64,000 nucleotides of DNA from Edaphobacter aggregans DSM 19364 (GTDB taxonomy: Bacteria > Acidobacteriota > Terriglobia > Terriglobales > Acidobacteriaceae): the NCBI RefSeq assembly GCF_000745965.1, contig NZ_KN050790.1, positions 21,084 to 85,083 on the forward strand, read 5' to 3'. Position 1 is the stretch's first letter. Each line of letters opens with the position of its first letter. Below, one piece after another: positions 1 through 64,000 of this stretch. Both the position numbers and the translations under genes were made by a program. The notes under the pieces are model-generated. The model was not told the DNA's origin. It searched no databases and saw only the letters and a program-made list of their open reading frames with translations.

Positions 1-2
1 CC

Positions 3-1088
3 GCCAATTGGTGGACACAAGGACAGAATCCAGCCACGAACAACGGCGGTTCGGGTAGCGGTGAACCTTGGACCTCCAATGGCACTTGCAGCGGTGGCGG
101 CACGGGAACTGGCAGCGGTGGTGGTACCAGTACCGGCGGTGGAGCTGGAACCGGCGGCTCTACTCCTCCTGCTGCTACCGGAGCCCTCTTTGCGCCTTAT
201 GTGGACATGGGTCTCACCAACGCTGAACAGCTCGTCTCCCTGCAGCAGCAATCGGGATTTAAAGCCGTGACTCTCGCATTCCTTGTCGCCTCCGGCAGTG
301 GATGCCAGGCAGGCTGGGGCGGGCTCGGCGGCACGTTACCAACCGATACGTTCCCCAACGGTACTTCGATTCAGTCGATTGTGCAAAGCCTGAAGGCGGC
401 CGGAGTTCAGGTCATCATCTCCTTCGGGGGCGCCAACGGAACAGAACCGGCCCTTGCATGCGGTAACGCGTCGAGCTTGCAGGCGCTGTATCAATCCGTA
501 ATCAACCGCTATGGCGTCACCATGTTAGATTTCGACATTGAAGGGGCCGCCACTACCGACCAGGCGTCGATCACCCGGCGGGACCAGGCAGTGGTTGCTC
601 TCAAGAATGCCAATCCCGGGCTCGTTATCTCCTATACGCTGCCCGTATTGCCTACAGGGCTGATCGACAGCGGCGTCAACATTCTTAAGAGCGCCAAAGC
701 CGACGGCCTTGCACTCAACACGGTCAACATCATGGCTATGGACTATGGATCCAGCGTCGACAACGGAGGCAAAATGGGGCTCGACGCCATTGACGCGGCA
801 CAGGCCACAGCTTCCCAGATTGCCGCTGCTGGCTTGACGTCGAGCGTCGGCATCACGCCGATGATAGGTGTCAACGACACAAATACGGAGATCTTCCAAC
901 TCAGCGACGCCCAGACTGTGCTCAACTTCGCCGAGTCGACCAGTTATATCGGACGGCTCTCCATCTGGTCACTGGCACGCGACAACGGCAGTTGCCCCGG
1001 GCAGACCTGGGCTTCGCCCACCTGCAGCGGCGTCAGCCAGAATAATTTCCAATTTATAGAGAACTTTAACGCGTTTAATTCACGGTGA
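3..1088 (+). CDS. Secreted GH18 chitinase, 5' end outside window
   Basis: The reading frame is open from the window edge, so the signal peptide and true start are missing. The visible N-terminal part (ANWWTQGQNP...EPWT) resembles a small chitin-binding module (CBM5/12 type). A long Gly/Thr/Ser linker follows to about base 180. A GH18 barrel then begins near FAPYVDMG. The segment MLDFDIEG fits the GH18 catalytic signature DxxDxDxE, its Glu being the expected proton donor. The family hydrolyses beta-1,4 bonds in chitin, with substrate-assisted catalysis. Module order CBM-linker-GH18 is usual for extracellular bacterial chitinases. The gene stands alone, with a strong hairpin directly behind it. 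Substrate could also be a chitin-like glycan; the fold assignment is more certain than the substrate. Confidence 0.88.
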   Translation, partial: ANWWTQGQNPATNNGGSGSGEPWTSNGTCSGGGTGTGSGGGTSTGGGAGTGGSTPPAATGALFAPYVDMGLTNAEQLVSLQQQSGFKAVTLAFLVASGSGCQAGWGGLGGTLPTDTFPNGTSIQSIVQSLKAAGVQVIISFGGANGTEPALACGNASSLQALYQSVINRYGVTMLDFDIEGAATTDQASITRRDQAVVALKNANPGLVISYTLPVLPTGLIDSGVNILKSAKADGLALNTVNIMAMDYGSSVDNGGKMGLDAIDAAQATASQIAAAGLTSSVGITPMIGVNDTNTEIFQLSDAQTVLNFAESTSYIGRLSIWSLARDNGSCPGQTWASPTCSGVSQNNFQFIENFNAFNSR

Positions 1089-1094
1089 TACTGC

Positions 1095-1130
1095 GATATG
1101 GCCGGGTCAGAACTTTGGCCCGGCCATATC
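1095..1130 (+). terminator. Hairpin after chitinase gene
   Basis: A perfect 12-bp inverted repeat, GATATGGCCGGG and CCCGGCCATATC, encloses a 12-base loop seven bases after the chitinase stop codon. There is no T run behind it, so it is a stable 3' hairpin that may stop or protect the transcript rather than a textbook intrinsic terminator. Confidence 0.6.
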
Positions 1131-1371
1131 ATCCGAGTAACGAGGCCATGATAGAGGACAAGGCATCGACCAGTTTAGTGCGCAAGACTTTCTCTGCGTT
1201 TGCCTGGGAAGGTTATTTGGCGTGCGGCTGACAGTTTGATCAGTTGGCTTTTCCAACGAAATATCTTCCCTCACATGCAGCGCCAACTACGCCTCTTGCC
1301 TAGAAAAGATGTCGTGGGTGAGTTGCTACAACTCTTATCTAACTGAATCAACGAAAAAGGAGTCTCTTCTT

Positions 1372-2697
1372 ATGGCAGAGCTGAATATTCGAAAAGACCA
1401 GTTGCGCCGGTGGTTTCGTCGCACATCAATAACCACAGTGGGAGTTGTCGCGATGCTACTGTTTGCAGGTCTAGACAGCCTTTACGCCCAAACGTGGAGC
1501 CTCTCGTGGAGCGAGGAGTTCAATGCACCCTCGGGGACCGCTCCCAGCTCCAGCAATTGGAATTTTGTTACCGGCGGGAATCAGCCGAACGGCGAAATTG
1601 AAGTCTATTGCGCTCCCTACTCGAATGTCTGGCCCTGCACAGCAAACAACACGAATGAGTATCAGGACGGCAACGGCAACTTGGTCATTAAAGCAATCAA
1701 CAACAACGGGACATGGACCTCGGGCCGCATGAATAGCTCTGGCAAACGTAGCTTTCAGTACGGCCGCATCGAGGCGCGCATGAAATTGCAAGTGGGCGAC
1801 GGTTTTTGGCCCGCTTTCTGGATGCAGGGTACCAATGGACAGCAGTGGCCGGCGAATGGCGAACAGGACATCATGGAATGGGTGCAAGGCTATGGGCCGA
1901 ATGTAACCTCGTCAACGATTCATGGGCCCGGTTACTCCGGCGCAAATGGAATTGGCAGCCAGTTTACCTTTCCCAACGGAGGTCGTATCGATGATGGCCA
2001 ATACCACACCTATGGTGTCATTTGGACTGAGAACAAGATGCAGTACTACCGCGACAATCCCTCACAACCATTTTTCACCGTCACTCCAGCGAGTATCCCC
2101 AGTGGTGATCAGTGGGTTTACAACCAACCCTTCTATTTGCTTTTGAACTTTGCTATTGGGGGAGGCGGTTTCCCGGGCTACACCGATTCAAGCACTCCAA
2201 ATCCGGGAACGATGTTGGTTGACTATGTTCGAGTTTATCAGTCGTCATCGTTGATCAACTCAGGCGCTTGGTATACCGTCTCCAACGAGAACAGTGGTGC
2301 CTGCGTAGATGACCAAAATTGGAGTACGTCAGACGGAGCTATCGTGCAACAGTGGTCCTGTGGAGGTAGCCAGAACAACCAGCAGTGGCAGTTTACTCCG
2401 ACTGACAGCGGTTATTTCAAAGTGACGAATCGGAATGCTGGCCATGTGTGGGACGTAACCGGCGGTCCCGGAGCCACTGCTATCGGAACGAAGATCCAAT
2501 TGTGGAGCTATGGTGGAGGAACGAACCAGCAGTGGATGCCGGTCTCGCTGGGTAACGGCAGATATAAATTCGTTGCTCGCAACAGTGGACTCTGCCTGGA
2601 TGTACCGTCCGCCTCAACAGCGAATGGTGTCCAGTTGCAGCAGTACACCTGTAATGGGACCGCTGCGCAGGCATTCGTGTTAACACAACAACCCTGA
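1372..2697 (+). CDS. Secreted GH16 beta-glucanase with ricin-type lectin domain
   Basis: A 441-residue exported enzyme. The start ATG follows AAGGAG at a good distance; an upstream in-frame ATG at 1309 lacks such a site. Residues 1-40 form a long signal peptide ending LYAQ. GH16 spans about 41-290, with the catalytic signature GEQDIMEW at 163-170 (nucleophile Glu164, Asp166, acid/base Glu169). This family cuts beta-1,3 or beta-1,3/1,4 glucans, agarose or related glycans. Residues about 298-441 are a ricin-type beta-trefoil with three repeats carrying NQQW-like QxW motifs, expected to bind sugar. Together with the chitinase upstream it suggests attack on fungal cell walls. The exact glucan specificity cannot be read from the sequence. 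Confidence 0.9.
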   Translation: MAELNIRKDQLRRWFRRTSITTVGVVAMLLFAGLDSLYAQTWSLSWSEEFNAPSGTAPSSSNWNFVTGGNQPNGEIEVYCAPYSNVWPCTANNTNEYQDGNGNLVIKAINNNGTWTSGRMNSSGKRSFQYGRIEARMKLQVGDGFWPAFWMQGTNGQQWPANGEQDIMEWVQGYGPNVTSSTIHGPGYSGANGIGSQFTFPNGGRIDDGQYHTYGVIWTENKMQYYRDNPSQPFFTVTPASIPSGDQWVYNQPFYLLLNFAIGGGGFPGYTDSSTPNPGTMLVDYVRVYQSSSLINSGAWYTVSNENSGACVDDQNWSTSDGAIVQQWSCGGSQNNQQWQFTPTDSGYFKVTNRNAGHVWDVTGGPGATAIGTKIQLWSYGGGTNQQWMPVSLGNGRYKFVARNSGLCLDVPSASTANGVQLQQYTCNGTAAQAFVLTQQP

Positions 2698-2867
2698 TCG
2701 CACGATGACCGGGGTGTTGAGGAATGATCGACGCGATTTCTCGACACCCCGTATGCGGTGAGTACAGATTTCGTGGTTTGCGCGCGCAGAACTTGCTTGC
2801 ATGCAAGTAGTGCCGGCATCACGAGTGAGGTTCGTCGCCGACGGTACCAGAAGCAACTGCCGAGCGC

Positions 2868-3045
2868 GCTGTTCGCGGCCCGGACTGAGCCAGACCGGCT
2901 ACGTTAAGGCCGTCACTATCATGAGCCTGGAAGACGTGCTGAAGGCGCTCGAGAACGATAACGGGGAGCGCCGCGATCCGGAGAAATATCACTTCACGGT
3001 ATTCGGCACGCCGTCCGGCATGGGAACTTGGGGCTGGCGAAGCAG
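2868..3045 (+). pseudogene. Fragment of a DUF3500-family gene
   Basis: An in-frame stretch reads SLEDVLKALEND, then RRDPEKYHFTVFG and TPSGMGTWGWR. This matches my memory of DUF3500 proteins, where a phrase like FGTPS..GTWGWR is followed by a conserved EGHH segment. The EGHH part and everything after it are absent and the frame ends soon after. I read it as an internal scrap of a longer gene, stranded beside other broken elements. The function of the parent family is not established. Confidence 0.5.
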
Positions 3046-3627
3046 GTCCACTACCTGTTTCGGTTGATACCTCTTTCCAGTGTCTCTCTTATTCACTGGT
3101 ACAAATCAAAGTCAAATGCACCTGCCATGTTTATGAAGTGTGATCCAGCACGCAAAGGTGCTCGACATCTGCCAAGCTTAGCAATTCCTGCCTCCCGAGC
3201 TGTCACTCGCACGTCATTAAGCATCCGCAATACGCCACCAAAATATTTGGAAGCGTCGCAAGTGGAAAGGGTCCCGATGAATCCTGCCCATCGCTTTCTA
3301 TATCGCGCGGCCGAACACACTTGCAATTTTACTTCGGAGCAGCAGTAACCTAGCCAAGGTAATTGCCTTCAACTCGTCGGCGCGTCGAAGGCACAAATCA
3401 CCTTCTTCTGGGTTTAGTAGCTGCCTGAGTTGCTTAGTTCGCTCGACCGTCAACTGGGCCATCTTCATCGCTCTACACATCGGTAGTTCGAACCATACGC
3501 TTGCTGCTTGTCCTTTTGGTAATAAAGGGAATCTAGATCAGCATCTCGGAATTTGATCCAGGCTTCCTGGGCAAGCTTCAGTTTCTCGACAAATTCAATG
3601 AGCCAACCATTTGATGGGAAGAGCCCG
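3046..3627. other. Intergenic stretch, no recognised gene
   Basis: Only short open frames occur here on either strand (for example 3298-3480 on the minus strand, Leu/Arg-rich). None has a recognisable domain or a good ribosome binding site. The stretch joins two gene fragments and is probably junction debris. Confidence 0.5.
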
Positions 3628-3878
3628 ATGAAGAAGGCAAAGCCGTTTTGTATTTCGAAGAAGGAGGTCTGGGAGGCGTATCAGCGGGTGAAAGCGAATA
3701 AGGGGCAGCAGGATCGATGGACAGACAATCGAGGATTTTGAAAGGAAGCTGAAGAAGAATCTTTACAAGATCTCGAATCGAATGGCATCGGGCAGCTACT
3801 TTCCACCCCCAGTCAGGACAGTGAAGATACCGAAGAAGAGTGGTGGAGAAAGAAGTCTGGGAATTCCAACTGTGGTTT
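3628..3878 (+). pseudogene. Group II intron reverse transcriptase, N-terminal fragment
   Basis: The first frame reads MKKAKPFCISKKEVWEAYQR and VKANKG, the typical N-terminus of group II intron-encoded proteins (RT0 region). After a frameshift near 3690 the match resumes as IEDFERKLKKNLYKIS, then GSYFPPPVRTVKIPKK and GERSLGIPTV, the RT0/RT1 part. The palm, maturase and endonuclease domains are missing. The match stops where the minus-strand recombinase remnant begins, so the intron was cut by a later insertion or deletion. No intact catalytic RNA could be traced around it. Confidence 0.82.
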
Positions 3879-4765
3879 CATAATGCACCTCCCTCTGGAT
3901 GTGTTGAGGATCCGGTGTGGATCCGGTTTGAGTTACGTACCCAGTCTCGAAGCTTCTGTTGGTCCATTTCACTGAGCGTGATCCAGTATGGGGATCCCGC
4001 GTTAAGCTTGCGTGCCTGCACAATCGCGTTCTGGATCCAGTAGTAGACCACATGATCGCTGACTCCGAATAGTTGTGCGACCTGTTGGACGGTCAGCTCT
4101 TCGGGCTTTTTGAACACAGGAGGGGGATTCCATAACGAAAGCGAATCCACTGGATGATCGACCTCGTGTATGGCTTTCCCGTGATGCTGGTATGCCCTTG
4201 CTGGTTGAATTGGTGAGCGATTTCGGCGTCCTGAAGATGCTGAGCCATATCTCGGACACGATCGACGACTTCGGCGGGATATCGCATGCGATCCGCGATG
4301 TTGGGCGGGATCTGAAGCGTGAGGTCGGTTGAGGCATTCCCCTGCCAGCGAATGTGGACCGAAAGCTGCTTGGGTGCGGACTTCTCGACGGTAATATCCT
4401 TGATAAGCAGTCGCAGCATCCGCTTGCGACCTTGGGCCTGTGTGGTGGGCGCATGCCACAACTTCGGCAGATCTTTGGCCAGGGCGAGGACCTTCGCCTT
4501 TTGCTCTGGGGTTGCAACTCGTGCGTGCTGGCGCTGAAACTCCGCGGCTTGTTGTTTGAGTTCTTCCAGCTGAAGCAGTGCAGCATTCCAGCGCCGTTCT
4601 AATGTGGCTGCAACAAGCCGCTGGGCGGGATCGACTTCCTGATATCGCCTTTCGGCCAGCTCCGCTTCATACTCGGCGCGCTCGAGCCGCATCTGCCACT
4701 GGCGTCCAACGGTGTGATCCCGCACTTCTAACTCCTGGAGTGCCACATTATGCTTCAAGAATCGA
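3878..4765 (-). pseudogene. Large serine recombinase, C-terminal remnant with frameshift
   Basis: On the minus strand the region from about 4760 down encodes a coiled-coil/beta-ribbon segment (VRDHTVGRQWQMRLERAEYE, later LEELKQQAAEFQ) followed by KRMLRLLIKDITVEK. These are typical of the C-terminal half of resolvase-like recombinases. The frame breaks at a run of five C (4122-4126 on plus) and continues in the next frame with a helix-turn-helix, LTVQQVAQLFGVSDHVVYYW. The N-terminal catalytic domain with its active Ser is absent, so the gene cannot be active. It is fused upstream to an IS110 fragment on the same strand. Confidence 0.72.
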
Positions 4766-4918
4766 GCCAATGTCTTCACACGCAGACTGAAAGCAAAGCT
4801 GTTGATCTCGATCAGCGCTGACGGCGACGTATAACTCACTCGCGCCCACATCGATCCCGGCTGCATCCGGATGCAATATCGGCAGTGTGTCGCTTCTTTT
4901 GTTGCCCTTCTTGGCCAT
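4765..4918 (-). pseudogene. IS110-family transposase, N-terminal fragment
   Basis: Starting from an ATG at 4918 the minus strand reads MAKKGNKRSDTLPILHPDA, then AGIDVGASELYVAVSADRD. This is the characteristic start of IS110-type (DEDD/RuvC-like) transposases; the Asp in AGIDVGA is the first catalytic acid. After about 40 residues the match fades and meets a stop (TAA) near 4753. The serine-recombinase-like remnant overlaps in another frame. The rest of the transposase is missing. Confidence 0.65.
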
Positions 4919-5180
4919 TTGCTCCGCCGATCATGCCGACCGGATGCCCGGGGCGCGGTCACAGAGCAAACTCCCAATCGAGATCGTCGCCGGAAACTGG
5001 CAAACGTCATCACATGTCTGTACGCAACCCCAGACCCACGCTTATCGGTCGGGCTTCTAACCGAGCACCAATGTCGGCTCGGGCTGTAGCTGTCATCCGA
5101 CCGGCACCATACATCATCGCTCAGCCTCGCGTTCCTTTCCATCCTGTCTGACCAAGGCCCTCCATCCCAGAAGGCTTGCC
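4919..5180 (-). other. Probable IS110 upstream noncoding segment
   Basis: This stretch lies directly upstream of the IS110 start on the same strand and has no convincing gene. In IS110 elements the noncoding end before the transposase can encode a structured guide (bridge) RNA. Whether this remnant holds one cannot be told by eye. Confidence 0.3.
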
Positions 5181-5313
5181 ACAACGTGGGTCGTCTCCCA
5201 ATGGAAACAAGACGCGGAAAGAGTCCGGATGCCTGTCACCTAAAAGTGTGGGTTTTGAAATGTGCTGCATCCCATGGCTCGAGAATCACTACCCGTCGCC
5301 CTGGATAGGCGCT

Positions 5314-6216
5314 ATGCGGACCTTGGCTGTATACATAGCTATGACCTTCCTGCGCCGCGTCGTAACGCTCTCTCGCAGCAGCAAGTTTGGCCGGTATCTC
5401 GAGGCCAGATGCGCGAGGTACGCCTTTGGGACGATTCAAGCGTTCATCGCTTTGCTGGTGCTGTTGTCGCTGGTGGATCCATTGCGGGCCTTCGCGGCGA
5501 ATCCGGACCTGGAGACTGCGTTGACTGGCTCGCGCAAGCGTATTGAGAGATTGGACTACCGCGTGACCGGGCGACTCACACGGGTGGAAGGCAATGGCAC
5601 GCGCACGAGCTACAAGTTTGCCGCCAAGGCTCACTGGTTTCCCGATGGTCTGCGTCTGTTATGCGAGATAGCGGGGCCTGCCTCCGCGAAGACGAGCCTT
5701 CTTCTGCATATGAGCGTGAACGGGCACGTAACCATCGAGGCAGTACTTCCTGGCGAGACAGCCGCCAGCGTGTTGCCATTCGAACGTTGGAACGACCGAC
5801 TCGTGGGAACAGACTTCTCCTATGAAGACATGGTAGAGAGCTGGTTCTTCTGGAAGAATCAGGAACTCCTGGCACCGGAGAGATGCGGCGCGCGGGATTG
5901 CTTTGTCCTTAAGAGCATGTCCAGCGCTCAGGACCGGACTTACTATGATTCGGTGACATCGTGGATTGACCGCGGCATCTTTTTCCCTGTGCATGTGGTG
6001 AAGACGCTTCGTGGGACGGGAGGGCAGAAGGAGTTCATTTACTATGGGCTGCGGCAGACCGACGGCGTTTGGTCTGCGTCGCGAGTGGAGGCAAATCTGC
6101 AGGGCAAGCCCGGCTCCTCGATGCTTGTAATCGAAAGGGGCTCGGGAAGGGCAAAACTTGGACTCAAGGACTTTGATATCAGCCAGTCCAGCGCTCAGGG
6201 AAAGAAAGTGAAATAA
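5314..6216 (+). CDS. LolA-like outer-membrane lipoprotein-sorting domain protein
   Basis: About 300 residues. Start is uncertain between ATG 5314 and ATG 5341; both leave a long basic N-terminus before a hydrophobic segment (AFIALLVLLSLVDPLRAFAA), probably a signal peptide or anchor. The mature part has the beta-rich pattern of the LolA-like/TP0789 family (TALTGSRKRIERLDYRVTG, then FPDGLRLLCEI, and a C-terminal KDFDIS). Such proteins are often encoded beside MMPL/RND exporters and may move lipids or lipoproteins between membranes. Here an MMPL exporter gene lies convergently 66 bp away, which supports a shared task but not a shared transcript. Confidence 0.68.
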   Translation: MRTLAVYIAMTFLRRVVTLSRSSKFGRYLEARCARYAFGTIQAFIALLVLLSLVDPLRAFAANPDLETALTGSRKRIERLDYRVTGRLTRVEGNGTRTSYKFAAKAHWFPDGLRLLCEIAGPASAKTSLLLHMSVNGHVTIEAVLPGETAASVLPFERWNDRLVGTDFSYEDMVESWFFWKNQELLAPERCGARDCFVLKSMSSAQDRTYYDSVTSWIDRGIFFPVHVVKTLRGTGGQKEFIYYGLRQTDGVWSASRVEANLQGKPGSSMLVIERGSGRAKLGLKDFDISQSSAQGKKVK

Positions 6217-6282
6217 ATCGAATCGCTTAACAGGCTGTTGCGAGGAGCTCTGCTGCGATTGGAGTATCCACGGTGCTCGCCG

Positions 6283-8556
6283 TTATGGGACATGCTCCTT
6301 TTCAGACGTTGCCGGGGCTCCATGTAAGCCAAGGGGCCACCAATTCCAGTCGCCGGCAAGTTGCAATAGTGCCGGCCCGACGACCATCCGCACCACTGTG
6401 GCATCAATGAACACGGCTACCGCGAGCGTAAAACCCAGCATTTGGATGACCAGAAAGCCTCCCAGGGTGAATGCGGTGAAGATGGCAATCATGATTGCGG
6501 CGGCGCTCGTGATGAGGCCGGCGGTTCGGGCCAGGCCCTCGATCACGGCTGATTCCTCGGATAGACCGCGCCGCCGTTCTTCGAGGACTCGGGCTACCAG
6601 GAAGACCTCATAGTCCATGCTCAATCCGAAGACGATGGCAAACGAGAGAATCGGCACGATCGGGAATACGGTGCCGGTTGGTCCGTCGAGCCCAAAGAGC
6701 TTGCTGCCGTGGCCTTCCTGAAAGACGAGAACTAACGCACCAAATGAGGCTCCGACTGAGAGCAGATTGAGCAGGATTGCTTTTACAGCCGCAAAGAAAG
6801 AACGCAGCCCGATCAGGAGCGCCAGCAAGCTCCCCAATACGACGTCAACGACCACCTTGGGCAAGCGTTCCTTCACTACAGAGTCATAATCTGCATTGAG
6901 TGCGGGAATGCCTCCGACGCGCAGCACTGCGCCGGGAACTCCGGTTATCGCCGCGACATCGGAGGAACGCACCTCTCTGACCCATCGAATCTGTTCGCTG
7001 GGTGAAAGATTGGCGGTTGGCAGTAACTCAATCAAGGTAGCTTGCCCATCGCTGCGCAGAAGACTCTTGCGGATCGGCTCGGGCACATCCTTGATAGCAT
7101 CCGCAGCGTCAGCCATTCCCGTGAGGGTCGGAAGAGATAAGACCTCCTGCGCTCTGGGATCGCTCTGGAAGCGTTCGGTCAAGCGGCTGACGGCAAGCCA
7201 TCCGGCCGGCGAGAGCGGCGGAGACTGGGGCGGCAACTCCAGGATCACTCGGAGGGACTCCACAATACCCGATCGCCCCATGCCTTGAAGGGTATGCAGT
7301 GCCTGGACCGACTCGGCTGCGGCCGGGAGCGAGTCATGGTCAGGAAGCCCGGGCGAGATTCTGCGAGCCTGGAATGCAAGGATCAGTAGCGGAATCCCGG
7401 CGACAAGCAGAGCTGTGAGGGGGCGGCGAGTTACGAGGCTGCCCCATCGCACCCACCGCTCACTCGCCAGACGGAGGTTGTGCGGCGTTTTGCGCCGTCT
7501 GGCGGGAAGACGCACTCTGGCGGCATTGATGCGATGCCCTAGCAGACCAAGGACCCAAGGCAAGATGAAAGTGCACAGCATGACACTGAAAGCGGTTACG
7601 AGGAGGCCAGCTATCCCGATGGAGCGCAGTTCGCTGATGGGCACCGTCAGAAGCGCTGAAAATCCGATTGCAACCGTCGTGGCCGAGATGATCAGCGTGC
7701 GCCCTGCTTGCCCGGCGGCAATATCGGCAGCCTGGCCGGGATCAAGTCCCTCGGCCAATGCTTCGCGAAACCGGCTCACCATCAGCAACGCATAATCGAT
7801 ACCCAAACCAAGGCCGAGCATGGTTGCCAGATTCTGCACCAGAATCGACAGGTGCAGATAGTTTGCGAGTAGCGCAGCCGCACCCAACGCCATCGAGATT
7901 GAGAGCACTCCAACTCCCAGTGGCAATAGTGCAGCAACAAGACTTCCGAAGGCCAGCAACAGCAGCAGGAGAGTCACCGGCAGCGCTCGTTTCTCGGCAT
8001 GGTTGACGTCATCTGCACTGACCTTGCGAAGATCGAAGTTCAGTGGCGTTTCACCCGTGATCTCCAGTTTGATATTGGGGTATTGCGACCGAAGCTGAGC
8101 TTCCATCCAGTCTGCTCTTGCCCTCAGTCTGGGGACCAACGCCTCGACCGATTCATCGTGCGGGTCCAACCCGACGATGATCAAGGCTCCGCCATTGTTC
8201 CCAGTGAAGAGAGGATCTGGCCAATCGATACTCGATACGGCACCGTACACTCCAGGCACACTCCGCAATGAACTGGTTAAGAAGCCCAACACATCTGCGC
8301 CTTTTGCTGAATCCGGATCAGGAATACCGCTTATCACCAGAATCAGGCGGTGGGCGTAGGTCGACTGGAAACGCTGCGCCAGTTCCAGGTCGACTTTTTC
8401 GGACTCTCCGCCCTTGATGTGAACCGTTGTCTCCAGGCGTTGTTCGACATTGTGGGAAAAGGGCAGCAGCGCAAGCGCCATGACAAACCCCGACGTCGCC
8501 AGCCAGAATCGGCCGCGAGCGGCACCACGGCCCGTGTTCGAGCTTGGGATTCCCAT
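6283..8556 (-). CDS. MMPL/RND-family exporter
   Basis: A 757-residue membrane protein counted from ATG at 8556; the frame is open further upstream but that part is not hydrophobic or conserved. It has the RND architecture: a first membrane helix (GFVMALALLPFS), a periplasmic domain with DPHDESVEALVPRL, a block of helices with LGIDYALLMVSRFREAL (about residues 255-275), a second periplasmic domain, and a second helix block with GLSMDYEVFLVARVLEERR. These two segments are the MMPL signature with conserved GxxxDY. The family uses proton motive force to export lipids, hopanoids or drugs. Substrate is unknown; the convergent LolA-like gene hints at a lipid or lipoprotein role. Confidence 0.88.
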   Translation of the reverse strand: MGIPSSNTGRGAARGRFWLATSGFVMALALLPFSHNVEQRLETTVHIKGGESEKVDLELAQRFQSTYAHRLILVISGIPDPDSAKGADVLGFLTSSLRSVPGVYGAVSSIDWPDPLFTGNNGGALIIVGLDPHDESVEALVPRLRARADWMEAQLRSQYPNIKLEITGETPLNFDLRKVSADDVNHAEKRALPVTLLLLLLAFGSLVAALLPLGVGVLSISMALGAAALLANYLHLSILVQNLATMLGLGLGIDYALLMVSRFREALAEGLDPGQAADIAAGQAGRTLIISATTVAIGFSALLTVPISELRSIGIAGLLVTAFSVMLCTFILPWVLGLLGHRINAARVRLPARRRKTPHNLRLASERWVRWGSLVTRRPLTALLVAGIPLLILAFQARRISPGLPDHDSLPAAAESVQALHTLQGMGRSGIVESLRVILELPPQSPPLSPAGWLAVSRLTERFQSDPRAQEVLSLPTLTGMADAADAIKDVPEPIRKSLLRSDGQATLIELLPTANLSPSEQIRWVREVRSSDVAAITGVPGAVLRVGGIPALNADYDSVVKERLPKVVVDVVLGSLLALLIGLRSFFAAVKAILLNLLSVGASFGALVLVFQEGHGSKLFGLDGPTGTVFPIVPILSFAIVFGLSMDYEVFLVARVLEERRRGLSEESAVIEGLARTAGLITSAAAIMIAIFTAFTLGGFLVIQMLGFTLAVAVFIDATVVRMVVGPALLQLAGDWNWWPLGLHGAPATSEKEHVP

Positions 8557-8936
8557 GGAAGATCCACGCCGTTTTTGTTCGTCTGAGAGCAATGAAACGA
8601 CTTCGGTGATCGGGCATATCCATGATATAGGGTCAAACTGGATATTTATTGGGTTTGGCCTTGAGCTAAGTAACGATAGATGGGGGAACTGCCCGTTAAG
8701 CCCTTGGCAATCGAGGGACGTGGCTGACGAAGACTTCGCTGTATGATTACCAGCCAATCACTCATCAAGGAAGGAATTAGGAAGCTCAAAGCGGATTAGT
8801 AATGGGAAATGCCGCAGCATTCCACGATAGACCGCTTACGCATTACTGGAGCCTGGCCGACTTTCGGGCACTTCAATATGTGCCCGCGAGATACGGCTCG
8901 TTAGAGGATGTGCGCTGGCGTGTTAGATTGTCCATC
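8557..8936. other. Intergenic stretch upstream of MMPL gene
   Basis: About 380 bases between the MMPL start and a broken exported-protein start. It probably carries the MMPL promoter on the minus strand; no clear -10/-35 pair or operator was recognised. Confidence 0.4.
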
Positions 8937-8996
8937 ATGCGCGCACATACCCTGCCCCTCTCTCTGCTGCTGGCCGGCGGTTTGATCCTCCCTTAG
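8937..8996 (+). pseudogene. Truncated signal-peptide coding fragment
   Basis: The 19-residue reading MRAHTLPLSLLLAGGLILP has the shape of a signal peptide (basic start, hydrophobic core) and then hits a stop exactly where the minus-strand GAF remnant ends. It may be the start of an exported protein whose body was lost by rearrangement. Too short to identify. Confidence 0.3.
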
Positions 8997-9417
8997 CTAA
9001 GCACCCCGATCGGTTTACCTGAGGTGTACAGCGGCAGTCGGCAGAGAGAGCGGTATTCGAAGCCCAGGCGCTTCAATGCTTCCCTGCGCGCCGCGAAGCG
9101 CTCGTCCTGCTTCCGTCGGAGATGAACAGCGGTTGCTTCTGCTGGTACACCCACCAATATGTAGTTTCCTCCATCGAATATCCGGCGGAGGGAACTGCCC
9201 GATTCCGACCGAGTGCCAGAGCACTTCGCTCGAGCCCTCTTTAGAAACCATGAGGTCCAAGAAATCAAAGTCCAGTAGCGGCCGGATCAGCGCGGCAAGA
9301 TTGAACGGCAAGTCGTCGGTTTTTTGACATGCCAGCGACCCGGGGAGGCGCGAAAGGACTTCGAATCTCTTTGCGCATGCGCCGAAGTCGCTCGATGGTG
9401 AGTTCAGGCACATGCAT
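8993..9417 (-). pseudogene. GAF-domain regulator remnant, frameshifted
   Basis: Three minus-strand frames give successive parts of one GAF domain: DLPFNLAALIRPLLDFDFLD and SSEVLWHSVGIGQ, then MEETTYWWVYQQKQPLFISD, then QDERFAARREALKRLGFEYR and LCRLPLYTSGKPIGVLS. In this order they match the N-terminal sensor of sigma-54-dependent or related acidobacterial regulators, where WWVY..QQPL is a common phrase. At least two frameshifts (near 9205 and 9110) and loss of all downstream effector domains make it a pseudogene. Confidence 0.65.
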
Positions 9418-9906
9418 GGTACAGATATCTTAAACACAGCGCTCATCAGGCATTTCCTTGCCACCGGGGTAAAGGGACTGGTAGACCGTGTGGGCACGCC
9501 TCCGGTGGACCGTCGGCCCGCACTATCCCATCTCGAACTCCTGCAAGGGATGGGCCATCCGCAAGCAACTGAAGATCCACGCCGACGAGGGCTTGCTCGT
9601 GCCAGCCGATAGTTCAGTTGATTACGTACCGGCCTCTATCTTTCTCCGCCGCTCGATCCGATCTTAGGAAGAGACAGGTGACGTGGCGAATCGCGGCAGA
9701 TGTTAACCCGTTGGCATCTGGAGCTGGTTGCTTATGAAGCGCGCGGCAGGTGCGCGGTTGAGTATTCAAGCGATTGTCGGGACAAAAATCCACTCCGGCA
9801 TGGCATTTCACATGCAAGGATCCAAGGACAAGAAGGCGCACCCGATGGGGTAGGCGCAACAAGGATCGAGGACGGTGAGCTGGACAAAAGGCCAGCACAC
9901 ACCGTC
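9418..9906. other. Stretch without a recognised gene
   Basis: Open frames here (for example 9700-9906 on plus) lack a ribosome binding site, signal or domain. It holds the upstream region of the small repeat protein gene that starts at 9950. Confidence 0.4.
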
Positions 9907-9934
9907 GCGAGGACAGATACGCGAGGACAGATAT
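9907..9934 (+). repeat. Tandem 14-bp repeat before small exported protein gene
   Basis: Two adjoining copies of GCGAGGACAGATA(C/T), at 9907-9920 and 9921-9934, end directly before the ribosome binding region of the next gene. They differ only in the last base. The repeat may be a recent slippage duplication in the 5' leader or a regulatory element. Confidence 0.7.
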
Positions 9935-9949
9935 ATGAGGAGAGGATTG

Positions 9950-10234
9950 ATGAGGCTTTATTCCCGTTTCACACTTGCCGTTATTCTTGCGGCAGGCATT
10001 GGAGCCAACGCGCAGGATGTTGCGTCGGATACCAGCAAGGCAGCAAAGGAAACGGGCCATGCAACTGCAAAAGCGGCGCAGGCCACCGAACACGGCACTG
10101 AAAAAGCAGTCGAAAAAACATCAAGTGCTACTGGGCACGCTGTCAAGAAGACCGCGCACGGCATTAAAAAGGGCGTGAAAGGCACTGCCCACGAGCTGAA
10201 GGGAGACGAAAGCAAGCCCGAGACGCCCAAATAG
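9950..10234 (+). CDS. Small exported protein with five 11-residue repeats (LEA-like)
   Basis: A 94-residue protein. ATG 9950 is preceded by GAGGAGAGG at good spacing; ATG 9935 is an alternative. Residues 1-23 are a clear signal peptide (RFTLAVILAAGIGANA). The rest consists of five contiguous 11-residue units: AKETGHATAKA, AQATEHGTEKA, VEKTSSATGHA, VKKTAHGIKKG, VKGTAHELKGD. Thr is fixed at position 4 and His recurs at position 6. Eleven-residue amphipathic repeats rich in Ala, Lys, Thr and Glu are the hallmark of group 3 LEA and related desiccation or membrane-protecting proteins. A protective periplasmic role is an inference; no family was recognised with certainty. Confidence 0.72.
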   Translation: MRLYSRFTLAVILAAGIGANAQDVASDTSKAAKETGHATAKAAQATEHGTEKAVEKTSSATGHAVKKTAHGIKKGVKGTAHELKGDESKPETPK

Positions 10235-10721
10235 CCGCCTTCAACGCAGCTCGGCCCTTTGTTTGCGTTCTCTATAAACGAAAGAGAAACACAGAAGGCC
10301 TTCAGTCCAGGCCGGAATGCTACGCTCAACCCAGCATGCGTCCCCGGCCTGAATGTTTTCTCTGTGGTTTTCCGGCAGGTCCTTGACTTCCTTGCATAAG
10401 TCAGCTGGCGGGGATTTCTCCGAGGCCAAATGTCAAATTGTTAGTAGTTGTCAGCCGGCTCACATCGGCGGCCGATATCGCGCGCTCGGCGCCGAGTGCT
10501 TTCGATTTACTGTGCCGATCTCATTGAGCTTGCTCCCGTAACGGCATTGGCCACTGGCTTGCACGATTCCAAGCCATCGAAACTATGAGCGTCGGAGTAA
10601 AAATAGGCCACCGAACGCTGCGGGAGCGGCGCTTTGCGGCGGAGTAAAGGTAGTCCACCGCGGGATCTTGGTTTCGTGAGCGGTGTTGCCTTGGCAACGT
10701 GGTTCATGGAACGCCGAAGGG
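10235..10721. other. Stretch without a recognised gene
   Basis: Lies between the LEA-like gene and an IS21 fragment. Short frames on both strands show no domain or translation signal. Nothing further seen. Confidence 0.4.
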
Positions 10722-11040
10722 ATGTTCCGAGTGGAGATTTACGGTCGTGTACGTCGAGCGGTTCGTGTTGAGGGTCGGAGTCAGCGTGCGGTGGCCCCGG
10801 GAGTTTGGGCTGTCGCGAGAGACAGTGCGGAAGATGCTCGAGTACGCGGTGCCGCCAGGCTACCAGCGCCAACAGCCGATCAAGCGGCCCAAGCTGGGGC
10901 CGTGGCTAGGCGTGATCGGCGCCATTCTTGCAGACGACAAGCAGAGGCCGGTGAAGCAGCGGCACACGGCCAAGCGGATCTTCGATCGGCTCAAGGACGA
11001 GCACGACTTCACGGGCGGCTACACGCCGCTCCGCTCGCAG
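10722..11040 (+). pseudogene. IS21-family transposase (IstA) N-terminal fragment
   Basis: The first frame reads MFRVEIYGRVRRAVRVEGRS, then after a frameshift near 10795 EFGLSRETVRKMLEYAVPPG, followed by RPKLGPWLGVIGAILADDK and KQRHTAKRIFDRLKDEHDF. This is the N-terminal helix-turn-helix and linker of IstA transposases. The catalytic DDE domain and the istB helper are missing; the match ends near 11040 just before a tyrosine recombinase scrap on the other strand. Confidence 0.8.
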
Positions 11041-11069
11041 GCTGGCAGCTGTCCGTAACATGTCTCACT

Positions 11070-11310
11070 TTATGATGTTTGCTTCGCCCTAAAAGATGAC
11101 AGCATCTGAACCGCATTAAGTTTGTGCTCGGGCGCTAGATGAGCATACCGGATTGTCATCTTTATATCCTTGTGGCCAGCTAGCTCTTGCACTGTCCGGA
11201 GGTCCACTCCCGCCATCACCAGCCTAGAGATAAATGTATGTCGAAGGACATGCCGATACGCACTTTTTCGTCGGTACCGTCCATCAATATCCTGGAACCT
11301 GGATCATCAT
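11070..11310 (-). pseudogene. Tyrosine recombinase (phage-type integrase), C-terminal fragment
   Basis: Reading the minus strand to the stop at 11070 gives YRHVLRHTFISRLVMAGVD, then LRTVQELAGHKDIKMTIRY and AHLAPEHKLNAVQML. These hold the last catalytic signatures of the family: RHTF, GHKD and the nucleophile Tyr in RYAHL. The N-terminal arm- and core-binding domains and first catalytic Arg are absent (stop codons upstream near 11310). It is the tail of an integrase, probably from an element that brought the neighbouring genes. Confidence 0.82.
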
Positions 11311-11370
11311 TGGCTTGTTTTATCCTCCTCACTCAGCGAAAGGAGCATCGTTGTTCGACACTCAACTCCT

Positions 11371-11799
11371 ATGAACGAAGAGGAACGCTGGCATCTGTTG
11401 GTTGTACTTGACGATGAACTCCTCACCGGCGGAGTGATCCTCTCTGAGTGGTGTTCGTTTATAACGCGAGAAGCGGACACCGCCTTTGCCAAAGGCGCGT
11501 ATTTGGCATCAATCCTTGCCTCAGTGTCCGCAATCGAAACTCATCTTAGGTCGGAAAACATGCAAACTGGGAGGAAGCGACTTGTTGAACTGATTGATTC
11601 AGCGGGACTGAAACCTGAACTCGCTCAGGACCTCCACAAACTGCGTAGATACCGCAACAAATGGGTTCACGTTGAAGCTCCCTGGGATGATGAAGCTCTT
11701 GTTGAAGATCCTGGTCGATACGAAAAGGAGTTGGAGGAGATGGCCTTTGTCGCGGTAAAGGCATTACGACAGACGATCTATTTTTACCAGTGGGTCTAG
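11371..11799 (+). CDS. Small HEPN-like protein (DUF4145 type)
   Basis: A 142-residue, helix-rich protein. An upstream extension exists but this ATG is the first one inside the conserved-looking part. It carries LRRYRNKWVH at residues 91-100, which fits the HEPN ribonuclease motif Rx4-6H with a polar residue after Arg (Arg95-Asn96...His100). HEPN proteins include toxin RNases and RNA-cutting subunits in defence systems; DUF4145 members often show such a motif without a known target. It stands alone between an integrase scrap and a nuclease-like gene pair. No antitoxin-like nucleotidyltransferase gene is next to it, so a toxin role is unproved. Confidence 0.5.
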   Translation: MNEEERWHLLVVLDDELLTGGVILSEWCSFITREADTAFAKGAYLASILASVSAIETHLRSENMQTGRKRLVELIDSAGLKPELAQDLHKLRRYRNKWVHVEAPWDDEALVEDPGRYEKELEEMAFVAVKALRQTIYFYQWV

Positions 11800-12232
11800 C
11801 GATCCCGTGGCCCGTGTATGCTCGATACTCATCCCAACTCGATTCAGCGTCGTTTCGAAATCAGAGGGACGACAGGCGGATGGCTGCGGGTATCCTCGGC
11901 ACCGAATCCATTGTGTGGGCCGGCCTTCGCCAATACTATGGAGCCGGAGAACCCATAGGAGCTTCCTTCATCTTCTCCAGACACTGCATCGCACAAGCTG
12001 CCTTCTTCGTGTATTGCCCGACGAAGAACTCAAATCGCAACTCATCTTCCGAAGACAACATGACCCAGCAACAAACCAGCCTCTTCGATAGCCACTGAGA
12101 AAGATAGCTTGATGGGCCAGCAATCGATACAGGGCTCACCTCGTCTCAACTTCCCATAAGCCGACTCGCCGGGACTAATCCGTACACGTCGGCCAGCGCC
12201 CGGGTGCAAGCGCTTCCGCTATTCTCATATCT
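11800..12232. other. Gap between HEPN gene and nuclease-like gene
   Basis: A 430-base stretch with overlapping short frames on both strands (for example plus 11790-12098, minus 11936-12139). None has a recognisable domain. Frame breaks suggest old coding sequence, but I cannot identify it. Confidence 0.4.
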
Positions 12233-13255
12233 ATGCCTGACGATCTAAAGGGACTTAGTCGTGAAGATGTTTGCCGCTTGATTATGAAGACGCCTCTCTG
12301 GAATGGGGCGGAGTGGCATTGGTTCGGATTTCACTTCACGTTTCTCTTAGATCCTCGTGCCGAACATCCCTTCGCCAGAGCGATCATCGATGCCCTCGTT
12401 GTCTGCGACACGGCCATGCCTGGTTATGCTGAGGCCTTCATCGAAAGGTTGGCTTCTGTTCGTGGTAAGGAGAGATTTACTCCTCACTACGAACAACTTA
12501 TGCAGATCGTCGCGGAGCTACACGTAATAACACAGATGGTTCGCTTCGATTGGCCAGGAGGCGCGCACTTCATCATGGAGCCCACCCCGGAGGGAAGCAA
12601 GAAGAACCCCGAGATTACGATCCAACATCAAGGATTCACCTATGGCGTTGAGGTAAAGGCACCCTCGCTGCTGGCGCATATCAAGGCTCGCAACGAGAAT
12701 TCGACCCAATTACCTGGTCGTATGCCATCCGAGATGGTCGAGCAGGTGAAGAGAGAGGGTGAGGCGATGACGTTGCCCAGGGACAATCCGGTCAAGGACT
12801 TTTTGGTCAGCGCCGACGCCAAATTCGAGCATTTCAAAGTGGCGGATGCGAATTTCATCGGGGTTCTCGTAATCGTATGGGACGACTTTATCTATGAGCC
12901 GATTAGTTCGTTGATCTCTGAATCGGCAGGTCTCCTAACGCCGAATTCCTTTTTTAAGGATTCCGAAGGTGTTGCCAAAACTTTTCAGCACGTAGATGGG
13001 GTGTTTCTGATCAGGAAGCTGCACCAGTTCGCTCGAGAAGCGGGAGGTCAGCCCTTGATCGATGGCTGTTCCAACGTCATGGACTATGGTCAGGAGGGAG
13101 TATTTCCGTTCAAGGTTTTCATCCAGAATACCAAGGGCGTGATGGTTCCCGAGATACTGCAGCGTTGCCTTCAGGGATTGCCGCCGACGAGCGAAATGGG
13201 CGCTGAATACACCCCAAAGGATCTAGTGTGGTGGACGGGGACTATGAATGTCTGA
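12233..13255 (+). CDS. Uncharacterised protein with PD-(D/E)XK nuclease-like core
   Basis: A 340-residue soluble protein I do not recognise by name. The centre looks like a restriction-endonuclease fold: a helix with Glu95 (QIVAELHVIT), then NPEITIQHQG with Glu127, then YGVEVKAP with Glu140-Val-Lys142, giving the E...E-x-K spacing of PD-(D/E)XK enzymes. The region after it (PVKDFLVSADAKFEHF, LVIVWDDFIYEPISSLI) resembles parts found in other nuclease-like proteins that follow the core. Its stop overlaps the start of the next gene by eight bases, so the two are translationally coupled. Location in an accessory island next to a HEPN gene suggests a defence or mobile-element function. Nuclease activity is inferred only from the motif. 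Confidence 0.55.
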   Translation: MPDDLKGLSREDVCRLIMKTPLWNGAEWHWFGFHFTFLLDPRAEHPFARAIIDALVVCDTAMPGYAEAFIERLASVRGKERFTPHYEQLMQIVAELHVITQMVRFDWPGGAHFIMEPTPEGSKKNPEITIQHQGFTYGVEVKAPSLLAHIKARNENSTQLPGRMPSEMVEQVKREGEAMTLPRDNPVKDFLVSADAKFEHFKVADANFIGVLVIVWDDFIYEPISSLISESAGLLTPNSFFKDSEGVAKTFQHVDGVFLIRKLHQFAREAGGQPLIDGCSNVMDYGQEGVFPFKVFIQNTKGVMVPEILQRCLQGLPPTSEMGAEYTPKDLVWWTGTMNV

Positions 13256-14072
13256 CACCAGCGCTCTTTACTTCAGCGTACGAGGGCGCGAGTCTCTACT
13301 GAGCTCATTGGCAGCCGGATGCTGCGACGATCATCTCGTCCTTTATGAAGAATTGAACACCTATCATGACATCGGAATGCATGGGGAGCGGCTGATGCGA
13401 AGTGATCTGTTCCTGAGGGCCATTGATGACGCAGACGCTGTTCGCATCGCATTCGAGCTCGTCGACCTGCTAAGCGGAGTCGTGATGCTGTCATTGAGCG
13501 ACGCTCTGAGAGATGTTACGGTCACTCCCGAGAGCCTGTTTTCTAGCAATACTGCCCCGACAAAGCTTGAACTTCCTCTGCCTAACCGCGAGCCGGCACT
13601 CCGCCTTACCGGAGCGTTTCGAGATAAAAGCAATATTCCGATCCCGCACTACGTGGAACCGAAATTCGGGTTGTTCCGACGGGTATTCCCGGAGCAGGGC
13701 TCGATGAATGATGGCTCTTCACTCTGTAGGGTATCGCGATTGTTTCGTCTCGCAGCAATCGACCTAGGTATCTACATATTGCTCAAGCTCTTCGCTATGG
13801 AGATCAACTGGGTAACCCTCTACAAAATTCTAGAAACGCTGGAGACACTGATGAAAGGTGACGGATTCGTATCTCCGATATTGAAGCCGGAGAGAGATGC
13901 TCTCACAAATGCCGCGAACAACTTCAGTCTGACCAATCTCTCTGCGCGACATGGTTTCAAGCCCGTCGGTAAACCCAACAAGACCAAAGTCGCAACTCTT
14001 CAGGAAGGCCTTGTCACTCTGCAGAAGGCCACGAACGCCTACGCCACATTCAAGCTCATCGCCGCAAAATAG
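13248..14072 (+). CDS. Uncharacterised ARHG-motif protein, partner of nuclease-like gene
   Basis: A 274-residue protein beginning inside the end of the previous gene. The N-terminal half has no recognised domain. A hydrophobic stretch (AAIDLGIYILLKLFAMEI, about 169-186) could be a buried helix or one membrane segment. The C-terminal part reads NNFSLTNLSARHGFKPV (residues 224-240) followed by a helix. I recall a similar Asn-rich turn plus ARHG/SRHG at the C-terminus of several uncharacterised proteins in accessory regions. The conserved His suggests a functional site. The tight overlap implies a complex or dosage link with the nuclease-like protein. Confidence 0.5.
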   Translation: MSDTSALYFSVRGRESLLSSLAAGCCDDHLVLYEELNTYHDIGMHGERLMRSDLFLRAIDDADAVRIAFELVDLLSGVVMLSLSDALRDVTVTPESLFSSNTAPTKLELPLPNREPALRLTGAFRDKSNIPIPHYVEPKFGLFRRVFPEQGSMNDGSSLCRVSRLFRLAAIDLGIYILLKLFAMEINWVTLYKILETLETLMKGDGFVSPILKPERDALTNAANNFSLTNLSARHGFKPVGKPNKTKVATLQEGLVTLQKATNAYATFKLIAAK

Positions 14073-14197
14073 GACGCTGCCAAATCGGGGGGTTGTCTCG
14101 TCTTCAAATTCGGACGGTTGCGTGAATCTTTTTCCGCGGTTACGGCGCAGGATTACCTCGGAGGCAGATCGGTACTCATAGACGCTCTCGCGTTCAC

Positions 14198-16084
14198 TCA
14201 TATCGCCAACACATACCGCGCGAGCGGGCCGACTCGCGCCAGCGTCTCTGGCCGCATGCGAGCAGGTAAATGGATCCCAGAGCGAACTTCGCGCCTGACG
14301 AAATAGCCTTGTATCGAGCGTCGAGCCTCATTAGTTGCGTTCGCCGTATGGCCGTGCCACACCGACCCATTGAAGATGATCAACGAACCTGCTCGACCAC
14401 AGGCCAACACCTGACCGTCATAATCGGCTTGGAGGTCACGCACGACCTCCTCCGGCACTTCCGGCCACATATGCGAAGTCGGCACAAAACGGGTAGCGCC
14501 GTTGTCAGGTCGAAAGTCATCGATCATCAGAATGAAGCCGACCATCGGCAAATCTTCCGAGTCGCGCTTGATGTCGACATGGAGGTCTTGTGCAGCAGAG
14601 CCCTGTCGCAGAGTTCTGCCAAGAGTTGTGCTGAGCTTAAACGGCGCTCCGATGACGTGACAACATGCCTCAAGAAGGGGAGGGTAAGTATAAAGGTCAT
14701 CAAACTCCGCGCCACGATTGACGAAGTCGTACATGCGCGTCGTGGTGCGGGCCTCCTTCCCGTCCGCTTCGTTCCCAGACTGCATGGCCGCATCGTACGC
14801 GGCGGCAAACTGCGGCAGGCGTTCGGTCGACACCGGACCAGAAATCACAACGAAGCCGATATCCCGCAACTCCTTGGCTGCGAGTGCAGGCAATTGGCCG
14901 CCTGCACTGATCGTGCCGAACCATTCATCCATCTGATCTCCTTGTGTAACTTCATATCGACAGTCCTGCACAGGCTTCTGGACAAAAAGAGGCGAAATCG
15001 GGTCATCGGCGGTTTGAAAGTTACTGAGGCCTACCCCAACCAACCGGAAGAGCTGCTTTGGTCCCAACTCAACCCGTTCGCGCAGCGCGAGTGCGATATC
15101 TGTAAGTTCGTCGCAGGATGAGGGGGGAGCCGGAAGCGTGAGGCTTCGCGTGAGGCTATTGAACTCTTTCGTCTTCAGCTTCAGAACCACCGTCTTCGCT
15201 GCCCGCGCATTGCCGTGCGAGGATTTCCAAACTTTCTCAGCCAGACGACGAATTTGGGACTCAGTGTCCACCAGCGGAATGTCTTCGGGAAAGGCGTCTT
15301 CGGCAGAAATGGACTTGCTGACTCGGTTCGGCACGACGGGATTGTGGTCAATACCGCGGGCGAGTTGATATAGGCGCAGGCCATAGCTTCCGAAGTGATC
15401 TTCAAGCGTGGACAATTCAAAGGCATAAAGATCGCCGACGGTTGCGATTCCAACTGCCTTCATGCGGCTCTCTGTGACCTGCCCCACTCCAGGGATACGA
15501 CCCACCGGCAGCGGGAGAAGAAAGCTCTGTACTTCGTGCGGCTGAATGACGAACAAGCCATTGGGCTTTTTCCAATCGGATGCGATCTTCGCCAGAAATT
15601 TGTTGGGTGCCACGCCTGCGGAAGCCGTAAGGTTCAACTCTTCGCATATCTGCTGACGAATCATCTTCGCGACGCGCGTCGCGGTCGGAAGCTGCATCTT
15701 GTTCTCGGTCACGTCGAGATACGCTTCATCGAGAGACAACGGCTCGATGAGGTCCGTATGCCGCTGAAAAATTGCGCGCACAGCAGACGAGGCGGCTTTG
15801 TAACGCACGAAATCAGGAGGAATGAAGATCGCTTCAGGGCAAAGTCGCTCGGCGCGCACCGCCGGCATCGCGGATCGGACGCCGTAACGTCGGGCCTCAT
15901 ATGAGGCGGCGCAGACCACCGAACGGTTGCCGCGCCACGCGACCACGACCGGCTTACCGCGAAGCGCTGGATTGTCTCGTTGTTCTACCGAGGCGTAGAA
16001 CGCATCCATATCCACATGAACGATCTTGTGAAGGGGAGCAGAGGTGTCATCGGCGGCTACGTATTGGGCGTCGAGTGCTGTCAT
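14198..16084 (-). CDS. DNA polymerase IV fused to PhyH-type 2OG-Fe(II) dioxygenase
   Basis: One open frame of 628 residues. Residues about 20-370 are a full Y-family polymerase of DinB type: HVDMDAFYASVE (Asp25), SLDEAYLDVT (Asp119-Glu120), the helix-hairpin-helix IPGVGQVTESRMKAVG, and a little-finger domain. Residues 385-628 look like a phytanoyl-CoA dioxygenase-like domain: the iron-binding HVD (His502, Asp504), the distal WHGHTAN (His577), and an Arg pair (588-589) where 2-oxoglutarate would bind. An internal ATG at 14932 has AAGGAG just before it, so the second domain may also be translated alone. A start further inside the 20-residue N-terminal tail is possible. DinB does error-prone lesion bypass. 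Such a fusion is unfamiliar to me; it may be real or a stop-loss joining two genes. Confidence 0.85.
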   Translation of the reverse strand: MTALDAQYVAADDTSAPLHKIVHVDMDAFYASVEQRDNPALRGKPVVVAWRGNRSVVCAASYEARRYGVRSAMPAVRAERLCPEAIFIPPDFVRYKAASSAVRAIFQRHTDLIEPLSLDEAYLDVTENKMQLPTATRVAKMIRQQICEELNLTASAGVAPNKFLAKIASDWKKPNGLFVIQPHEVQSFLLPLPVGRIPGVGQVTESRMKAVGIATVGDLYAFELSTLEDHFGSYGLRLYQLARGIDHNPVVPNRVSKSISAEDAFPEDIPLVDTESQIRRLAEKVWKSSHGNARAAKTVVLKLKTKEFNSLTRSLTLPAPPSSCDELTDIALALRERVELGPKQLFRLVGVGLSNFQTADDPISPLFVQKPVQDCRYEVTQGDQMDEWFGTISAGGQLPALAAKELRDIGFVVISGPVSTERLPQFAAAYDAAMQSGNEADGKEARTTTRMYDFVNRGAEFDDLYTYPPLLEACCHVIGAPFKLSTTLGRTLRQGSAAQDLHVDIKRDSEDLPMVGFILMIDDFRPDNGATRFVPTSHMWPEVPEEVVRDLQADYDGQVLACGRAGSLIIFNGSVWHGHTANATNEARRSIQGYFVRREVRSGIHLPARMRPETLARVGPLARYVLAI

Positions 16085-16104
16085 CGTTCCGCAAATGCTG
16101 CACG

Positions 16105-16263
16105 CTACACCTTGCAGTCTTCACACGTCGCGCAATGCTCTGTGAAAGCGTCCCACTCCGGGATGCCGTCGAATGCGGATGTACTGAGGTCGACAAAGTC
16201 CTGCGCCTGCAGAAAGGCGTAATCGTTGGGACGTGCCTCTTCAAATCGGTGCAGCAAATCCAT
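16105..16263 (-). CDS. Small Cys-rich hypothetical protein upstream of dinB fusion
   Basis: A 52-residue product if begun at ATG 16263; the frame is open to 16365. It reads MDLLHRFEEARPNDYAFLQA, later FVDLSTSAFDGIPEWDAF, and ends THC-type HCATCEDCKV. The final Cys-x2-Cys-x2-Cys cluster with His could bind a metal. It lies 20 bases upstream of the polymerase fusion on the same strand, so the two may share a transcript. I do not recognise the family. Confidence 0.45.
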   Translation of the reverse strand: MDLLHRFEEARPNDYAFLQAQDFVDLSTSAFDGIPEWDAFTEHCATCEDCKV

Positions 16264-16365
16264 CCCAGCAGGACAAGCAGGAAGGTCATTGCCTGTCCAT
16301 ACCGGACAGGTTGATTTTTGAGGTTGTCGAGTCAGCGAAATCACCTCGCATCCATTCAACCACAT

Positions 16366-16558
16366 TCGCCTCTTATTCGCCTAGCTGTTTCATCCAGACC
16401 TGACGCTTCCCGGTAGTCTCGGAGGAGAGCTTCCCGGGGCCTTCGTGAGAGTGTTCCCCGACAATTGGGCAACAGGCTGTTGCCCGATTGCCGGGAACAT
16501 AATGAAAGAGTTTGGGCTGATCCCACACGGATCAGCCCGGTGGCCCGCTGATTGTAAA
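16366..16558. other. End region of an integrative element, noncoding
   Basis: Part of the roughly 290-base gap between the small gene and the tRNA-Ala fragment. It includes short GC-rich inverted segments near 16470-16550 (for example ACGGATCAGCCC) but no gene. Apparent frames on the minus strand are artefacts of the repeats and tRNA piece that follow. Confidence 0.4.
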
Positions 16559-16616
16559 TTTGGCAGCATTTTGGCAGCAAATATCGCCGATTGTGCCGGT
16601 TTTGCCGATTGTGCCG
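16559..16616 (+). repeat. Paired direct repeats beside tRNA-Ala fragment, possible integrase arm sites
   Basis: TTTGGCAGCA occurs twice (16559-16568 and 16570-16579). GCCGATTGTGCCG also occurs twice exactly (16586-16598 and 16604-16616). Short direct repeats a few tens of bases inside an attachment site are typical of integrase arm-binding sites. Similar GTGCCGACC and CCGATTTGGCCG words occur before the second tRNA-Ala-like repeat at 28 kb. Confidence 0.55.
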
Positions 16617-16658
16617 ACTCGTAAGTACCGTGCCGTCTACAATTTGCGGTTTGACTCG

Positions 16659-16707
16659 TTCCATGGCATGGAAGAGGTCATCGGTTCGATCCCGATCAGG
16701 TCCACCA
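16659..16707 (+). repeat. 3' fragment of tRNA-Ala(GGC), probable attachment site
   Basis: The sequence contains TTCC-ATGGCAT-GGAA, an anticodon arm with loop ATGGCAT and anticodon GGC. A variable loop, a perfect T arm (ATCGG-TTCGATC-CCGAT), an acceptor 3' strand CAGGTCC, and ACCA follow. No D arm or 5' acceptor strand exists upstream. A tRNA 3' half of this kind is what site-specific integrases leave at the far end of an integrated element. The element would lie to the left, with the repeats just inside it. Confidence 0.85.
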
Positions 16708-16835
16708 CTTCTCCGTAAACCGTTCAACAACTTAGAAGGACGTGGACTCCACGGAAGATATTTGCGGCTGTGGACACATCGGGGCCAGCCACGCTCATGT
16801 CTGCGGCCGCTGTTCGGAATCAGTGGTGTACCGGC

Positions 16836-17710
16836 TCAGTCTTCCCGGGGCTCTTCGGCGGTGCCGGGTTTCTCTTCTGCAGGACTTTGGCGATGCAATA
16901 GGGGGTCTTTGCCGAAGTAGTCATTGTACGCCACCACATTGCCATCGCCCGTCAGCCTCTTCGCCACCCAGCCCTCAGCCACATGCGCAACTGTTCCACA
17001 AGTTCCAGGCCCGCCTGGTGAGCCGTAGCGGAAGATCATGCCTGCCTTGCCCCGGCACCGTGTCTCCCTCCTTGCCTACCTGGACCCATCCGGAGAGCGG
17101 CATTGCAGAAACCGTTTGAGCAGGAGCCAGTCCGGAGCCAGATGCGGCAGCCGGCGTTGGATTTGCTGGCGGCTCCGGCGCAGGCATCGCGGCAGCTGAC
17201 GCCGGTGCGGTCCGACTGCCGGGATCGTAGGCTCCCAGGGTTGTGAGATCAGCGCGCAGGGTGAACGGGCTCATCGCGGCATCTACGGCGTTGAACCTTG
17301 GAGGATAGTACGCTAGCTGGCCTTTGAGCGGCGAGGCCCTGCCGATCGGGCTTGATCTTGCGAACGGGACGAGAGTCGTTGTGTCGATCGGAAACGCCGT
17401 GTAGGCGATGAAGTTCGCTGCCGTAAAGCCGCCGAGGTTACGATTGATCGGGTTCAGGCTCCATCCGTCGATGTAGTTGTAGGATTTTCGCCGTAAAAGT
17501 GACCAGGTTCCCATTTCCCTTCCACGCCGTGATGGAGTCCGTCTACGCGATCGGAGTCACCTAGGCGTTGCGGTCTGATCCTGCCAGCGCCGTCCAGGGA
17601 TAGCCGGACTTGCTGATCGAGGGAGTAAGGATCGAGGCTGTCTGCCCGCATGCCGACCACGAAACACACAGCGCGGCTATCACTGCCAAGAGGACCAACC
17701 TGAGCCGCAT
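16836..17710 (-). pseudogene. Decayed exported protein gene
   Basis: From ATG 17710 the minus strand encodes a lipoprotein-like signal (VLLAVIAALCVSWSACGQ) and about 30 more residues before a stop. Coding-like sequence then continues in a second frame (GWSLNPINRNLGGFTAAN, a Pro/Ala-rich linker APASAAAMPAPEPPANP, and SGWVQVGKEGD) and in a third (MIFRYGSPGGPG, ending HRQSPAEEKPGTAEEPRED). Signal, globular part, linker and C-terminus in order over three frames indicate one gene with at least two frameshifts. The family is not recognised. It lies behind the decayed GWxTD copy on the same strand. Confidence 0.5.
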
Positions 17711-17805
17711 ATTTTCTCCTGTTTGGATACTACTCAATTGCGACTCGGAGTTTCGGAGTTATGGACCGATGGATGGGGGCAATCCTGCCAGCACGCGCGT
17801 GCGGC

Positions 17806-19881
17806 TCAATTCGACAACTTCGCTGCCTGGCGCTTGAAGTCCTCTGCCTTCGCCATGTTTCCCTGCCTCTGATAGACATCAGCCAGCGCAAGGTACAGTT
17901 CGGGGCTGGGTGGCTGGAACTGCATCTCGTACTCGAGAATCTTCGCCGCCTGCGGAAAGTCCCCGACCTGTGCGTTCGCCTGCGACAGCTGGATCGCCGT
18001 CTGCTGGCTCACCTCTGTGCGTCATCTCCACCTTGCCTGAGAGAGCCGCGATGTCCTTTGACCGTCCGCTCTGCGCCAGCAGGTCCACAAGCCGCGTCAG
18101 GGCCGGGACGTATCGTGGATCGTCGGCGACCGAGCGTTCGAACCAGGTGATCGCCCCGTCGGTCGAGCCTTGCATCTCTGCGCTCAGGCCGCGTTTGTAG
18201 TCGTCGATCGCACGGCCACGGCGGGCGTCGGCGGTCGCCTCATACGCGGTCCAAACGTCCGTTGTCTCCGTGTCGGCCGCGATGCGGAATGTGAGATTCG
18301 CGTACGCCTTCTGCTGCGTCGTCTCGTCGATCGCGGTGATCACAACGCGGTAGTTCCCCATTGCGAGACCCTCGGTGGATAAGGTGCGTCCCGTGAGCAG
18401 CGTACCCGAGGCGTCAAAGTTCGCGGCGTCGATCTCCTCGTCCTCTTGGTGGGTCTGCTGGCCTGTCTGCATCGTCCCGTACACATAGTGGACCTTGACC
18501 TTGCGGCCTTCGCGGGTCGCCGGGTCGAATGGCTTGGTCCATAGCTGGAAGAGCAGGCGCAACGGCTCGCCGGGATGCAGCGACGTCTGCTGCACTCCCT
18601 TGGGGACGAAGCGCAACCCGGAGACGCTGAAGGGCAGCCCGCCGTCGGGATCGCGCACCGGAGGCTGCGGCGAGAAGATCATGATCCTGCTCAGGGCAAA
18701 TGCGGTCTGCGCCGGATCGGGAACCGTAATTTCTGTACGCTGCCGCACTGCCAGATGGTTCAGATCGTTGGTGAGCGTTGCGACAAGCTGGTATTCGCCG
18801 GGCGCCAGCGGAACCCTGCTCTCCGCGCCGAAGCGCTTGCTGCGCGCCGCAACCGTCTGGCTTTCATTCACCACGCCGGCGAGCCGCTCATTCTGCTCGT
18901 AGACGGGCTTGCCGTCCTTCGTCAGCACGCTGGTCTGCAGCGTCAGCGAGTAGCCCATTCGCTTGTCCGGCAGCGCACCAACGATCCCCTGCTCCGGCCG
19001 TCCGTACGCGAACAGATAATGGACCGTCATCCGTCCGCTGCTGTCACGAAAGACAACCGGCTGAAGGGTCGCCGTGTTGGCTCCAAGAAAGATGCTCGTC
19101 GTTACTCGCTCGTTGGCGCGGCGGTGGTGCCAGCATCTGCCTGGTCAGCGGATTGTCGGGCAGACCCTTGATGGTGCTGAATGTCGGATTGCATGCTCGG
19201 CGTGTAGTCGTTCAGGTCGACCGGCTCGGTGGGAATCAGCGAGATCGCCGTTCGGGCCACCTCGTTTCCCAGAGAGCGCTTGAGGACATCGAGGTTGTTC
19301 TTCTGGACGTTCTTGCCTTGAAGCCCGGTCACCAGCCGCGACGGGCCGTCCTGATAGGGCGAATAAAGCGTGTAGTCCTCGCCGATGCTGCGCTTGTAGA
19401 AGACGATGTAGAAGTGCGACGGCAGCGCCGGATTCGGCGCCTGATAGAACCATATCTGCAGCGGCCGCACGTTGCGCGACTCCGGATAGTTCGCCTTCTG
19501 TTTCGGCTCGCCCAGCACGATGTAGATGTGGCCACGGTCGGTGCGCCAGCCATCCTGCGCGCCGATGTTGCCGTAGTTCTGGTTAGCATAGGTCAGGCGG
19601 CGGTAGTGCTCTTCCCTGTACTCGTTGATGTCGGAGCCGGGAGTCGGATTGCGCGCCTCCCAGAAGAGCTTGATGAAGTTCTCCCGCTCGGCATCGCTCG
19701 TCAGAGCGAGAAACTGCTTTCGCTCCTCGCTCTCGATGATGTAGTTGACCTCTTCGTTGACCCAGTGCCGGTAGCGCGGCGCAAGGTTCTTCGTGGGATC
19801 GACCGCGTGCAGCTGCAGAGTCGCAAAGACCAGCAGCAGGAGTGACAGCAGCAGACGGGGCCGTAACGAGAGCAGAGGCAA
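17806..19881 (-). pseudogene. GWxTD-domain protein, copy 1, frameshifted
   Basis: Nearly the same protein as the intact 692-residue gene at 43879-45957. The start matches (MPLLSLRPRLLL signal, GWRTDRGHIYIVLGEP), but after MQSDI the frame breaks. Compared with copy 2, bases are lost near 19190 and one is gained near 19110. A further one-base insertion near 18018 throws the end into another frame; the last 68 residues (SQQTAIQLSQANAQVGDF) are read separately. The product would stop near residue 259. It sits behind copy 1 of the TonB receptor, mirroring the intact pair. Confidence 0.85.
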
Positions 19882-19905
19882 GGAAGATGCTCCTCCAAAA
19901 GAAAC

Positions 19906-19932
19906 GGGAGAGGGTGCTCGCCACCCTCCCCC
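19906..19932 (-). promoter_or_regulatory. Hairpin between TonB receptor and GWxTD gene (copy 1)
   Basis: GGGTG and CACCC, flanked by G- and C-rich bases, form a hairpin in the 72-base gap between the two genes. The same hairpin is kept in copy 2. It has no T run, so it could weaken read-through or shield the upstream mRNA. Confidence 0.45.
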
Positions 19933-19953
19933 GGAAGTTTAGTCACTGTCAGT

Positions 19954-22900
19954 TCAGAACTCAAACCGCACAGAGCCGCGCGCATAGAACGGCGTCTGGA
20001 ATGCGGTCGGACGGTTGTAATCCACGTTGAGCGGAGGCGGCACTCCAACATCGGTACCTGTCGTCTGCGTGTACTGAATACGCCCCAACTGGAACTGGCT
20101 GTTGGTCACGTTGAACATATCGATCGCCAGCTTCAGCTTATAGCGCTCAAACCTCGAGCCCAGAGGCACCGGATAGTCCCCATGCAAGTCAAGTTGCATC
20201 GTGGACGGTGTGCGGCCCGCAGCACCACGACCTCCGATTGGAACTTCGCCCTGATTGAGATAGATCGGGTGATCGCCCAGCAGACTTAGCGGGACGCCCG
20301 ACTGACCGCGCCATCCGGCACCGAGAGTAAGGCCGCGCGCGCCATGAATGAACGGCGTGTCAGACCCGACGTTGTAGCTCAAAAACAGGTTGCCGACGGT
20401 GCGACGGTCCGTGCTGAGCATGCCGTTGGCGAACTGATCGCCAAGCAGACCCAACTGGCCGGGAGTAAAGTCGAACAACGAGCTGATTCCGGGGTCCGAC
20501 TGTCCGTTGTCGTTGCGATACGCGCCCTCATAGTTGCCGTATAGCGTGCCCCAGCGGAAGTTCACCTTAGCAAGCCAGTGATTGCCGAACCGCTTGTCCA
20601 ACTCGAACTCGGCAGCCTGGTAGCGGCGCACCGGCTTCACGAAGCCATCCGGAATGCCGTCACCACCGTTAGGTCCCGTGCCCGGTCCGTCCATGGTTTC
20701 CAGGTTGAGGAAGCAGGAGCCTCCAACCGGTTGATTCCTTCCATTAATGAATGGGCCACCCACGGCGAAGAAAGTATCGTTATCAGCCGTGCAGCCGGAG
20801 ACCGGAGGCCTGTAGGTACTATCCGTTGGGCTGCCGCTCGGGTTCGCTGCGAGGAATTGCGCCTGCGTATAGGTCACGGCCTGCTCATTCACCGCGATAT
20901 CGGTGCCTGGAGAAGGATTCGCAATTCCGCCCACGAAATTCCCGCCGATCGTGGAGCCTTCCGGCGACTGCGAGCCGATGTCCTCGATAACCCGGCCAAG
21001 ACGCCGGTCGGTGTAGCGCGCCTTGAAGACAAGCGACGGCGTTAGCTCACGCTCAAAGCCGATCACGTATTCATCCTCGTACTGCCCTTTGGTCCCTGGA
21101 AGAACAATCGAGCTCGGAAACGCATAATTCGGCGCGCCAAAATTGGACACGACTCCACTGGCACTAGTCGAGCGCGGTAAGCCGTTAAGCGCGTGCGCTG
21201 CATCGGGGATAATCGTGTAAGACCCATCGGCGTTGATGACAGGTGCGAAGATATAGCCGCGGCCTTGCTTTTCACCGCCAAGCGTGCGAATCGCGGCATC
21301 CAGGGGCATTGCCCAGTAGTTGCGGCCAAAGTTAAAGAACAGCTTGCTCCTGTGGTCCCCCAGCGGATCGATGTTGATGCCGATGCGTGGCGACCAACTA
21401 CCGGTGAACGTGTATTTCAGGTCATTATTTCCGGCAATTTGCTGCTGCTCCCAGCGAACTCCGGCATTGATTGTAATAAAACGATTCATCTGGTAGACGT
21501 CGTTTCCGTAGGCAGTGTGATAACGTCCACTGGAATTCACGTCACGTCCTTGGTATATACCGCGATAGATGGTAGCGTAAACCTGTTGACCATTATTGTT
21601 AAGAGGACAGAGTTGGCAGGTCCGGTCCGTCTGAGTCAGCGCTGCGTTGGTGTTTGTCGCTTGGATCCGGAACTGCGCATTCGTCAACTGTCCGATCGGG
21701 TTGCCAGCGCTGGCAGGTACGGGAATGGGGTCGCCATTGGCGTTCGTACCCGGAATCGGGAACAGGGCTCCGGACTTCAACTGCAAATCAAGAAAGTTAG
21801 TGTGATCATAGGCATATCCCGTTGAGAAGGTGTGCTGCCCCAAAAAACCAAATGTCTTCGAAGTATTGACCGCAATACTGTAGGTATTGTTCTTCGATGG
21901 CTCATACGGACCCAATCCAGAGATAAACGCTGCAGTGGGATTCGCCAGTGCGTTACCGCTGAGATCGTTGATGCCATAGTCGGCCGTCGCCGGATATTCA
22001 TCGAAATGGTTGTAGTTATAAGCATAGGACGCGTCGACAAGCCAGCTCGGCGTAATCGCATGCGTAAGACGGCCCACCGCGTTTCGCGAGCCAAACTGCC
22101 AAGAGCTTGCCGTCGTGCGTGGAAAGAAGGAGGAGATACCATTCGAATCCGTGGCAAACGGTTGCGCGTTGTGCTTCGAAGGATCGGCGAATGCGGACGC
22201 CTCAAAGGTCGTCGAAGAGCGGATCTTCCACGTGATCTTGCCGGCCCAGCTCAATGTGGTGGTGCTGTAGTCAATAGCGCCAAGGGCAACGCTGGGCGAC
22301 GGAGCATTCGGGTTCGCCTGCATCTTGTCCTGCCGCAGCGCCGGATTGAACGCGCCGAAGAAGAACAGCTTGTCCTTGATAAGGTAGCCGCCAAGCTCGA
22401 CGACCCCGTCATACTGCGGGCTGGAGAGCGTCGAAGGCGGCGTGGCCTGCTGGTAGCCAAACTGATAGTACTGGTACCGGCTCGCATACCACGACCCCGG
22501 CCCAAAGTAGGCAGCCACAGCACCGTGATACTGATTGCCGCCGGATTTGGTCACGATCTGCACAATGCCGCCGGTCGCCTTGCCGAACTGCGGCTCAAAC
22601 GCCGTCGTCTTGACGTTGACCTCCTTGATAAAGGCCAGGTTGATTCCAGTTCCGAGCGCGCCATGGAAGCGGTTGAAAGTGCCGATGCTTCCAAAGGCCT
22701 GGTCCGTAATCGTCACGCCGTCCACGACATACAGGTTCTCAAGACCAGATGCTCCGCCGATCGACGGGTTCGCCGCCCCCGGCCCGGTCTGTCCCGGCGA
22801 TCCAGCGACCTGTCCGCTGGCAACGCCCGGCGCCGCGTAGAAGATCGCTGAGACGTTACGCGGCATGGGAACGCTGTTGTAAAACGTGTCCGTCAGATTC

Positions 22901-23313
22901 GAGGTGATCGCGGTGCTCTGGGTATCGATCGCAACCGCCGCCGCCGTGACCTCGACCGTCTGCCCAACATTGCCCACCTGCATCGTCAGGTTCAATGTCG
23001 ACGACACGTTGACCACGACCTCATTGTGCTTCGACTGAAGCATCATGAAGCCATCCTTCGTCGCGGTGACGTCGTAGTAACCCGGTACCAGGTTGGTTGC
23101 GGTAAATCGGCCATTCGAGTCGGTTGTGAGCACACGGTCACCCTGCGGTCCATGCAGAGTCACGGTGGTGCCCGGAATCACCGCCCCAGTCGTATCGCTC
23201 ACGATTCCATTCAGACCACCGGAGATCGCCCCCTGCTGTTGAGCGAAGGCACAAAACGTCGTCAACAGAAGCACCATAACAACATGCGGTAGGCGTTGCA
23301 GAAGTGGTTTCAT
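19954..23313 (-). CDS. TonB-dependent receptor with carboxypeptidase-regulatory domain, copy 1
   Basis: An intact 1119-residue outer-membrane protein. Order: signal peptide ending CAFAQQQ, a carboxypeptidase-regulatory/CNA-B-like domain (about 30-115; GIVSDTTGAVIPGTTVTLHG), a plug (LENLYVVDGVTITDQA, then ATGGIVQIVTKSGGNQYHG), and a long beta barrel ending in YARGSVRFEF. This Oar-like architecture is greatly expanded in Acidobacteriota and is thought to import oligosaccharides or other large substrates. The paralogue at 46031-49399 is very similar along its whole length. A LacI-like palindrome lies upstream. Unlike its GWxTD partner, this copy shows no frame break. Confidence 0.92.
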   Translation of the reverse strand: MKPLLQRLPHVVMVLLLTTFCAFAQQQGAISGGLNGIVSDTTGAVIPGTTVTLHGPQGDRVLTTDSNGRFTATNLVPGYYDVTATKDGFMMLQSKHNEVVVNVSSTLNLTMQVGNVGQTVEVTAAAVAIDTQSTAITSNLTDTFYNSVPMPRNVSAIFYAAPGVASGQVAGSPGQTGPGAANPSIGGASGLENLYVVDGVTITDQAFGSIGTFNRFHGALGTGINLAFIKEVNVKTTAFEPQFGKATGGIVQIVTKSGGNQYHGAVAAYFGPGSWYASRYQYYQFGYQQATPPSTLSSPQYDGVVELGGYLIKDKLFFFGAFNPALRQDKMQANPNAPSPSVALGAIDYSTTTLSWAGKITWKIRSSTTFEASAFADPSKHNAQPFATDSNGISSFFPRTTASSWQFGSRNAVGRLTHAITPSWLVDASYAYNYNHFDEYPATADYGINDLSGNALANPTAAFISGLGPYEPSKNNTYSIAVNTSKTFGFLGQHTFSTGYAYDHTNFLDLQLKSGALFPIPGTNANGDPIPVPASAGNPIGQLTNAQFRIQATNTNAALTQTDRTCQLCPLNNNGQQVYATIYRGIYQGRDVNSSGRYHTAYGNDVYQMNRFITINAGVRWEQQQIAGNNDLKYTFTGSWSPRIGINIDPLGDHRSKLFFNFGRNYWAMPLDAAIRTLGGEKQGRGYIFAPVINADGSYTIIPDAAHALNGLPRSTSASGVVSNFGAPNYAFPSSIVLPGTKGQYEDEYVIGFERELTPSLVFKARYTDRRLGRVIEDIGSQSPEGSTIGGNFVGGIANPSPGTDIAVNEQAVTYTQAQFLAANPSGSPTDSTYRPPVSGCTADNDTFFAVGGPFINGRNQPVGGSCFLNLETMDGPGTGPNGGDGIPDGFVKPVRRYQAAEFELDKRFGNHWLAKVNFRWGTLYGNYEGAYRNDNGQSDPGISSLFDFTPGQLGLLGDQFANGMLSTDRRTVGNLFLSYNVGSDTPFIHGARGLTLGAGWRGQSGVPLSLLGDHPIYLNQGEVPIGGRGAAGRTPSTMQLDLHGDYPVPLGSRFERYKLKLAIDMFNVTNSQFQLGRIQYTQTTGTDVGVPPPLNVDYNRPTAFQTPFYARGSVRFEF

Positions 23314-23850
23314 TCTCTCCCCCCGTAAAAGTGATCCAGCGAGTTGCTGACCTCACGTTGCCGGGCGAGCGTCGTACACACCGAGAAGGAGGTCGAGACG
23401 GGCCTGAATGATGACTCAATAACGATACGCAATTCACGCACCAAAACTGCTCGCTCTACAACATTTGTCCTATCTGAATGAAGACAAAACCGCATACTCT
23501 GAATCCCCGAACAGAATCCCTGGATTGGAAATCCGACGCCATATGAAAATTGGGATGAAACACAAAATGAGGATGAATTGCAGTAAACGTTTACTAAACA
23601 CCTGCATTTAGGCCACTATCCGCCTGAAAAGCGTTCCCGGTTCGCCGTAATTCTGCCACTCGTCCCAACCTCAGGCGCGTTCGTCCCACAGCGGTCTGCT
23701 AAAAACTGTAGGTGCGGAGATTCAGGGTCCCAAAAAGCCGGCGCTGGATGCTACTTTTACCTATCGCAGTAAACTGACCATCATCTCTGTATTGAGGAGC
23801 CATGGGATCAGCCGCAGGACCAGTTGCATCACACCTTGGAAACGCAAGGC
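23314..23850 (-). other. Leader and promoter region of TonB receptor copy 1
   Basis: About 540 bases with no gene. Large parts align by eye with the region upstream of copy 2 (shared CGCCATATGAAAATTGGGAT, GCTAAAAA(C/A)TGTAG and a GATTCAGGGTC block), so the duplication covers the promoter too. The homology seems to fade near 23850. Confidence 0.6.
23582..23595. promoter_or_regulatory. LacI-family-like operator palindrome
   Basis: AGTAAACGTTTACT is a perfect 14-bp palindrome with the central CG pair and AAACGTTT core typical of LacI/GalR-family operators. It lies about 270 bases upstream of the TonB receptor start. The matching place upstream of copy 2 (GCCGTAAAAGG) has lost the symmetry. No LacI-type regulator gene is in the window. 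Confidence 0.5.
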
Positions 23851-23900
23851 AAGACGGAGAGAACAGTACCCCTCTCTCGTTGACTGGGAGTGTCAATTAG

Positions 23901-24296
23901 GATCAAAGGTCTATCCACTCGAAGATTGTCCGTTTCGGCAAGCTCACCGGACGGCCGCAGATTCATTCGGATCTCGTTACTCAGTTCGCCCATGCTGGAC
24001 TGCACGCAGATCGTTTATATAGCCCTCCGACGGGTCGTTTCGAAGTCACTACCGTGCATGGCGCCAAGAACAGGGAGTTTGATCACGTTTTCATATTTTG
24101 GGGATATCGCCTTCCGCCTGCGGAAAAGCGAAGGAAGTTGCTCTACAACGCTGTCACAAGAGCGAAACGCTCTTGCGTGCTCCTCGTCCTGCAGAGCAAG
24201 CCCGGAATGATAGGCGCAGACCCTGCGCTGAATCTCCTTGGGGATTATCCTTCGGCACTAAAAAGTGCGAATAGATCAAAGGCTAAAGGCTCATAG
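23901..24296 (+). pseudogene. Superfamily I (UvrD-like) helicase, C-terminal fragment
   Basis: The frame opens after a stop at 23898 and reads KIVRFGKLTGRPQIHSDL, then FEVTTVHGAKNREFDHVFIF and KRRKLLYNAVTRAKRSCVLL. VHGAKNREFDHV and LLYNAVTRAKRS correspond to helicase motifs V and VI of UvrD/Rep-type enzymes. Walker A and B and the rest of domain 1 are absent, so this is a gene tail without a start. It may come from a larger nuclease-helicase of an accessory element. Confidence 0.78.
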
Positions 24297-24314
24297 AAAT
24301 GTTGCTTTGCAAGT

Positions 24315-24349
24315 TATTTGGCGTAAATATTTGCACGCTATTTGGCGTA
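24315..24349 (+). repeat. Direct repeat TATTTGGCGTA x2 before a transposase remnant
   Basis: TATTTGGCGTA occurs at 24315-24325 and 24339-24349, 24 bases apart, each followed by A/T-rich bases. The spacing is close to two or more helical turns. The pair ends 10 bases before the start of a Mu-type transposase fragment, so it may be transposase-binding sites of the element end or an operator. Confidence 0.55.
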
Positions 24350-24359
24350 TATTGAGCGC

Positions 24360-24575
24360 ATGCAAACGGTGGGCGAGCTGTCCTCTGCGAGTCGGGATCT
24401 TGCATTGCATCGATTCCGGTTGCTTGAGCCCCACTTGGAGCATGACCGACCCCTGAGAGTGATTGCAGCAGAGGCTTGAGTACCTTTTCGGACAGTGCAA
24501 CGGTGGGCTGCCCAGTACCGAAGGTTCGGGCTGGTGGCTCTTGCGCGCAAAGTTCGCGAATTGAGTGCAGCGTGA
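24360..24575 (+). pseudogene. Mu/Tn5053-type transposase N-terminal fragment with internal stop
   Basis: From ATG 24360 the frame reads LALHRFRLLEPHLEHDRPLR and VIAAEA, then TGA at 24477, and continues in the same frame VPFRTVQRWAAQYRRFGLVA and LARKVRE to a stop. The two parts join into the usual N-terminal helix-turn-helix of Mu-like transposases (LEHDRPL..AAEAGVPFRTVQRW), where the stop occupies the normal Gly (GGA to TGA). The DDE catalytic domain is missing. Confidence 0.75.
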
Positions 24576-24598
24576 CAGATGGATTGCGGACTCGCCCC

Positions 24599-26143
24599 TC
24601 ACGTCCCGCAGAAGGTATGACTCACATACTCGTCAGGGCTAGCTGGCGTGGCATAGCGCAGCAACTCCGGCCTATCCTTGTATGGGCGCGATACCACGTT
24701 CACAATCTCCTCGAACGGCTGGAAGTCTTGGCCCTCAGTGGCGGCGCTGAGGGCCTCCTCCACTAAGTGGTTGCGCGGGATGAATGCCGGACTTGCCATC
24801 CGCATCATCTCCGTGCGTGATTGCAGTGCAGTGGACTCTTCCTCGAGACGACGGCGCCACCCAGCAGCCCATGAGTCATATGCGACGGGGTTATCGAACA
24901 GCTTACTCACCTCCCTGTCCCCTAGCGGGTCTGCTGCAGCATCGCACAGTCGTCGGAAGGTCAACGTGAAGTCGGCGTGGTTGGACGCCATACGTTCCAA
25001 CAGATCTTCGACCAATGCGGCATCGCCTTGACGTTCGGTCAGAAGACCTAGTTTACGGCGAAGGCCGGCACTTCGAGCCGCCTCGTATTGAGGATCAAAG
25101 GCTGAGAGCGCCTCTTTAGCCGACTCCAGTGCGGCTTCGTCGTCGCCTACCTCTTCCGCCATAACCGGTAGCAGCGCTTCGGCCAGACGTGTCAGATTCC
25201 AGAGCATGGCACGAGGTTGGTTCGCATAGGCATAGCGTCCCTGCTGGTCGATGGAGCTGAAGACAGTAGTAGGATCGTATGCCTCCATGAAGGCACAGGG
25301 ACCATAGTCGATCGTCTCTCCCGAGATGGAGGTGTTATCTGTGTTCATGACGCCGTGGATGAAGCCGAGGAGCATCCACTGTGCAACCAAGTTTGATTGC
25401 CGGGCGATCACGCCGTCCAGCAGGGCCCGGTAGGGTTGTTTAGCCTGCGATGCTCCTGGATAGTGCCGGGCGATCGCATAGTCTGCCAGCTGTCGCGTCC
25501 CTTCTGTGTCGCCTTTTGCAGCGAAGTACTGGAAGGTTCCTACGCGGAGGTGGCTCGCCGCTACCCTGGTCAACACAGCTCCAGGCCAGATCGTTTCGCG
25601 ATACACTCGCTCCCCTGTCGTCACGGCAGCGAGAGCCCGAGTGCTTGGCACGCCCAACGCCGCCATGGCCTCGCTCACGATATACTCGCGCAAAACCGGA
25701 CCGAGCACGGCTCGGCCGTCGCCGCCACGAGAGAAGGGTGTCCGACCAGATCCCTTGAGTTGGACATCGTAGCGCACACCGTTAACCGCAATCACCTCGC
25801 CTAACAGGTTGGCGCGGCCATCGCCGAGCTGGGGTACAAAATGCCCGAACTGATGTCCGGCGTAGGCCATCGCCAGGGGCTCGGAGCCCTCGGCGACACG
25901 ATTACCAGCCAGAATCTCGACTCCCTGCGTACTCTTCAGGGCATTCGGATCCAATCCCAGATACCGCGCCAGTTCCACATTTATCTTCACGAGGCTCGGG
26001 ACAGCTACCAGCGTTGGATTCACCCGTGCATAGAAGCGTTCCGGCAGACGCGCATAGGTATTTAGGAAGTTGAAACGAACTGCAAGGGGGTCGGAGTCAG
26101 AGACTGCGGAGTCTCCAAACTCGGGAACATCCTGTGAACTCAT
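24599..26143 (-). CDS. selO: Protein adenylyltransferase SelO (UPF0061/YdiU)
   Basis: A 514-residue protein counted from ATG 26143, where homology begins (NFLNTYARLPERFYARVNPT). Conserved blocks include AMAYAGHQFGHFVPQLGDG, the nucleotide-binding KGSGRTPFSRGGDGRAVLG, the catalytic-loop GVMNTDNTSISGETIDYGP, and the C-terminal NPAFIPRNH-like SPAFIPRNHLVEEAL. SelO is a pseudokinase-fold enzyme that transfers AMP to Ser, Thr or Tyr of other proteins and helps redox homeostasis. The last residues are HTFCGT, with Cys at the place where eukaryotic members have selenocysteine. It appears intact although it sits inside a region full of mobile-element scraps. Confidence 0.93.
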   Translation of the reverse strand: MSSQDVPEFGDSAVSDSDPLAVRFNFLNTYARLPERFYARVNPTLVAVPSLVKINVELARYLGLDPNALKSTQGVEILAGNRVAEGSEPLAMAYAGHQFGHFVPQLGDGRANLLGEVIAVNGVRYDVQLKGSGRTPFSRGGDGRAVLGPVLREYIVSEAMAALGVPSTRALAAVTTGERVYRETIWPGAVLTRVAASHLRVGTFQYFAAKGDTEGTRQLADYAIARHYPGASQAKQPYRALLDGVIARQSNLVAQWMLLGFIHGVMNTDNTSISGETIDYGPCAFMEAYDPTTVFSSIDQQGRYAYANQPRAMLWNLTRLAEALLPVMAEEVGDDEAALESAKEALSAFDPQYEAARSAGLRRKLGLLTERQGDAALVEDLLERMASNHADFTLTFRRLCDAAADPLGDREVSKLFDNPVAYDSWAAGWRRRLEEESTALQSRTEMMRMASPAFIPRNHLVEEALSAATEGQDFQPFEEIVNVVSRPYKDRPELLRYATPASPDEYVSHTFCGT

Positions 26144-26384
26144 AGGTACTTGGATGTTGGCACGGGCTTTAAGTTCCGTGCAAGGTATCGACCGAACGGT
26201 ACTCAGAAAATGCAACACCGGCTGCGATTCGAAGTGGATCTTGCGCTGTTCGAGTTTGGCGAAGGGCCGGGTCAAAATCGGCCAGATTTCGTCCCAGCCG
26301 GTCCAGCTTCCAAACCACAAGCGGCATCTTCGACCGTTCAGCGAGTCTGCTAAGCCGGTCCCTTTCGCAAAAGAAGTAAGCAAT

Positions 26385-26585
26385 TTAAAGAGGCTGAATG
26401 TCGGCTGCCTGCCAGCCCTTAGGCCCCTTAATCACATTGAACTGCACAGCCTGACCCTCTTGGAGGCTCTTAAAGCCGCTCGAGGTGATTGCGGAGTAAT
26501 GTGCGAAAACGTCTTCGCCGTTTTGACGGCTGATGAAGCCAAACCCCTTGGCATCGTTAAACCACTTCACTGTTCCCTGTTCCAT
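26385..26585 (-). CDS. csp: Cold-shock protein (CspA family)
   Basis: A 66-residue single cold-shock domain: [18 protein letters not shown] with RNP1 (KGFGFI), and DVFAHYSAI as RNP2. The start at 26585 has GAGGAA nine bases upstream. Such proteins bind single-stranded RNA and melt secondary structure, often during cold or stress. It stands alone, about 240 bases before selO on the same strand. Confidence 0.94.
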
Positions 26586-26748
26586 AGTGTTTTCCTCGGT
26601 TCTCATCTGTTGCCATGCGCAGTCAAATTGGGGTTCGGGTCGCATCGTTGCTAAAACCAAACTTGTTCCCGTGCAAGGTGTTTGCATATTAGCACCCCGC
26701 TCGTCAAATTGTGGCGTCCCCAAAATCCGCGAGAAGTCGCGGTCTCCA

Positions 26749-27683
26749 CTAGATTCCCAAATTGTCGTTCACCGCGATCCCAATGTCTTGCTCCGACTCC
26801 AGATAACGTTCGGTGGTCTGGATCGAGGAGTGGCCGAGCAGGAACTTGATCTGCTCGAGATCGCCGCCATTCTTGCGGCAGAGCTTGGCGCAGGTACGGC
26901 GCAGGTCGTGGGCGCCGAAGTGTTCGATCCCGATTTGCTTCGATGACTGTTCAACTACCGACCAGACCGCCCAGTCGCTCAGGGTGTCGCGGTTAATCTT
27001 CCCGCTCTTCGAGATCGAACGCAGCAGCCGACCGTCTTCAATCCCCGCCGCGGTCATCGAGGCGTTGATGCCCTGCTTGACCCAGATGGGGATGGCACGG
27101 TTCGGATGCGCCGACCCTTGCCCTCAAGGTCGGCCAGGACCCAGCGCCCCTCCCTTTGTTGGATGGTTCGACGTCAAGCTCGGCCAGCTCGTTCCGTCTC
27201 AGGGCGCAGCCAACCAGAAGCGCCAGGATCACGTAGTCGCGTTTGCCCTTGAGCCGTAGAGCGGTCGGGGACGGCCAGCAGCTCTTTCGCCTGCTCCCGG
27301 GTCAGCCAATTGCCAAGCCGGGTTCCCTTCTGGCGGATGTTGGGGATGTCGTCAGGCTGGCCGCCTCCTCCGATCCGATCATCTTGTTCCGCCGGGCCTC
27401 GCCCACCAGCTTGCGCACAGCCGAGAGCCGGAGGTTGATCGTCGAAGGGGAAAGCGACTCCATGCCCGCCTCCACTCCATTATTAATAAGGAGCGGGAGA
27501 GAGGCCGGCTGGCATAGAAGGCGAAGAGGTCGTCGAGTGCCTTGGCGTAGTTGCCCCGGGTGTGGGGCGACAGCACCGCGTCCAGGACCAGCTGCGCAGC
27601 CGGGCCTGGGCCGGGGTGAGGGCGAGAGGCTCCGCTTCCCTGCTTTCAGGTGGCACAGGCACCAAAACGAGCTCGCTTGTCAT
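26749..27683 (-). pseudogene. Tyrosine recombinase/integrase with several frameshifts
   Basis: Successive minus-strand frames give one integrase: start at 27683 (MTSELVLVPVPPESREAEPL), core-binding LSPHTRGNYAKALDDLFAFY, first catalytic block LALLVGCALRRNELAELDV, then a last intact stretch with IEHFGAHDLRRTCAKLCRKN and LLGHSSIQTTERYL. Catalytic Arg (ALRRNE), HxLRR, GHSS and the Tyr nucleophile are all present but spread over at least three frames. It lies about 300 bases from the tRNA-Ala-like repeat at 28.0 kb, the usual place for an element's integrase, so it probably inserted the 16.7-28.0 kb block before decaying. Confidence 0.8.
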
Positions 27684-27998
27684 GCAACGATTTTAAACCC
27701 TGACAATTGCCAGTTTCATTGGCAAAATACCTGATTATAAACAGCTTAGCTACTGTTAGAGCGCAATTCAGCCTAGCCACTCCGACACTGCTAACCCTTC
27801 AGAGCGACAGACCAGGTTCGTGTATCGCGTCGACGAGATCACAGCGTGGCAGTCCGAGGCTGTCCCGCCACGGTTCAGTCCCAGCCACGCTTGCGATTCT
27901 TGGTGTCAATTTGGCGCCAATTTGTGCCGACCGTACCGATTTGGCCGGTTATAGCGTCTCATAAGCTGTTTGTTTTAAATTGCTCAGCCGATTGACAC
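27684..27998. other. Integrase upstream region and element end
   Basis: No gene. Near the integrase start lies TTGCCA-GTTTCA-TTGGCAA, an inverted repeat that may be an operator. Further right are words such as TTTGGCGCCAATTTGTGCCG and CCGATTTGGCCGG, resembling the repeats inside the other tRNA-Ala site and perhaps integrase arm sites. Confidence 0.4.
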
Positions 27999-28023
27999 TT
28001 CATGGCATGGAAGAAAGTCATCG
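27999..28023 (+). repeat. Degenerate tRNA-Ala-like attachment repeat
   Basis: CATGGCATGGAAGA followed by AAGTCATCG repeats the anticodon-arm part of the tRNA-Ala fragment at 16659 (CATGGCATGGAAGA then GGTCATCG). TGAC precedes both at the same distance. The T arm and acceptor are lost. With the first copy it brackets 11.3 kb as a degenerate direct repeat. Confidence 0.6.
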
Positions 28024-28357
28024 CACACCGCACGAATGGCAAGTGCTGGGTGTGCTCAGTGACAATTCGGTTGCACGCAACATTAGAAAAGCATGTCTTT
28101 AGAGCGAAATTGTCCATCTTTTCAGGAACGCTCGTTCAGCCACTTGGCGATTTTTCAGTTGCTCGGCTTCAAAAGTTCTAGCCGTTTGTCATCAGTTTCA
28201 GGACAGGTTCCAACCCGAGAGTCACGATTTGCGGCTCTACGTTTTCAACCCCAAACCAACCCCAGCTACCAATGCTTGAAAAGTCTTTACGACTCCTTAG
28301 CACTCTTTAAAACTCCCAACCACACGCTACAACTCGTTTAAAATAGGTTACTTACAT

Positions 28358-28404
28358 CACTCATAACCCAAAGGTCGTAGGTTCAAATCCTACCCACACA
28401 ATCA
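28358..28404 (+). repeat. 3' fragment of tRNA-Met(CAT)
   Basis: An anticodon loop CTCATAA (anticodon CAT), variable loop AAAGGTC, a perfect T arm (GTAGG-TTCAAAT-CCTAC) and the 3' strand CCACACAATCA are present. There is no D arm (no TAGCTCAG-like sequence) upstream. It is a tRNA 3' half, probably another integration scar, and is followed by a strong terminator. Confidence 0.75.
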
Positions 28405-28422
28405 ATTAGGGGGTTAGGACCC

Positions 28423-28450
28423 AAAACCCCACCATAGCGTGGGGTTTTTA
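28423..28450 (+). terminator. Intrinsic terminator after tRNA-Met fragment
   Basis: AAAACCCCAC and GTGGGGTTTT form a perfect 10-bp stem with a 6-base loop, ending in five T. This is a textbook bidirectional intrinsic terminator and was probably the terminator of the original tRNA gene. Confidence 0.9.
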
Positions 28451-28590
28451 CTTTGCACAGAAGTGGTATTGAGCGGGCGGTGAGCATCGTGGATTCTAGT
28501 ACCACTCCCTCACGGGGGATTTGCGACTCGAATGTAATCAGGCCCTGCAAGCCGTGTTGGGCATTCGCACGACCTGCCCAACACTCGCGG

Positions 28591-28629
28591 CCCCTCTCTC
28601 GCTCATGGTGGGAGAGGGGTTATTTTTTT
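28591..28629 (+). terminator. Second intrinsic terminator
   Basis: CCCCTCTC pairs with GAGAGGGG around a 13-base loop, followed by TTATTTTTTT. It lies 140 bases after the first terminator; no gene between them was recognised. Confidence 0.85.
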
Positions 28630-29146
28630 CTGTGCTGCAGCGAGAGCCCGAACAGTAGGTCAGCCACCAGATCGACCGTCTTTGCGACAAGTTCGACTCC
28701 TCCAGCCCGAAGATCCCGCCGCAACACTATCGTCGGCTATATCGCCTGGCTGAACGTCGAGTTTCAGGCAGGCGACTAGCCGAGTGGGCCATGGCTGGCG
28801 TTCAACGCTGCTGGCCCTGCCGTTTGGGAGCGAGCGAAACATCGGTTTATTCTGAACCGAAGAAATCGATGCATTCTCTGCCGAAGGCTATGGAGGCGCA
28901 CGCTGCTCTGACTCAGGCGATCGCCGCCGTCGGGAGCGTGATGATCCCCGCCGCGGCGCTGAGGCACGCCAGCATTCAGCTGCACGAAGGACTGATGAAA
29001 CCTGACCAAAACCTGACCAACGTCCGTATACATCTTGAATTCTACTGAACAAATTGAACAACTTGCGGCGTGCGTCTGTGCGGGCGGGAAGGGCTGTAAA
29101 TCCATTTAAATCAATGAAAATACAGACAGTTAGTGTATTGTGAGCA
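28630..29146. other. Stretch between terminator and tRNA-Lys fragment
   Basis: An open plus-strand frame of about 130 residues runs from about 28655 to 29048 (KFDSSSPKIPPQHYRRLYRL, later ALTQAIAAVGSVMIPAAAL). It has no clear start signal or known domain. It may be a remnant; I do not call it as a gene. Confidence 0.35.
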
Positions 29147-29196
29147 TTCGACTCTTAATCGACAGGTTGAAGGTTCGATTCCTTCCGCGTCCACCA
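29147..29196 (+). repeat. 3' fragment of tRNA-Lys(CTT), probable attachment site
   Basis: Anticodon arm with loop CTCTTAA (anticodon CTT), variable loop AGGTT, perfect T arm (GAAGG-TTCGATT-CCTTC), acceptor strand CGCGTCC and ACCA. No 5' half upstream. Tandem 10-bp repeats begin 85 bases to the right, so an inserted element probably lies on that side. A degenerate copy occurs at 43695. Confidence 0.85.
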
Positions 29197-29280
29197 TCTA
29201 TCCCATTTACAAATCAATAACTTCCACAGCGACAGCCTCGTGTGGAAGGGCATGCTCATACAGAGGTTTACGGTCAATTT

Positions 29281-29310
29281 CGGACACACTCTGGCACACT
29301 TTGGCACACT
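29281..29310 (+). repeat. Three tandem 10-bp repeats near tRNA-Lys fragment
   Basis: CGGACACACT, CTGGCACACT and TTGGCACACT follow each other without gaps. A 10-bp period puts each unit on the same face of the helix. Such repeats beside an attachment site suggest integrase or excisionase binding. The surrounding 29197-29435 has no gene. Confidence 0.6.
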
Positions 29311-29435
29311 CCACCCCGACGAACCCCACTGGCAGCAGAGCCTAAGCGCCACGGTGATGTTCACCCGGGGCCTTTTCGTTCCACAGCAGTTTCGTCTATC
29401 ATTCGCCCACTCAGGAAGAGCGAGCCTCCCAACCG

Positions 29436-29951
29436 TCAATTCGGCAATATTGGGTCTACACAGTCTGTTGGCTGACTCCGCACTTCTGGAGGCTGGGACG
29501 CCCAGCGCGGGGGGTCGACTAGTTTCGGCTCCCGTAACTGAACGAGCCGAGTCACAATGGCAAACAGGAAGCTTGCGGAGAGCCCGCACATCAGCACACC
29601 TGTAATGCTTTCCACCGGGCCCATCAGTCGCCATATTGGCTGGAGAGAAACATTTCCTGCGCCGACTGTGGCATAGTTACCCACCGAAAAATAGAAAGCC
29701 ACTTCCCAGGTTGGAAAACATTTCCAGCGATAAAAGGACGCCCACAACAGAATTTCCAACATGTGTAAGCAGACGAGCAGACTTGTGAACCGCACCATGA
29801 GTACAAAGGACCGGAAAAGGCCGAGCTGGTGAACGCCCTGGGGAAACCGAACTTTTGTCCAGTGGATGAGACTGGACATGCCTACGCTCTGCAATATCAC
29901 TGTGAGCGTCACCAGAAAAGTCGTTATGTAGGCTTGGTGTACGAAACTCAT
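29436..29951 (-). CDS. Two-helix potassium channel-like protein
   Basis: A 171-residue membrane protein. A first helix lies at about 8-28, another at about 48-72, then a pore loop YFSVGNYATVGAGNVSL (residues 87-103) and a last helix SITGVLMCGLSASFLFAIVT (115-134). The TVGAG at 95-99 stands where potassium channels have TVGYG, so it is an Ion_trans_2-type pore with Ala instead of Tyr. It lacks a regulatory RCK or nucleotide-binding domain. Selectivity with this filter is uncertain. It is a single gene next to the tRNA-Lys scar. Confidence 0.78.
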   Translation of the reverse strand: MSFVHQAYITTFLVTLTVILQSVGMSSLIHWTKVRFPQGVHQLGLFRSFVLMVRFTSLLVCLHMLEILLWASFYRWKCFPTWEVAFYFSVGNYATVGAGNVSLQPIWRLMGPVESITGVLMCGLSASFLFAIVTRLVQLREPKLVDPPRWASQPPEVRSQPTDCVDPILPN

Positions 29952-30260
29952 AGTCTGGTCAGTTGGTTAGGTAACCGGTCTAGTCTTTGTTCGCTTGCTT
30001 TATCGCGAAGTATTCCTTACCTGTTTTCCAAGCTTCCGCTCCAATCCACACCTATATATGCACTTCGGTGTCCAGACGTTTGTCGAATGCATAGGTCCGT
30101 AGTCGTACATTCCTCGAACACAGCAAGCATGAAACACACAATTCCTTTCCTTCCATACATCGAACCTGCACTAGCGTCTCATGCCTCGCAAAGAGTAGCT
30201 TGTGACATGTCACGGTACAGGCGATCCACAGCGCATGGGCTCTGAAGCGTCCATCGATGC
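29952..30260. other. Intergenic, no feature recognised
   Basis: About 310 bases between the channel gene start and the end of the Mla-type operon, both on the minus strand. It should hold the channel promoter. No gene or clear hairpin was seen. Confidence 0.4.
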
Positions 30261-30887
30261 TTACTGTGCCTTGATCAAAGCCGGGGCGGGAGTCGGTGTC
30301 AGCAGCTTTTCAATGGCGCGCTCCATCGTCGCGTTCATCGCGGATACAACCGCAGGCACATCGCGCTGGCTGACTGTTCCAACCTCGGAAACAGAGTTGG
30401 TCCACACGGTCGCACCTGTGGCAACCCTCACCATTTGGGTGGAGATTGCAACCCGGACTTTGACACCACCTTCGTAATCGATCTCCTCAAGCTCTTCGAG
30501 GCGTCCGCTAAGCACGTAATCCACGTCGAGGCGTCCGTCGTATAGCTTCACCTGGCTGAAGTTGCCGCTGGCGCGCAGGCGATCCGCTACGGCATTGGTC
30601 AGGAACTCACGCGGATCCACCGCCCAGCGATGGTAATTGTAAAAGCCGATCTGTTCCGGCGACGTCTTGTAGACAATGGCTCCCTGCCGCAGGTAGGTGG
30701 GTGATCGAAATTCGCGCACGGCCAAGGTTGCGTGAATATTTTCCGCCATAGGCGGGTCCGGTGGCGGCGGTGTGTGGAGCGTGTAGTAATTGGGATATTT
30801 CACTGCTCCTCCGCAGCCCGCCAGTACAATCAGGGCGGCAAGCGCAAAGCCAGCTGCGTTCAGATGCTTTTTCATGTCCACTCTCAT
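30261..30887 (-). CDS. ABC-type transport auxiliary lipoprotein of Mla-like operon
   Basis: A 208-residue lipoprotein. The start at 30887 overlaps the preceding mlaD stop by four bases (ATGA); ATG 30875 is an alternative. A lipobox VLAGCGG puts the lipidated Cys near residue 25. The body (PNYYTLHTPPPPDPPMAE, DVDYVLSGRLEELEE, MNATMERAIEKLL) fits the ABC_trans_aux/PqiC-like family, outer-membrane partners of MCE transporters. As last gene of a five-gene operon it probably docks the MCE protein at the outer membrane. Confidence 0.82.
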   Translation of the reverse strand: MRVDMKKHLNAAGFALAALIVLAGCGGAVKYPNYYTLHTPPPPDPPMAENIHATLAVREFRSPTYLRQGAIVYKTSPEQIGFYNYHRWAVDPREFLTNAVADRLRASGNFSQVKLYDGRLDVDYVLSGRLEELEEIDYEGGVKVRVAISTQMVRVATGATVWTNSVSEVGTVSQRDVPAVVSAMNATMERAIEKLLTPTPAPALIKAQ

Positions 30888-31813
30888 TTTTGTTCTGTGA
30901 CCTGCCGATCTTTCGGTTCCTTGATCCGAATCAGACTCCATGGGCGCTGCTTGAGCGAGTCAGTCAGCTGATCCAGGTTTTCAGTTGCCACGCGCAGATT
31001 TTCCACCGTGTCATCGATCTTGTAGTCGTTCGCACGTACCATGACCTGCATGTCCGCCAGCAATTGTTTCGCTTGCAGCAAAGTGCGCTGCAGTTCGGCC
31101 AGATCATTGCGGATTGGCTCCCGCATATCTGTAACAGTTCCATTCACATTCTGGACCGTGTTATCGGCATGTTGGCTGAGCGCGATCAATTGGTCGGAGA
31201 TACGATCGATCTTCGGGCCTTCGGTCGCCAGCAATCCGTTGACATGATCCAGCGTGGCTTGAACCTTCCGTTGTGTGGGCGGGCCAGTCATAGTATTCAG
31301 ATTGGCAAGAAGACCTCGTGCGTCTCCGGTGATACCTTGAAGCTCTCCCTGTGCTTGGGTGATGAGCGCGTTGGCACTGTCGGCGACAGCCGCCATCTTG
31401 CCGGCGATCTCATCCAGGCTGGCGGCCTCCTGTGATGGGATCGCCGACCCGGATGCAAGCCGCTTCGCGTCGTTGCTGCCGGTGGTGATCGACAGTGCTG
31501 CGCTGTTCATGATGCTCACCAAACCGAGCTTGGCCACAGACTTCTCGTTCAATGGAGTGCCTTGTTTTACTTGGAGCAGAATTTCTATCTTGGTGGGGTC
31601 TACCGCCCAAGGCCGAACGGCTTTCACTTCGCCGACTGTGATCCCACCAAAGAGCACAGAAGCTCCCGGTTCAAGTCCGCCGGCGTAACGCAGATAGGTT
31701 CGATAGGGAATCGTATCCCCACCGAACTGCGCATGCACAAGATAGATGACCGTGAATGCAAGGATCGAGAAACATCCCAGCACGAACGCCCCGACTTTTG
31801 CTTCCGTCGTCAC
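30884..31813 (-). CDS. mlaD: MlaD-type MCE-domain lipid-binding protein
   Basis: A 309-residue protein with one N-terminal membrane helix (AFVLGCFSILAFTVIYLV) and an MCE domain at about 40-118 (YAGGLEPGASVLFGGITVGE). A long C-terminal helical region with many coiled-coil heptads (HVNGLLATEGPKIDRISDQL) follows. MCE proteins form hexameric rings or tubes that carry phospholipids across the periplasm. It is longer than E. coli MlaD (about 180 residues), more like MCE proteins with an extended needle. Overlaps both neighbours by four bases. Confidence 0.9.
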   Translation of the reverse strand: MTTEAKVGAFVLGCFSILAFTVIYLVHAQFGGDTIPYRTYLRYAGGLEPGASVLFGGITVGEVKAVRPWAVDPTKIEILLQVKQGTPLNEKSVAKLGLVSIMNSAALSITTGSNDAKRLASGSAIPSQEAASLDEIAGKMAAVADSANALITQAQGELQGITGDARGLLANLNTMTGPPTQRKVQATLDHVNGLLATEGPKIDRISDQLIALSQHADNTVQNVNGTVTDMREPIRNDLAELQRTLLQAKQLLADMQVMVRANDYKIDDTVENLRVATENLDQLTDSLKQRPWSLIRIKEPKDRQVTEQK

Positions 31814-32613
31814 TCGTTTGGCTCCTGACTCTGTAGATATTTTTCGAAGTAACCAGCTAACGCGGGCGTTTTCGCCGTATCCCCAGGAACACGATCGAGG
31901 AACTGCCGCACGCGTGGATTCTGGCTCGCTCTGATTTCGTCCCTGGTTCCAATCAAGGCAAACCTACCCTGATACAGCATTGCGATGCGATCTGCGATTC
32001 GGAACGCGCTCGCCATTTCGTGGGTGACGACAATGACCGTCATCTGGAAGACCTGTTTAAGCACAAGAATGAGTTCATCCAGTTCCGCCGCAACAATTGG
32101 ATCCAGTCCCGCAGAGGGCTCATCGAGCACCAGAATCTCGGGATCGAGAGCAAGAGCGCGCGCGACTGCCGCCCGTTTCTTCATGCCACCAGACAATTCC
32201 TGCGGATGTAACTTGCCGAAGTCCGCCAGACCAACCGCGGCCAGCTTCATGCCCACGACCAACCGTACGATTGAAGGCGCGAGGCTGGTGTGTTCTCGCA
32301 GGGTTAGGGCGACGTTGTCCTCGATCGAAAGCGAATTGAACAAAGCTGCGCTTTGAAACGCCACGCCGAGAGAGAGGCGGACGGATTTCAGTTCAGCGGT
32401 TGAGCACCGGGTGATGTCGATTCCTTTCACCGAGACACTGCCTGACTTGGGGCGTTCCAGGGCAAGAATTTGACGCAAGAGTGTGCTCTTACCAGAACCG
32501 CTGCCGCCCAGCAGGACCATCGTCTCTCCATGCTCGATGTCGAGGCTGAGTCCATCCAATATCCGGCGTCCGTCGTATTCGACCACCAGGTCGCGAATCG
32601 AAATGATCGGCAT
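31810..32613 (-). CDS. mlaF: Mla-type ABC transporter ATPase
   Basis: A 267-residue ABC ATPase: Walker A GGSGSGKST (36-44), signature LSGGMKKRAAVARAL, Walker B ILVLDEPSAGLDP, and switch His in VTHEM. The MKKR after the signature is typical of MlaF/Ttg2A. It powers lipid movement through the MlaE permease. Its start shares one base with the end of the permease gene. Confidence 0.94.
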   Translation of the reverse strand: MPIISIRDLVVEYDGRRILDGLSLDIEHGETMVLLGGSGSGKSTLLRQILALERPKSGSVSVKGIDITRCSTAELKSVRLSLGVAFQSAALFNSLSIEDNVALTLREHTSLAPSIVRLVVGMKLAAVGLADFGKLHPQELSGGMKKRAAVARALALDPEILVLDEPSAGLDPIVAAELDELILVLKQVFQMTVIVVTHEMASAFRIADRIAMLYQGRFALIGTRDEIRASQNPRVRQFLDRVPGDTAKTPALAGYFEKYLQSQEPNE

Positions 32614-33416
32614 TACGACTGCCCCGTGAAGTAGAAGATAGCGGTGAAGATGGCATCAGCCACGATCACAAGGAAAGTCGACTTCACTACCGCGCTGGTT
32701 GTGGAACGGCCTACCGCATCGGGCCCCCCGCGCACACGGAACCCTTCCAAGCAACCAACATGAGCGATGATGGTGGCAAAGGCTACGCTCTTGATGAGCC
32801 CGGTGATCACATCGCGGAGCACGATCGATTCCAACACAGATCGAAAGTAGAGTAGTGGCGCGAGTCGGGTGCTGAAGAACATAAACAATCCGCCTGCCAC
32901 GATACCGAAAACACTGGACGCGATCGTGAGACAGGGAACCGCGATCAGCGCGGCCAGATACTTTGGCGCCATGACGAACTCGATGGGTTCGAGCGCCATC
33001 ACCCGCAAAGAATCTAGTTCCTCGGTCACCTTCATGGTTCCAATCTCAGCCGCGAAAGAGGAGCCCGATCTTCCACTGACGGCAATGGCGGTGAGCAGTG
33101 GGCCGAGTTCACGCGTGAAGCCGACCGCCACCAAGTCGATCACATAGTGCAAAGCGCCGAACCGTCGTAGTTCAGACGCTCCTTGCATGGCGAGAATCAA
33201 GCCACTGCAAATCGCCATCAGCGAAACCATCGGCAGTGCGTCCACCCCAATCTGCAACATCTGGCGTACCGATGCTTTCCATCGGTAGGGATTCCCGACA
33301 AAAGGTAACGCGCTCCTGATGGCGCGCAGCGTGGCCCACAACTGAATGTTCAGACTTCCGACATACTCGAGTTGGGCAATGGTTTTTCTTCCAACTCCTT
33401 CGAGAACAGTTGCCAT
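32613..33416 (-). CDS. mlaE: Mla-type ABC transporter permease
   Basis: A 267-residue membrane protein of the MlaE/YrbE family: five or more helices, with conserved TRELGPLLTAIAVSGRSGSS and a glutamate-rich motif MKVTEELDSLRVMALEP. MlaE forms the dimeric inner-membrane core to which MlaF, MlaB and the MCE ring attach. The N-terminus has an interfacial helix (about 15-45) before the first membrane span. Tight one-base overlaps on both sides show a translationally coupled operon. Confidence 0.94.
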   Translation of the reverse strand: MATVLEGVGRKTIAQLEYVGSLNIQLWATLRAIRSALPFVGNPYRWKASVRQMLQIGVDALPMVSLMAICSGLILAMQGASELRRFGALHYVIDLVAVGFTRELGPLLTAIAVSGRSGSSFAAEIGTMKVTEELDSLRVMALEPIEFVMAPKYLAALIAVPCLTIASSVFGIVAGGLFMFFSTRLAPLLYFRSVLESIVLRDVITGLIKSVAFATIIAHVGCLEGFRVRGGPDAVGRSTTSAVVKSTFLVIVADAIFTAIFYFTGQS

Positions 33417-33802
33417 CAGGTCACCTTCGGCGTTGTGGAGGCACTTCTATGGCCATCGCTTTCGAATAGATCCAAGAGGCCCGTAACTTCGAACAGATGA
33501 AGCACCCGACCTTGCAGCCCCCTCAGGAACATCGTATTCTGGCGAGGGCGAGCGATCTTTAGTCCTTCGAGGAGAGTCGCAATGCCCGAGGCGTCAATGT
33601 AGGAAACCTCCGCCATATCGACGACGACGGTTTTTGACAATTGTCCTATCAGGACCGCCAGAAGCTGATCTCGGAAATCTGGCGAAGAGTCAATACTTAG
33701 GCGTCCCCGCAAGCGCATGAGCGTCGTCCCATCGCTCTCATTCAGGATGATCTCGAGATTGGTTTCACCGAGCATGTGGCTCTCAAGGGTATTGCTATGC
33801 AT
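33416..33802 (-). CDS. mlaB: STAS-domain protein of Mla-like operon
   Basis: A 128-residue STAS domain: LRGRLSIDSSPDFRDQLLA and VVVDMAEVSYIDASGIATLL, with the DASG loop where anti-sigma antagonists carry the phospho-Ser. In Mla systems the STAS subunit MlaB binds and stimulates the ATPase. As first gene of the operon it fixes the start of transcription upstream of 33802. The first 12 residues precede a second ATG (MLGETNLEI), which may be the true start. Confidence 0.82.
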   Translation of the reverse strand: MHSNTLESHMLGETNLEIILNESDGTTLMRLRGRLSIDSSPDFRDQLLAVLIGQLSKTVVVDMAEVSYIDASGIATLLEGLKIARPRQNTMFLRGLQGRVLHLFEVTGLLDLFESDGHRSASTTPKVT

Positions 33803-34578
33803 TCATCCCTTTCGACAGAGGCAGAACTGGTACGAAGCCGTTGACGCGAGCTCATGTTCGCTCTTGCACTCACGGTTCCACTTCAAGCCTCCGTTCCGTT
33901 CAAATGCCACATGCGGCACGCACGGGTGTTAGGCAGTCGTACTTTGAGGAAGCGGGTCCCTCCCGCACAGAATAGAAAGCAGATAATCGAAGCTGTCGCT
34001 GTTGAAGGCACCTTCACTGCCTCAACCACGAATATCCATCCAAGACGCGGTCTGGAGACGGCGTGAAGGCTGAAGTTTGCGCAAATGGCAGCCCGCTCCC
34101 ACTTTAACTTTGGCACTGTTAACCAGCTGACACTTGCTGCGCACAGCTCTGGATGCCGCGGCGCCGGTTCCGTTTCAGCTTTGGACCATTCCCCGCTCTC
34201 CCGAAAGCTGGCTTTACGCGTAGCTCGACTGTCTATGGAGCGCATCAACGATTGAGTGACTGATTCGTGAACGACAGGGTGGGCCTCAGTGCCAACCCCC
34301 AGTCAGCGGTCTTGGCATTTGCTGAATTCTTGACACTTTGAAAGCTAGGTGCAAACGAGCACGTCCTATGAATTAGCGGCGCAAAGTAGTTGGAACAAAG
34401 CGCTTGGGTCTTGCGACCTCTTGTTCGCTCGGATTGGAGCGCTGAATGCTCCTGTGAAGATGACACACCCAGCCGGCACAACCGGCGTCGGATCTCGTCT
34501 ACCGATTTTAGTTCTCGGAGCGAGGTCTTTTGCGAATCAACGAGGCTATCACAACATTGCGGCTGCAAGGAAGGAATT
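33803..34578. other. Divergent intergenic region, no gene seen
   Basis: A 776-base gap between the Mla-like operon (minus) and a secreted-protein operon (plus). Open frames on both strands (for example minus 33883-34248) are Arg/Ser-rich and lack signals. It should hold both promoters; I could not fix them. Confidence 0.45.
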
Positions 34579-35166
34579 ATGAATCGTAAACCTATACCGT
34601 CCAGGCAGACACCGATGACTTCTTTTCAGGTTGGGCATGGATTAGCTTTTCTAACTCTCCTGTTCTCGTTAAGCGGGGCATCGATAGGCCAGACTCAGAG
34701 CGACGCACAAAGTCCGGTCCCCGGGTCGGATATCCATGCCACGCAAATCCTGGGGTTTGAAGGTACGAAGCATAACGCCACCGGAGAGTTGAAAATCCAA
34801 GGTGGTGTGATGCAATTTCAGCACGATGGAAGTACGGCCGAACAGGTGAGCATAAGCTCTATTCAAAACATCTTTGTCGAGGATCAAGACAAGCAGGTAG
34901 GCGGCACGGCGATGAAGCTGGCCAAAACTGCAGCTCCCTATGGCGGAGGGCGGGTGGTGAGCCTCTTCGCACATAAGAAATACGACTTCCTCACAGTGGA
35001 ATATCTTGATAACAACGGTGGTTTTCACGGTGCCATATTCCAACTGGAAAAAGGGCAGGGACAACCTTTCCAGAAGGCCCTTGTAGCCAACGGCGCGCAC
35101 ATCACGCCGCTGGCAGACCGAGCCACTACCCAAAGCACTCTTGAGGGCAAGAATGAAAACAAATAA
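34579..35166 (+). CDS. Exported hypothetical protein
   Basis: A 195-residue protein starting at an ATG with AAGGAAGGA upstream. Residues about 1-45 form a long signal peptide (GHGLAFLTLLFSLSGASIGQ). The mature part (GFEGTKHNATGELKIQGGVM, then AHKKYDFLTVEYLDNNGGFH and AIFQLEKGQGQPFQKAL) resembles a small beta-rich fold with a tail like PH-type or DUF-type lipid-binding domains, but I cannot name it. Overlaps the next gene by 14 bases, so the two are coupled. Confidence 0.7.
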   Translation: MNRKPIPSRQTPMTSFQVGHGLAFLTLLFSLSGASIGQTQSDAQSPVPGSDIHATQILGFEGTKHNATGELKIQGGVMQFQHDGSTAEQVSISSIQNIFVEDQDKQVGGTAMKLAKTAAPYGGGRVVSLFAHKKYDFLTVEYLDNNGGFHGAIFQLEKGQGQPFQKALVANGAHITPLADRATTQSTLEGKNENK

Positions 35167-35797
35167 AGGAGCTTCCCTTGCCGCAACTAAGACCGCGTTT
35201 AGCTTGTCCACCTTCTACCGGCCAAACAAGCACTGCGGACCGATTGCGGCTCTGATCCTGCTGCTCGGTGCGTTGCAGCTTCAGCTATTCGTCCCAACTG
35301 CGCTTGCGGAATCCTCCACAGGTGGAAAAAGCGGAGGCGCCCAGCCATGGAGCCTGCAGGTAGATCGAGTCGACCCTGGCGATGTCGGCCTTGATCCATC
35401 CTTCGGAGCCGCCATCTACGAGAATCTCCTGGAAGAGCTAGCCAAAACGGGGCAGTTCAAACAGTTGTTCCGTAGCGGGGATCGCAACGCGAACGATGTT
35501 CCTGGCCTGCTCATTCTGAAGACAACGGTTCAAAAATATACGCCGGGTAGCGAGACTCGACGGGCTGTCACCACCGTGAATGGAGCGACCAAATTGAACG
35601 TTCGCATTCAGTTGGTCACACGAGAGGGCCAAGTCGTGCAGGAGCATGTTGTCGATGGCAATGTCCGGTTCATCGGTGGCAACCTGCGAGCTACCCACAA
35701 CCTGGCACACAATGTGGCAGCTACTTTGAAACGTTCAACCCTGCCGGCGCAGCCCGCCGCGCTCGCCGACCAGGAAACTGGAAATATGTCTAAGTAA
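35153..35797 (+). CDS. Exported DUF4410-like protein
   Basis: A 214-residue protein starting within the end of the previous gene. A hydrophobic segment (IAALILLLGALQLQLFVPT) serves as signal peptide or anchor. The mature part (FGAAIYENLLEELAKTGQFK, LLILKTTVQKYTPGSETRR, LNVRIQLVTREGQVVQEHVV) has the pattern of DUF4410 and related lipoprotein-like domains: a helix, a strand with G-x-I-x-K-x-x-P-G, then a long strand with valine repeats. Function unknown; probably acts with its coupled neighbour in the envelope. Confidence 0.65.
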   Translation: MKTNKGASLAATKTAFSLSTFYRPNKHCGPIAALILLLGALQLQLFVPTALAESSTGGKSGGAQPWSLQVDRVDPGDVGLDPSFGAAIYENLLEELAKTGQFKQLFRSGDRNANDVPGLLILKTTVQKYTPGSETRRAVTTVNGATKLNVRIQLVTREGQVVQEHVVDGNVRFIGGNLRATHNLAHNVAATLKRSTLPAQPAALADQETGNMSK

Positions 35798-35914
35798 CCA
35801 GTGCGTGCGGTCGATTGCGATCCCCAGCCGGGCATCTCAATCGACTTAAACCAGGAGCAGTAAACGGGAACGCTGAGAGGTGACGTCATCGTAACGTTCA
35901 AGCTCAATTGCGGA

Positions 35915-36706
35915 TTGGTCATTGCCCTGTGCCTGGGGGCGTCACTTGCTTGGGCCGATTCTTTGGAACTGAAGAACGGCAGCCTGATCAAGGGCAAGTT
36001 CATGGGTGGCACGGAGAGTGAGATCAACTTCCAGGTCGGCTCGTCGGTGCAGAAGTACAACCTCGCTGACATCGTTTCTCTCAAGTTTGATTCCGAATTG
36101 GCAACACGTGACCTGCCGAAACCGTCGACGAGTTCGCTTCCTAGCGAACCGCAGCCCGCAGAGCATGCTGGCATAAAGACCCCGGCGTACGTCACCATCC
36201 CGGCAGGAACGCGTGTCTCTGTGCGCACCATCGATGCAATCGACTCCACGCAGAACCACGTAGGCGACCGCTTCGAGGCTTCCCTCGAAGAACCGCTGCG
36301 GGTAGACGGCAAGGAGATCGTCTCCAGGGATGCCGCCGTCTATGGCCGGCTGGCGGAATCGAAGGAGTCCGGAACATTCACCGGGAGATCGCAGCTACGA
36401 CTGGAACTAACGGCGCTTGTGGTCAATGGGCAGACGGTGCCGGTCGTGACGGGAGAATATGAATTGACCGGCAAGTCGCGCGGGGCGAGCACTGCAAAGA
36501 GAACAGTCGGCGGAGCGGCGGTGGGATCGATCATCGGCGCCGTCGCCGGCGGCGGCAAAGGAGCGGCGATCGGCGCGGGCGTCGGCGCGGGCGCGGGCGC
36601 CGGGTCCGAAATAATCACCAAGGGAGACCAAGTGAAGGTGCCGTCCGAGTCCCTGATCGAGTTCACGCTTCAGCAGGATGTGTCGATACCGACCCGCCGG
36701 AATTAG
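35915..36706 (+). CDS. Exported protein with glycine-zipper segment
   Basis: About 263 residues from TTG 35915. The signal peptide seems to begin earlier (FKLNCGLVIALCLGASLAWA), but no ATG, GTG or TTG exists in frame before 35915; an ATC at 35888 follows GAGAGG. The mature part starts SLELKNGSLIKGKFMGGTES, like a small beta domain reading on an mRNA-like or lipid surface, then a second domain (TIPAGTRVSVRTIDAIDSTQ) and a glycine zipper (GGAAVGSIIGAVAGGGKGAA, about 200-225). The latter part is typical of envelope proteins in Acidobacteriota. Confidence 0.7.
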   Translation: MVIALCLGASLAWADSLELKNGSLIKGKFMGGTESEINFQVGSSVQKYNLADIVSLKFDSELATRDLPKPSTSSLPSEPQPAEHAGIKTPAYVTIPAGTRVSVRTIDAIDSTQNHVGDRFEASLEEPLRVDGKEIVSRDAAVYGRLAESKESGTFTGRSQLRLELTALVVNGQTVPVVTGEYELTGKSRGASTAKRTVGGAAVGSIIGAVAGGGKGAAIGAGVGAGAGAGSEIITKGDQVKVPSESLIEFTLQQDVSIPTRRN

Positions 36707-36798
36707 TAAACGAGAGGAACCCTCGACGGGAATGTAGCGCTGCAACTTTTGGTGGCCGCGAGATCAGCAGCTAGAGCGGAAACGCCCAGAATTCGGCT

Positions 36799-37839
36799 TT
36801 ATCGCCGAAGTAAAGGAACGGACGGATTCCGAGACACGCCATAGGAGCGTTGCAACGAGCTAACGACCAGATCGGGCCGGTCCAACTGTATCCAGTGGCC
36901 GCTCCTTTCCGCGATGACGTGCTCGCCTATTCTGGAGAGTGAAACCAGCTTGCGATGCTCCCTTAACTCCGACTCAGTTGCATTCTCGGCAGAAATCACG
37001 ATCAGCGAAAGATGACCCAGCGAGGCGTAAGTGACTTCATTCATGCAAAGAGTGAGTCCAGAAAGATAGTGTGCCAGGGTCTCGAAACTTTGCGGGCGCG
37101 ACCAATGCATGCGTACCGTAGGTAAAAGTTCGCTCGGCATCTTGCTGATCTCGGCAGTGATGCGCGAGATGATGCTCTCTCCGCTGCCACCTGCCATGCG
37201 TGCGATCCATTTCGGTAGCGTCCTCGCTCCTGCCGACAGCAACATCAGAGAAAAACGAACCACACCTACTCGTGCCAGCCAGGCACCGCGTCTTGAAAGC
37301 CTGGCACCAATTGCCAATCGCTCCTTGCCTTCGGGGAGCAATGTGCGCCAATGCTCACAATCAATTGGATCCAGCAGCAGGAGCCCGACGACACGATCGG
37401 GATTTCGATAACAGTACGCAAGAGCAATCAAACTACCGAAGGAATGTGCAACCAGAATGAGCGGTCCGGCGATCTGAAGAGCGTCAATCATCTTCTCTAA
37501 TTCGGAGACTAAATTGTCGATCGTGCGCGGGGTGCGTGCAGCCTCGCTCCACCCGAAACCTGCGCGGTCATAACTGATCACGCGGGTTAACTGCGCTAAC
37601 TCCGATTGCACTGCTCTCCAATTCAGCGAAGAAGCTGCGATGCCTGATTCCAAGATGATCGTGGGCTCGCCTTCTCCTTGCGAATATGCATGCAGGTGGG
37701 CACCCGTCACGGGAACAAGCCTACCCGGCGGAGGATAGCGTCGTCGATCAATCGCTGAACCTATTGCTTGAAATAGTGCCCCAATAAGCAACACGACGAG
37801 GGGCACCGCGACCACCCAAAGTAGGACGCTCACTGTCAC
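36799..37839 (-). CDS. Membrane-anchored alpha/beta hydrolase
   Basis: About 346 residues from GTG 37839; GTG 37833, with AGGAG a few bases before it, is an alternative start. An N-terminal membrane helix (SVLLWVVAVPLVVLLIGALF) is followed by an alpha/beta hydrolase: oxyanion region ILESGIAASSLNWRAVQ, DRAGFGWSE, nucleophile elbow VAHSFGSL (Ser), an acid in LLLLDPID, and His in ERSGHWIQLDRP. Substrate unknown; the family includes lipases, esterases and lactonases. Its start overlaps the preceding lipoprotein gene, which is also hydrolase-like. Confidence 0.82.
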   Translation of the reverse strand: MTVSVLLWVVAVPLVVLLIGALFQAIGSAIDRRRYPPPGRLVPVTGAHLHAYSQGEGEPTIILESGIAASSLNWRAVQSELAQLTRVISYDRAGFGWSEAARTPRTIDNLVSELEKMIDALQIAGPLILVAHSFGSLIALAYCYRNPDRVVGLLLLDPIDCEHWRTLLPEGKERLAIGARLSRRGAWLARVGVVRFSLMLLSAGARTLPKWIARMAGGSGESIISRITAEISKMPSELLPTVRMHWSRPQSFETLAHYLSGLTLCMNEVTYASLGHLSLIVISAENATESELREHRKLVSLSRIGEHVIAERSGHWIQLDRPDLVVSSLQRSYGVSRNPSVPLLRR

Positions 37840-38591
37840 TCCTGTTCTATGGCATGCAGTATCAATAGCTCCACTTCCTGCCAAACGTCAGGATCATTGT
37901 CCATTTTTAGGTGGTCAGTGCGAAACGCCTTCTTGTACCAGGGAAGTCTGCGCATCTGCACGTCGCTATTTCGATAGTCGATTCGGCGGTTGAAGAGGAT
38001 GGCGGTGCGATTCGGATCCGTTGCGCGGATATTCTTTGCGCCGCCGATCAGCCGTCCGGTGTCCTGATAGAAGTTCGCAGCCGCTGTTACGTTTGCTGGA
38101 ATCATTTCATCTCCGCGCCCCACACTGTCAATCTGAACAGTCAGCAGCACTGGCACAGCGAGTTCGTTCAGCTGTCGTGCGAACTTTACGACTGCAGCAC
38201 CGCCGAAGCTCTGCCCGTAAAGAATAAGGCGGACAGAGCTACGCTCGAAACGGTCCAACTCGCCATTGCCGTCGCAATCCAGGCTGTGCTTGACAAACTT
38301 CAATGCCAGCCCGCGCTTAAGGTTCTCTACTGTTTCAACGTGAACTCCGTTCAGTTCAGCTTTGCGCAGCTTGGCGGCAAGGCGGCCTACGCCGACATCC
38401 TCATCCTGCCAAGAGTCGCGCCCCCCCATGAACCCGAGGATGAGAGTGTCTTCTCGGCGTAGTGGAGTAGGTGTTTGGATGTCAGAGTAACGCTGGCCGC
38501 GCCTTACGCAACCAGATAGTTCAAATAACGCAAATAGGAGCACAAACGGGGCGAGCATGCTTGATCGGGGCTTGCGAGTGAAGCCAATCAC
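37836..38591 (-). CDS. Lipoprotein with serine-hydrolase elbow and EF-hand-like loop
   Basis: A 251-residue lipoprotein (lipobox LFELSGC, lipidated Cys about residue 28). It has a nucleophile-elbow motif LILYGQSFGGAAVVKFARQL and a downstream VPVLLTVQIDSVG, suggesting an alpha/beta hydrolase fold. Between them lies DCDGNGELDRFE, a very good EF-hand calcium loop (DxDxNGxLDxxE). The C-terminus carries DHLKMDNDPDVWQEVE, where the His may complete a triad. Coupled to the downstream membrane hydrolase. Exact substrate unknown. Confidence 0.72.
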   Translation of the reverse strand: MIGFTRKPRSSMLAPFVLLFALFELSGCVRRGQRYSDIQTPTPLRREDTLILGFMGGRDSWQDEDVGVGRLAAKLRKAELNGVHVETVENLKRGLALKFVKHSLDCDGNGELDRFERSSVRLILYGQSFGGAAVVKFARQLNELAVPVLLTVQIDSVGRGDEMIPANVTAAANFYQDTGRLIGGAKNIRATDPNRTAILFNRRIDYRNSDVQMRRLPWYKKAFRTDHLKMDNDPDVWQEVELLILHAIEQE

Positions 38592-38763
38592 GGGAGTACC
38601 TGCCCGTCGAGTATTCTATGCTTTGGCTTTTCAACTCGCTCAGGAACGGCCCGCTTCTATTCCAAGAAGAGTGCTACGCCGTATAGCTTCGCCCCAAAAA
38701 CCCTCATAAAGAAGACCAGCATTGACTACTGTGACCTGCTCATGGAAAACGATCTTCTCTGAC

Positions 38764-41139
38764 CTATTTCTTGATCGCATCCTGCTGAACCTGCGGTCTC
38801 TCTGGCCACGCGTGCTTCGGATAGCGGCGCATCAGTTCTCGCCGGACCTGCGGGTAGAGGTGCTCCCAGAATCCAGCAAGGTCCGTGGTCATTTGCACCG
38901 CGCGATGATTCGGCGCAAGAAGATGGACGACGAGCGGCGTCTTATCGGGACCGATCCGCGGCGTCTCCTTCATTCCGAAGAAGTCTTGCAGGCGGGATGA
39001 AATCCACGGTGGTCTTCCCTGCTCGTAGTGAACCTTCGTCTGACGTCCATTTTTCAGGCGAATGCTGAGAGGCGCAATTTCATTGAGCAATCTGGCGTTC
39101 AGCTTTTGCTCGACGAGTGGGATGAGATTCTTAGCGGCGTCTCTCAATTCGCTGAAGCTTTGGAGGCCGAGGCACAGTTCACGGAGTGCCTTGAGGAGGT
39201 CCGGTGGCTCGAATCCGGCGAAGGCCAATCGCGCCAGAAAATATTCGAGAGTCCCTTTTTCTACAAAGTTTTCTATGCCTACCTCGAGTGCTTTCACAGC
39301 TAATAGGTCAGCAGCTTCGGTCTCCGGTGCGATGCTACGGGTCTCTTCGATAACCAGTCTGTCATAGAGCAGAGTGCTTACTCTTTCTACACGCTCCGTG
39401 ATGCGATTCCAGGCTACGGTCGACCTTTCCTCCATTCGATCGGGGAAGAGATCGAGCAGCCACTCCGGCTCGATTCTCGCGGTCATGCGGATGAGGGGCA
39501 AGGGATTTTCCTGGCGATCCTCTGCATCTAGGGCGACCATGAATTCGTAGGGAGGCGGGTCACCGGCCACCTCTGCCGAGATGCCTGTCGACAGCAGGAG
39601 CTGATTGCCCGTTCGCCGACGAGCTACACGGTCCGGAAAACCTGTCAATACGGACAGCAGCAGTGCCTCGTCGTCATGGCGGGTCTGCCGTGGCGGTCGA
39701 GCTATCCTCAGCAGTTGCCTGGTGTGCTGAAGTAAACGATGAACCTGCGGCAGATCCATGGCCTCAAGCAGATCGTTTTTATCGCTGCGGAATCCCGAGC
39801 CGAGGATTGCCGCTACCAGACATCCATCCTCTCCGACGTCTCGGTCCAACGCCTCTACGAGGATGCGGGACAAGCGTGGAGGCAGAGGAAAAGGTGCGAG
39901 GCGTTGCTCCATACCGCCGTTGGCTCCGATGCGATCGAGCAGCACCTCAGCGCTCCTAACGGCATCGGCCGGTGGAGCGCTCAGCCAATCGACGTCATTG
40001 AGATGTGCTATCTTCATCGCCCGGATGCTGAGTAAAAGCTGCGAGAGATCCGCGCGTGCGATCTCGGGCGTATCGTGCTCCGGTCGGAGCAAATAGTCTT
40101 CTTCGGAATAGAGGCGCATCACGCGGCCGGGTCCGGTGCGCCCCGCTCTTCCAGCTCGTTGTGTTGCGGACGCTTTGCTGACCCGGCCGACCTGCAGCGT
40201 CGGAAGTCCGGTCCAGGGCGAGTAGGTTGCGATACGCGCAAGACCGCTGTCGATGACCGCGGTCACTCCTTCGACAGTCACAGAGCTTTCAGCAACATTC
40301 GTCGCAAGGATAAGTTTTCTTTCCGCGGACGGCAGCACAGCGCGATCCTGCTCGACGGGTGAAAGATCCCCATGGAGAGGCAGGATAAGCAGACCAGTTC
40401 GGCGAGCGATCGTCTCACACTCGCGCATGGTGCGACGGATCTCGGCGGTGCCGGGAAGGAAGGTCAGGATGTTGCCGGCGTGGCGCTCGCTGTTCAGCAG
40501 TTCTACGGCTCTTCTTACCTGAATGTGGAGGGGTTCTGAGCAGTAAGGCAGGTGCCGGATTGACAGGTCGAACAGTCGTCCCTCGGAGCGAAGGATAGGG
40601 CAGTCTCCGAGGTATCGCGCTATCGGCGCGGCATCGAGCGTGGCAGACATCACGATAATGCGTAATTCGGGCCGGGTGCGCTGGAGGCGCTTCAAGAGAG
40701 CCAATGCGAGATCGCTCTCGAGGTGGCGCTCGTGGAATTCGTCGAGCACAATCGCATCTATGCCCTTGAGCGATGGGTCCGACAGGAGACGACGAGTGAG
40801 GATGCCCTCAGTGACAAATCGCAGACGCGTGCGCGGTCCAATCTTCTCCTCGAAACGGACTTGGTAGCCGACCGTTCCGCCAACTTCCTCGTTCAGTTCC
40901 CAGGCGACTCTTCGTGCCGCGAGGCGTGCCGCGATTCTGCGTGGCTCGAGCACGATAACTTCGCCGCTGACGAGAGCGAGAAGTGCCGGTGGAACACGGG
41001 TAGTCTTTCCCGCTCCCGGCGGCGCTTCGACAACGAGGTTGGGCGCGCGCTGCAGGGATGTAAGAAGTTCCGGCAGAATCGTGTCCACCGGAAGTGCTGG
41101 CTTTCGGCTCACTAGGTCGATCGGAACACAGCTTTTCAA
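38764..41139 (-). CDS. hrpB: ATP-dependent helicase HrpB
   Basis: A 791-residue DEAH-type helicase. Walker A is APPGAGKTT (39-47), Walker B is VLDEFHERH (DEFH at 133-136, typical for HrpB), motif III MSATLDAAP, motif VI TQRAGRAGRTGPGRVMRLYS. The long HrpB C-terminal domain is present to about residue 790 (HYEQGRPPWISSRLQDFFGM, YPKHAWPE). Length fits the family (about 800-840). HrpB-type proteins are RNA-helicase-like; their cellular role is poorly defined. 67 bases behind tex on the same strand. Confidence 0.95.
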   Translation of the reverse strand: MKSCVPIDLVSRKPALPVDTILPELLTSLQRAPNLVVEAPPGAGKTTRVPPALLALVSGEVIVLEPRRIAARLAARRVAWELNEEVGGTVGYQVRFEEKIGPRTRLRFVTEGILTRRLLSDPSLKGIDAIVLDEFHERHLESDLALALLKRLQRTRPELRIIVMSATLDAAPIARYLGDCPILRSEGRLFDLSIRHLPYCSEPLHIQVRRAVELLNSERHAGNILTFLPGTAEIRRTMRECETIARRTGLLILPLHGDLSPVEQDRAVLPSAERKLILATNVAESSVTVEGVTAVIDSGLARIATYSPWTGLPTLQVGRVSKASATQRAGRAGRTGPGRVMRLYSEEDYLLRPEHDTPEIARADLSQLLLSIRAMKIAHLNDVDWLSAPPADAVRSAEVLLDRIGANGGMEQRLAPFPLPPRLSRILVEALDRDVGEDGCLVAAILGSGFRSDKNDLLEAMDLPQVHRLLQHTRQLLRIARPPRQTRHDDEALLLSVLTGFPDRVARRRTGNQLLLSTGISAEVAGDPPPYEFMVALDAEDRQENPLPLIRMTARIEPEWLLDLFPDRMEERSTVAWNRITERVERVSTLLYDRLVIEETRSIAPETEAADLLAVKALEVGIENFVEKGTLEYFLARLAFAGFEPPDLLKALRELCLGLQSFSELRDAAKNLIPLVEQKLNARLLNEIAPLSIRLKNGRQTKVHYEQGRPPWISSRLQDFFGMKETPRIGPDKTPLVVHLLAPNHRAVQMTTDLAGFWEHLYPQVRRELMRRYPKHAWPERPQVQQDAIKK

Positions 41140-41205
41140 GCTTCGTCAATGTGGTTCCCTAGGCAACGATGGTTCAGCTCAGGCAGTCCGGAGAAACGCG
41201 AAGAT

Positions 41206-43473
41206 TCATGACACTCTCCACTTGGTCGAAAGCATGGCAAGCTTTTCGTTCATGCTGGGCTGCGATGGCGACTGATGTCCTGACTGCTTCGGCCGCTGGT
41301 TGTTCTGAGCGGATCCCATGAGAGCCTTCATGGAGAGAGCGATGCGTTTAGTTTTGACATCAGCGCTGAGGACCTTAACCTTGACGATCTGGCCTGCCTT
41401 GACGGCCTCCGAGGGTTCCTTGATGTAGCGGTTCGAGAGTTCGCTGATGTGGACGAGACCGTCCTGATGCACGCCGATGTCGACAAACGCTCCGAATTTG
41501 GTGACATTGGTGACGACGCCCTCAAGGACCATTCCCGGCTGTACGTCGGTGAACTCGCGGACAGACTCGGAGAAGCTTGGGGCAATAAACTGGTCCCGCG
41601 GATCGCGGCCGGGTTTCCGGAGTTCCTCGAGAATGTCCGTGACAGTGAAACTACCAGCGGAGAGCTGTGTTGCGTCGATCCTGGTGAGCAACTGCGGACT
41701 CTGAATGAGCACGTCGATGGGCGTGTTGAGTGATTGGGCGATCTGTTCGACCACCGAGTAAGACTCGGGGTGGACGGCAGTGCCGTCAAGTGGGTTGTCC
41801 CCATCACGGATGCGAAGGAAGCCGGCGGCCTGTTCGAAGGTCTTGGCGCCTATGCCGGGAACCTTGTTGAGCTGCGAGCGGGAGCGGAATCTTCCGTGCT
41901 CATCGCGGTAGGCAACGATGTTCAGCGCGGTGCGCTCGGTAATGCCGGCGACGTAACGCAGCAACGTCCATGACGAGGTATTGAGGTCGACGCCGACACG
42001 GTTGACGCAGCTCTCGATCACAGTCTCAAGGGACTGCTGGAGCTGACGTTGATCTACGTCGTGTTGATATTGACCGACACCGATGGATTTGGGATCGACC
42101 TTGACCAGCTCGGAGAGTGGGTCCTGAAGACGGCGCGCGATGGAGATAGCGCCGCGGACAGTGAGGTCCAGGTCGGGAAACTCCTGACGAGCGATATCGG
42201 AGGCGGAGTAGACACTGGCTCCGGACTCGGACACAGTAACCAGGAAGAGGTTGTTGAGCTGACGCTCGCGGAGGAACTCGCGGACGAAGGCGTCGGTCTC
42301 GCGAGAGGCTGTTCCGTTGCCGATGGCGATAGCGCGGACATTGTGCTTCGCGATCAAAGTGGCGAGGATATCGCTTGCGCCGGAGGCTGCACTCTTGGAG
42401 GTGTGGAGGTAGAGGACATCATTGGCGAGGAACTTGCCGGTCTCGTCGACGACCGCGATCTTGCAGCCGGTGCGCAGTCCAGGATCGATCCCGAGAACGG
42501 AGATGGGCCCCGCAGGCGCGGCCAGTAGAACGTTCTCGAGGTTATCGCGAAAGACCTGAATGGCGGCGGCGTCAGACCGCTTCTTGAGTTCGAGGCGAAT
42601 CTCGCCCTGGATCGATGGGTTCAGGAGGCGTTTCCATGAGTCGTCGATGGCGAGTTCGAGGTGTGGCGTCCAGTCACCTGTCCCGCGAAGGATGCGCGCA
42701 CGGAGCAACGAGGTGGCGCGCAAAGGCTCGAGTTCGATGAGGAAGTAGAGGACGGACTCGGTCTCGCCTCGGCGGATGGCAAGCATCCTGTGGGATGGGA
42801 TACTCTTCACTGGCTCGCGGTAGTCGTAGTACATTTTGAACTTTTCCTGCTCGTCGACCGCGTCGACGGTCTTCTTACTGACGATGATGCCCTCATCGAA
42901 CATGACCTGGCGTAAGGCCTTGCGGAGGTCGGCGTTCTCGCTGATGGTCTCGGCCACGATGTGGCGGGCGCCTTCGAGGGCGTCCTCGGCGGTAGCTACT
43001 TCTCTTTCTTCATTGATGAACGTGGCTGCGTATTCGGCGATGGGCTGGTCGGTAGGCTGCTGCGCCCAGAGATAGTCGGCCAGGGGCTCGAGGCCGCGGT
43101 CGCGCGCGATCGTGGCCTTGGTCCGGCGCTTGGGGCGGTAGGGTAGATAGAGGTCTTCGAGCTCGGACTTGTCGAAAGTAGCCTCGATGCGGGCCTTGAG
43201 TTCGTCATTGAGCTTGCCCTGCTCGAGGATGGAGGCAAGGATGGTCTCGCGGCGGCTGACGAGGTCTCGAAAGTAGCCAAGCTTCTCTTCGATGTCGCGG
43301 ATCTGAACCTCGTCGAGGTTGCCGGTGGCCTCCTTGCGATAGCGTGCAATGAAAGGGACGGTGCCGCCTTCGTTGAGCAGTTCGATGACAGCAGCAAGGG
43401 AGTGGAGAGGAAGGTTAAGAGACTGGGCGATGTGAAGAAGGATTTCGGGGGAGAGTTTCTTTGCGTCGGCCAT
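41206..43473 (-). CDS. tex: Tex family RNA-binding transcription accessory protein
   Basis: A 755-residue protein with the full Tex order: N-terminal helices (TVPFIARYRKEATGNLDEVQ), YqgF/RNase H-like domain (VLGIDPGLRTGCKIAVVDE), helix-hairpin-helix pair (LNKVPGIGAKTFEQAAGFLR), and C-terminal S1 domain (LEGVVTNVTKFGAFVDIGVH, then GLVHISELS). Tex binds nucleic acid and influences transcription and stress tolerance. Housekeeping in most bacteria. Upstream gap 43474-43878 separates it from the GWxTD gene. Confidence 0.96.
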   Translation of the reverse strand: MADAKKLSPEILLHIAQSLNLPLHSLAAVIELLNEGGTVPFIARYRKEATGNLDEVQIRDIEEKLGYFRDLVSRRETILASILEQGKLNDELKARIEATFDKSELEDLYLPYRPKRRTKATIARDRGLEPLADYLWAQQPTDQPIAEYAATFINEEREVATAEDALEGARHIVAETISENADLRKALRQVMFDEGIIVSKKTVDAVDEQEKFKMYYDYREPVKSIPSHRMLAIRRGETESVLYFLIELEPLRATSLLRARILRGTGDWTPHLELAIDDSWKRLLNPSIQGEIRLELKKRSDAAAIQVFRDNLENVLLAAPAGPISVLGIDPGLRTGCKIAVVDETGKFLANDVLYLHTSKSAASGASDILATLIAKHNVRAIAIGNGTASRETDAFVREFLRERQLNNLFLVTVSESGASVYSASDIARQEFPDLDLTVRGAISIARRLQDPLSELVKVDPKSIGVGQYQHDVDQRQLQQSLETVIESCVNRVGVDLNTSSWTLLRYVAGITERTALNIVAYRDEHGRFRSRSQLNKVPGIGAKTFEQAAGFLRIRDGDNPLDGTAVHPESYSVVEQIAQSLNTPIDVLIQSPQLLTRIDATQLSAGSFTVTDILEELRKPGRDPRDQFIAPSFSESVREFTDVQPGMVLEGVVTNVTKFGAFVDIGVHQDGLVHISELSNRYIKEPSEAVKAGQIVKVKVLSADVKTKRIALSMKALMGSAQNNQRPKQSGHQSPSQPSMNEKLAMLSTKWRVS

Positions 43474-43694
43474 AGGTTACTCTTCGTATCGTAGCGGCAA
43501 AGAATCTGGAAAACGTGCCAAGTCGAGTTTGTCTCCGGGGAACGGGCTCGTGCCTTATGTCCCTGCTTCTCTGCCACCTGACAGGCGGAAGCTAGACCTC
43601 GCCTCGCTCCAACCTATCCTTGCCGAGGCCAATCAGGCGGTAGGAGGCCAGAGGGTTGACCTCCTCTCCCCGACCTGAATCACTTCTTTTACTG
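43474..43694. other. Intergenic upstream of tex
   Basis: About 220 bases with the likely tex promoter on the minus strand. No gene recognised before the tRNA-Lys-like repeat that follows. Confidence 0.4.
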
Positions 43695-43729
43695 GACAGG
43701 TTGAAGGGTCGATTCCTTCCGGGTCCACA
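43695..43729 (+). repeat. Degenerate tRNA-Lys-like attachment repeat
   Basis: GACAGGTTGAAGG-TCGATTCCTTCCG-GTCCAC repeats the variable loop, T arm and acceptor strand of the tRNA-Lys fragment at 29147, with two substitutions and one missing C. The following bases (ATCTTACC and ATCTATCC) are also alike. With the first copy it brackets about 14.5 kb. The rest of 43730-43878 has no gene. Confidence 0.7.
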
Positions 43730-43878
43730 TCTTACCTCAATAAACTGAGCAACTTATAGGGTCGATGGAGAGTCACTCCTTGCCCTACGAGTCTCGAGTG
43801 GTTGTTCTGATGGATGTTAGCTAATGGGCGAGGCAGCGGCTGTTGGTACAAATAGGTCTCTGTAATTGAGGTGGTGTG

Positions 43879-45957
43879 CTAGTTCGACAGCTTCGCTGCC
43901 TGGCGCTTGAAGTCCTCGGCCTTGGCGACGTTCCCCTGGCGCTGATAGACGTCAGCCAGCGCAAGGTACAGCTCTGAACTCGGCGGCTGGAATTGCATCT
44001 CGTACTCGAGAATCTTCGCGGCCTTTGGATAGTCCCCTACCTGCGCGTTCGCCTGCGACAGCTGGATCGCCGTCTGCTGACTGACTTCGTGCGTCATCTC
44101 CACCTTGCCTGAGAGCGCGGCGATCTCCCTGGAGCGGCCGCTCTGCGCCAGAAGGTCCACCAGCCGCGTGAGCGCGGGAACGTACTGCGGGTCATCGGCG
44201 ATCGCGCGCTCGAACCAGGCAATCGCTCCGTCGCTCGATCCCTGTGAGGCTGCACTCAGTCCGCGCTTGTAGTCGTCGATCGCATTGCCGCGGCGGCTGT
44301 CGCCGGTGGCCGCGTAGGCTGTCCAGAGCTCTGTCGTCTCCGCGTCGGTGGCGATGCGGAAGTTCAGGTTGGCGTAGGCCTTCTGTTGCGTGGTCTCGTC
44401 AGTGGCCGTGATAACCACACGATAGTTCCCAACGCCGAGGCCCTCGGTCGACAGCGTCTTCCCCGTCAGGAGAGTGCCTGACGCATCGAAGTCCGCCGCA
44501 TCGATCTCCTCGTCCTGCTGGTATGTCTTCTGGCCGGTCTGCATGGTTCCGTAGACGTAGTGGACTTTGACTTTGTGTCCCTGGCGTGTCGCCGGGTCAG
44601 AGGGCTTGCTCCATATCTGGAAGACCAGGCGCAGCGGCTCGCCCGGATGCAGGGATGTCTGCGTTACGCCTCTGGGAGCGAAGCGCAGTCCGGAGACGCT
44701 GAAGGGCAGCAAGCCGCCGGGATCGTGCAGCGGAGGCTGCGGCGAGAAGACCAGCACCTTGCTTAGTCCCCATGTCACCTGCGCCGGGTCAGGTACCGTG
44801 ATCTCATAGCGCTGACGAACCGCAAGGTGGTTGAGATCGTTGGTCAGGGTCGCGACGAGGTGATACTCGCCCGGGGCCACCGGAACGCGACTCTCCGCGC
44901 CAAAGCGCTTGCTTCGCGCCGCGGCTGCCTGGCTTTCATTCACTGCCCCGGTCAGCGTCTCGTTCTGGACATAGACCGGCTTGTCATCCTTGGTCAGGAC
45001 CGAGGTCTGCAGTGTCAGGGAGTAGCCGGTTCGCTTATCCGGCAGCAGGCCGACGATTCCCTGCTCGGGCCGGCCGTAGGAGAACAGATAGTGCACCGTC
45101 ATCCGGCCGGCGCTGTCGCGAAACACGATCGGCTGCAGCACGGCCGTGTTTGCGCCCAGAAAGATGCTCGTCGTCACGCGCTCATTCGAGCGGCGCGCAG
45201 CCAGCATCTCCCTCGTCAGGGGATTGTCGGGCAGACCCTTGATGGTGCTGAGCAGCACATCCGACTGCATGCTCGGGCTGTAGTCGCTCAGGTCGACCGG
45301 CTCGGTGGGAATCAGCGAGATCGCTGTTCGAGCCACCTCGTTTCCCAGAGAGCGCTTGAGGATATCGAGGTTATTCTTCTGGACGTTCTTGCCCTCAAGC
45401 CCGGTCACCAGCCGCGACGGGCCGTCCTGATAGGGCGAATAAAGCGTGTAGTCCTCGCCGATGCTGCGCTTGTAGAACACGATGTAGAAGTGCGTGGGCA
45501 GCGCCGGATTCGGCGCCTGATAGAACCATATCTGCAGCGGCCGGACGTTGCGCGACTCCGGATAGTTTGCCTTCTGCTTCGGCTCGCCCAGCACGATGTA
45601 GATGTGACCGCGGTCGGTGCGCCAGCCATCCTGTGCGCCGATGTTGCCGTAGTTCTGGTTGGCATAGGTCAGGCGGCGGTAGTGCTCTTCCTTGTAATCG
45701 TTGATGTCGGATCCGGGAGTCTGATTGCGCGCCTCCCAGAAGAGCTTGATGAAGTTCTCCCGCTCCGCATCGCTCGTCAGAGTGAGAAATTGCTTTCGCT
45801 CCTCGCTCTCGATGATGTAGTTGACCTCTTCGTTGACCCAGTGCCGGTAGCGCGGCGCAAGGTTCTTCGTCGGATCGACCGCGTGCAGCGGCAAAGTCGC
45901 AGACAGCAGCAGAAGGAACGAGAGCAGCAGACGGGGCCGTAACGAGAGCAGAGGCAA
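43879..45957 (-). CDS. GWxTD-domain protein with C-terminal TPR, copy 2
   Basis: An intact 692-residue exported protein. Signal peptide at 1-26 (LLLSFLLLLSATLPLHA). The GWxTD domain spans about 35-190 with the eponymous GWRTD at 111-115 and GHIYIVLGEP. Middle beta-sandwich-like regions carry long VxVHYVYGT-type strands. The C-terminus (580-690) is helical with TPR-like units (DDPQYVPALTRLVDLLAQSG, SSELYLALADVYQRQG). GWxTD proteins have no agreed function; in Acidobacteriota they often follow TonB receptors as here, 73 bases downstream. A periplasmic partner role is inferred. Copy 1 is broken. Confidence 0.9.
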   Translation of the reverse strand: MPLLSLRPRLLLSFLLLLSATLPLHAVDPTKNLAPRYRHWVNEEVNYIIESEERKQFLTLTSDAERENFIKLFWEARNQTPGSDINDYKEEHYRRLTYANQNYGNIGAQDGWRTDRGHIYIVLGEPKQKANYPESRNVRPLQIWFYQAPNPALPTHFYIVFYKRSIGEDYTLYSPYQDGPSRLVTGLEGKNVQKNNLDILKRSLGNEVARTAISLIPTEPVDLSDYSPSMQSDVLLSTIKGLPDNPLTREMLAARRSNERVTTSIFLGANTAVLQPIVFRDSAGRMTVHYLFSYGRPEQGIVGLLPDKRTGYSLTLQTSVLTKDDKPVYVQNETLTGAVNESQAAAARSKRFGAESRVPVAPGEYHLVATLTNDLNHLAVRQRYEITVPDPAQVTWGLSKVLVFSPQPPLHDPGGLLPFSVSGLRFAPRGVTQTSLHPGEPLRLVFQIWSKPSDPATRQGHKVKVHYVYGTMQTGQKTYQQDEEIDAADFDASGTLLTGKTLSTEGLGVGNYRVVITATDETTQQKAYANLNFRIATDAETTELWTAYAATGDSRRGNAIDDYKRGLSAASQGSSDGAIAWFERAIADDPQYVPALTRLVDLLAQSGRSREIAALSGKVEMTHEVSQQTAIQLSQANAQVGDYPKAAKILEYEMQFQPPSSELYLALADVYQRQGNVAKAEDFKRQAAKLSN

Positions 45958-45981
45958 GGGAGATGCTCCTCCAAAAGAAAC

Positions 45982-46007
45982 GGGAGAGGGTGCTCGCCAC
46001 CCTCCCC
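45982..46007 (-). promoter_or_regulatory. Hairpin between TonB receptor and GWxTD gene (copy 2)
   Basis: GGGTG and CACCC, in GC-rich flanks, form a hairpin in the 73-base gap. The sequence is kept almost unchanged from copy 1, unlike many coding positions, which hints at function, possibly graded expression of the second gene. Confidence 0.45.
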
Positions 46008-46030
46008 CGGAAGTTTAAGTCACTGTCAGT

Positions 46031-49000
46031 TCAGAACTCAAACCGCACCGAACCGCGCGCATAGAACGGCGTCTGGAACGAAGTCGGCCGGTTGTAGTCC
46101 GCGTTGAGAGGTGGAGGCGCACCGACAGCCGACGACGACGTCTGCGTGTACTGAACCCGACCCAACTGGAATTGGCTGTTCGTCACGTTGAACATGTCGA
46201 TCGCCAGCTTCAGGCGGTACTTCTCCCAGCGCGACCCGAGCGGTACGTTGTAGTCACCGTGCAGATCCAGTTGCATGGTGGACGGTGTGCGGCCCGCAGC
46301 ACCACGCCCTCCGACTGGAATCTCACCCTGATTGAGGTAGATCGGGTGATCGCCGAGGATGCTTAGCGGGACACCTGACTGACCGCGCCATCCGGCACCG
46401 AGAGTCAGGCCGCGCGCTCCGTGTATGAGCGGACTGTCAGAGCCGACGTTGTAGCTCAGGAACAGGTTACCGACCGTACGACGATCCGTGCTGAGCATGC
46501 CGGGGGCGAACTGGTCACCGAGCAGGTTGAGCTTGCCGGAACTGAAATCGAACAGAGAGCTGATTCCGGGATCAGACTGCCCGTTGTCGTTGCGGTACGC
46601 GCCCTCGAAGTTGCCAAAGAGCGTGCCCCAGCGGAAGTTGATCTTGGCCAGCCAATGGTTGCTGAACCGCTTGTCCAGTTCGAACTCGGCCGCCTGGTAA
46701 CGGCGAACCGGGTTCACGAAACCATCAGGGATGCCATCGCCAGGAGTGGCATCCATCGTAGTCGGATTCAGGAAGCAGGCTCCGCCTACTGGCTGATTGA
46801 AACTATTGATGAAAGGTCCGCCTACGGAAAAGAAGGTGTCATTATCTGGCGTGCAACCCGGTACAACCGGAACGTACTGGGCGGCTGTCGGGCTGCCGCT
46901 TGGATTCTTCGCCAGGAACTGCGCCTGCGTGTAGGGCAGTTCCTGCTCATTCACCGCAATGTCGGTACCCTTATTCGGGTTGGCAATACCGCCAGCATTG
47001 TTCGGAGTAATCATCGATCCTTCCGGCGAATAAGCCGTAATGTCCTCGATAATCCTGGGAAGACGACGGTCGGTGTAGCGTGCCTTGAAGACGATCGATG
47101 GAGTGAGCTCGCGCTCAAAGCCAATCACATACTCATCCTCATACTCTTGCTTCGTTCCAGGGAGAATGCCCACGCCGGTCGAAGAAGAAAAGTTCGGACC
47201 ACCGAATCTTTGGAGGCCCCCACTCGCGGTTGTCGATCGCGGCAGACCATTCAGATTGTGCGCGGCATCGGGAATAATAGTATAGGATCCATCGGCGTTG
47301 ATGATCGGGGCAAAAACATAGCTCGTGTCGTCCTGCTCGTTGCCAAGCTGACGAATCGCCGCATCCAGAGGCATCCCCCAGTAGTTGCGGCCAAAGTTGA
47401 AGAACAGCTTGCTCCTGTGGTCGCCCATCGGGTCGATATTGATGCCAACGCGCGGCGACCAGCTCCCCGTGAAGGCGTAGTCCAGCAAAGTGCCGCCGAC
47501 CCGCTGCTCCTCCCACCGGACGCCAGCGTTGATGGTGATGAAACGGTTCATCTGGTAGACGTCGTTTCCATATACGGTGTGGTAGCGGCCGGTCGCAAGC
47601 ACAAACGGTTCCGAATAGGTGCCTCGATCCATGGAGGCATAAACCTGCTGACCGAACCTATTGATGGGACATTGTGTGCAAGTACGGTCCGTCTGCGTGA
47701 GTGCTGAATTTATGTTCGTTGCCTGAACCCTGAACGTCGCATTTGTCAATGCGCCAACCGCACGGGCCGGAATTTGAGGATAGAGCGAGGTTAGCGTCTG
47801 GCCAGCCGCATTTTGATTCGGGATCGGGAACGACGGCCCAGACCGTGTATTAAAAAGGTCGACGAAGTTCGTATGATCGTACGCATATCCTACCGAGACC
47901 GTGTGCTGACCATAGAATCCGAACGTCTTGGACGTATTGACCGCGATGCTGTAAGTGTAATTCTTCGAAGGCTCGTAACCGCCGAGCCCGGATCTAATGG
48001 CCGCGACCGGGTTCGCGAGCGAGTTGCCACTCGCATCTGTGATGCTGTAGTCGTTCGATGCGGGCTTCTCATCGAAGTGGTTGTAGTTGTACGACCAGGA
48101 GGCATCGACCAGCCACGTGGGCGTAATCGAGGTCGTTACACGGGCAAGCGAGTTCCACGAGCCAAACTGCCAGGAACTCGCCGTCGTCTGAGGAAAGAAG
48201 GAGGAGAGAGCACTATTCCCCACCGCAAGCGGTTGCGCATTGTGCTTCGAAGGATCACCGAAGCTCGCCAGCTCAAAGGTAGTCGACGAGCGGAACTTAT
48301 AGGTCAGCTTCCCCGCCCAACTCAGCGTCGTCGTGCTGTAGTCGAGCGCGCCAAGAGCGACGCTCGGCGCTGGAGCATTCGGATGGGCCTGCAGCTTGTC
48401 CTGCCGCAGCGAAGGGTTGAACGCGCCGAAGAAGAACAGCTTGTCCTTTAATCCAGGAATATAACCTCCCAACTCCGCCACCGCGTCGTATTGCGGGCTG
48501 GAGAGGAACGAAGGCGGAGTCAGCTGCTGATAGCCGAACTGGTAGTACTGGTAACGGCTCGCATACCACGATCCCGGCCCGAAGTAAGCCGCCACAGCGC
48601 CGTGATACTGATTGCCGCCGGACTTCGTGACGATCTGCACGATTCCGCCGGTCGCCTTGCCATACTGCGGCTCGAAGGCGGTCGTCTTGACGTCGACCTC
48701 CTTGACAAAGGCCAGGTTGATTCCCGATCCCAGCGAGCCATGAAAACGGTTGTAGGTGCCGATGCTTCCGAACGCCTGATCCGTGATAGTCACGCCGTCC
48801 ACGACGTAAAGATTCTCAAGCCCCGACGAGCCGCCAATCGACGGATTCGCCGCACCTGGCCCATTCTGGTAAGCCGTTCCCGCAACCTGCCCCGCAGCAA
48901 CGCCGGGCGCCGCGTAGAAGATCGCAGAGACGTTTCGCGGCATCGGAACGCTGTTGTAGAACGTGTCCGTCAGGTTCGAGGTGATCGCGGTGCTCTGGGT

Positions 49001-49399
49001 GTCGATCGACACCGCCGCCGCCGTCACCTCGACCGTCTGCCCGACATTGCCGACCTGCATCGTCAGGTTCAATGTCGACGATGCGTTCACCACGACCTCA
49101 TTGTGCTTCGACTGAAGCGTCATGAAGCCTTCTTTTGTGACGGTGATGTCGTAGTAGCCCGGGACCAGGTTGGTCGCGGCATATCGGCCATTCGAGTCGG
49201 TTGTGAGCGTACGGTCACCCTGCGGTCCATGCAGAGTCACGGTGGTATCGGGGATCACCGCCCCAGTCGTATCGCTCACGATTCCATTCAGACCGCCAGT
49301 GATCGACCCCTGCTGTTGAGCGAAGGCACAAAACGTCCCTAGCAGAAGCATAAGAACAACATGCGGTAGGCGTTGCAGAAGTTGTTTCATTCTCTTCAC
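46031..49399 (-). CDS. TonB-dependent receptor with carboxypeptidase-regulatory domain, copy 2
   Basis: An intact 1122-residue outer-membrane receptor. ATG at 49399 and a second ATG three codons on are both possible. Same order as copy 1: signal peptide, carboxypeptidase-regulatory domain (GIVSDTTGAVIPDTTVTLHG), plug (LENLYVVDGVTITDQAF), barrel ending FYARGSVRFEF. The N-terminal 300 residues and C-terminal 250 are nearly identical to copy 1; the central barrel loops diverge most (around 400-600), the parts expected to face the outside and meet substrate. Confidence 0.93.
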   Translation of the reverse strand: MKRMKQLLQRLPHVVLMLLLGTFCAFAQQQGSITGGLNGIVSDTTGAVIPDTTVTLHGPQGDRTLTTDSNGRYAATNLVPGYYDITVTKEGFMTLQSKHNEVVVNASSTLNLTMQVGNVGQTVEVTAAAVSIDTQSTAITSNLTDTFYNSVPMPRNVSAIFYAAPGVAAGQVAGTAYQNGPGAANPSIGGSSGLENLYVVDGVTITDQAFGSIGTYNRFHGSLGSGINLAFVKEVDVKTTAFEPQYGKATGGIVQIVTKSGGNQYHGAVAAYFGPGSWYASRYQYYQFGYQQLTPPSFLSSPQYDAVAELGGYIPGLKDKLFFFGAFNPSLRQDKLQAHPNAPAPSVALGALDYSTTTLSWAGKLTYKFRSSTTFELASFGDPSKHNAQPLAVGNSALSSFFPQTTASSWQFGSWNSLARVTTSITPTWLVDASWSYNYNHFDEKPASNDYSITDASGNSLANPVAAIRSGLGGYEPSKNYTYSIAVNTSKTFGFYGQHTVSVGYAYDHTNFVDLFNTRSGPSFPIPNQNAAGQTLTSLYPQIPARAVGALTNATFRVQATNINSALTQTDRTCTQCPINRFGQQVYASMDRGTYSEPFVLATGRYHTVYGNDVYQMNRFITINAGVRWEEQRVGGTLLDYAFTGSWSPRVGINIDPMGDHRSKLFFNFGRNYWGMPLDAAIRQLGNEQDDTSYVFAPIINADGSYTIIPDAAHNLNGLPRSTTASGGLQRFGGPNFSSSTGVGILPGTKQEYEDEYVIGFERELTPSIVFKARYTDRRLPRIIEDITAYSPEGSMITPNNAGGIANPNKGTDIAVNEQELPYTQAQFLAKNPSGSPTAAQYVPVVPGCTPDNDTFFSVGGPFINSFNQPVGGACFLNPTTMDATPGDGIPDGFVNPVRRYQAAEFELDKRFSNHWLAKINFRWGTLFGNFEGAYRNDNGQSDPGISSLFDFSSGKLNLLGDQFAPGMLSTDRRTVGNLFLSYNVGSDSPLIHGARGLTLGAGWRGQSGVPLSILGDHPIYLNQGEIPVGGRGAAGRTPSTMQLDLHGDYNVPLGSRWEKYRLKLAIDMFNVTNSQFQLGRVQYTQTSSSAVGAPPPLNADYNRPTSFQTPFYARGSVRFEF

Positions 49400-50168
49400 C
49401 CCGTAGTAGTGGCTGAGCGGAAAATCCTGACCTCAATACTGTCGGGGTGATCGTTCGTTCCACCGGCAGGGAGGTACAGGTGGGCCTGAATAGCAACTCA
49501 CTTAGGCAATACGCAATTCACACGCCAAAATTTCGGGAACTACACTGTTTGTGCTATCTGTATGAGTACAAAACCAAATGCTGCGAGTTTCGAAAGACGA
49601 GCAGCGGAATGAAATCTTAACGCCATATGAAAATTGGGATGAACCGCATAATACGAGGATGATTTGCCGTAAAAGGCTCTCCATACTCACCTCTAGGGCG
49701 ATTTGTGGCAAGGAAGAGCGTCGATAGTGATGCTTTGAAGCAGTTCGTCCCTGTCAGAACTCCATTCGTCCCAAAAACGATTTGCTAAAAATTGTAGAGT
49801 GCAGATTCAGGGTCACGGACACGCCGTGCCAGAGGCTACCCTCACCTATCGCTATCTTGTCATCTCTCCAAATATGAAATAAAAGAACTGCCGCGAATTG
49901 GCGCGGATGAGGAGCCAGGCATCAGGACCGGTTGAAATGTCACCCCGGCGCAGGGAATGCCAGGCATGCCACATCCAGAAACCCCGCAGCATGCTTCAGG
50001 TTTCCAAGACAACGAGTACTTCGACCACGCCCCCGGCTAACGCTCCTCGCGAAGGACCCTGGCGCATCTACGGCATTTGCCTTAGCGATACTATCCTCAA
50101 GAAGGTCTACTCTGCGAGCGCCGCGCGAGAGCTCGGAATCAATCTCTAGTACGAGGCACACCCGAACC
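49400..50168. other. Leader of TonB receptor copy 2 and upstream region of CBM9-like gene
   Basis: About 770 bases. The left 550 bases align with the leader of copy 1 (CGCCATATGAAAATTGGGAT, GCTAAAAATTGTAGAG). The right part up to 50168 holds the upstream region of the next plus-strand gene. An upstream frame continuous with that gene from 49932 looks non-native (no signal). Confidence 0.5.
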
Positions 50169-50891
50169 ATGCGACATCTGCACCTTCCGCTTGCACTGGC
50201 CGCGCTCGTGGTCGTAGCGCATGCCCAGCCCTCGCCGCCTCCGGCAACTTTCACTGCACTCGAAGCCAAGAAGGATGTCGACCTCAACACCGATCCGAAC
50301 TCCGCATTCTGGAAGCCGGCACAGCCCGTCTTCATCACCGGCGACACGATGGGCAAGCCGGTTCCCCCGTATCGCACCGAGGTTCGTGCGCGCTGGACCA
50401 AAGACAATCTCTACCTGCTCTACATCTCTCCCTACAACGAGCTGAACCTGAAGCCAGATCCCGACACTGTGAATGAAACGAACCGGCTATGGAACTGGGA
50501 CGTCGCCGAGGCCTTCATTGGCTCCGACTTCCAGAACATCCGCCAGTACAAGGAGTTCGAACTCTCCCCGCAGAGCGAATGGGTCGACCTCAACATCGAC
50601 CTCGACAAAAAAGGAGATCGCGACGCCATCAAGTGGGATTCAGGCTTCAAGGTCAGCGCCCGCATCGATGCCGATAAGAAGATCTGGTACGGGGTGATGC
50701 GCATCCCCTTCACCTCCATCGACACGCGGCCGCCGGCCCCCGGCCAGACACTCCGGATCGGACTCTTCCGCTGTGCCGGCCCGACATCTGCGCGCCTTAT
50801 CCTCTCCTGGCAGCCCACCATGGCGATGACCTTCCACTCACCAGAGCATTTCGGAACCCTCGTCCTCGCGGCTCCCGCCAGGCGCAAGTAA
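50169..50891 (+). CDS. Exported CBM9-like carbohydrate-binding protein
   Basis: A 240-residue protein with signal peptide (HLHLPLALAALVVVAHAQ). The mature part follows the carbohydrate-binding family 9-like pattern: DPNSAFWKPAQPVFITGD, ARWTKDNLYLLYISPYNELN, WDVAEAFIGSDFQNIRQYKE, FELSPQSEWVDLNIDLDK, and GFKVSARIDADKKIWYGVMR. These are the beta-sandwich signatures of CBM9-like proteins from Acidobacteriota and Bacteroidota. ATG 50169 is chosen because the signal peptide begins there. It is followed after 21 bases by a permease gene, suggesting one transcript. Ligand unknown. Confidence 0.85.
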   Translation: MRHLHLPLALAALVVVAHAQPSPPPATFTALEAKKDVDLNTDPNSAFWKPAQPVFITGDTMGKPVPPYRTEVRARWTKDNLYLLYISPYNELNLKPDPDTVNETNRLWNWDVAEAFIGSDFQNIRQYKEFELSPQSEWVDLNIDLDKKGDRDAIKWDSGFKVSARIDADKKIWYGVMRIPFTSIDTRPPAPGQTLRIGLFRCAGPTSARLILSWQPTMAMTFHSPEHFGTLVLAAPARRK

Positions 50892-50912
50892 GATCGAGGC
50901 GAGAGGCACGTC

Positions 50913-52277
50913 CTGGACGCTCCATTAAAAAACTCCGCCACACCAGAGCTTCAGGAACACAGCCTGCGCCGCTCGCTGAAGCTGTGGCACCTTGTTGTCT
51001 ATGGCATCGTCATTATCCAGCCCACAGCCCCGATGGGGATCTACGGCGTGGTCAGCAACGTTGCCGGCGGCCACGTCGTCACCACCATCCTCGTCGCCAT
51101 GGTTGCGATGCTCTTCACTGCGGTCAGCTACGGCCGCATGGCGCGCGTCTATCCCAGCGCCGGCTCGGCCTACACCTACGTCGGCCACGAGCTTCATCCC
51201 ACGCTCGGCTACATCGTGGGCTGGTCCATGCTGCTGGACTACATTCTGAACCCGCTCATCTGCGTCATCTGGTGCAGCGCAGCGGCACGAAACATCCTTC
51301 CGCAAATTCCCTACGCCGCATGGGCCGTTGCCTTCGCCCTGGTCTTCACCGCGCTGAACCTGCGTGGCGTCCGCACCTCCGGCCGGGTCAACGGTCTCCT
51401 CGCGCTCGGCATGAGCCTCGTCGTTGCGATCTTCCTTGCCTACGCCATCCGCTATCTCGCCTTCGTCGCGCGCCCCATCGCAGGCGACTGGCTCCTCCCC
51501 TTCTACGACCCCGCGACCTTCTCGCCCTCGCGCGTCTTTCGCGGAACCTCCATCGCCGTGCTCACCTACATCGGCTTCGACGGTATCTCCACGATGAGCG
51601 AAGAGGTGGAGAATCCTCGTCGCAACATCATGCTCGCCACTGTGCTGACCTGCCTCGTCATCGGCCTGCTCTCGGCGCTCGAGGTCTACGTCGCGCAGCT
51701 TGCGTGGCCCTTCCGCGCTCCCTTTCCTGAATCCATCGTGGACACGGCCTACGTGCACGTCGCTCAGCGCATCGGCGGCCGCTTCCTCTTCCATCTGCTC
51801 AATGCGACCCTGCTGATCGCCAATATGGGCTCGGGCATGGCCGCGCAGTTCGGAGCCGCCCGCCTCCTCTACGGCATGGGCCGAGGAGGCTCGCTTCCCC
51901 GCCGCTTCTTCTCTGCCATCGACGTACGAACCGGCATCCCGCGCAACAATGTCATTGTCGTCGGGGCCTGCGCGCTCGCCGGAGCCTTCCTTCTCACCTA
52001 CGAGCGCGGAGCCGAGCTGCTGAACTTCGGCGCCTTCATCGCCTTCATGGGAGTCAACGCCGCCGCGCTCGTCCACTACCGCCTGCGTTCACAAGAGAAG
52101 GTTCCTCTGGCCGCGACCGCCCCTCTCCTTGGCCTCGCCGTAAGCGCCTTCATCTGGCTAAACCTGAATCGCTCCGCCATGCTGCTCGGAGCCCTGTGGG
52201 TCGCCCTCGGGCTGCTTCTCTACTACGCCATGCGCCGCAGCAGCGGAGACACCTCGACCGCACCTGGCTTCGAGTAA
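50913..52277 (+). CDS. APC-family amino acid permease
   Basis: About 454 residues with 12 helices. The first ATG in frame (51033) would remove helix 1, because the conserved start (LRRSLKLWHLVVYGIVIIQP) lies upstream; a CTG at 50913, six bases after GAGAGG, is the best start, and no ATG, GTG or TTG is in frame between there and the previous stop. Family motifs: TAVSYGRMARVYPSAGSAYT, YIGFDGISTMSEEVENPRRN, GSGMAAQFGAARLLYGMGRG. The family imports amino acids by proton or substrate exchange. Likely co-transcribed with the CBM9-like gene. Confidence 0.85.
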   Translation: MDAPLKNSATPELQEHSLRRSLKLWHLVVYGIVIIQPTAPMGIYGVVSNVAGGHVVTTILVAMVAMLFTAVSYGRMARVYPSAGSAYTYVGHELHPTLGYIVGWSMLLDYILNPLICVIWCSAAARNILPQIPYAAWAVAFALVFTALNLRGVRTSGRVNGLLALGMSLVVAIFLAYAIRYLAFVARPIAGDWLLPFYDPATFSPSRVFRGTSIAVLTYIGFDGISTMSEEVENPRRNIMLATVLTCLVIGLLSALEVYVAQLAWPFRAPFPESIVDTAYVHVAQRIGGRFLFHLLNATLLIANMGSGMAAQFGAARLLYGMGRGGSLPRRFFSAIDVRTGIPRNNVIVVGACALAGAFLLTYERGAELLNFGAFIAFMGVNAAALVHYRLRSQEKVPLAATAPLLGLAVSAFIWLNLNRSAMLLGALWVALGLLLYYAMRRSSGDTSTAPGFE

Positions 52278-52332
52278 CCGGGACTGCCCATCAAAGTTCG
52301 GGAAGAATAAGCCGTCGCAGATCGGCCGTAGC

Positions 52333-54063
52333 TTAGAAGTTGAATGCCAGCCCAGCCCGCACCATCCGCGGAGTCTGCGCTAAGAACAGCGTCCGCCCGT
52401 CCCTCGACAGCACCGGACGGTACCCCTGCTCCAGCAGATTCGTCACATCCACGGTCGCCTCCAGACCCTGCGGAAGCAGGTTCCCGCAATGCACCGGCTG
52501 GCGGATGAAGAAGCTCAGGTAGGCCTGATCGCTGAACGCGGCAAAGCGATTCACCGGTGTCACCACCGCCTCAGGTTGCCACCGGTACGACGCCCGCACC
52601 TGGGTCCCGCTGTGAATCACGCGGCCCTTTACGGCCACCGTGGCCGACTGCGAACTGCGGGGCTTCAACTCGCTCGATACCCGGTCCAGATGCATCGGCT
52701 GTTTGCCCACGGGAGCCGCCAGACCATCGCCCGTGCTGTACTCCACCGCGACCCACAACCCCGGCGTAATCGGCTCCGTCATCAGCAGGTTGACTCCCTG
52801 CGACCGGTACCCGGCTGCCACCATCCGAAACGTATCCGTCGCCGTATCCGCCAGAATCCCGTTCGCCGTCGACCCGGGGATCGACGCCGCGGCCAGGTCG
52901 GCGACTGTCAGCTCGCCTCCCCCCGCCAGCGCCACGCGGCTCAGATTGTCAGCGTAGTAGGAGATCTGGATCGTTCCCCGGCCTGCTTTCCGCCCCAGCG
53001 AGACCTCCTGGTGCAGGCCGCGCTCGATCTGCATCTGCCCCTGGGCCATGACGCCCACCGGCAGCTCCAGCTCGACCGAGTCCAGCCCCTCGAACGATTG
53101 CAGATCGCGCGACGTCGCCATCCGGTATCCCACCCGCCAGTTTGAGGTCGGGTGAGCAGTGATCTTCAAAAATGGTCGCGAGGCCATCGCATAGTCCGAG
53201 CCACGGACAACGTAAATCGTTCCCCCCAGCTCCAGGTCCACCATGTCGCCCAGCTCTGTCTTCTCGGCCGAGGCCAGCTGGATCGCCTCGATCCCCGACA
53301 CGCCCCCCGTCCCCACCATCTCCGGGTGCGCCTGATAGCTCATCACGGTCCGGCCTGCGCCCGCGAACCCCAGGCGGCGCTCATAGCCTGCCTGCAGGGA
53401 GGTCGAAGGCGCTCGCAGATTAGGCCCAGTCGACGCTCCCAGATCGGCCCGCAGTTGCACATCCGAGCCGTCCGGCATTGCGCGATCCATCTCGAATACA
53501 TTGTGGACCCCGCCGGTCCCGAAGCCACCGTCACCCGACGTGACCGAGGCCCGCACCTTGTCCACCGGGTGAACGTGCTCCGCGGCGCTGGACGACATCA
53601 CCACCAGACCGCCGTCTTCGTCGAATATCCGCAGAATCGGTCGGTTCGCCGCCGAGCGCAGCGTCCACTTCCAGTCATCACTTGGCTCATCGGCCTTGCG
53701 GCGTTCCGCCGGCAGCCACGCGGCCGTATCGAACATCGCATTCAGAGTCAGGTTGACGACCGCCCTGGCGCCCGACCTCAGCTGCAGATTGCCCCGCAGC
53801 GCCGGCACGAAGAGCGCGGCGGAGGCTCTAACTTCATATCTTCCCGGAAGAAGATTCGCAATGAGATAGCGACCGTGCAGATCGGTCAGCGCCGTCCCCA
53901 CCAGAACCGAGTCGGCACCGAGCACCTGAACCAGCGCGCCCATCTGGGTCACACCCTGCGCGTCGCGCACCACACCCGATACGGCTGCAGGAGCCGCCCA
54001 GACAGCCACCGATGCGGTCAGCATCAGCGTCAAAATCGCGATCTTCACTTGGGTACGCTGCAC
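52333..54063 (-). CDS. Carboxypeptidase-regulatory domain outer-membrane protein (TonB-receptor-like)
   Basis: About 576 residues from GTG 54063 (GTG 54048 is an alternative). Signal peptide (ILTLMLTASVAVWAA), then a carboxypeptidase-regulatory-like domain (VSGVVRDAQGVTQMGALVQV, LLPGRYEVRASAALF). The rest is beta-rich and ends RAGLAFNF, an outer-membrane barrel end. There is a ring of short strands (VHNVFEMDRAMPDGSDVQLR) but no clear plug motif such as the VDG or GGIVQI of the other receptors. It could be a plugless barrel or assembly partner; function uncertain. Next to the third GWxTD gene on the same strand. Confidence 0.72.
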   Translation of the reverse strand: MQRTQVKIAILTLMLTASVAVWAAPAAVSGVVRDAQGVTQMGALVQVLGADSVLVGTALTDLHGRYLIANLLPGRYEVRASAALFVPALRGNLQLRSGARAVVNLTLNAMFDTAAWLPAERRKADEPSDDWKWTLRSAANRPILRIFDEDGGLVVMSSSAAEHVHPVDKVRASVTSGDGGFGTGGVHNVFEMDRAMPDGSDVQLRADLGASTGPNLRAPSTSLQAGYERRLGFAGAGRTVMSYQAHPEMVGTGGVSGIEAIQLASAEKTELGDMVDLELGGTIYVVRGSDYAMASRPFLKITAHPTSNWRVGYRMATSRDLQSFEGLDSVELELPVGVMAQGQMQIERGLHQEVSLGRKAGRGTIQISYYADNLSRVALAGGGELTVADLAAASIPGSTANGILADTATDTFRMVAAGYRSQGVNLLMTEPITPGLWVAVEYSTGDGLAAPVGKQPMHLDRVSSELKPRSSQSATVAVKGRVIHSGTQVRASYRWQPEAVVTPVNRFAAFSDQAYLSFFIRQPVHCGNLLPQGLEATVDVTNLLEQGYRPVLSRDGRTLFLAQTPRMVRAGLAFNF

Positions 54064-54228
54064 AGTGTTGGCACCTGGGCGTCGACGGCTGCTCCAAGGA
54101 AAACGCGCCCTGAAAAGAGAAGGATACGCGTCGAGAGGTAGCGCCAAGGACCGGTATCGCCTATTCGAATCTGCGTAACCGTGTCGCCTCTTACGTGCAC
54201 ACACCTGAAGTTCTTCCACTACAAAACG

Positions 54229-55956
54229 TCAATCTACCACAAAAGGTGCAGATTCTGCGATCTGCTGCTTCGAAATTCCGTCATTTACCTTAATAGTGAT
54301 CTGATACTTGCCCGGCTCCAGGCTCGTCAGTGGCATCGACCGCTCCAGCGTCACCTGATCCGAGTTCGGGTTCGTCTTCGACGTCTGCTCCTGAGTCTCA
54401 AGGATCGTCTGGTTGTTCGCCAGATTCGTTACCTGATACTCGATCGTCGCGTCGTTCTTCTTGCTCTGTTCGTCGATACCGAGGTTATACACCTGCATCC
54501 AGAAGTTCAAGTTCTGATTGCGGTGGAAGATTACCGGCTGCGTACCGCCGGAGGACACCCGCGGACGGATACGCGTGTTGCCGATGACGAAGTTGCCCGC
54601 TCCGATTTCCTTGGAGGGCACGCGCTCCATCTGATCGGCCAGGATCAGCGACGAGGTTGCCAGCCGGTCGTCGTCGTACTTGGGAACGTTCACGCTGCGC
54701 TGCCAGCGTCCGATGTGGTCCGGGTTGTTCACATCCTTAATAACGATGTCCACCTTATATAGGCCCGGCCGCAGCGGAAGCGCCTTCCAATAGACGGAGG
54801 CGTTGTTCTGCGTGCGCCCCAGCAGTTCGCTCGGCACCTGCACCGTGACCGTTTCCTCGAACGTCTGGATCGGCCGTTTGTTCAGGTTCGTCACGCGGCC
54901 CAGGATATTCACCGTTCCTGTTGCCACGCCGTCCTTATTCTGGAAGGTGATGTCCTTGTTGCGAATCTGCAGCGTCACTGGAATCAGAATCGTTTCGTTG
55001 GTTACCTTCACGTAATCGGTGCGGACATCGAAGAGGAACGGAGGGCCGGTCAGGACCTTCGAGGTCACCATGTAGCTCTCGAGATCCTTGAACTTGATCT
55101 CAGGAGCAGCCTGAAGCTTGGCGAAGGTGTTCAGCCGGTCGAACTGCTTCGACTGGTTCATTGTGGACATCGGACCTGCGCCCAGCTGCTCAAGACCACC
55201 ACCCGAGAAGCGGTCCTTCTTGTCCGCCTGCCCCATCTGCTCGTACATGGTCGCACCGGCCCCCGGCACGTACTTCAAAGCGTCCTTCTCCGAGCGGTCG
55301 ATCGTCATGTGGTAGTCGCCGCACATGCACGTATCCACAAACTCGATGTCGATGTTGTCGCCGACGCCCTGGATATAACGGTAGTGCCACGTCTCGAACG
55401 GGTACGTAGAGGTATTGCCGCCGCCCTCTTCCATCGGACGCTGATAGTTGCCGCCGCTCGGATGAGAGTCGATCGAGTCCGGCTTGCCGTAGGCAATATA
55501 GATGTGGCCGCGATCGGTCTTCCATCCCGGCTTGCCCGCCGCGAAGCGCTCGTTCGCGTAGGCGATGCGCCGGTAGTGCTCGTCGCGATACTCGTTGTCC
55601 GGAGACTCAGGATTCGGATTGCGGCGCAGCCAGAACTGCTCGATGAAGCTGTCGCGCTCCTCGTCATTGCTCAGGTGCTTGAACGCCTGCATCTCCTGGT
55701 CGGTGATGATCCAGCGGACGTCCTCGTCCAGCCATTTCTTGTAGACGCCCTTCAACTCCTGCCGCAGAGCCTTCTGCTGGGCAAACTTTTCCTTGTCGCT
55801 CGGCTGGCGCTTCAGTGGATCTGGCTTCTCCTCGGTCGGCGCACCCTGGGTCACTCCATCCGGAGCGCTCTGCGCCTGTGCCACGGCCGCGCGGCCGCTG
55901 AACAACGCAAGAGAGAGAAACGCCGTACCGCAGACAAGGTGACGCAAGGTCGTCAT
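54229..55956 (-). CDS. GWxTD-domain protein, third paralogue
   Basis: About 575 residues from ATG 55956, where a signal peptide begins (LRHLVCGTAFLSLALFSGRA). The GWxTD domain has KPGWKTDRGHIYIAYGKPD and a preceding LSNDEERDSFIEQFWLRRNP. The remaining part is a set of beta domains with VPVTLQIRNKDITFQNKDG and PGLYKVDIVIKDVNNPDHIG. It lacks the C-terminal TPR of the other two. It is more divergent, and its sequence and context are unlike the duplicated pair, so it is probably an ancestral chromosomal copy. Confidence 0.87.
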   Translation of the reverse strand: MTTLRHLVCGTAFLSLALFSGRAAVAQAQSAPDGVTQGAPTEEKPDPLKRQPSDKEKFAQQKALRQELKGVYKKWLDEDVRWIITDQEMQAFKHLSNDEERDSFIEQFWLRRNPNPESPDNEYRDEHYRRIAYANERFAAGKPGWKTDRGHIYIAYGKPDSIDSHPSGGNYQRPMEEGGGNTSTYPFETWHYRYIQGVGDNIDIEFVDTCMCGDYHMTIDRSEKDALKYVPGAGATMYEQMGQADKKDRFSGGGLEQLGAGPMSTMNQSKQFDRLNTFAKLQAAPEIKFKDLESYMVTSKVLTGPPFLFDVRTDYVKVTNETILIPVTLQIRNKDITFQNKDGVATGTVNILGRVTNLNKRPIQTFEETVTVQVPSELLGRTQNNASVYWKALPLRPGLYKVDIVIKDVNNPDHIGRWQRSVNVPKYDDDRLATSSLILADQMERVPSKEIGAGNFVIGNTRIRPRVSSGGTQPVIFHRNQNLNFWMQVYNLGIDEQSKKNDATIEYQVTNLANNQTILETQEQTSKTNPNSDQVTLERSMPLTSLEPGKYQITIKVNDGISKQQIAESAPFVVD

Positions 55957-56251
55957 AACGCTGGAAACACTCCTGATACCAACCTGTATTGTAGGGCCGG
56001 TTACGTCTTGGTTACAAGCCTTTCCATCGCCGCTTTGGGACCCTGTTATCATCTTTGGCACAAAGACAGTGTCCTGTTTAGACGTGCCTAAGATCGTTTG
56101 GGCATACAAGGCGGACTATCTCCCGCTAACTCAACACTCACGGAGATCTACGGAACCGGAACCCGAGCCTTTCCGTAACGCTAGGACAGGCGGTCAACCC
56201 CTTGAAGCGCTCCCTGCATCAGCAGAGAGGAGAAGCGCAGAGAAAGCATCG

Positions 56252-57652
56252 ATGAGCGTAAAGAAAATTGTTCTGATTGTAGTTGCTGTCGTGGTCCTCG
56301 CAGGCATCGTCATCGGCAGCGTCATCAAAGGCCAAGGCTCCGTCACCAAGGTAGCCACCGGCAGAGTCGTGCGCCAGGACCTGGTCTCCATCGTCAACGG
56401 AACCGGCCAGATCAAGCCCAAAACCTACGTCAACGTCGGCGCGACCGCCTTCGGCCGAATCACCCGCCTCAACGTGAAGGAAGGTGACCACGTCAAGGCG
56501 GGCACCGTCCTCGCCACCGTCGAGAACGTCCAGCCCTCCGCGACGGTCACCGCACAGCAGGCCGCCATCGAGAGCTCGAAGACCGACGTAAACAGCATGA
56601 TGGCTGCTGAGCGCACCGCCGAGGCCAACATCGCCCAGGCCAAAGCCGACCTCGAGCAGAAGCACTTCGACTACGAGCGCGCCAAGTCCCTCTACGAAGA
56701 GAAGCTCATCCCCAAGCAGGACTTCGACGCCAAAAAAGCCGCCTACGACATGGCCGTCGCCACGCTGGCCCAGCGTGAGGCAGCGCACGCGCAGGCCAGG
56801 GCCCAGACGGAGTCTCAGCGCGCCCACGTCAACCAGGCCATCGCCTCGCAGCGCGCCAACTACGACTCGCTCGACAAGACCATCAGCCGCGCTCCCTTCG
56901 ACGGCCTCGTCACCAACGTCCCCGTCCGCGAGGGCGAGACCGTCGTCGTCGGAATCCAGAACGCCGGCGGATCCACCATCATGACCCTGGCGGATATGTC
57001 CGTCATCACCGCAGAGGTCAAGGTGGACGAGACCGACATCGTCAACGTCCGCCTGAATCAGCCCGCCGACGTTACCGTCGACGCCCTGCCCGGCCGCATC
57101 TTCAAGGGTCATGTCACCGAAGTCGGCGACCAGGCTCTGCTCCGTACAACCGGCCTCTCGACCACCCAGAGCACCACCGGAACCGAGGAGGCCAAGGACT
57201 TCAAGGTCGTCGTCACCCTCGACCAGGCCTCCGACGACCTGCGGCCCGGCCTCTCGGCCACAGCCAAGATCACCACAGCGCACCAACAGAACGCCCTGAC
57301 TATCCCGATCCAGGCGCTCGTCCAGCGCAACCCGGCTACAGAAAAGGTCCTGGCAGCCAACAACGGCAAGATGCCCGGAGCATCAGGCGTGGCGGCCAGC
57401 ACGACTCCTCCCGCGGGCAAGGGCCAGACCGTCCAGGGCGTCTATGTCCTTAAGAACGAGCACAAGAAGCTTCGCGCAGTCTTTGTCCCCGTGACCACCG
57501 GAGTCACCGGAGCCACCGAAATCGAGGTCCTCAGCGGTCTGAATCAGGGCGACGAAATTGTGACCGGCCGCTACAAAATTCTCCGAGCCCTCAAGAGCGG
57601 TACGCCCGTCAAACGAGATAACACGCCCGAGTCTGAGGCGGAGAAGTCCTGA
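56252..57652 (+). CDS. Periplasmic adaptor subunit (MacA/HlyD type)
   Basis: A 466-residue membrane-fusion protein. N-terminal helix (KIVLIVVAVVVLAGIVIGSV), biotinyl-lipoyl half (GRITRLNVKEGDHVKAGTVL), a long coiled-coil hairpin (about 85-200; AKADLEQKHFDYERAKSLYE), second lipoyl half (TISRAPFDGLVTNVPVREGE), and beta-barrel domains. It links an inner-membrane transporter to an outer-membrane exit. MacA-like proteins work with a MacB-type ATPase/permease; the ATPase follows after about 150 bases. Upstream starts exist in frame but ATG 56252 begins at the membrane helix. Confidence 0.9.
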   Translation: MSVKKIVLIVVAVVVLAGIVIGSVIKGQGSVTKVATGRVVRQDLVSIVNGTGQIKPKTYVNVGATAFGRITRLNVKEGDHVKAGTVLATVENVQPSATVTAQQAAIESSKTDVNSMMAAERTAEANIAQAKADLEQKHFDYERAKSLYEEKLIPKQDFDAKKAAYDMAVATLAQREAAHAQARAQTESQRAHVNQAIASQRANYDSLDKTISRAPFDGLVTNVPVREGETVVVGIQNAGGSTIMTLADMSVITAEVKVDETDIVNVRLNQPADVTVDALPGRIFKGHVTEVGDQALLRTTGLSTTQSTTGTEEAKDFKVVVTLDQASDDLRPGLSATAKITTAHQQNALTIPIQALVQRNPATEKVLAANNGKMPGASGVAASTTPPAGKGQTVQGVYVLKNEHKKLRAVFVPVTTGVTGATEIEVLSGLNQGDEIVTGRYKILRALKSGTPVKRDNTPESEAEKS

Positions 57653-57683
57653 ACCAGAGACGCGACCAGGCCGCCGCGCACGC

Positions 57684-57723
57684 AGAATGCCCGGGCCCGG
57701 GGTTCGAATCCCGATTCCTCCAC
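57684..57723 (+). repeat. Possible tRNA 3'-end-like remnant
   Basis: GGGGTTCGAATCCCGATTCCTCCA looks like a T arm (with GGTTCGAATCC) and acceptor 3' strand. The stem is imperfect and there is no anticodon arm. Placed between the adaptor and ATPase genes. May be a degraded tRNA fragment or chance; low confidence. Confidence 0.3.
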
Positions 57724-57799
57724 GGAACTGGTACGCCCTCCGCGACGTACCTAATCCGGAAACGTACTATCCTAGAATCGCACCACACCGGAGAACCGG

Positions 57800-58564
57800 A
57801 TGGCCATCGAAACCGCAGTCGAAACCGCAGTCGCCACCGTCGCGGGCCCACGCCCCGGCGACATCATCGTCACCGACAATCTCTGGAAGACCTATGAGAT
57901 GGGCGACCAGCAGGTCCATGCTCTCCGAGGCGTGAATCTCCGCATCCGCCAGAACGAGTATGTCGCCATCATGGGACCCTCCGGCTCGGGAAAGTCGACG
58001 CTGATGAACCTCATCGGCTGCCTCGACTCGCCCTCGCAGGGCAAATACTGGCTCAATGGCCATGACGTCTCTGAACTCAACGACGACGAGCTTGCGCGCA
58101 TCCGCAACAAGGAGATCGGCTTCGTCTTCCAGACCTTCAACCTGCTCGCCCGCGCCACCGCGCTCCACAACGTCGAGCTGCCCCTCATCTATAACGGCAC
58201 TCCCGCCGGCCAGCGCACCGAGCGTGCCAAGGCCGTGCTCGAGAGCGTTGGCCTTGGCACGCGCATGCTCCACAAACCAAACGAGCTCTCCGGCGGTCAG
58301 CGTCAGCGCGTCGCCATCGCCCGCGCCCTGGTCAACAACCCCTCCATCATCCTGGCCGACGAGCCTACCGGAAACCTCGACTCCAAGACCGGCGACGAGA
58401 TCATGGCGCTCTTCGACGAGCTTCACGCCAAGGGAAATACCATCGTGCTGGTCACCCACGAGCCCGATATCGCCGAGTATGCCCATCGCATCGTCACGAT
58501 TCGCGACGGCGTCATCGCCAGCGACCACGTATCTTCACGCATCCGTACCAGTAGCAATGCTTAA
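57800..58564 (+). CDS. ABC transporter ATPase (MacB/LolD type)
   Basis: A 254-residue ATPase: Walker [12 protein letters not shown] (about 61-69), signature [15 protein letters not shown], Walker [20 protein letters not shown], and [15 protein letters not shown] is typical of the MacB/LolD/FtsE type. It should energise an FtsX-like permease working with the adaptor encoded upstream, but no such permease follows; the next gene is a secreted protein. The permease may be elsewhere. Confidence 0.92.
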
Positions 58565-58617
58565 ACACTAGGTCATCTGTTGCATCCTCACTCCGGCCCT
58601 GGGCCGTCTAAAATAGC

Positions 58618-61308
58618 ATGATGGCAATCCTCTCCGGCCGCCTGCGCGCCGCTGCTATTGCTGCATCGACGGGACTCGTTTTCGCCTGCTCGTTGTCCTA
58701 CGCTCAGTCCGCTGGCCGGTTCGATCTCACCGGTCCGCGCATCGACATCCGTGTGACCCGCGATGGCAAGACCCTGCCTATCGCCGCCGTCCCCAATCTC
58801 AAGGCGGGCGACAAGCTGTGGCTTTTCGCCGACCTCCCCCGCACCCAGTCCGTTCACTACCTCCTCGTGGCCGCCTTCCTCCGCGGAACCACCAATCCCC
58901 CGCCCGACACCTGGTTCACCAAGATCGAGACCTGGAACAAAAAGGTCCGTGAAGAGGGTGCCACCCTCACCGTGCCTGCTGAGGCCCAGCAGGCAATCCT
59001 CTTCCTCGCTCCCGAGACCGGAGGCGACTTCGCCACCCTTCGCTCCGCCGTCCAGGGACGCCCGGGAGTCTTCGTCCGCGCAACCCAGGACCTCGCCGAG
59101 GCTGGCTTTGAACAGGCACGGATCGAGAAGTACCTCGACTCCATCAAGCAAGCGCCTCCCGGAGACCCCAAGGCCCTCCTGGACCACTCCAACCTTCTCG
59201 CCCGGACCCTCAACCTCAAGCCCAACCAGGACTGCTTCAACCGCCCCGTCGACCAGCAGTACACCTGTCTCACCCAGACCGGGACCCAGACCCTGCTCGA
59301 TGACGGCCACGGCCAGACCGTCGTCTCCATGCTCTCCGGCAACGACGCATCCGCCTTCCTCGGTGCCGCAGCCAGTACCTCCATGGCTGGCGGCGGCCTC
59401 TACAGCGCCTACGTCGGCGCCGTCGTCGACCTGGTCCGCCTGATGGGCAATCTCCACACCGCCCAGTACCAGTACATCCCCGCCATCTCGTTCCCTCAGG
59501 CTGAGCAGCTTAACCTCCGCCTGAACACGGCACCTTCGTTCCACAACCCCAAATCCGTCATCGTCATTGGCCTGCCCGCCATTCAGAATGCGGTCCCGCC
59601 GCCCCTCCGCGCCGCCGATCCTCGCCACGTCACCTGCCTGCTCCGTCCGAACGTGGTTCTTCCCGTCGAAGGAGCACCTCTCGTATTTTCAACAGGATTC
59701 GCGCATGACCTTGTGCTGCACATTAACGATAGCGAAGCTCGTCAGGATATCCCGCTAACCCCGGACGCCTTCAAGGGCGGCCTCGTCCTCGCCTCCACCC
59801 ATGAACGCAAGGCACTGCCCCTGCCCGCTGACGATGCCAGCGCAAAACCCGAGGCGGAAAAGACGAAGTCCCCCACTCCTCCCTCTAGCCCGGACTCTCC
59901 TCGGACGCCGCTCACCGGAACCATCACCGGTTTCTGGGGATTCGATCCCTACACCGGCCCTACCCTCCCCCTGCAGGACGTGCCGGGAACCGGATGGAAG
60001 CTCTCAACCGAGTCCGTTCTCATCGCGGGCCGTGACAATCACCTCACCCTCTCCTCCACCGGCACAGCCTGCATTGAGTCCATCACCTTCGAACCCTCCT
60101 CCGGCCGCCAGACCGAGGTCGCGTGGAAGCGCTCCGACAAACCCAACGTCGTTGACGTGACCCTCTCCCTCAAGTCCGTCGATCCCGGCAACATTCACCT
60201 CGACGTTCATCAGTACGGGGGCGCTGCCACAGCCGCTGTCACCGCCCAGACCTTCTCCGAGCCAGCGCAGCTCAACGCTCTCGTCCTCCACGCCGGCGAC
60301 ACCTCGGCCACGCTTACCGGAACCAGTCTCGATCAGGTCCGCCAACTTACCCTCAACGACCTGACCTTTTCGCCGGTGGGCACCCCCTCTTCCGTCAGCG
60401 GCGCCACTTCCTCCGGGGCGACTCAGACTCTTTCGCTCGCACTCCCCAACGGAACGGACGCACCCAAGCTCCACCCCGGAGACCATATCGTCGCACACGT
60501 CTCTCTTCGCGACGGCCGAACCCTTAGTCTTCCACTTGAGATTGCACCGGAGCGGCCATCAGTTACTCTTATCAGCCGCAACGTCTCTCAGTCGTCCTCA
60601 CCTATCCATCTGGCGAATGCCGATGCGCTTCCCATCGGTCAGAAGCTCACCTTCTCCCTGCACTCGGCCGTGCCATTTCAACGTAATAGCCAGGTGGAGA
60701 TCGCCAGCACTGACGACAGCCTGCGAACCAATCTAACCGTCGCCTCCGGATCACTGGTCCTTCAAAACTCCCATACCGTTCTCGGAACCTTCGATCCTCT
60801 CAAGGCCTTCGGGACCTCTGCCTTTGGGCCTCTGCGCCTGCGCGTCGTCGCCTCCGACGGCACGCCCGGTGATTGGATTCCGCTCGCTACCCTCGTCCGC
60901 CTGCCCGAGCTTCAGGAGCTTCACTGCCCCCCGGACGTCACCGCACTTTGCACACTGACCGGTTCTGACCTCTACCTGGTTGACTCACTTGCCACCGATG
61001 CCGCCTTTACCAACCCCATCGATGTCCCGGAAGGATTCGTAGGAACCGCCATCACACTGCCCCGTCCACCAAAGACAGGGTTCTACCTCAAACTGCGTGA
61101 TGAACCCACCTCGGCCAACACGGTAACCCTCCCGATCCAGATCCAGCGCACCCCCGCGCCTGCTCCCACCGTGACCTCAGCTCCACCAACTACCTCTCCT
61201 CAGACACCGCCGCCTCCGCAAGCGCCCGTGCCAGAACCTTCTGCCTCCAGTCCGCCGTCCAGCACCCCCCAGACGACCCCACCGCAGCAGGATCAACTTA
61301 CCCATTAG
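58618..61308 (+). CDS. Large exported hypothetical protein
   Basis: An 896-residue protein with signal peptide (AAAIAASTGLVFACSLSYAQ). I do not recognise the family. The first 370 residues contain a helix-rich part (KLWLFADLPRTQSVHYLLVA, DHSNLLARTLNLKPNQDCFN), a central Pro/Lys-rich linker (about 410-440), then several beta-sandwich-like stretches (SVLIAGRDNHLTLSSTGTAC), and a long Pro/Ser/Thr-rich C-terminal tail (about 835-890). This makes a surface or wall-associated protein likely. It may share a transcript with the ATPase 53 bases upstream. Confidence 0.72.
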   Translation: MMAILSGRLRAAAIAASTGLVFACSLSYAQSAGRFDLTGPRIDIRVTRDGKTLPIAAVPNLKAGDKLWLFADLPRTQSVHYLLVAAFLRGTTNPPPDTWFTKIETWNKKVREEGATLTVPAEAQQAILFLAPETGGDFATLRSAVQGRPGVFVRATQDLAEAGFEQARIEKYLDSIKQAPPGDPKALLDHSNLLARTLNLKPNQDCFNRPVDQQYTCLTQTGTQTLLDDGHGQTVVSMLSGNDASAFLGAAASTSMAGGGLYSAYVGAVVDLVRLMGNLHTAQYQYIPAISFPQAEQLNLRLNTAPSFHNPKSVIVIGLPAIQNAVPPPLRAADPRHVTCLLRPNVVLPVEGAPLVFSTGFAHDLVLHINDSEARQDIPLTPDAFKGGLVLASTHERKALPLPADDASAKPEAEKTKSPTPPSSPDSPRTPLTGTITGFWGFDPYTGPTLPLQDVPGTGWKLSTESVLIAGRDNHLTLSSTGTACIESITFEPSSGRQTEVAWKRSDKPNVVDVTLSLKSVDPGNIHLDVHQYGGAATAAVTAQTFSEPAQLNALVLHAGDTSATLTGTSLDQVRQLTLNDLTFSPVGTPSSVSGATSSGATQTLSLALPNGTDAPKLHPGDHIVAHVSLRDGRTLSLPLEIAPERPSVTLISRNVSQSSSPIHLANADALPIGQKLTFSLHSAVPFQRNSQVEIASTDDSLRTNLTVASGSLVLQNSHTVLGTFDPLKAFGTSAFGPLRLRVVASDGTPGDWIPLATLVRLPELQELHCPPDVTALCTLTGSDLYLVDSLATDAAFTNPIDVPEGFVGTAITLPRPPKTGFYLKLRDEPTSANTVTLPIQIQRTPAPAPTVTSAPPTTSPQTPPPPQAPVPEPSASSPPSSTPQTTPPQQDQLTH

Positions 61309-61573
61309 CGCAGACGGGGCCTGAAACGAGATTTCCACAGCGTAGCTACCCGAAAATCGTGTCAAGCCCCCTTTGCGAATAAGCATTGTGGAATGAGATA
61401 CATAAGAAGTGCCGATTAATTACCACTCATCCGTTATCCTTTTAACAAGGATCCCCAAATGAAAGAAGCCCTGACCGCGATCAGGGCATTCCTCATTTGG
61501 GGTACTTCGAACCGAAGTACCAGGCTATCTTTCATGGAATGAAGACTTTGCGCAACAAGCCAAGGGGAGGGGC
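61309..61573. promoter_or_regulatory. Intergenic region with nested inverted repeats
   Basis: Between convergent genes. CCCCAAATG (61453-61461) pairs with CATTTGGGG (61494-61502), and inside them GCCCTGA (61468) pairs with TCAGGGC (61481-61487). Next to this a second palindrome, GGTACTTCG-AAC-CGAAGTACC (61501-61521), shares its first two bases. The compound structure probably ends transcription from both sides. No gene seen. Confidence 0.6.
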
Positions 61574-63181
<1,608 letters not shown>

Positions 63182-63200
63182 AATCGTTCTCTGGTTCTCC

Positions 63201-64000
63201 TTACATTCCGGTCGTTCTCAACTCAGCGGCATCCGCATCAAGCGCTGCGCCCTGCCGCCTCCATACCAGATACACCGGAACACCAAGCAGAACGATGATC
63301 AGCCCCGGCCAAGTATATTGAGGTTTGTAACGCAATAGTACAAGACTAATCCAGCTGGCCATAACGATATAAAGGGCCGGCAACACCGGATATCCGAACG
63401 CCCGGTAGGGTCGCACTGCCTCCGGCCGCGTCCTGCGCAGCACAAACAGCCCCACGATCGTCAGGATGTAGAAGATCAGCACGGCAAGGATCACATAATC
63501 CAGCAGTTGCCCGTAGCTGCCCGAGAGACACAGCAAGCAGGTCCACGCCCACTGCACCCACAGCGAGTTCACTGGCGTCCTGGAACGCTCGCTGAGCTTT
63601 CCGACGGACTTGAAGAAAAGGCCGTCCCGGCTCATCGCATAGTAGACGCGCGCGCCTGCGAGGAGCATGCCGTTGGCGCACCCGAAGGTGGAGATCAGGA
63701 TCGCCGCCGCCATTAGCTTCGCGCCGGAACCAGTGAATGCGCGCTCCATCACTGCCGTGGCGACACGGTCCTCGGTCGCGAACTGGATTCCGCGCCCTGC
63801 GATGGTCGCGGCGTGGGGATCGCCCGCTAGGGGAAGCACGCTCAGATAGACGAAGTTGCACAGGATATACAGCAGCAGCACCACGCCGGTCCCGATGGCG
63901 AGCGACAGCGGGAGGTTTCGCTTCGGATTCCGAATCTCGCCGGCCGTAAAGGTCACGTTGTTCCAGGCATCGGCACTGAACAGCGAACCAACCTGCACAA
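63201..64000 (-). CDS. APC-family amino acid permease, 5' end outside window
   Basis: The C-terminal 265 residues or so are visible: WNNVTFTAGEIRNPKRNLPL, ISTFGCANGMLLAGARVYYA, MSRDGLFFKSVGKLSERSRT, then three or four helices and a short basic tail. This matches the LAT-like/basic amino acid antiporter branch of APC permeases. The N-terminal helices lie beyond the window edge. Together with the next gene it forms a two-permease operon. Confidence 0.88.
   Translation of the reverse strand, partial: VQVGSLFSADAWNNVTFTAGEIRNPKRNLPLSLAIGTGVVLLLYILCNFVYLSVLPLAGDPHAATIAGRGIQFATEDRVATAVMERAFTGSGAKLMAAAILISTFGCANGMLLAGARVYYAMSRDGLFFKSVGKLSERSRTPVNSLWVQWAWTCLLCLSGSYGQLLDYVILAVLIFYILTIVGLFVLRRTRPEAVRPYRAFGYPVLPALYIVMASWISLVLLRYKPQYTWPGLIIVLLGVPVYLVWRRQGAALDADAAELRTTGM

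Follow-up and report, generated by a model that had tools for sequence, protein, structure and literature searches.

Neighbouring dinB and phyH genes are probably read as one frame through a one-base difference in Edaphobacter aggregans

A 628-codon frame joins a DNA polymerase IV gene (dinB) to a PhyH-type dioxygenase gene (phyH) in the window, the whole 64,000-nucleotide stretch of Edaphobacter aggregans DSM 19364 DNA analysed here. Sequence comparison makes it very probable that these are two separately evolved neighbours, read as one frame owing to a one-base difference where dinB ends. As judged by homology between genomes, the conserved unit is instead formed by an 86-aa gene and dinB, with a direct repeat in front (Table 1), and phyH is a lineage-specific neighbour of dinB.

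Table 1 Features of the locus and exact repeat sites in the same genome
Feature	Position	Strand	Basis
Joined frame	14198..16084	minus	628 codons without a stop
dinB (DNA polymerase IV), residues 1-374	14963..16084	minus	Pfam, NCBIfam, end of DNA homology with G021, purifying selection against C30
Junction, residues 375-384	14933..14962	minus	one base shorter than C30 copy
AAGGAG, probable ribosome-binding site of phyH	14938..14943	minus	identical in C30 copy
phyH, 244 codons, PhyH-type 2OG/Fe(II) dioxygenase, H502-x-D504, H577, R588-R589	14198..14932	minus	Pfam, alignment, profile
86-aa gene, no family assigned by Pfam/NCBIfam	16105..16365	minus	ends 20 bases before dinB
Direct repeat GGCGAA-N5-GGCGAA, candidate SOS operator	16365..16381	minus	conservation and genome counts
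Exact repeat sites before dinB and imuA-imuB units, own genome (G000), 5 of 9	C4:20157-20173, C27:47261-47277, C30:19438-19454, C88:16573-16589, window 16365-16381	minus (window)	

Open reading frame and Pfam analysis bore out the first-pass annotation's description of an uninterrupted frame with a full DinB followed by an intact PhyH. In the 628-residue protein, Pfam places IMS at residues 24-170, IMS_HHH_1 at 197-246, IMS_C at 256-359 and PhyH at 408-589. The whole protein matches PhyH above the curated cut-off (E 7.8e-18) and scores 443.6 bits with NCBIfam NF002677 (DNA polymerase IV), whose cut-off is 256; both the DinB and the PhyH matches are far beyond chance. A position check and a PhyH alignment recovered the catalytic residues claimed for both domains: D25, D119-E120, W576-H577 and R588-R589 were all located, HVD 502-504 corresponds to columns 118-120 of alignment A1, and H118, D120, H193 and R204-R205 are identical in all four PhyH sequences. 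The first half has the Y-family catalytic, thumb and little-finger domains and the Asp and Asp-Glu residues of a DinB, and the second has the PF05721 match with the HxD...H and Arg expected for 2OG, which would make it a PhyH-type dioxygenase. Residue 385 is encoded by an internal ATG (14932-14930), with AAGGAG at 14943-14938, five bases upstream. DinB homology ends at codon 374, only ten codons short of the PhyH start, so the lack of a stop in the junction is unremarkable.

The same assembly contains a second copy of the locus on contig C30, identical to the window in 1225 of 1384 aligned columns (89%). There, dinB terminates with EPVQDQLI and its own TGA, with one extra base relative to the window just before the TGA. 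Having one base fewer just upstream, the window keeps the counterpart of this TGA (14954-14952) out of frame, and its frame continues into phyH. From GATATGAAG through AAGGAGATCAGATGGAT the two copies are identical, and the same AAGGAG-ATG precedes phyH in both. This fits the earlier suggestion of two genes that fused and perhaps still give a separate second product. The annotation had named a consistent two-gene arrangement of homologues, with a stop near 14940, as evidence against its reading, and this is largely what we found: the C30 stop aligns with window 14954-14952, and in the rest of the DNA examined dinB and phyH are not neighbours.

Between the two copies, dinB shows purifying selection (dN 0.039, dS 0.458): over 370 codons, the first, second and third positions differ 20, 15 and 92 times. 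Deletions of one and ten bases break the C30 phyH, which is no longer recognisable beyond about residues 461-473 in the fused numbering. With one copy broken, the codon-position comparison for phyH is uninformative (9/148 differences at positions 1 and 2 versus 9/74 at position 3, p 0.13); third-position differences are fewer in phyH (9/74) than in dinB (92/370, p 0.015), which is unexplained. Since phyH follows dinB in both copies, which differ by 11%, the pairing is not brand new.

The other genomes examined yielded neither the joined frame nor the gene pair. We read DinB loci at which a match with E<=1e-40 reached residue 330; with the window gene excluded and duplicates counted once, these amounted to 28 places, among them one frame-broken copy (C27), and form a fetched subset of a larger DinB hit list. 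In all 28, at most some 50 residues separate the match end from the stop, and none has DinB and PhyH in one frame, so the proposed search for the same domain order elsewhere found no conserved fusion family in this set. Relatives with long open frames carry their extra length upstream of dinB, not downstream. Among plasmid records, none of the best 5,000 matches to the fused protein covers 80% of it in one place. The adjacency that the annotation proposed to check held only within the assembly itself: phyH adjoins dinB in one of 23 distinct DinB places, the C30 copy, and in neither the other 22 nor the surroundings of six PhyH relatives (L001 and L065-L069). DNA homology with three close relatives (G021, G030 and G032) begins at about 16381-16387, spans the 86-aa gene and dinB and then ends, at 14963, 14969 and 14982. 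The window DinB tail contains PLF, as do the tails of 15 of the 28 relatives (our own count), and this is probably the clamp-binding tail. The assembly itself has at least six DinB-like places at >70% identity (C6, C24, C27, C30, C193 and C210); the copies on C27 and C210 have frame changes and that on C193 has a stop inside the match. So many DinB-like places in one assembly may reflect mixed strains.

The PhyH half has its own, differently placed relatives. PhyH matches at E<=0.001 occur in 42 of 396 genomes of the phylum, mostly at <=35% identity; those at >=50% are L065 (59%), L066 (54%), L001 (53%), L067 (50%) and the broken L068. No DinB match (tblastn, E<=0.001) was found in the 7.5-12.7 kb read around each of these five and L069 (33%). 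Full-length PhyH relatives begin at the methionine equivalent to residue 385, and we saw no strong AAGGAG upstream of them. A phage-integrase-type gene lies near L066. Within the genus, a PhyH match occurs in 6 of 62 genomes; the strongest outside the own genome is a 42% fragment with which a G018 contig ends, and the 5 kb read there contain no dinB match. A profile search placed PrhA (E 6.9e-17) and AusE (E ~1e-16) nearest among solved chains, ahead of other dioxygenases, in a list of 44 sequences at E<=0.01; the nearest are small-molecule dioxygenases, and none of the 44 listed bears a DNA-repair name. Searches for phyH alone gave no support for a phage or viral origin: a phage collection contained no match, and none of 39 pattern stretches in viral contigs was confirmed. 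Matches of phyH in 27 plasmid records reached 28.5% identity at best among those listed.

We propose that the 86-aa gene and dinB form the conserved unit behind the candidate SOS operator. In this lineage phyH, with its own ribosome-binding site, would have arrived just downstream before the two assembly copies diverged. Because the window dinB has its stop out of frame, a ribosome starting at 16084 would make a 628-aa DinB-PhyH protein, and the AAGGAG-ATG at 14932 would still give a free 244-aa PhyH. If the repeat is an SOS operator, PhyH would be made together with dinB after damage, either fused or from its own start. We infer that the genes are co-transcribed under SOS control and give two products (628 and 244 aa), and the window state is probably derived relative to that of C30.

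Two readings of the one-base difference compete within the two-gene explanation, and we lean slightly towards a real, recent stop loss over an assembly indel. Should the base be missing from the assembly only, dinB would stop in the cell and phyH would be a separate gene downstream, a special case of two genes that is a serious possibility though one we would not bet on. The C30 copy, which has both the base and the stop, favours such an error, as do the frame changes in the C27 and C210 dinB copies and those 2-4 kb from the joined frame, where a duplicated gene (~17.9-19.9 kb) has three relative to its intact copy (43.9-46.0 kb). These changes, however, sit among duplicates, in which genuine decay is to be expected, and the rest of the window has many unbroken long genes; the frame changes near the joined frame may come from either decay or error. 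The assembly comprises 8.18 Mb in 345 contigs, with contamination given as 7.21. The broken and shortened C30 phyH, the other broken dinB copies of the assembly and the adjoining degraded duplicate would suit a decaying locus, in which selection still acts on dinB, phyH is being lost as a passenger and the joined frame is an early lesion. The window phyH has neither an internal stop nor a lost motif residue, and we hold this account somewhat unlikely.

Far less credible is an evolved, working DinB-PhyH enzyme whose dioxygenase would have damaged bases or nucleotides as its substrates at the lesion. Catalytic residues kept in both halves, a candidate SOS operator in front and phyH following dinB in both assembly copies speak for it. 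Against the two-gene reading stand an unbroken 244-codon phyH with its catalytic residues and a stop-free junction, as in a kept fusion; the pairing in both copies, the few third-position differences in phyH and the PhyH relatives' lack of a strong AAGGAG also count against it, and fusions may exist among the wider DinB hits. Against the enzyme, the fused state was seen once, PhyH relatives have no dinB match in the DNA read around them, the PhyH half has no AlkB-type Pfam match, the solved chains matched are PrhA, AusE and other dioxygenases, and the C30 copy retains dinB with phyH lost. We likewise give scant credence to a DNA-damage-induced bifunctional protein that tethers a PhyH-type dioxygenase to Pol IV beyond its clamp-binding tail, plus a free form from the internal start. 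The joined frame is poor evidence for a new repair enzyme. Under the favoured two-gene reading, it illustrates how a one-base difference at a gene boundary may mimic one, with a sister copy and relatives favouring the simpler account; if real, the frame would capture a two-domain protein soon after its formation, with the second gene's own start still in place.

The direct repeat in front of the unit is perhaps of more lasting use than the joined frame. GGCGAA-N5-GGCGAA is exact in four of five aligned copies and has one mismatch in the fifth (G032). Across the own genome, GGCGAANNNNRGGCGAA has nine exact sites versus one for the reversed control. Five of the nine lie directly before Y-family units, namely the window dinB unit, the C30 dinB unit, the C27 dinB copy and two imuA-imuB pairs; the remaining four are on C2, C40, C49 and C128. 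Both of these RecA-like/Y-family gene pairs were named imuA-imuB from NCBIfam matches below the curated cut-offs and Pfam matches mostly above them, and one is followed by a PHP/error-prone-polymerase gene. When two mismatches were allowed, the window showed no excess (10 found versus 10.2 expected). In 30 relatives, by our own sum, there are 51 sites versus 21 control sites; the repeat is absent from 10 of 31 genomes, and by coordinates it lies 0.2-1.2 kb before Y-family matches in three relatives (G001, G003 and G012). We take it to be a candidate LexA/SOS box for this acidobacterium-like group, and a limited literature search found no description of it.

The 86-aa gene, which had no match in Pfam or NCBIfam, lies immediately upstream of dinB at six further places by tblastn (C30, G030, G021 and G032, and partially in L030 and L018). 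Its protein ends in a CxxCxxC-like motif (CATCEDCKV).

Convergent to the joined frame are two overlapping plus-strand genes of 340 and 274 aa (12233-14072) with no Pfam match. PADLOC matched neither these two genes nor the fused protein to a defence system, and no insertion at a tRNA gene was found in the window or nine loci. On the other side, 17810-23587 repeats 43883-49673 at 80% identity and holds two genes, which we take to be a GWxTD-type gene and a TonB-receptor-like gene of 1119-1122 aa; the first gene of the 17810-23587 copy has three frame changes relative to its intact counterpart.

The repair link that the annotation found attractive is unsupported: the PhyH half has no AlkB-type Pfam match at E<=0.001, PhyH relatives have no dinB match in the DNA read around them and the nearest solved chains are small-molecule dioxygenases. 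AlkB-type DNA dealkylases, which use the same cofactor chemistry, are the annotation's comparison for the PhyH half. No AlkB-type family matched at E<=0.001 in Pfam or NCBIfam. Our literature search found no paper combining all terms of the DinB-PhyH pairing. The C-terminal extensions described for Y-family polymerases in the parts consulted of one study are DUF4113 or DUF3553 (PMC6511836), and its main text has no occurrence of 'dioxygenase'; those polymerases also run beyond the polymerase core, but into these domains rather than a dioxygenase. With PhyH-type dioxygenases (PF05721; nearest PrhA/AusE) the window protein shares the PhyH domain, here joined to a polymerase frame. With DNA polymerase IV/DinB (NF002677; PF00817, PF11799) it shares the full catalytic and little-finger regions and the PLF tail, but its frame continues past that tail.
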